From NCBI GenBank assembly GCA_037974965.1, contig JBBPFI010000023.1, positions 1 through 21,628 of the forward strand: DNA of 21,628 bases, read 5' to 3'. The notes under the pieces were generated by a model. That model ran no database searches, had not been told where the DNA came from, and saw nothing but the letters and a program-made list of their open reading frames with translations. A program made the translations under genes and the position numbers. The stretch's first letter is position 1, and each line of letters starts with the position of its first letter. This document shows, in pieces, positions 1 to 21,628 of this stretch. This DNA comes from Dacryopinax spathularia. Lineage: Eukaryota > Basidiomycota > Dacrymycetes > Dacrymycetales > Dacrymycetaceae.

Positions 1-3000
1 ATACTGAAGTGCGCCCTCTAATTATTCTTATTGATGCAGCTTAGCTGTTTGCCTTGTGACATTAGGCAATAAAGGAACAGGCTTATCCGATGTTGAAAAA
101 CTAGGGGAGTGTAGCATGCCTGTAAAGACTATTTGCGCTAATAATATCCTTAGCAAGAATAATGGTCTACCTAATTCTGTCATGATTCATTTATTTAAAT
201 TTTATCGAGTTAACACTACTCTAGCCCATGCGGATATTTTTATAGGCTATCTAAATATATTTTTTAAAGTTCAGTTGAAAAATATAGTCACATTTAGAGA
301 TTCACTGCAACTGGCAGGACAGAATTTAGAATCTAAAACAGAAGATTTCAGTAATAATAGGAATTGGGGATTTCCTAAGGGAGGTAACTCCTATTATTGG
401 GCTGGAACCAATAAACGGTATAGCAAAAATATATATCGTGGAAACGGAGTTTTCGTAGTATGAGATATTTTCTCAAAAGGAAGACAGTCTTCTAATACTC
501 TTTCAAACCTTTCCGATAGACACTATTCGACGGGCAAAAAAAGAGTAATCAATTCTGAGATAAAACAGGAGATTGAATGTTCGTATAAGCAATTGTTTGA
601 CATAAATTTGTATAAATCTGCTTATCAGATCCTTAAATCTAAACCCGGAAATATGACAAAGGGTACGGACCAAGAAACCCTTGACGATATATCAATAACT
701 TGAGGTGAAAAAGTTATAGAACAAATGAAAAACAGAGATTTTCATTTTAAACCCTCATTAAGAGTCTATATTCCTAAATCTAATGGAAAAATGAGACCTC
801 TGGGTATTCCCTCACCAAAAGATAAAATAATTCAACAGGCTATAAAGATGATGATGGAATCAGTATATGAACCGATTTTTCTTAATACATCTCATGGATT
901 TAGACCAAATCGATCTACTATAACAGCGGTATACGAAGTGAGAAAATGAAATGGTATTACCTGAATGATTGAAGGTGATATAAAGGGATACTTTGACAAT
1001 ATTGATCATCATTTGCTAGCTAAATTACTAAAAAAACAAATAAAAGATCAGAATTTAATTGATTTATATTGGAAACTAGTAAAAGCAGGGTACATCAATG
1101 ATGGTAACTTTAGTAAATCTAATCTAGGAGTACCTCAAGGAGGGGTTTTATTTCCTTTACTATCTAATATTTATCTTCATGAATTTGATGTATTTATGGA
1201 AGATCTTCAAATTAAGTATACTGATCTAAGTAAAAGAGTATCTAAAGGTAATCCAAAATATCTAAAATTAAAAAAACAAATATCAGAATTGGAAAACCAA
1301 GAAAATTTAAGTATAGAACAAATTAACGAACTTAGAACTCTAAAAACTAATTTAATTAAAACACCTAGTGTAATAAGAAATGATAGCACAGCCACACGGG
1401 TTTATTATAATAGGTATGCTGATGATTGAGTGATCGGAATAAGCGGATCTTTAGAGTTTGCTAAGAAAATAAAAGAAGAGGTAAAAGACTTTCTCAATAA
1501 CACTTTATTACTAACTCTTAATGATGATAAAACAAAAATAACTCACCTTGAAACAGAAAAAGTAAAATATCTTGGATTTTTAATTTCAAGAAGAAACCGT
1601 AGATACACAGAATCACAACTTTCGACCGTTAAATCTACTAAAGTAATAAGAAGACCAAGTTATGCTTCTATAATAATTGAGGCTCCCATAAAATTCTTGA
1701 TTGATAAATTAATTGATCAAGGATATGCCCATGGAGGACTAAGGACCAAACCAAAAGCCGTGACAAAATGAATTTATTTAAAACCTGAAGAGATTATCTT
1801 AAAATATAATGCGGTGATTAGGGGTATTTTAGGTTATTATAGTTTTGTGGAAAATAGAAATCAATTAAGTTATATATTATGGATATTAAAATTTTCCGCA
1901 GTGTTTACACTAGCAAGAAAATTAAATATAAGTCCTAAACAAGTATGAAAAAAATATGGTAATCCTATTACTATTTATTACAATGTAAAGGACAATAAAC
2001 GAGTAATAAGACTTTATCAACCTGATACTTTAAGTAGAGATCGTACTTTTAAACTAGGTGAATATTTTAACTTTGACCCATTTTCAGTCAAATATTTTGA
2101 GGTGAGATCTCAACATTTATGAGATCAAGATTGTTTAATATGTGGAGAAAGTGAGAATGTTCAAATGCATCATGTAAAACATATTAAAAAAGGGAAAACT
2201 AAGGGATTTACACAAATTATGAAACAATTAAATAGAAAACAAATTCCGGTTTGTTTTTCTTGCCATACAAAAATTCATTCGGGTAAATACGATGGAATAG
2301 CTCTTAATAAATTAACTAGAACTAAAACCTGATAATTACCTTTGATAAAGAAGATGGAGAGCCGTATGCAGTGAAAGTTGCACGTACGGTTCGGAGGGAG
2401 GGTATTCGTTGCCAGTTACTGTGAATAATAGTAATCACGGTGCGGGTATTCGACCCTACGTTATGAATATTCAGATTTTGTAAACGAAGCAGGGGATGCT
2501 ATAGAGTTTGACTCTTACCTTTTGCCTGAGACTGATCTAGAAATAGGTCAATTAAGATTATTAGATGTAGATAATAGAGTAGTTATACCGGTAGATACAC
2601 ATATAAGATTTATAGTTGTAGGAGCCGATGTAATTCATGATTTTGCTGTACCAAGTTTGGGTTTGAAAGTAGATGCAGTGCCTGGACGCTTAAACCAGAC
2701 GTCAGTTTTGGTACAACGCCCGGGTTTGTTCTATGGACAATGCTCGGAAATTTGTGGAGTTTATCATGGTTTCATGGTGCGCGGTGTGGTCGATATTGTG
2801 ACGAAGACAGAAGTCTTTGGGAATTCATATCAAATTCTCCCAACATCGGGATTAGGTATGGGCGAAAGCCGCATGCTGAACATAGCATTCCCGTTAAAAG
2901 GGATCCTGGGTATTAGCAAATGTATACTACAGGGTCTCGAGTTGATGTTCTCATGGTTAAAGCTAAACTGCTTGAACCTTATCTGGTTGGGATATGGAAC

Positions 3001-5336
3001 GTGGTATCCTAGCTTGATTTGTAAATGGCTAGGCGGATGGTCTGTAGTCTACGGCATGAAGAGACTTCAGGATATGACCTCCGACGGATTGACAAGAAGT
3101 CAATTAGAACCAGAGAGTAAGGAACCTAAAAGAACTACATCCACAATATTAGATACCATCGGATTACCTAAGGGGAGCAATCTCTATGGTAACAGAGGAA
3201 TCGTAGTACCCGTTTTGAACTGCGGTTTAATATACGGTAGCGGTAATGCGCTAAAAAGGGGAAGGGTTCCAGGAATATTACTTACTCAGAATAGAGGATA
3301 CTGTGATGGAGGTCACGAAAACGTACCTAATAAACTAGTAAGCCTGGCAAAATTTTGTTCGGAATACCCAGACAAATATGTAGATAGAAATATTTATAAA
3401 TTAATGCTCGACAGAGATATGTTTCACCTAGCTTATCACAGACTCAAATCAAAACCAGGAAATATGACGCCTGGTCTTAATCCAGACACCTTAGATGGAC
3501 TGAATTTGGACTGAATAGATTCAACTATAGCCAAACTAAAGAATGAATCGTTCCAATTCTCCCCAGCTAGAAGAATACAAATTCCCAAAGCTGACGGAAG
3601 AATGAGACCCCTAACTATAGCATCTCCTAGAGACAAAATTGTTCAAGAAATCATGCGAATGATACTCGAAGCAATCTATGAGCCAACATTCTTAGAGGAC
3701 AGTCACGGATTCAGACCCGGAAGGGGATGTCATTCTGCACTGAAACATGTGGACACTTACTTCCGAAGTACCACGTGAATGATTGAAGGAGATATCAAAG
3801 GTTGCTTTGATAACTTCAACCATGACAAACTGTTATCGATTTTGAGAACTAAAATCAAAGACGAATCATTCTTGAAACTCCTCGCGAAAGCGTTAAGAGT
3901 AGGATACGGAGAAATGGGGAAAATTATTGAACATAATATAATCGGGACTCCTCAAGGATCTATCTTAAGCCCTATTCTATGTAATATCTACATGCATGAG
4001 CTCGATAAATTCGTGAAAGAACTAAAAACTTCGTTTGATGTAGGAACGAAAATACCTAGAAACCCGATATATCACAAACTATCTACAGCAGCCAGAAGAG
4101 CGAGACTGAAAGACAATATGGATAGCTTCGAAACGATTAGCAAAATTGTTAGAACCCTTCCATATAACATATATGACAGCCCCACATACAAAAGACTGTT
4201 CTACTGTAGATACGCTGATGACTGAATTGTAGGGATCAAAGGTACTTTCGAAGAAAGCTCAGTTATCTTGGAGAAAATTAGAAAATTTCTGGACGAGTCA
4301 CTACATTTGACTCTTAGCTCTAGTAAAACCAAAATAACTAACCTAAACAGAGACAAAGCCTTATTTCTGGGAGCGAATATCTTAAGAGGACAACACGTAA
4401 AATTCAAAAGAATAAAACGTGTTGTAAGTCTAAGAGACAATACACGAGGGATAAATGAGATAAACCAAAGAACGGCGAGAAGCATCAGATTTGAAGCCCC
4501 TTTAGACAGAATAAGAACTAAACTGACTGAGGCAGGCTTCATTTCACAAGGTAGACCTAATCCTAAATTCATATGAATTGCACTTTCGAAAAACCAAATC
4601 GTGTCTTTATATAACTCTGTTCTACGAGGATATGTGAACTACTACCGATTCGCCGCTAACTATGGAAAAATGGTTAGCTTCGTTAGATGAACCTTATTCT
4701 TTTCGTGTGGACGAACGTTAGCTAACAAATACGGAACTTCGGTAGCGAAAATAGTTAAGAAATATGGATTGGACTTCGGTAAAGGAGATAAGAAATAAAT
4801 TGGATTAATAAAACCATCGTACTCCAATTTCCATGGTATTAACCGATTTGCAATAGGAAGGCTTAAAGAGCCTATGCCGCACATTGCTGCCCTATTTGCA
4901 TCTAGCAAGTCTGTGGCCAACTTAGACAACCTTATTTGCGCTATGTGTGGATCATCAAATAAAATTGAGATGCATCACGTACGAGCTCTTAAAGACCTAA
5001 GACCCGAAGCTAGACCGGTGGATAGAGTAATGAGTATAGCTAGACGGAAACAGATTCCCCTATGTCGGGTGTGTCATATGGATAGGCACTTCCCTTCTAG
5101 ACTGATCCAGAAAGAGAAATCTAGAAAAAGGGCGAAGTATCCTAACAAAAGCAGAATGGGCAGCTAATATTCTGGAGAGCCGGATGATGTGAAAATATCC
5201 CGTCCGGTTCGGGAAGGGGGCGTAGAATTCCAAGCGTAATACCCTTGGAACCTGCGTTCTATTTCATCCTATAGCTATTGAAGCGGTTTCGATAAATCAT
5301 TTTTTGATCTGATTGCATGACCTCTTCCTTTTGTAG
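1..5336 (+). CDS. cox2: Cytochrome c oxidase subunit 2, 3' part, three exons split by two group II introns
   Basis: The coding segments are 1-8, 2460-2776 and 5268-5336 (stop TAG 5334-5336); the 5' end lies outside the window. Joined, they read YW-S-YEYSDF, then the copper-A site [12 protein letters not shown] (2741-2776) with both Cys, Glu, His and Met ligands, then PIAIEAVS and a short tail. The tail length fits normal Cox2 C-termini. Cox2 receives electrons from cytochrome c at its binuclear copper centre, on the intermembrane side of the inner mitochondrial membrane. TGA encodes the Trp at 5-7 and another Trp near the C-terminus. Intron 1 interrupts a Ser codon in the aromatic electron-entry segment, and intron 2 follows the copper-ligand Met codon. 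Exon ends were set by GTGCG intron starts, AY intron ends and protein continuity. The exon 3 start (5268) is the only placement that restores PIAIEAVS. Confidence 0.93.
8..2335 (+). CDS. Group II intron-encoded reverse transcriptase / maturase / HNH endonuclease (intron 1)
   Basis: With TGA as Trp, the frame is open from the exon-intron junction codon (8-10) to TAA at 2333-2335, in phase with the Cox2 exon, so it is probably made as a Cox2 fusion and then processed. GTG at 56 and ATG at 116 are alternative starts. RT blocks run from about 590: [10 protein letters not shown], then [41 protein letters not shown] and [17 protein letters not shown]. The catalytic motif is YADD at 1415-1426. A maturase (X) region follows to about 2000. 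The C-terminus is an HNH/zinc-type endonuclease: CLICG, QMHHVKH, then CFSCHTKIH (about 2132-2280). All expected catalytic residues are visible, so the protein looks capable of splicing help and retrohoming. Confidence 0.92.
9..2459 (+). mobile_element. cox2-i1: Group II intron 1 of cox2, with intron-encoded protein
   Basis: The intron begins with the consensus GTGCG at 9-13 and ends CCCTAC at 2454-2459, just before GT-TAT-GAA of exon 2. Domain V is a clear 34-nt element at 2359-2392 starting GAGCCGTATG, with a GAAA loop and ending GTACGGTTC. Domain VI lies between it and the 3' end. A candidate EBS1 (TTCAGT, 270-275) is complementary to the last six exon bases ACTGAA (3-8); a second TTCAGT lies at 347-352. 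The first is preferred because its spacing to a segment conserved with intron 2 (near 368) resembles that of EBS1 in intron 2. The ORF covers domains I-IV, as is usual for mitochondrial group II introns whose protein is fused to the upstream exon. Self-splicing ability cannot be judged from sequence alone. Confidence 0.92.
2777..4798 (+). CDS. Group II intron-encoded reverse transcriptase / maturase (intron 2), ends before its HNH domain
   Basis: The frame continues without interruption from cox2 exon 2 into the intron (TGA as Trp) and stops at TAA 4796-4798. The protein is therefore expected as a Cox2 fusion that is later processed. RT motifs in order are [16 protein letters not shown] (about 3450-3500), [59 protein letters not shown], and YADD at 4211-4222. 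The maturase region includes [14 protein letters not shown] near 4635. The protein ends [13 protein letters not shown] and then stops. The family normally continues into an HNH endonuclease, which is present in the same frame downstream but separated by the stop. RT and splicing roles may be retained, while target-strand cleavage would be lost unless the stop is read through. Confidence 0.88.
4799..5167 (+). pseudogene. HNH endonuclease domain cut off from intron 2 protein by an in-frame stop
   Basis: This is the same frame as the preceding RT/maturase, open from just after TAA 4796-4798 to TAA 5165-5167. It encodes [17 protein letters not shown] and [12 protein letters not shown], the Cys-Cys, HH and Cys-Cys-H pattern found at the end of the intron 1 protein. 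An ATG at 4874 could start a free 97-residue HNH protein, but it falls just ahead of the domain by chance position and no independent gene signal is evident. The simplest reading is a single nonsense change in a once continuous protein. A sequence error at 4796-4798 is an alternative. Confidence 0.75.
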
Positions 5337-5344
5337 GTCCATGC

Positions 5345-5376
5345 GCATCCGTAGTTCTGAACCTTGCTACGGATGC
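5345..5376 (+). promoter_or_regulatory. Perfect hairpin just after the cox2 stop
   Basis: GCATCCGTAG (5345-5354) and CTACGGATGC (5367-5376) form a perfect 10-bp stem with a 12-nt loop. It begins 9 bases after the cox2 stop and ends 14 bases before the ATG of the large ORF. By position it could mark the cox2 mRNA 3' end or a processing site between cox2 and the ORF; that role is inferred. It is fairly GC-rich within an AT-rich setting. Confidence 0.6.
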
Positions 5377-5389
5377 CATTGCTATCGGA

Positions 5390-8116
5390 ATGAAAGCTGG
5401 AACCTTAACTTATAATATTTTTTACTTCATACTATATCTTTTTATTATATATATGACAGGTAATTGTTATTATTTTGTTAAGAGTACATTTAGTTTCATT
5501 AAAGAAATTTATTCTTATATTCTAAATTTTTTTAAAAATAGCAATGATAAAGAAAAGGGAATATTGTCACTAATAATTAAAAATAATATTTATTGAAATA
5601 TGTATTTCTTAAATATCAATAAATTTATTAGTGGACTTATCTATACTATTATAGGTTTAAATTTTATTTTTAGTTTTATTTCTAATATTGATATTATATT
5701 ATTTATTTCTAATTTTTCAATTTGTATGGATCTGGATACAGACACAGGAATATCATTCTCTACTTTCGATTTAGATGATGAAGCAAATTACGCAACTCTT
5801 CATCCCAACAATCCACATCAACTTGCAGATGCGAGACCAAATAAACCTGACTTAGAAGGAGTTAATCCTCAAGTGAATATAATTGTAATCGAATCAAAAG
5901 TAAATGAAACCTACTCTGATGATGATAATATGTCTGAACCTTCTTATCACGTTGAGATGCGTCAGTCTCATTTTTTGATTGGAGACGTTCAACCTGTAGC
6001 AAATGAAACTGGTTCAAAAGCTGGACAAATTATTAATAACGTTGAAACTTACCAAGATACTTTTGGTAATAAAGAAGTTGTTAGAAATACATTTGTTGGT
6101 TCTGGAAGTCCTAAGTATCACGAGTCTGAAGTAAAACAATCTATTGATGATTTAACTTCAGAGCAGAGGGCTATACTAACAGATGAAATTTATAATAATA
6201 TTAGGACAGATTTACCTGTTGTATACCGATATCAAGATACAACAGACTCAGATATCGAGGATAGTATAGAAGAACAAGGTGGTAGAAGTAATATAGTTAT
6301 TAACCGAAACGAAGACGAAGAAACGATTGGGTTTATTATCTTTAATTCAAAATTTAGAAGATTAAAAAATCTTTCATCTTGGTTATATGTGAATAGCATT
6401 TGAACCGCTTTGAATAAATCAATTTCGAATCTAAAATTCGTATTTTTTTTTAATACAAAATTGAATACTATTAGATTGATAATTCAAAGAATAACCCCTT
6501 CAAATTTGACGTTCGGTAGTTCTATAGTTTTTAGCATATGCTTAAGAATATACGACTCAATTAAAACCCTATATTTATATAATTCTATTGTCAACAGAAT
6601 AAAAAATCATTTTTATTGAATTTATAATTTTATTATAATTGTTGTTAAAAATTTGATTTATCCTTTTATTTCTAAATTTATAGGTTTATTTTATAATTGT
6701 ATAAAAATTATTGCTTTATTATTTTTATTACCATTTATTAAAGATAAAAAAAATAGAGATATTATTAAATGTCATATTGTAATATCTCAACTTTTTATAA
6801 TTTATAACTTATATACTATTAAAGTAGCTTATTTTTGTTGGGTGTGTTATTTATTATTACATCTCTTTTTAGATAATACTTTTTTATTTGTAAGTTTATT
6901 ATCTACTGAATCTCATTTTTACTTCACTGAATTATTAGTAAATTGCAAATTTAATTCTTATTTCGAAATAGCAATTAAATTTAATAATGATTTCAATTTA
7001 GAGATGGATCACTGAGTATGTTCTAGTAAAGGACAGACTTCTTCTGGTTCGGGCTCACCTATCTCATATCATAGTTCTTACAGAGGTGAGAATCCCGATA
7101 AACTGTTTAAGATTAAAGATAACTTTGAACGTCTTATAGATGTAAATCAGCGTACAGAAACAGGGATTTATATTAAAAATGTATGAAATCCATTGGACTG
7201 TAGTATACGAAAGGATATTATATTAGTCGAATATCCTTTGTTCCATTTTTTTAAGAATAATCCTGAGACGGTAAATGTTAAATTAACTTATTCTAGCGTT
7301 TTTCGAGATTTCCCATTTTTAGATGATGGTGGTGGAACTTTAGAAGATTTTCCAGATGATAAGGCTGAAGCCATAGAGTTTCTACGAGATGTACAGGGTA
7401 GTGGTGATGGTGAATATATGGTTCCAAGTACTAAATTTATTACTTGAGAAGAGTTATATGATATTAATCCCCGAGATGCCGAATTTGTACCCGAAGCATT
7501 CCACGGTAGACAAATATTATATAAGGATGTTCAAGAGAATGAGCCTTATTGTAGAGAGAATTATTCTGAATTTATGGAGGAATATGTGGGTGATCCTGTA
7601 AAAACCCAAAAAATAGTCGATTATTATAATTGGAGAGTTGCCAATAATCAAGTAGACATTCCTAGACAGGATCCTAAATGAGTACCATCTCTCGCTCTCG
7701 AGAACGTACATGTAAATTCTCAGGCTGTTAACGAACTTGGAGATTCTGAGTTTGGTGATGAAATAGTTCAATCAAGCAGTAGAGATGGATCTGAGGGTAA
7801 TGTTACGCCGGATATTTTAGATAAAGATATTAGCATGGCTTCATCTAGAAGTACTAGTCCTGTAAGGTTATACGATAGTACTAGTCCTGTAAGGATATAC
7901 GATAATAATGATCTCCCACGACCTAGAATTAGTTCTTCTAGCAGTCTGAGTCCTAGAATTAGTTCTTCTAGCAGTCTGAGTCCTAGAATTAGATCTTCTA
8001 GAAGTCTGAGTCCTAGAATTAGATCTTCTAGAAGTCTGAGTCCTAGAATTAGAGGCAGACGAGATTCTAATAGTAATGTAGTAGATAGATATAATGTTAG
8101 ATCAACTAGAGATTAA
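5390..8116 (+). CDS. Large unknown ORF (908 codons) with membrane segments and Ser/Arg/Pro repeat tail
   Basis: I do not recognise this gene. With TGA as Trp it is one frame from ATG 5390 to TAA 8114-8116, crossing seven in-frame TGA codons, so under the standard code it would look like many short pieces. Hydrophobic, probably membrane-spanning stretches lie at about residues 5-25, 79-103 and 425-510. Between them is a hydrophilic, Asp/Glu/Asn-rich segment (about 107-335). A long hydrophilic segment (about 543-820) ends in repeats: two STSPVR(L/I)YD units and four PRIxSSxSLS units. Base use in the hydrophilic parts is less AT-biased than in the nad genes. It follows cox2 on the same strand, and the frame is already open across cox2 exon 3, so a start upstream of 5390 by a non-ATG codon is possible. 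Such free-standing ORFs are often plasmid-derived or lineage-specific in fungal mitochondria; that origin is unproven here. Confidence 0.75.
7850..7903 (+). repeat. Two 27-bp tandem units in the unknown ORF
   Basis: Units at 7850-7876 and 7877-7903 differ by one base (TTA versus ATA). Each encodes STSPVR(L/I)YD. The 27-bp length keeps the reading frame. Confidence 0.9.
7922..8041 (+). repeat. Four 30-bp tandem units in the unknown ORF
   Basis: Units are at 7922-7951, 7952-7981, 7982-8011 and 8012-8041, followed by a partial fifth. Units 1 and 2 are identical (PRISSSSSLS), and units 3 and 4 are identical (PRIRSSRSLS). The array therefore seems to have grown by doubling of a variant pair. The result is a basic Ser/Arg/Pro tail. 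Confidence 0.92.
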
Positions 8117-8215
8117 TTTAGTTATTCTAATATTAGGATACAACGAATGCTTCAATGAATTATGCAAACTAAATTAATTCAATGATGATAGCAAATTCTC
8201 TTTTTGTTAAAAAAA

Positions 8216-8330
8216 AGAAATAAATAATTTATTTCTTTAAATGATAGAGTCTAGACAATTTTCTAAAAAAAAATAATAAATAAATTATTTCTTTAAAGGT
8301 AGAGTCTAGACAATTCTCTAAATAAAAATA
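8216..8330 (+). repeat. Near-tandem direct repeat of about 55 bp downstream of the unknown ORF
   Basis: Two similar copies (about 8217-8270 and 8275-8328) share ATTTATTTCTTTAAA-like sequence followed by TAGAGTCTAGACAATT and TCTAAA. Each begins with the AT-rich inverted repeat AGAAATAAAT/ATTTATTTCT or its relic. No coding sense is seen. It could be a 3' processing or insertion relic. Confidence 0.65.
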
Positions 8331-8376
8331 AAAAAAAGTATACAATATATTTATAAAATTAAATATATTCCTCCCA

Positions 8377-8448
8377 AGGGAATTAGCTGAGTTGGTATAG
8401 CAATAATCTTACACATTATAGACAAGGTTTCGAATACCTTATTCCCTA
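8377..8448 (+). tRNA. trnV: tRNA-Val (UAC)
   Basis: The cloverleaf has acceptor AGGGAAT (8377-8383) pairing with ATTCCCT (8441-8447). The D arm is GCTG...TAGC, and the anticodon stem ATAAT/ATTAT encloses loop CTTACAC with anticodon TAC. The T arm is AAGGT/ACCTT with loop TTCGAAT. Discriminator base is A 8448. It reads GUN codons. Confidence 0.9.
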
Positions 8449-8929
8449 AAAATTTTTTGCCATGTGCGACTTTTTTTATTTTTATTTAGGAATTTAGACC
8501 ATTTACTAAATATAAATTAAATAAATATATTTAATTTATATTTTATTCGTACTTTAAAGTAATTATTTTATTATTATAATAATAAATCTCGCCAATAATT
8601 TTTAATATACCTTTTTTTTTTTAATAAGCATAAGCTTTTAAAAATAATTAAAAATAAAAATCTTTATAGCCAGTATTCAGTATTTTACTTTAAGTCATTA
8701 TCCTTAATTAAAATAAAAAAAGAATAAAAAAATTATATTCTTTTTTTATGTTTAATAAATTCTTTAATCTATTTAAAAATAAATTTCTTTCCAGGTTTAA
8801 AAAAGTAAGCAAAAAAAATAAAAACAATAGGCTTATTAAAAGGAGTTAGAGAATACATTATTTAGTAGAGTAAAAAAAAAAACAAATATTTTATTTTTTA
8901 AAAATTAAAACTAGTTTTAAAAAATATGG

Positions 8930-8976
8930 CCCACGGCTGCCCAGGGCTGCCCACGGCTGCCCTGGGCAGCTGTGGG
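8930..8976. repeat. GC-rich palindromic element
   Basis: CCCACGGCTGCCCAGGG (8930-8946) and CCCTGGGCAGCTGTGGG (8960-8976) form a 17-bp stem with one G-U position around a 13-base loop that repeats the CCCACGGCTG motif. It stands out sharply from the flanking A/T sequence and shares core words with clusters near 10071, 11552 and 11762. Known fungal parallels are GC clusters and double-hairpin elements. Confidence 0.88.
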
Positions 8977-10070
8977 TGGAAGATTAATAATAAAAATAAA
9001 TAAAAAGTGCTTTTTATAAATACAAAATTAAATCAAAAACTGCTTACAGTATTATTATCTTCTTAACTTAAATTCATACGTTAATTTGTACAGATACTAT
9101 TTACTATTTTATTTACTTATATCTATAATTTAATTACTCATGCTATATGCTTTAAGTCTTTTTAAAAAGCGTTACCAGCCCCAGCCCTTACCATACAAAT
9201 TGATGTTAAAATATCCAGGCTTAACTCTATTTATGAAGGGCCTATCATTAAATAAAGTGTACATGTTCAAATATAACTTTTATTAATAAAAAAAAAAGAT
9301 TTGGTTTATGAAAATAAATTTATGAAATAAATCTTTTAACCTAAATATAATAAAAAAATAAAAATTAGAGTAACTTAATATTTAATCAGATAAGCGAGAA
9401 TTAACAAGAATAATCCCATCAATCGATTTTGAGTACCTGAGGATATAATTATAATTATAACTACTTTAAAGTTTTTTAAACATATGAATATCTAAATATT
9501 TAAAAATATAAATTTAAGTAAAAAATATACTTTTATTAAAGAAAATTTTTGTAAAAAAAAAGGGGTATTTAAAAAGAAAGTAGAAATATGTAATAACAAT
9601 CCTCTAAATACAAACCATTAACTTATAATATTACATAAATGTAATAGTTCTAATAATATTTATTATAAATATAAGTTTTGATTAATTAAAAAAAAAAGAT
9701 TAAGGGTTTTACGCTAGCCCGTATATTCAAAATAAACATTCTTTTTTTAAAAATGTATTATATTATTATATGGTTGTGATGAACTTCTCAAAAAAGAAGT
9801 TAATAAATTTAGAATAAATTAGACTACATTTTCTTCTAAAAATAAATATTTAATAATAAGTTAGTATTTTATATTGAAATACTAAAAAAAAAAAATGAAG
9901 TATGTAAAAGCATATGTATGAAAAATAAAAAGAATAGAGTATATATTATTTTTTTTTTAAGAACTCCCTTTATTTATTACTTAGTTTTTCCTATAAACAA
10001 AAAAAATAAGGTTAAAATCTTAAATCTTTATAGCCTGGTTAAACTTTAATATAATTTTTTTTTAGATGCA

Positions 10071-10151
10071 GCCCACGGCAGCCCAGGCTATAAAAAAAAA
10101 TATATTTTTTTGCCGTGGGCAGCCGTGGTCAGCCGTAGGCAGCCGTGGGCC
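10071..10151. repeat. GC-rich inverted repeat plus four 10-bp tandem units
   Basis: GCCCACGGCA (10071-10080) pairs perfectly with TGCCGTGGGC (10111-10120) across an A/T loop. Tandem units follow: GCCGTGGGCA 10112-10121, GCCGTGGTCA 10122-10131, GCCGTAGGCA 10132-10141 and GCCGTGGGCC 10142-10151. This is the same family as the element at 8930-8976. Confidence 0.88.
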
Positions 10152-10337
10152 TTAAATTTTTTTTTAACCATTAAAAAAAAAGGTATTTAAATTTTTCCAT
10201 AAATATTTAGGTAAAACTTTTATATAATAAACTATAAAATATAAAAGTTAAAAGTGAGAAATTAAGAATATTTATAAGGGTTTATTTTTATAAAGAAAAA
10301 GATTTAAATATAATATGAGCATTAGAAAAAAAAATAA

Positions 10338-11334
10338 ATGGAATCTATATTATTTGGTTTAATTGATGTTCTTGTTTTAATAGTACCAGTTTTATTAGGT
10401 GTTGCATTTATGACTATTATAGAAAGAAGAATATTAGCAGCTATGCAAAGAAGAGTAGGACCAAATATAGTAGGAATTTATGGTATTTTACAACCATTTG
10501 CAGATGCTTTGAAACTAGTATTAAAAGAAACCATAGTTCCAGCCCAATCTACAAAAAGTTTGTTTTATTTAGCTCCAGTTTGAACATTAATTTGTAGTTT
10601 ATTAGGGTGATGTGTTTTTCCTTTTGGGTCAGGTTTGACTATTTTAGATTTTTCTTTGGGTATATTATTAACATTAGCAATATCATCTTTATCTATATGG
10701 AGTTTTATTAGCTGGTTGAAGTGCAAATTCTAAATATGCATTTTTAGGTTCTATTAGATCTACAGCAGCTATGATATCTTATGAATTGGTTTTAAGTTCT
10801 GCTGTTTTATTAATTATATTTTTATCGGGATCATTTAACTATATAGCTATAATTGAGAGTCAACAAGCTATTTGATATATTTTACCTTTATTTCCTATTT
10901 TTATATTTTTCTTCATAGCTATTTTAGCTGAAACTTCTAGAGTACCTTTTGATTTACAAGAAGCAGAATCTGAGTTAGTTTCTGGTTTTATGACTGAACA
11001 TTCTTCTATTATATTTGTATTTTTTTTTCTTGGTGAATATTGTTCTATAGTATTAATGTCGACATTAACAGCTATTTTATTTTTTGGAGGTTATAATTTA
11101 CCTGAACTATTTTATAATTATAGCATAATAAATATACAATCTTTTATATTAGCTTTAAAATCTTGTTTATTTTGTTTTTTATTTGTATGATTTAGAGCTA
11201 CATTACCAAGAGTTAGATGAGATCAAATTATCAATTTTGCATGAACAGGATTATTACCTATAGCTATTTCTTTTTTAATTTTAATACCTTGTTTATTAGT
11301 AGCCTTTGATTTTTGTAATCCAGGTCCTTTTTAA
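10338..11334 (+). CDS. nad1: NADH dehydrogenase subunit 1, with an apparent frameshift
   Basis: A proton-pumping membrane subunit of complex I that helps form the quinone chamber. It begins at ATG 10338 with [10 protein letters not shown] and runs through [72 protein letters not shown] and LPRVRWDQIINFAW to GPF and TAA 11332-11334. Conserved Trp residues use TGA. The 5' part is in the frame of 10338, while everything after about 10698 is one base out (+1). At ATA-TGG-AGT (10695-10703) the expected S-I-Y-G-V-L-L-A-G-W reads correctly only if T 10698 is skipped, and the Tyr is then missing. This fits loss of two bases from a TATATAT run, by mutation or sequencing error; programmed frameshifting is less likely. 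Apart from this the protein is full length. Confidence 0.9.
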
Positions 11335-11551
11335 TAAAAAATTAGTTACAGTTATTTTTTTATTTTCACTATTAACCATAACTAAACAATTTATTTCAGA
11401 ATTTATATTTTACTAGTATAGTAAAATTTAAAAATAATAAATTATTTCAAAAGTTATATTTACTATTATAGTATAAAATAAAAAATATAAATGCGAGAAT
11501 AAAAAAAGAATTTCATTAATTTATTATATTATTGATTATAATTAAACAGTT

Positions 11552-11578
11552 TGCCGTGGGCTGCCGTGGGATGCCATG
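11552..11578. repeat. GC-rich cluster GCCGTGGGCT
   Basis: It contains TGCCGTGGGC twice-like words (GCCGTGGGCT, GCCGTGGGAT) and then GCCATGC, with a further AAGCCGTGG at 11614-11622 beyond an A/T palindrome. The core is the one seen at 10111-10151. Confidence 0.8.
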
Positions 11579-11761
11579 CTTAAAAAAAAAAATAAAAAAA
11601 AAATTTTTTTTTAAGCCGTGGACAAGATAATAATTATAAACATTAAACTAAAAAAAAAAAGAATCTTAATAAATCTAACACTAAAAAAAGGGTGTCTAGT
11701 AGTAATATCATAATATCTATAAGGATAAAAATTAATATATATTTATCTATTTTTTTTTTTT

Positions 11762-11807
11762 CCGTGGGGCTCCCGTGGGGCTCCCGTGGGGCTCCCGTGT
11801 GGTGTGG
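11762..11807. repeat. GC-rich tandem repeat, 11-bp unit
   Basis: Three perfect copies of CCGTGGGGCTC lie at 11762-11772, 11773-11783 and 11784-11794, followed by a degenerate CCGTGTGGTGTGG. It lies directly next to a T run. It is related in core sequence to the other GC clusters but has a different period. Confidence 0.9.
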
Positions 11808-11982
11808 TTGATGACATATGGGATATTTAATCAATGAACAAGTTATTATGGATAAATACAGATATTAGTAGAGTAATTCTTTATTTATTATTAAATGCTT
11901 AATAAAAAAAAATTTTTTTTTAATAAAAAGTATTTAAATGGTAATATCGTTTTCTTAATTAGACAAGGTTTATAACTTTTTT

Positions 11983-13518
11983 ATGATTATCAATTTACTT
12001 TTAATAATACCAATAATAGGATCTTTACTAATAGCAATATTACCTTCTTATAGTAAAAAAAATACTTTTTTAGATTATTCAGACGTTTCAAATAAAATTA
12101 AAGAAAGATATTGGATACAAATGATTGCTTTAGTAACTTCTTTAATAAATTTTATTATTTCTTTAATTTTAATCTTAGAATATAATAATGATACAATATT
12201 TTTTCAATTTATATCTCAGATATTACCTTTAGATATTTTTTTTAATGAGATACTTTCTGAATATAAAGGTCCTTCTATTTATTTAGGTTTAGATGGTTTA
12301 TCAATATTTTTTGTATTATTAACTACAACTATAACACCAATATGTATTTTATCTAGTTGAAATGATATAAAACACAATCAAAAATATTTTTTTATATCAT
12401 TTTTAATTTTAGAGACACTGCAAATAGCAGTGTTTGTAGTATTAGATCTTTTAATGTTTTATATTTTTTTTGAAAGTGTTTTAATACCTTTATTCTTTAT
12501 TATTGGTATTTGAGGAGCTAGTTTAGAAAGAATTAGAGCCTCTTATTTATTATTTTTATATACATTATGAGGATCTTTATTTATGTTACTGTCTATTTTA
12601 ATAATATATCATTATTTTGGTTCTACCGATTTACAATTTATATCTTTATCTGAAATTAATTTAGTAAGCCAAAAATGATTATGGTTAGGTTTTTTTATTA
12701 GTTTTGCAGTAAAAACACCATTAGTACCTTTTCATTTATGATTATTTAGAGCTCATGCAGAAGCTCCTCTAGCAGGATCTATAGTATTAGCCGCTGTTAT
12801 ATTAAAATTAGCAACTTATGGATTTTTAAGAATAATGATAAGTATTTTACCAGATGCTACTTATTTTTTTTTACCAGTAATACAAACCTTTTCAATCATA
12901 ACATTGATTTATTCCTCATTAGCAACATTAAGACAAATAGATTTAAAAGCTCTTGTTGCTTATTCTTCTGTAGCTCATATGGCTGTTGTAATATTAGGTT
13001 TATTTTCTAATACTATACAAGGAATAGAGGGTGCAATAACATTAAGTATTGCTCATGGTTTTGTAAGTCCAGCTTTATTTATTTGTGTAGGAGGGATACT
13101 TTATATGAGATATCATAGTAGAATTATTAATTATTATAGAGGTATAGCATTAATTATGCCTGTATTTACTATATTCTTTTTTATTTTTACTATATTTAAT
13201 ACAGCTATACCATTATCATTAAATTGAATAGGTGAATTTCTTGCTTTATCTGGTACTTTTGAAAAATCTCCTATTATATCTGCTTTTGGTGCAATAGGAA
13301 TTATTTTATCCGCTTGTTATAGTGTTTGAATGTATAATAGAGTTTCTTATGGTAGCTTTAGTCCTTATTTAAAACCAATGTTTGATATTAATAGAAGAGA
13401 ATTTCACTTACTTTTACCACTTTTAATTTTAACTTTGATATTAGGGGTATATCCTAATATTATTTTAGATATTTTACATTTTTCTGTTTCAAATATTTTA
13501 TATATAGAAAATATCTAA
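11983..13518 (+). CDS. nad4: NADH dehydrogenase subunit 4
   Basis: An antiporter-like proton-pumping membrane subunit of complex I. One frame from ATG 11983 to TAA 13516-13518 (511 residues), crossing several TGA Trp codons. Family signatures in order are YLGLDGLSIFFVLLTT, FYIFFESVLIPLFFIIGIWG (with the essential membrane Glu), FAVKTPLVPFHLWL, HAEAPLAGSIVLAAVILKLATYG, LRQIDLKALVAYSSVAHM and SIAHGFVSPALFICVGG. Length and motif order are normal. One oddity is LWLFRAHAEAP, where the family nearly always has Pro in place of Phe. It is probably functional, since no frame break is present. Confidence 0.95.
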
Positions 13519-13718
13519 TAAACAAAAATATTTATTTTAATAATAAGTTGTCAAATAAATTAACATATACTTATATAATTAATATATTATATGATAATTT
13601 AATTTATTGTTAATTTATAAATAATAATAAAAACCCCTTATATTTAAAAAAAGATTTAAAAGAAGTATTAAACCAAAAAAATAAAAAATTAAAAAATTTT
13701 TAATACTAATTATTATAA

Positions 13719-13791
13719 CTGGTGGAAGACTAATTGGCTTGTCGCATAGTTTGGGACTATGTATTTGTTCGTTCGAATCGGACCCACCAGA
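13719..13791 (+). tRNA. trnP: tRNA-Pro (UGG), copy 1
   Basis: Acceptor CTGGTGG pairs with CCACCAG (13784-13790). The D arm is GAC...GTC. Anticodon stem CATAG/CTATG encloses loop TTTGGGA with anticodon TGG. T arm GTTCG/CGGAC has loop TTCGAAT. The gene sequence appears identical to the copy at 18967-19039. Confidence 0.93.
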
Positions 13792-13916
13792 TCCTCATAT
13801 TATATCAAAGTGTTGATATAAATAAAAGTAAACTAAAAAAAAAGGTATACAATTAATTTAATATAATTCATATTATCAAATGAGTATACAAATTAACTAA
13901 CTAAATTAATATTTCT

Positions 13917-13988
13917 GGTATTATAGCATAGTGGTCATGCAGAGTACTGTTACTACTCATTACAGAGGTTCGAATCCTCTTAATACCT
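13917..13988 (+). tRNA. trnN: tRNA-Asn (GUU), copy 1
   Basis: Acceptor GGTATTA pairs with TAATACC (13981-13987). The D arm is GCA...TGC. Anticodon stem GAGTA/TACTC encloses loop CTGTTAC with anticodon GTT. T arm AGAGG/CCTCT has loop TTCGAAT. It appears identical to the copy at 19176-19247. Confidence 0.93.
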
Positions 13989-14497
13989 ATTTTACTTAGG
14001 ATTTTAGTAATCTATGCGTCCTTGCTTGAAGCTAAAAAAAATATAATTCTTTTTTTGATTTTTTTTTTATAGACAAAGGTAAGTAAAATGAAATTAAGAA
14101 ATAATAATTTTATTTCTTTCTTAAAACTTTTCTAATTATCCTATTCCTTTTTTTTTTTATTCAATTTAAATAAAAAAATAAAACTTATACTTATAACCAA
14201 TAAAAGTTAATAAATTTAACTCATATTTAGTATTCTTAATTAAATTTCTAAAATTTTCTATTTTATTATTCTATTTTATCCATCTACAGTAGCCTAAGGC
14301 AGCCTGATTTTAATATTTAAAAACAAGAATTAAATAGATAAAATTTTAACATTAATCTTTAAGTATAAAAAATTTTAATATATAGTAAATGTAAATATCT
14401 TACTAAAAACCTTGATATTTTTTAAATAACTATCTTATTATTAAATATAACGAATAGTTAAAAATATTAAAGAAAAAAAAATAAAAAAAAAATAATA
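13989..14497. other. trnN-nad6 spacer, no gene found
   Basis: About 500 bases of A/T sequence. Patches such as TAAATTTAACTCATATTTAGT and AAAAAATTTTAATATATAGTAAAT recur upstream of the second nad6 copy, so the spacer belongs to the duplicated block. A weak GC motif (GTAGCCTAAGGCAGCC, about 14289-14304) resembles decayed members of the GC-cluster family. Confidence 0.7.
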
Positions 14498-15145
14498 ATG
14501 GGACTTAGTCATTTTCTATTAGATATTTTAGCTTTTGGAGCAATTATTTCAGGAATATTAGTTATAACTTCTAAAAATCCTGTAATTTCAGTATTATTTT
14601 TAATTTCAGTTTTGATTCATTCTGCTTGTTATTTATTAGTATTAGGAGTAGGTTTTGTAGGGTTATCTTATCTTATTATTTACGTAGGTGCTATTACAGT
14701 TTTATTTCTATTTGTTATTATGATGATCAATATAAAATTAGTAGACTTATTAGAAGTGGGATCAGAATATACTAAAAGTTTACCATTAGGTTTAATTCTT
14801 ACAAGTTTATTTTTTTATGAAATGTTAACTATTTCTCCTATAAATTTAAATTATGATTCAATACTATCTTTACCATTATGATTTATAAATAAAATAAATG
14901 CTATGATGTTAAATTACAATGATAATAATATTGAATATTTAGCTTTAATGCAAAACAAAAATAATTTACCATCTATTGAAAACATATCAGATACTACAAT
15001 TTATAATTTTTTACAAATAGAAATGTTAGGACAAACATTATATACTTATGGTTTCATTCTATTAATAATAATGGGTATTATATTATTTTTAGCTATGTTT
15101 GGACCTATTGTATTAAGTTTAAGAATTAATCATAAAGATGATTAA
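14498..15145 (+). CDS. nad6: NADH dehydrogenase subunit 6
   Basis: A hydrophobic membrane subunit of complex I. The 215-residue frame runs from ATG 14498 to TAA 15143-15145 with one in-frame TGA Trp (14879-14881). It shows the Nad6 core: an ILAFGAIISGILVITSKNP segment, HSACYLLVLGVGFVGLSYLI and YVGAITVLFLFVIMMINIK. An Asn-rich loop separates this from the last helix (GQTLYTYGFILLIIMGIILFLAMFGPIVL). This is the intact member of two copies; the other (19635-20326) is broken. Confidence 0.95.
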
Positions 15146-15272
15146 TTTTTAAATATTTAAATTTAAAAATATCTCCCCTTTATATTTAATAATATTTAAT
15201 TAAAAAACTCTTTGTTCTATGTACAAGTTGTCTAGACTTAATTTTGAACAAAAAAGTTAAAATTTAATTTCC

Positions 15273-15296
15273 CGCGTGGCGACTCGCGTGGCGACT
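15273..15296. repeat. GC-rich tandem pair, 12-bp unit
   Basis: CGCGTGGCGACT occurs twice in a row (15273-15284 and 15285-15296) within A/T sequence between nad6 and trnC. It is distinct in sequence from the GCCGTGGGC family but similar in style. Confidence 0.85.
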
Positions 15297-15333
15297 AAAA
15301 TCTTTCATTGGGGAAAAACAAACTTAATATTTC

Positions 15334-15405
15334 GAGTTAAGTATAGATGGTTCTATGACTGGATTGCAAATCTGGTTTTTAAGGGTTCAATTCCCTCTTA
15401 ACTCT
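15334..15405 (+). tRNA. trnC: tRNA-Cys (GCA)
   Basis: Acceptor GAGTTAA pairs with TTAACTC (15398-15404). D arm is ATAG...CTAT. Anticodon stem CTGGA/TCTGG (with wobble pairs) encloses loop TTGCAAA with anticodon GCA. The T arm is AAGGG/CCCTC with one mismatch. A decayed relative lies at 20462-20530. Confidence 0.85.
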
Positions 15406-15487
15406 TTTATCTCTTTTACGTTCTTTGTTTGCTTAATACGAAATAATAAAGAATTTTAAAGTAACTGTCAAATAATGATATTTAATA

Positions 15488-15559
15488 TTTCCCATGACTT
15501 AATGGTGAAAGTAACATTCTTCTAAAGTGTTTATTTGGGTTCGATTCCCAATGGGAAAA
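15488..15559 (+). tRNA. trnR: tRNA-Arg (UCU)
   Basis: Acceptor TTTCCCA pairs with TGGGAAA (15552-15558). D arm is ACTT...AAGT. Anticodon stem ACATT/AGTGT encloses loop CTTCTAA with anticodon TCT. T arm TTGGG/CCCAA has loop TTCGATT. It reads AGA/AGG. A decayed relative lies at 20611-20681. Confidence 0.88.
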
Positions 15560-15662
15560 ACCTTTTTATTTATGTAATTTTATTTATAATTTTTTGTTCC
15601 TAGGGTAGCCTTAAAGTAAGCCATAGTAGCATATTTATTAACTTTATTTATTTTTTATTTTT

Positions 15663-15733
15663 ACTAGTATAATATATAGGTAGTATCATGATCTTCAAAA
15701 TCATTAGTTAGCGTTTGAATCATTTTACTCTTG
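15663..15733 (+). pseudogene. Decayed tRNA-Trp (UCA), copy 1
   Basis: It aligns along its length with the intact trnW at 20746-20816 and keeps the anticodon arm ATGAT-CTTCAAA-ATCAT. The acceptor (ACTAGTA versus TACTCTT) has two mismatches, and the T arm (TAGCG versus CATTT) is largely unpaired. It is probably non-functional. Confidence 0.75.
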
Positions 15734-17271
15734 TAAAATATTTTATTTTAGTAAAATAGTAATATTCTAATAAAATGATTTTTATACTTTTTTTAAATAA
15801 GCTTGCGACTTTTTATAATATAAAGTATAAAGCCTTAAAAAAAAGTAAATATTTTTTTTTTTATTTTTTTTTATTAGCCTCTTTTCTTTATTTTGGATTC
15901 TAAAGAATTAACTGTTATAATTAATTTATCTAATTACTTACTCACTTATAATTTCGCACTTTATTTCTAAAAATTTCAAATTCTTTTTTATTTTTATTTT
16001 ACATATTTCTTATTTTAACACTTTGAATTTTTGTAAATTTGTCTTTTTCATAGTGCAAAAAATATAAATTTCTTTTAAGTTTTCCAATATTAAAAGTAAT
16101 ATTTACAAGAATATCATATATGTCGTTTTCAATATCAATAATTAATAAACTGATAGTCCTTCTTAAAATTTTGTTGGGAATAGTATTATACTTTTTTTTT
16201 TTATTAGAATGATTTGAGGTATAAAATTTTTAAACATTTTCATGAAAAATTTTTTTATTTTTAATTCTTTAATACTAGATATCAAGTGTAAATAATTTGT
16301 GTTGTAATCTTATTGAGTATATAAAGATAATCTAGAATAATTTAAATTACCGCCTATGGCAGCCATAAATTCTAATTTTTATAACCTTCTTATATTATAA
16401 GAATATTTCTAATAGATTAAATAGTCAATAAAACCCAATAATCTGAATAAGATAGCGTTTATAAATAGAATGAATATTTATAGCTAGCTATGTTATAAAA
16501 ATTTAATTTAGCTAAGACATTACTCCACATTTTTTTTTCAAATAGAAAAATACTTAAAAATATTTATACTTTCTTAAAATTTAGATTTAGACTTTATTCT
16601 CCAAAATTATTTATCACTATTTCACTTTGTAAAATACTAAAATCTAAGAAACTAAATTATAAAAATAAGTATATGTTATTTCTATTTTTTTTTTCTCGGT
16701 AGAAGGCTCATTTTTACTGTTATAAAATTTAAATATAAAGTTTATAATTTTTCCTGTAGAAAATCCTCATATAATACTCTATATTTATATAAAAATTTCT
16801 TAATTATTTACTTATTAGAATACAAATTTAATCTATCAACTGAATATTTTCATAATCTTTTTTAGGTTTATTAAAACTTCATGTAAAACTAAGCTAATTT
16901 AATGAAATCATTCATTTGCTACATGGATACCTTAAATCTTATAAATCTTTTTTATTATTAGTAATAGTAATCATTTTTTAATTATTATTTTTTTTTTTTA
17001 CTTTTAACAATAAATATTTTTGAAATTTTATACTGGGTAAAATTTTAACAAAAATCTATTATTCTTATATACTCTGAATATTACTATTTTTTTTTTAGTA
17101 ATACATTTTATATTACTAGTTGATTAACCTTTTTTATCTATTTTTCTTTGTTTATACCATTTTACTTTTTTTTTTATTTTAATTTTATAAAAATAAATAC
17201 TATTTACACTTTGCACCATTAAAATAAAAAAAAAAATATATAAATAAGGGGTTGTTATACTTATATTTATT
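15734..17271. other. Long AT-rich spacer, no gene found
   Basis: About 1.5 kb of A/T sequence with stops in all frames. The first about 130 bases are the tail of the duplicated block. A short GC-bearing motif (CCGCCTATGGCAGCC, 16351-16365) may be a decayed GC cluster. No tRNA-like fold was found by eye. Confidence 0.65.
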
Positions 17272-18669
17272 TTATATAAGTCTTATATTTGTTTTTGAAC
17301 TACTTCTATTATAAGATGAAGATTTAGAAATAGTGTTAAGAGTTAAAAATAAACAAAAATTTTTATAGCTATTATGAACAAGTATATAATTATCAATATT
17401 ATTAAATAATTCATTACTAATATAAATTTGCATAAATATAATTATTATTAATAGTATTATAGAATATATTGCTATTAATAAATAAAATGTATTGCTAAAT
17501 TTAAAAAAATTATCTAATCACTTAATACTCCAACTACTAAGAAAAACTGGTAGATACTTGGCCAATTTTTCTTTAATAGGATTTTTATCAAAACTAGATA
17601 ATAATCTAAGCAGAAAAATTAAAATTAATAATAATATTACACCTATGGCTATAACATCTAAAATAATAGAATAAATTAATAATTCTTGCATAGGACTTAA
17701 GGATTCGAATGGACTGGCAAAAAAATTGTCAGTAGGACTATTTGGACGATTACTAGTATCCAAATTATAGGATTGTGTTTTTAAATTAGCAGTGTCTAAA
17801 ATATTTTGACCGATTGCTTTACCGACCATGCCCCCGACTGCAACTGTACCATCTGTTAAACCTGCACTAGCTGCAGTTACAGCAATACGAGGCGCCATTG
17901 GCATACCGGCTGTTCCTTTGAAAACAGTTGCCCCTACTGTACCTCCTGCAGCACTAGCTCCTAAAGTAATACCAGCTTGTTCAATGGCTTTTCCAGCCAA
18001 ATAAGTTAATTCACTTAAAACCGTATCAGTTACATTTTTGTCCACTCTAGCTTCATAATAAGGTTTTTGTTCCACAGTTTCAGTTTTATCTGCCCCATGC
18101 ACCTCTTTTACATCTAGAATTGATTTATTTGTGTTTTCAACGGCACTATTTGAACCTGCACTAGATCCTATGTCATCTGTACTACAATATACCAATTTTA
18201 TGACTCCGCTTTCATAAAGCAAACCGGTACCCAGGACCAATAATAAGAATCATATAATAAAATTAATAATAAATTTTTGTAATAACCTGATAACTATATT
18301 CTCTGAATAATGAAACTTATCTAAAATAAAATAATGTATACAAAAAGAAAATGTAAATCCTATAACAAAAATCAACCAATTAAAATTTGAATATACTATT
18401 AAATAATATAGAAAAAAAAACATAAATAACATTAAAGAAAGAAAAAAGGCAATATCTCCTGCATTATTAAAAATTTTAATATTACTATTATTTTTATTAT
18501 TAAATTTTTGTACCGTGTGCATAATAGCAAGGATTTTGTGTATAAATAAAGTGCTGACTAAATTTGGGAATATTTTTTTAATTATTTTTATTTTTATATA
18601 ATCTGTGTTAGGTACTGCAATAAATGCAAAGTACAATGTTACTATATTTATCGTTGGCAACTCGAGCCT
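17272..18669 (-). CDS. Unknown membrane-protein ORF on the minus strand
   Basis: I do not recognise this gene. On the minus strand one frame (TGA as Trp at 18250-18252 and 17518-17520) is open from about 18669 to TAA 17272-17274, about 462 residues from a TTG at 18660. No ATG occurs at the very start, so TTG, ATA or ATT may initiate. The AT-rich N-terminal third has hydrophobic helices. A central region (about 18060-17800) is rich in Gly, Ala, Thr and Val, with short repeats such as GASAAGGTVGATVF and AVGGMVGKAIG. A Pro/Ser segment (SPFESLSPMQELL) then precedes a strongly hydrophobic span (IAIGVILLLILIFLLRLL). A Ser/Asn/Lys/Arg-rich tail closes the protein. The middle is clearly less AT-rich than the surroundings. 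It is the only coding strand switch in the window and lies between the two duplicated blocks, which suggests an inserted element, perhaps plasmid-derived. Confidence 0.68.
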
Positions 18670-18966
18670 TTATATATAGAAGTAAATCAAATTTATTGAC
18701 AACTTTGTTTAATCTAACTGATTGTGGGAATGCGGATTAAATTATATTTAAATTCTAAATTCTACTTTTAAATTTTAATCGAATTTAATATTTTTTTTTT
18801 TAAGTTTAATTTCTAATTAAAAAAAAAATATCAACAAATATTATTAAGATTAAATAAAGAAATAAATATAAACTTTTTTAAAAAATAGATAAAGGTTTAA
18901 AAGAAGTATGTATGTTAAAAAAAATAACTTACGGCAAAAAATTAAATTTAATATTAATTATTATAA

Positions 18967-19039
18967 CTGGTGGAAGACTAATTGGCTTGTCGCATAGTTT
19001 GGGACTATGTATTTGTTCGTTCGAATCGGACCCACCAGA
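18967..19039 (+). tRNA. trnP: tRNA-Pro (UGG), copy 2
   Basis: Same sequence and fold as 13719-13791, with anticodon TGG in loop TTTGGGA. The flanks differ (GATCCCCTATTC instead of GATCCTCATATT downstream). The short open frame that covers it is not a gene. Confidence 0.92.
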
Positions 19040-19175
19040 TCCCCTATTCTATCAAGGTGTTGATATAAATAAAAGTAAATTTAAAAAAAGGAATATTATA
19101 TAAATTTTTTGTCGGTGGTATTAAATTATTTTTAGGATATAAATTTAAACATTTGTTTGCTAAATTAATATTTCT

Positions 19176-19247
19176 GGTATTATAGCATAGTGGTCATGCA
19201 GAGTACTGTTACTACTCATTACAGAGGTTCGAATCCTCTTAATACCT
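19176..19247 (+). tRNA. trnN: tRNA-Asn (GUU), copy 2
   Basis: Same sequence and fold as 13917-13988, with anticodon GTT in loop CTGTTAC. Upstream TTAATATTTCT and downstream TATTTTACTTA are also shared. Confidence 0.92.
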
Positions 19248-19634
19248 ATTTTACTTACGATTTTATTTATGTATATATAAATAAATTTTAATAAGAATAT
19301 TTAAATTTTATTTTTTTTTTTTAATTTATTATTCTATCCTTTTTTTTAATTAAATTTAAACAAACAAATTTAAATTTACACTTTTAACTGATGGAAAGTT
19401 AATAAATTTAACTCCTATTTAGTTTTCTTAATAAATTATTTCAAATTTACTCGCTACGCACTAACTATGCCTTATCCTTTTTTTTTACTTAAAAAGTAAA
19501 AAAAAAAATTTTTTAAGATTAATACTTAAATATAAAAAATTTTAATATATAGTAAATATTTTACTATAATAATATATATTATATAAGATATTTAATAAAA
19601 AAACCAAACAAATTAAATAACCAAAAATATATTA
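19248..19634. other. trnN to broken nad6 spacer, no gene found
   Basis: A/T-rich. Pieces such as GTTAATAAATTTAACTC and AAATATAAAAAATTTTAATATATAGTAAAT match the spacer before the intact nad6. A short mixed-base patch (CTCGCTACGCACTAACTATGCC, about 19450) has no counterpart that I can see. Confidence 0.65.
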
Positions 19635-20326
19635 ATGATGGAATTTAGTTATTTTCTATTAGATATTTTAGCTTTTGAAGTAATTATTTCAGGAATATTA
19701 GTTATAACTTCTAAAAATCCTATAATTTTAGTATTATTTTTAACTTCAGTTTTTATTCATTCTGCTTGTTATTTATTAGTATTAGGAGTAGGTTTTGTAG
19801 GATTATCTTATCTTATTATTTACGTAGGTGCTATTACAGTTTTATTTCTATTTGTTATTATGATGATCAATATAAAATTAGTAAACTTATTAGAAAGGTT
19901 AAAAATATACTAAAAATTTTCCATCAGATTAAATCTTTACAAATTTATTTTTATACGCAATGTTAATTAATTCTTATATAAATTTAAATTATGATTTAAT
20001 ACTATCTTTACCATTATGATTTATAAATAAAAATAAAATTAAAATTTCTGCCCATGGCTAAAAAAAAAAATAAAAAAAAAAACAACCTACGGCAACAAAT
20101 TAAATAAATAATAATAATACATATTATATTTTTTGAATGAAAATATATGTAAATTTGCTATATTTTTTAAATTAATCATATAGTAATATATTTACTTTTT
20201 TATAAATAAAAAAGTTACGTCAAATAATATATACTTCTGATTTTATTAATAATTAAGGGGTTTATATTATTCTTATTAATATTTAGACCTAGAGTATTAA
20301 GTTTAAGGCTTAATTACAAATAATAA
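19635..20326 (+). pseudogene. nad6: Broken second copy of nad6
   Basis: The first 84 codons or so match the intact nad6 closely (HSACYLLVLGVGFVGLSYLI and YVGAITVLFLFVIMMINIK retained). The frame then fails: after INIKLVNLLE the reading becomes RLKIY and a stop at 19911-19913. Downstream sequence still aligns in pieces. One piece near 19990-20030 matches the region before the Asn-rich loop of nad6. Another at 20270-20326 is the relic of the last helix, GPIVLSLR. Between these lies unrelated A/T sequence with a small GC motif (TGCCCATGGC, 20049-20058). Early substitutions are mostly conservative, which suggests that the frame break is not ancient. Confidence 0.9.
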
Positions 20327-20461
20327 AAAAAGTATTTAGCTATTAAACTAATAAATTTAAATATTTAAATTATCCTTTTTTTTTTTTATTTAGTAATTAA
20401 ACAAAAATAATGTAATTAAATTTAGTACGTATCTTATCTAGATAGGACAAGTTTAAATTTA

Positions 20462-20530
20462 GAGTGAAGTATAAATGGCTAAACCCTGGATTGTAAATAT
20501 GGTTTTTAAATATTCAATTCCTTCTAGAAA
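20462..20530 (+). pseudogene. Decayed tRNA-Cys copy
   Basis: It aligns with trnC at 15334-15405 (GAGTGAAGTATA..., CTGGATTGTAAATATGG). The anticodon position reads GTA instead of GCA, and the D, T and acceptor stems no longer pair well. Confidence 0.78.
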
Positions 20531-20610
20531 AAAAAACTTTTTTATTTTTATATGTTTACAATCATACCCCAGCATAAAATTTATATTCATTGTTAAAAAC
20601 CATTTTTATA

Positions 20611-20681
20611 TTTACCCAAAACCGAAAGGTAAAAGTAACATTCTTCTAAAGTGTATATTTGGTTTATATTCCCAATGACAA
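20611..20681 (+). pseudogene. Decayed tRNA-Arg copy
   Basis: It aligns with trnR at 15488-15559 and keeps the anticodon arm ACATT-CTTCTAA-AGTGT intact. The acceptor strands (TTTACCC and TGACAA) no longer pair and the T arm is weakened. Confidence 0.78.
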
Positions 20682-20745
20682 CCCCCTTTTTATTTATAGA
20701 GTTTTATTTTTATTTTTAATTCTTATTAACTCCCTTTATTTTTTT

Positions 20746-20816
20746 AAGAGTATAGTATAATGGTAGTATCATGATCTTCAAAATCATTAGTAAGCGTTCG
20801 AATCGCTTTACTCTTG
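20746..20816 (+). tRNA. trnW: tRNA-Trp (UCA)
   Basis: Acceptor AAGAGTA pairs with TACTCTT (20809-20815). D arm is GTAT...GTAT-like. Anticodon stem ATGAT/ATCAT encloses loop CTTCAAA with anticodon TCA, which reads UGA and UGG as Trp. T arm AAGCG/CGCTT has loop TTCGAAT. This is the intact member of the pair with 15663-15733, and it explains the TGA-Trp code seen in every coding region here. Confidence 0.92.
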
Positions 20817-20894
20817 TAAAATATTTTGTTTTAGTAAATTAATTATAGTTTTTTTTATTTACTATTTTTTAATAGTAATATAAAAAAAGCTTGC

Positions 20895-20916
20895 AACTTT
20901 TTATATTTAAAAAGTT
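20895..20916. repeat. Conserved AT hairpin after trnW
   Basis: AACTTTTT (20895-20902) and AAAAAGTT (20909-20916) form an 8-bp stem with loop ATATTT. It sits inside AAGCTTGCAAC...AAAGCCTT, a segment that recurs after the other trnW copy (about 15800-15838) with a shorter stem. It may be an RNA processing signal. Confidence 0.55.
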
Positions 20917-20954
20917 AAAAGCCTTTAAAAAAAAAAGTTAAATATTTTTTTTTT

Positions 20955-21025
20955 AGGAATATAGTATAATGGTAGTATATTGATCTCCAAAATCAATGGT
21001 AGGCGTTCGAATCGCTTTATTCTTG
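20955..21025 (+). tRNA. trnW: tRNA-Trp-like with anticodon CCA
   Basis: Acceptor AGGAATA pairs with TATTCTT (21018-21024, one G-U). D arm is GTAT...GTAT as in trnW(uca). Anticodon stem TTGAT/ATCAA encloses loop CTCCAAA with anticodon CCA. T arm AGGCG/CGCTT (one G-U) has loop TTCGAAT. It is clearly a paralogue of trnW(uca) 140 bases upstream. Stem changes are paired, so it looks like a working gene. It would read only UGG. Confidence 0.85.
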
Positions 21026-21185
21026 GCTAAATAAAAATAAATTTATAATGATAAAGTATTTAATTAACTTGTATTTCTCTTTTTTTTTTTATCGTATGTT
21101 TATCTTGCTTAAATTACGACAGTTCATTTTTTTCAAATCTTTTAAACATACTGTGACGAAAATAAAGACTTAAAATATATGATAA

Positions 21186-21256
21186 AAGCTCATAATTTAA
21201 AGGTAAAATAGTTTCCTGATGCGAGACTTATAGAAGTTCGATTCTTCTTGAGCTTA
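21186..21256 (+). tRNA. trnI: tRNA-Ile (GAU)
   Basis: Acceptor AAGCTCA pairs with TGAGCTT (21249-21255). D arm is ATTT...AAAT. Anticodon stem GTTTC/GAGAC encloses loop CTGATGC with anticodon GAT. T arm AGAAG/CTTCT has loop TTCGATT. The base after the anticodon is G where A is usual, so the assignment is a little less certain than for the others. Confidence 0.8.
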
Positions 21257-21628
21257 AACTTATTTTTTTTTTATGGGCTTAATATTATTGAAAAATTTTT
21301 TTCAAAAAAACGGTGATTTTTATCTTCTAAAAAGTTAAAAATAAGAGAAGTTATAAGCTATTTGCTATATTCTTTATTTTAGGTAATCAATAAAAATAAT
21401 TATTAAATTTAAACCTATTAAAAATTATTTGTGCTCACGGCATGCTAGAGCTGATGTTTTATTATGGTTTTATTAATTTTTCAAATTTATATAGTGTTTA
21501 ACTATTATTATACTAATATTTAATTTTTTAATAAAAAAAAAATTTGATAACGTCTGGCAAAAGACTGGCGATAAAAAAATTTTTTTTTTATAAATTTAAT
21601 TTCTTTATCCATAGAATCTACATGCGCT
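21257..21628. other. AT-rich end of the window, no gene found
   Basis: No open frame of note and no tRNA fold seen. A small mixed-base inverted motif (CGTCTGGCAAAAGACTGGCG, about 21551-21570) sits between A and T runs. Confidence 0.6.

Follow-up and report, generated by a model that had tools for sequence, protein, structure and literature searches.

An open reading frame of 908 codons directly behind cox2 (orf908, positions 5390 to 8116 on the plus strand, ATG to stop under genetic code 4) is probably a genuine accessory gene of the mitochondrial DNA in which it lies, encoding a 908-aa membrane protein with multiple spans and belonging to the plasmid-associated type described in mushrooms as ncORFs or uORFs. 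It would be a large and intact addition to a common, poorly understood class of orphan membrane-protein ORFs in mushroom mtDNA. One member of the class, nc-ORF5/uORF8, is a candidate for influencing growth, and the short distance between cox2 and orf908 (53 nt, with a hairpin) makes the present case a clear test of the way in which such ORFs might be expressed.

The window analysed here is the whole of a 21,628-nt contig, C23, from a genome of 29.2 Mb in 24 contigs. It matched a second contig, C19 (146,554 bp), over its full length with 0 mismatches and 2 small gaps, both outside orf908, and since C23 is fully contained in C19 we take the window to be part of this mtDNA assembled twice and not a second allele. 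C19 is mitochondrial: it holds rRNA parts and tRNAs (Rfam, ARAGORN) and nad4 (Pfam), and other nad, cox and atp genes were recognised by eye in its ORF lists. A genome search placed orf908 only in C23 and C19. The host looks like an Agaricomycete, or mushroom-type fungus, on the strength of DUF6533 (PF20151), a family we take to be typical of Agaricomycetes; it had 54 matches in this genome and none in 14 control genomes, a count that does not alone set fungi apart because the named controls are bacteria.

The first-pass annotation had described a 908-codon mitochondrial ORF hidden under the standard code by seven TGA codons, and this is borne out. Under table 4, the frame is open on the plus strand from 5240 to 8116 (958 codons, nine TGA), and from its first ATG at 5390 it contains seven TGA and three TGG codons, the former presumably read as Trp. 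When the stretch was simulated 300 times with a first-order Markov model, the longest ORF in any of six frames had a median length of 96 aa and never exceeded 167, so the open frame is beyond chance. Weak Rfam matches inside orf908 (mir-254, ncr952 and sR2) fell far below gathering scores and were dismissed.

Codon usage points to the accessory genes. When seven accessory genes from this mtDNA were used to train a codon model, the complete orf908 frame scored +0.126 bits/codon, compared with -0.233 and -0.307 for the other forward frames, and the training genes themselves, each left out in turn, scored 0.118-0.233 in their own frames. The body was also scored in 13 segments: the orf908 frame outscored the other two forward frames in 11 of them, and its score was positive in 10 and below zero in 3. 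The score discriminates strands poorly: the reverse-strand frames of the region gave -0.235, +0.072 and -0.204, and for dpo a reverse frame (0.249) outscored the true one (0.233). With a core model built from five genes (nad1, nad2, nad4, nad6 and atp6), orf908 scored -0.029 and one reverse frame was higher (0.007). Taken together, the two models place the coding of orf908 nearer to the accessory genes than to nad1, nad2, nad4, nad6 and atp6. Its codon usage is close to that of two other orphan ORFs, orf334 and orf465, and cox2 exon 2 also departs from the core pattern (third-position GC 0.26, A 0.35).

The membrane stretches, acidic regions and Ser/Arg/Pro repeat tail noticed initially were all recovered in the predicted protein. 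By hydropathy only, seven non-overlapping 19-residue windows score at least 1.2 (residues 6-24, 79-97, 373-391, 413-431, 432-450, 457-475 and 476-494), and the C-terminal 414 residues are free of such windows. Acidic stretches were seen in the charge per 60-residue block. The C-terminal tail of 93 residues contains 29 S, 19 R and 8 P, with nine RS/SR dipeptides, and is built on in-frame tandem repeats of 27 bp (2.0 copies, 7850 to 7904, plus strand) and 30 bp (4.4 copies, 7922 to 8053, plus strand); it may therefore be a product of recent slippage. The product would thus have large hydrophilic parts and a repeat-expanded, basic tail that is presumably disordered. AlphaFold2 run on the single sequence returned a mean pLDDT of 35.8, and for that reason we claim no fold.

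That the protein has no detectable family also held across profile and sequence searches: no match was obtained in Pfam, PHROGs or NCBIfam, and by sequence the PDB gave one match (E 0.061) confined to the low-complexity tail region. A single-protein search of phages, plasmids, IMG/VR and GTDB, which reaches close relatives only, found no relatives of orf908, and one phage match (E 0.7, 25% identity) was dismissed; dpo and orf465 found nothing in IMG/VR either. Fungal mtDNA is outside the intended content of the phage and plasmid sets, and the nad4 control retrieved nine bacterial loci from GTDB, nothing from IMG/VR and no fungal mtDNA from either. As the controls retrieve no fungal mtDNA, the absence of homologues is weak evidence, and the orphan status of orf908 is correspondingly weak. 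VAR1 (PF05316), searched as a check for a missing ribosomal-protein gene, had no match, which says little. In the open-licence PMC literature, our searches brought up no description of a similarly built ORF next to cox2.

The initial view that this combination of features is unusual for a mitochondrially encoded protein proved too strong. Published work describes membrane-type orphan ORFs as a typical component of the mtDNA of Agaricomycetes (PMC4201751, PMC10234125, PMC10512249), and seven more were picked out in the present mtDNA. The available text of PMC4201751 defines ncORFs as intergenic, at least 420 bp long and starting with ATG under code 4, with E above 0.1 to characterised proteins in BLASTP against nr. 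Himmelstrand et al. there describe ncORFs of H. irregulare that have membrane regions, are mutually dissimilar and for which a plasmid origin was suggested. The same text cites doubts about the ncORFs of T. cingulata and, for M. perniciosa, a different view in which the origin is alpha-proteobacterial, and it states that an ncORF of Ganoderma lucidum is not expressed. Across five species of Heterobasidion, membrane regions were present in almost all of the 20 intergenic ORFs (PMC10234125, in part), and an excerpt of a survey across fungi puts uORFs without a known domain at 35.51% (PMC8672057).

Likeness to the ncORFs and uORFs, as portrayed in the accessible portions of PMC4201751 and PMC10234125, extends to several features. 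orf908 is intergenic, runs for 908 codons from its ATG to the stop ending at 8116 under code 4, combines seven hydropathy windows with the codon usage of exchangeable genes (cox2 exon 2 being exceptional among the core genes) and shares its mtDNA with the plasmid-type genes rpo and dpo, the assignment to Agaricomycetes itself going back to the DUF6533 marker. Judged by these features, membership in this kind is likely. The tail built of Ser/Arg/Pro repeats sets orf908 apart from Agaricomycete ncORFs, and its length greatly exceeds that of nc-ORF5, the only ncORF compared in this respect (predicted length 311 aa, transcript-based length 181 aa; PMC10512249).

We examined how orf908 relates to the plasmid-type genes and the other orphan ORFs. 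The plasmid-type polymerases are present in C19 as open frames (rpo, PF00940, 1,412 aa; dpo, PF03175, 951 aa), located elsewhere than at orf908. An integrated linear plasmid (invertron) unit at orf908 was rejected, as no polymerase gene lies there and no terminal inverted repeats surround it (no inverted match of more than 10 bp between 5300-5500 and 8000-8500). Seven companion orphans (orf465, orf712, orf395, orf334, orf500, orf410 and orf243) were chosen by eye from C19 ORFs with a minimum length of 150 aa. Membrane spans are predicted in every one of them. Six also contain a non-membrane stretch that exceeds 90 residues, the longest in orf465 being 84; in the same analysis, the longest such stretch was 28 in nad4 and 76 in nad2. 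Sub-cut-off matches of the companions (e.g. DUF1287, E 0.15; Phi-29_GP16_7, E 0.17; DUF748, E 0.0063) were dismissed. Among the 28 pairs formed by these eight proteins (Smith-Waterman, 60 shuffles each), only orf712 and orf334, which have a C-terminal membrane domain in common, stood out. orf908 showed no similarity to the seven others (Z -0.5 to 1.4), orf465 (17275 to 18669, minus strand) resembling it in kind only, nor to rpo (E 5.6) or other C19 ORFs (best E 0.68), so that a plasmid origin is indicated by association only.

orf908 is plausibly plasmid-derived, and may have arrived with a linear mitochondrial plasmid. It is perhaps expressed behind cox2, with which it would be co-transcribed, the hairpin possibly marking the junction where the two messages are cut apart. 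Its product might be inserted into the inner membrane during translation, with its acidic and basic regions facing one side of the membrane or both. As for function, the product may serve the upkeep or spread of the plasmid or of the mtDNA, and not respiration, with membrane anchoring or an influence on mitochondrial mixing as candidate routes.

The reading of orf908 as a decaying or neutral plasmid relic, still open by luck and unexpressed, appears unlikely, yet deserves to be weighed seriously. Its model would be the LV-uORF of the F. oxysporum complex, whose function, in the available text of PMC5604515, was judged lost in F. oxysporum or never present in Fusarium despite a length of more than 2,200 codons; an earlier study recounted in the same text had instead found purifying selection on it. 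Like orf908, LV-uORF is a very long mitochondrial ORF with no known family and with codon use unlike that of core genes; compared by description, it differs in being ascomycete and in lying between rnl and nad2 (PMC5604515, in part). Of the three uORFs shared within Heterobasidion, two show dN/dS of 0.9 and 1.15, and values near one are given for uORF6 and uORF9 (PMC10234125), and the tandem repeats that make up the orf908 tail are also in keeping with a relic. Membrane-type orphans of unassigned family beside plasmid-type polymerase genes occur as well in the mtDNA and mF plasmid of Physarum, where those of the mtDNA are described as untranscribed; Physarum differs in being a myxomycete, the largest of its mtDNA group has 724 aa (an RNA polymerase), and its fusion phenotype is tied to the mF plasmid and not to a tested gene (all from the accessible part of PMC10048350). 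Against a relic stand the 908 unbroken codons, the codon bias resembling that of other accessory genes and the identity of orf908 in both assembled copies, although these are of the same molecule.

An improbable alternative is that orf908 has been domesticated and is now of use to its fungal host, an idea put forward for Heterobasidion uORF8/nc-ORF5 with its mitonuclear growth effects. In H. irregulare, nc-ORF5 is a transcribed locus and the candidate for a mitonuclear influence on the rate of growth (PMC10512249), and dN/dS of uORF8/nc-ORF5 lies close to the core-gene value (PMC10234125). The position of orf908 directly behind cox2 would suit such a role, but nothing in its sequence points to respiration.

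We give very little credence to a more specific proposal, in which a membrane-anchored protein extends its SR-like tail into the matrix, binds RNA or the nucleoid and comes under the control of phosphorylation. As the product of a distal cistron on the cox2 transcript, such a protein would be coupled to cox2 expression and, if the proposal were true, would amount to an organelle counterpart of SR-type regulation. The Ser/Arg-rich tail does recall nuclear SR proteins. SR proteins are defined by an RNA-recognition motif plus an RS domain, and orf908 was rejected as one because no such motif was found (no Pfam match); it differs further in its membrane spans and in being mitochondrially encoded.

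It is barely credible that -1 frameshifting fuses orf908 to Cox2, or that orf908 starts ahead of ATG 5390, given the layout of the cox2 junction (plus strand throughout). The 3' end of the second cox2 group II intron (domains V-VI) occupies 5175 to 5267 (RF00029, 61.1 bits), and cox2 exon 3 follows from 5268, where the Rfam match leaves off, to its stop TAG (5334-5336), in a different frame by translation. A 53-nt spacer then separates this stop from ATG 5390 and contains a hairpin with a perfect 10-bp stem and a 12-nt loop (5345 to 5376). The fold of 5330-5400 had a z of -2.93, and only 2 of 200 shuffled sequences equalled or exceeded its stability; the full hairpin sequence is single in the window (allowing up to 3 mismatches), and its stem arms are found nowhere else in C19. 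The C-terminal reading before the stop is what we take to be the usual Cox2 end.

The first-pass annotation was right that the orf908 frame is open from 5240 and so overlaps cox2 exon 3, but its impression that the overlapping reading is protein-like did not hold. Of 5,000 simulated 150-nt stretches of local composition, a fraction of 0.3602 was open in the given frame. The 50 upstream codons have codon-position GC of 0.48/0.50/0.32, unlike the body (0.36/0.33/0.18), and score -0.53 bits/codon, the least bad of three forward frames that are all negative; past cox2, the protein-like reading stems largely from the hairpin arms. By GC, codon score and chance openness, the extension from 5240 to 5389 is probably non-coding. 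The rarer starts ATT, ATC and CTG are present upstream, yet no in-frame ATG, GTG or TTG precedes 5390. The single hint at frameshifting is a T_TTT_TTG heptamer in the Cox2 frame at 5300-5306, from which a -1 shift would enter orf908, with the hairpin downstream. However, the hairpin begins 38 nt beyond the heptamer, the usual spacing being 5-9 nt. Such heptamers number 151 on both strands of C19 (60 + 91), although only one lies in frame in the five other core genes counted.

With openness expected by chance at 36% and a poor coding score, no overlap or fusion with cox2 is needed, and orf908 most likely starts after it. The overlap, non-ATG start and fusion that had been put forward were rejected on these grounds, on composition and on the normal-looking end of Cox2 in its own frame, the ATG following beyond the hairpin; the suspected overlap requires no special mechanism. 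A mobile ORF that has displaced the 3' end of cox2, of the type known from Allomyces atp6 and Rhizophagus cox2, was likewise rejected: orf908 has no Pfam (homing endonuclease) domain, and the exon 3 region has no second, displaced copy in C19, where other matches do not exceed 15 nt.

Several other features of this mtDNA were recorded. Group II introns gave 15 RF00029 matches, two of them in cox2, in 14 scanned of the 15 pieces of C19 (L003-L016), which is high for a mushroom, and the cox2 intron ORFs resemble reverse transcriptases on visual inspection and when compared by blastp with ORFs from other introns. The ends of C19 overlap by ~5.1 kb, and it carries a 10.3-kb inverted repeat (99.4%; 29961-40259 and 80569-90905) that contains tRNA and small-subunit rRNA parts and starts ~300 bp past dpo. 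In the window, nad1 is split (10338-10733 and 10678-11334) where C19 has a single 332-aa frame; at ~10699 the window has 2 bases fewer than C19, and the split is probably an assembly error.

A tandem repeat (55 bp, 2.3 copies, window 8208-8337) lies between orf908 and trnV, and GC-rich short tandem units (GCCCACGGCT, GCCGTGGGCA and CCGTGGGGCTC), resembling GC clusters, recur in AT-rich spacers (window 8929-8967, 10112-10150, 11552-11575 and 11762-11799). Two tRNA genes 136 bp apart (window 20745-20817 and 20954-21027), with anticodons TCA (SeC according to ARAGORN) and CCA, could read Trp codons. The block from trnP through trnN and the 5' part of nad6 to trnR is duplicated in direct orientation on either side of orf465 (window 13650-15861 and 18891-20954; five pieces, 80-91% identical), the second nad6 copy being truncated to a 98-aa frame. 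The arrangement looks as if a target had been duplicated by insertion; in Agrocybe aegerita, to go by a reference title, nad4 is duplicated on either side of a plasmid integration site.
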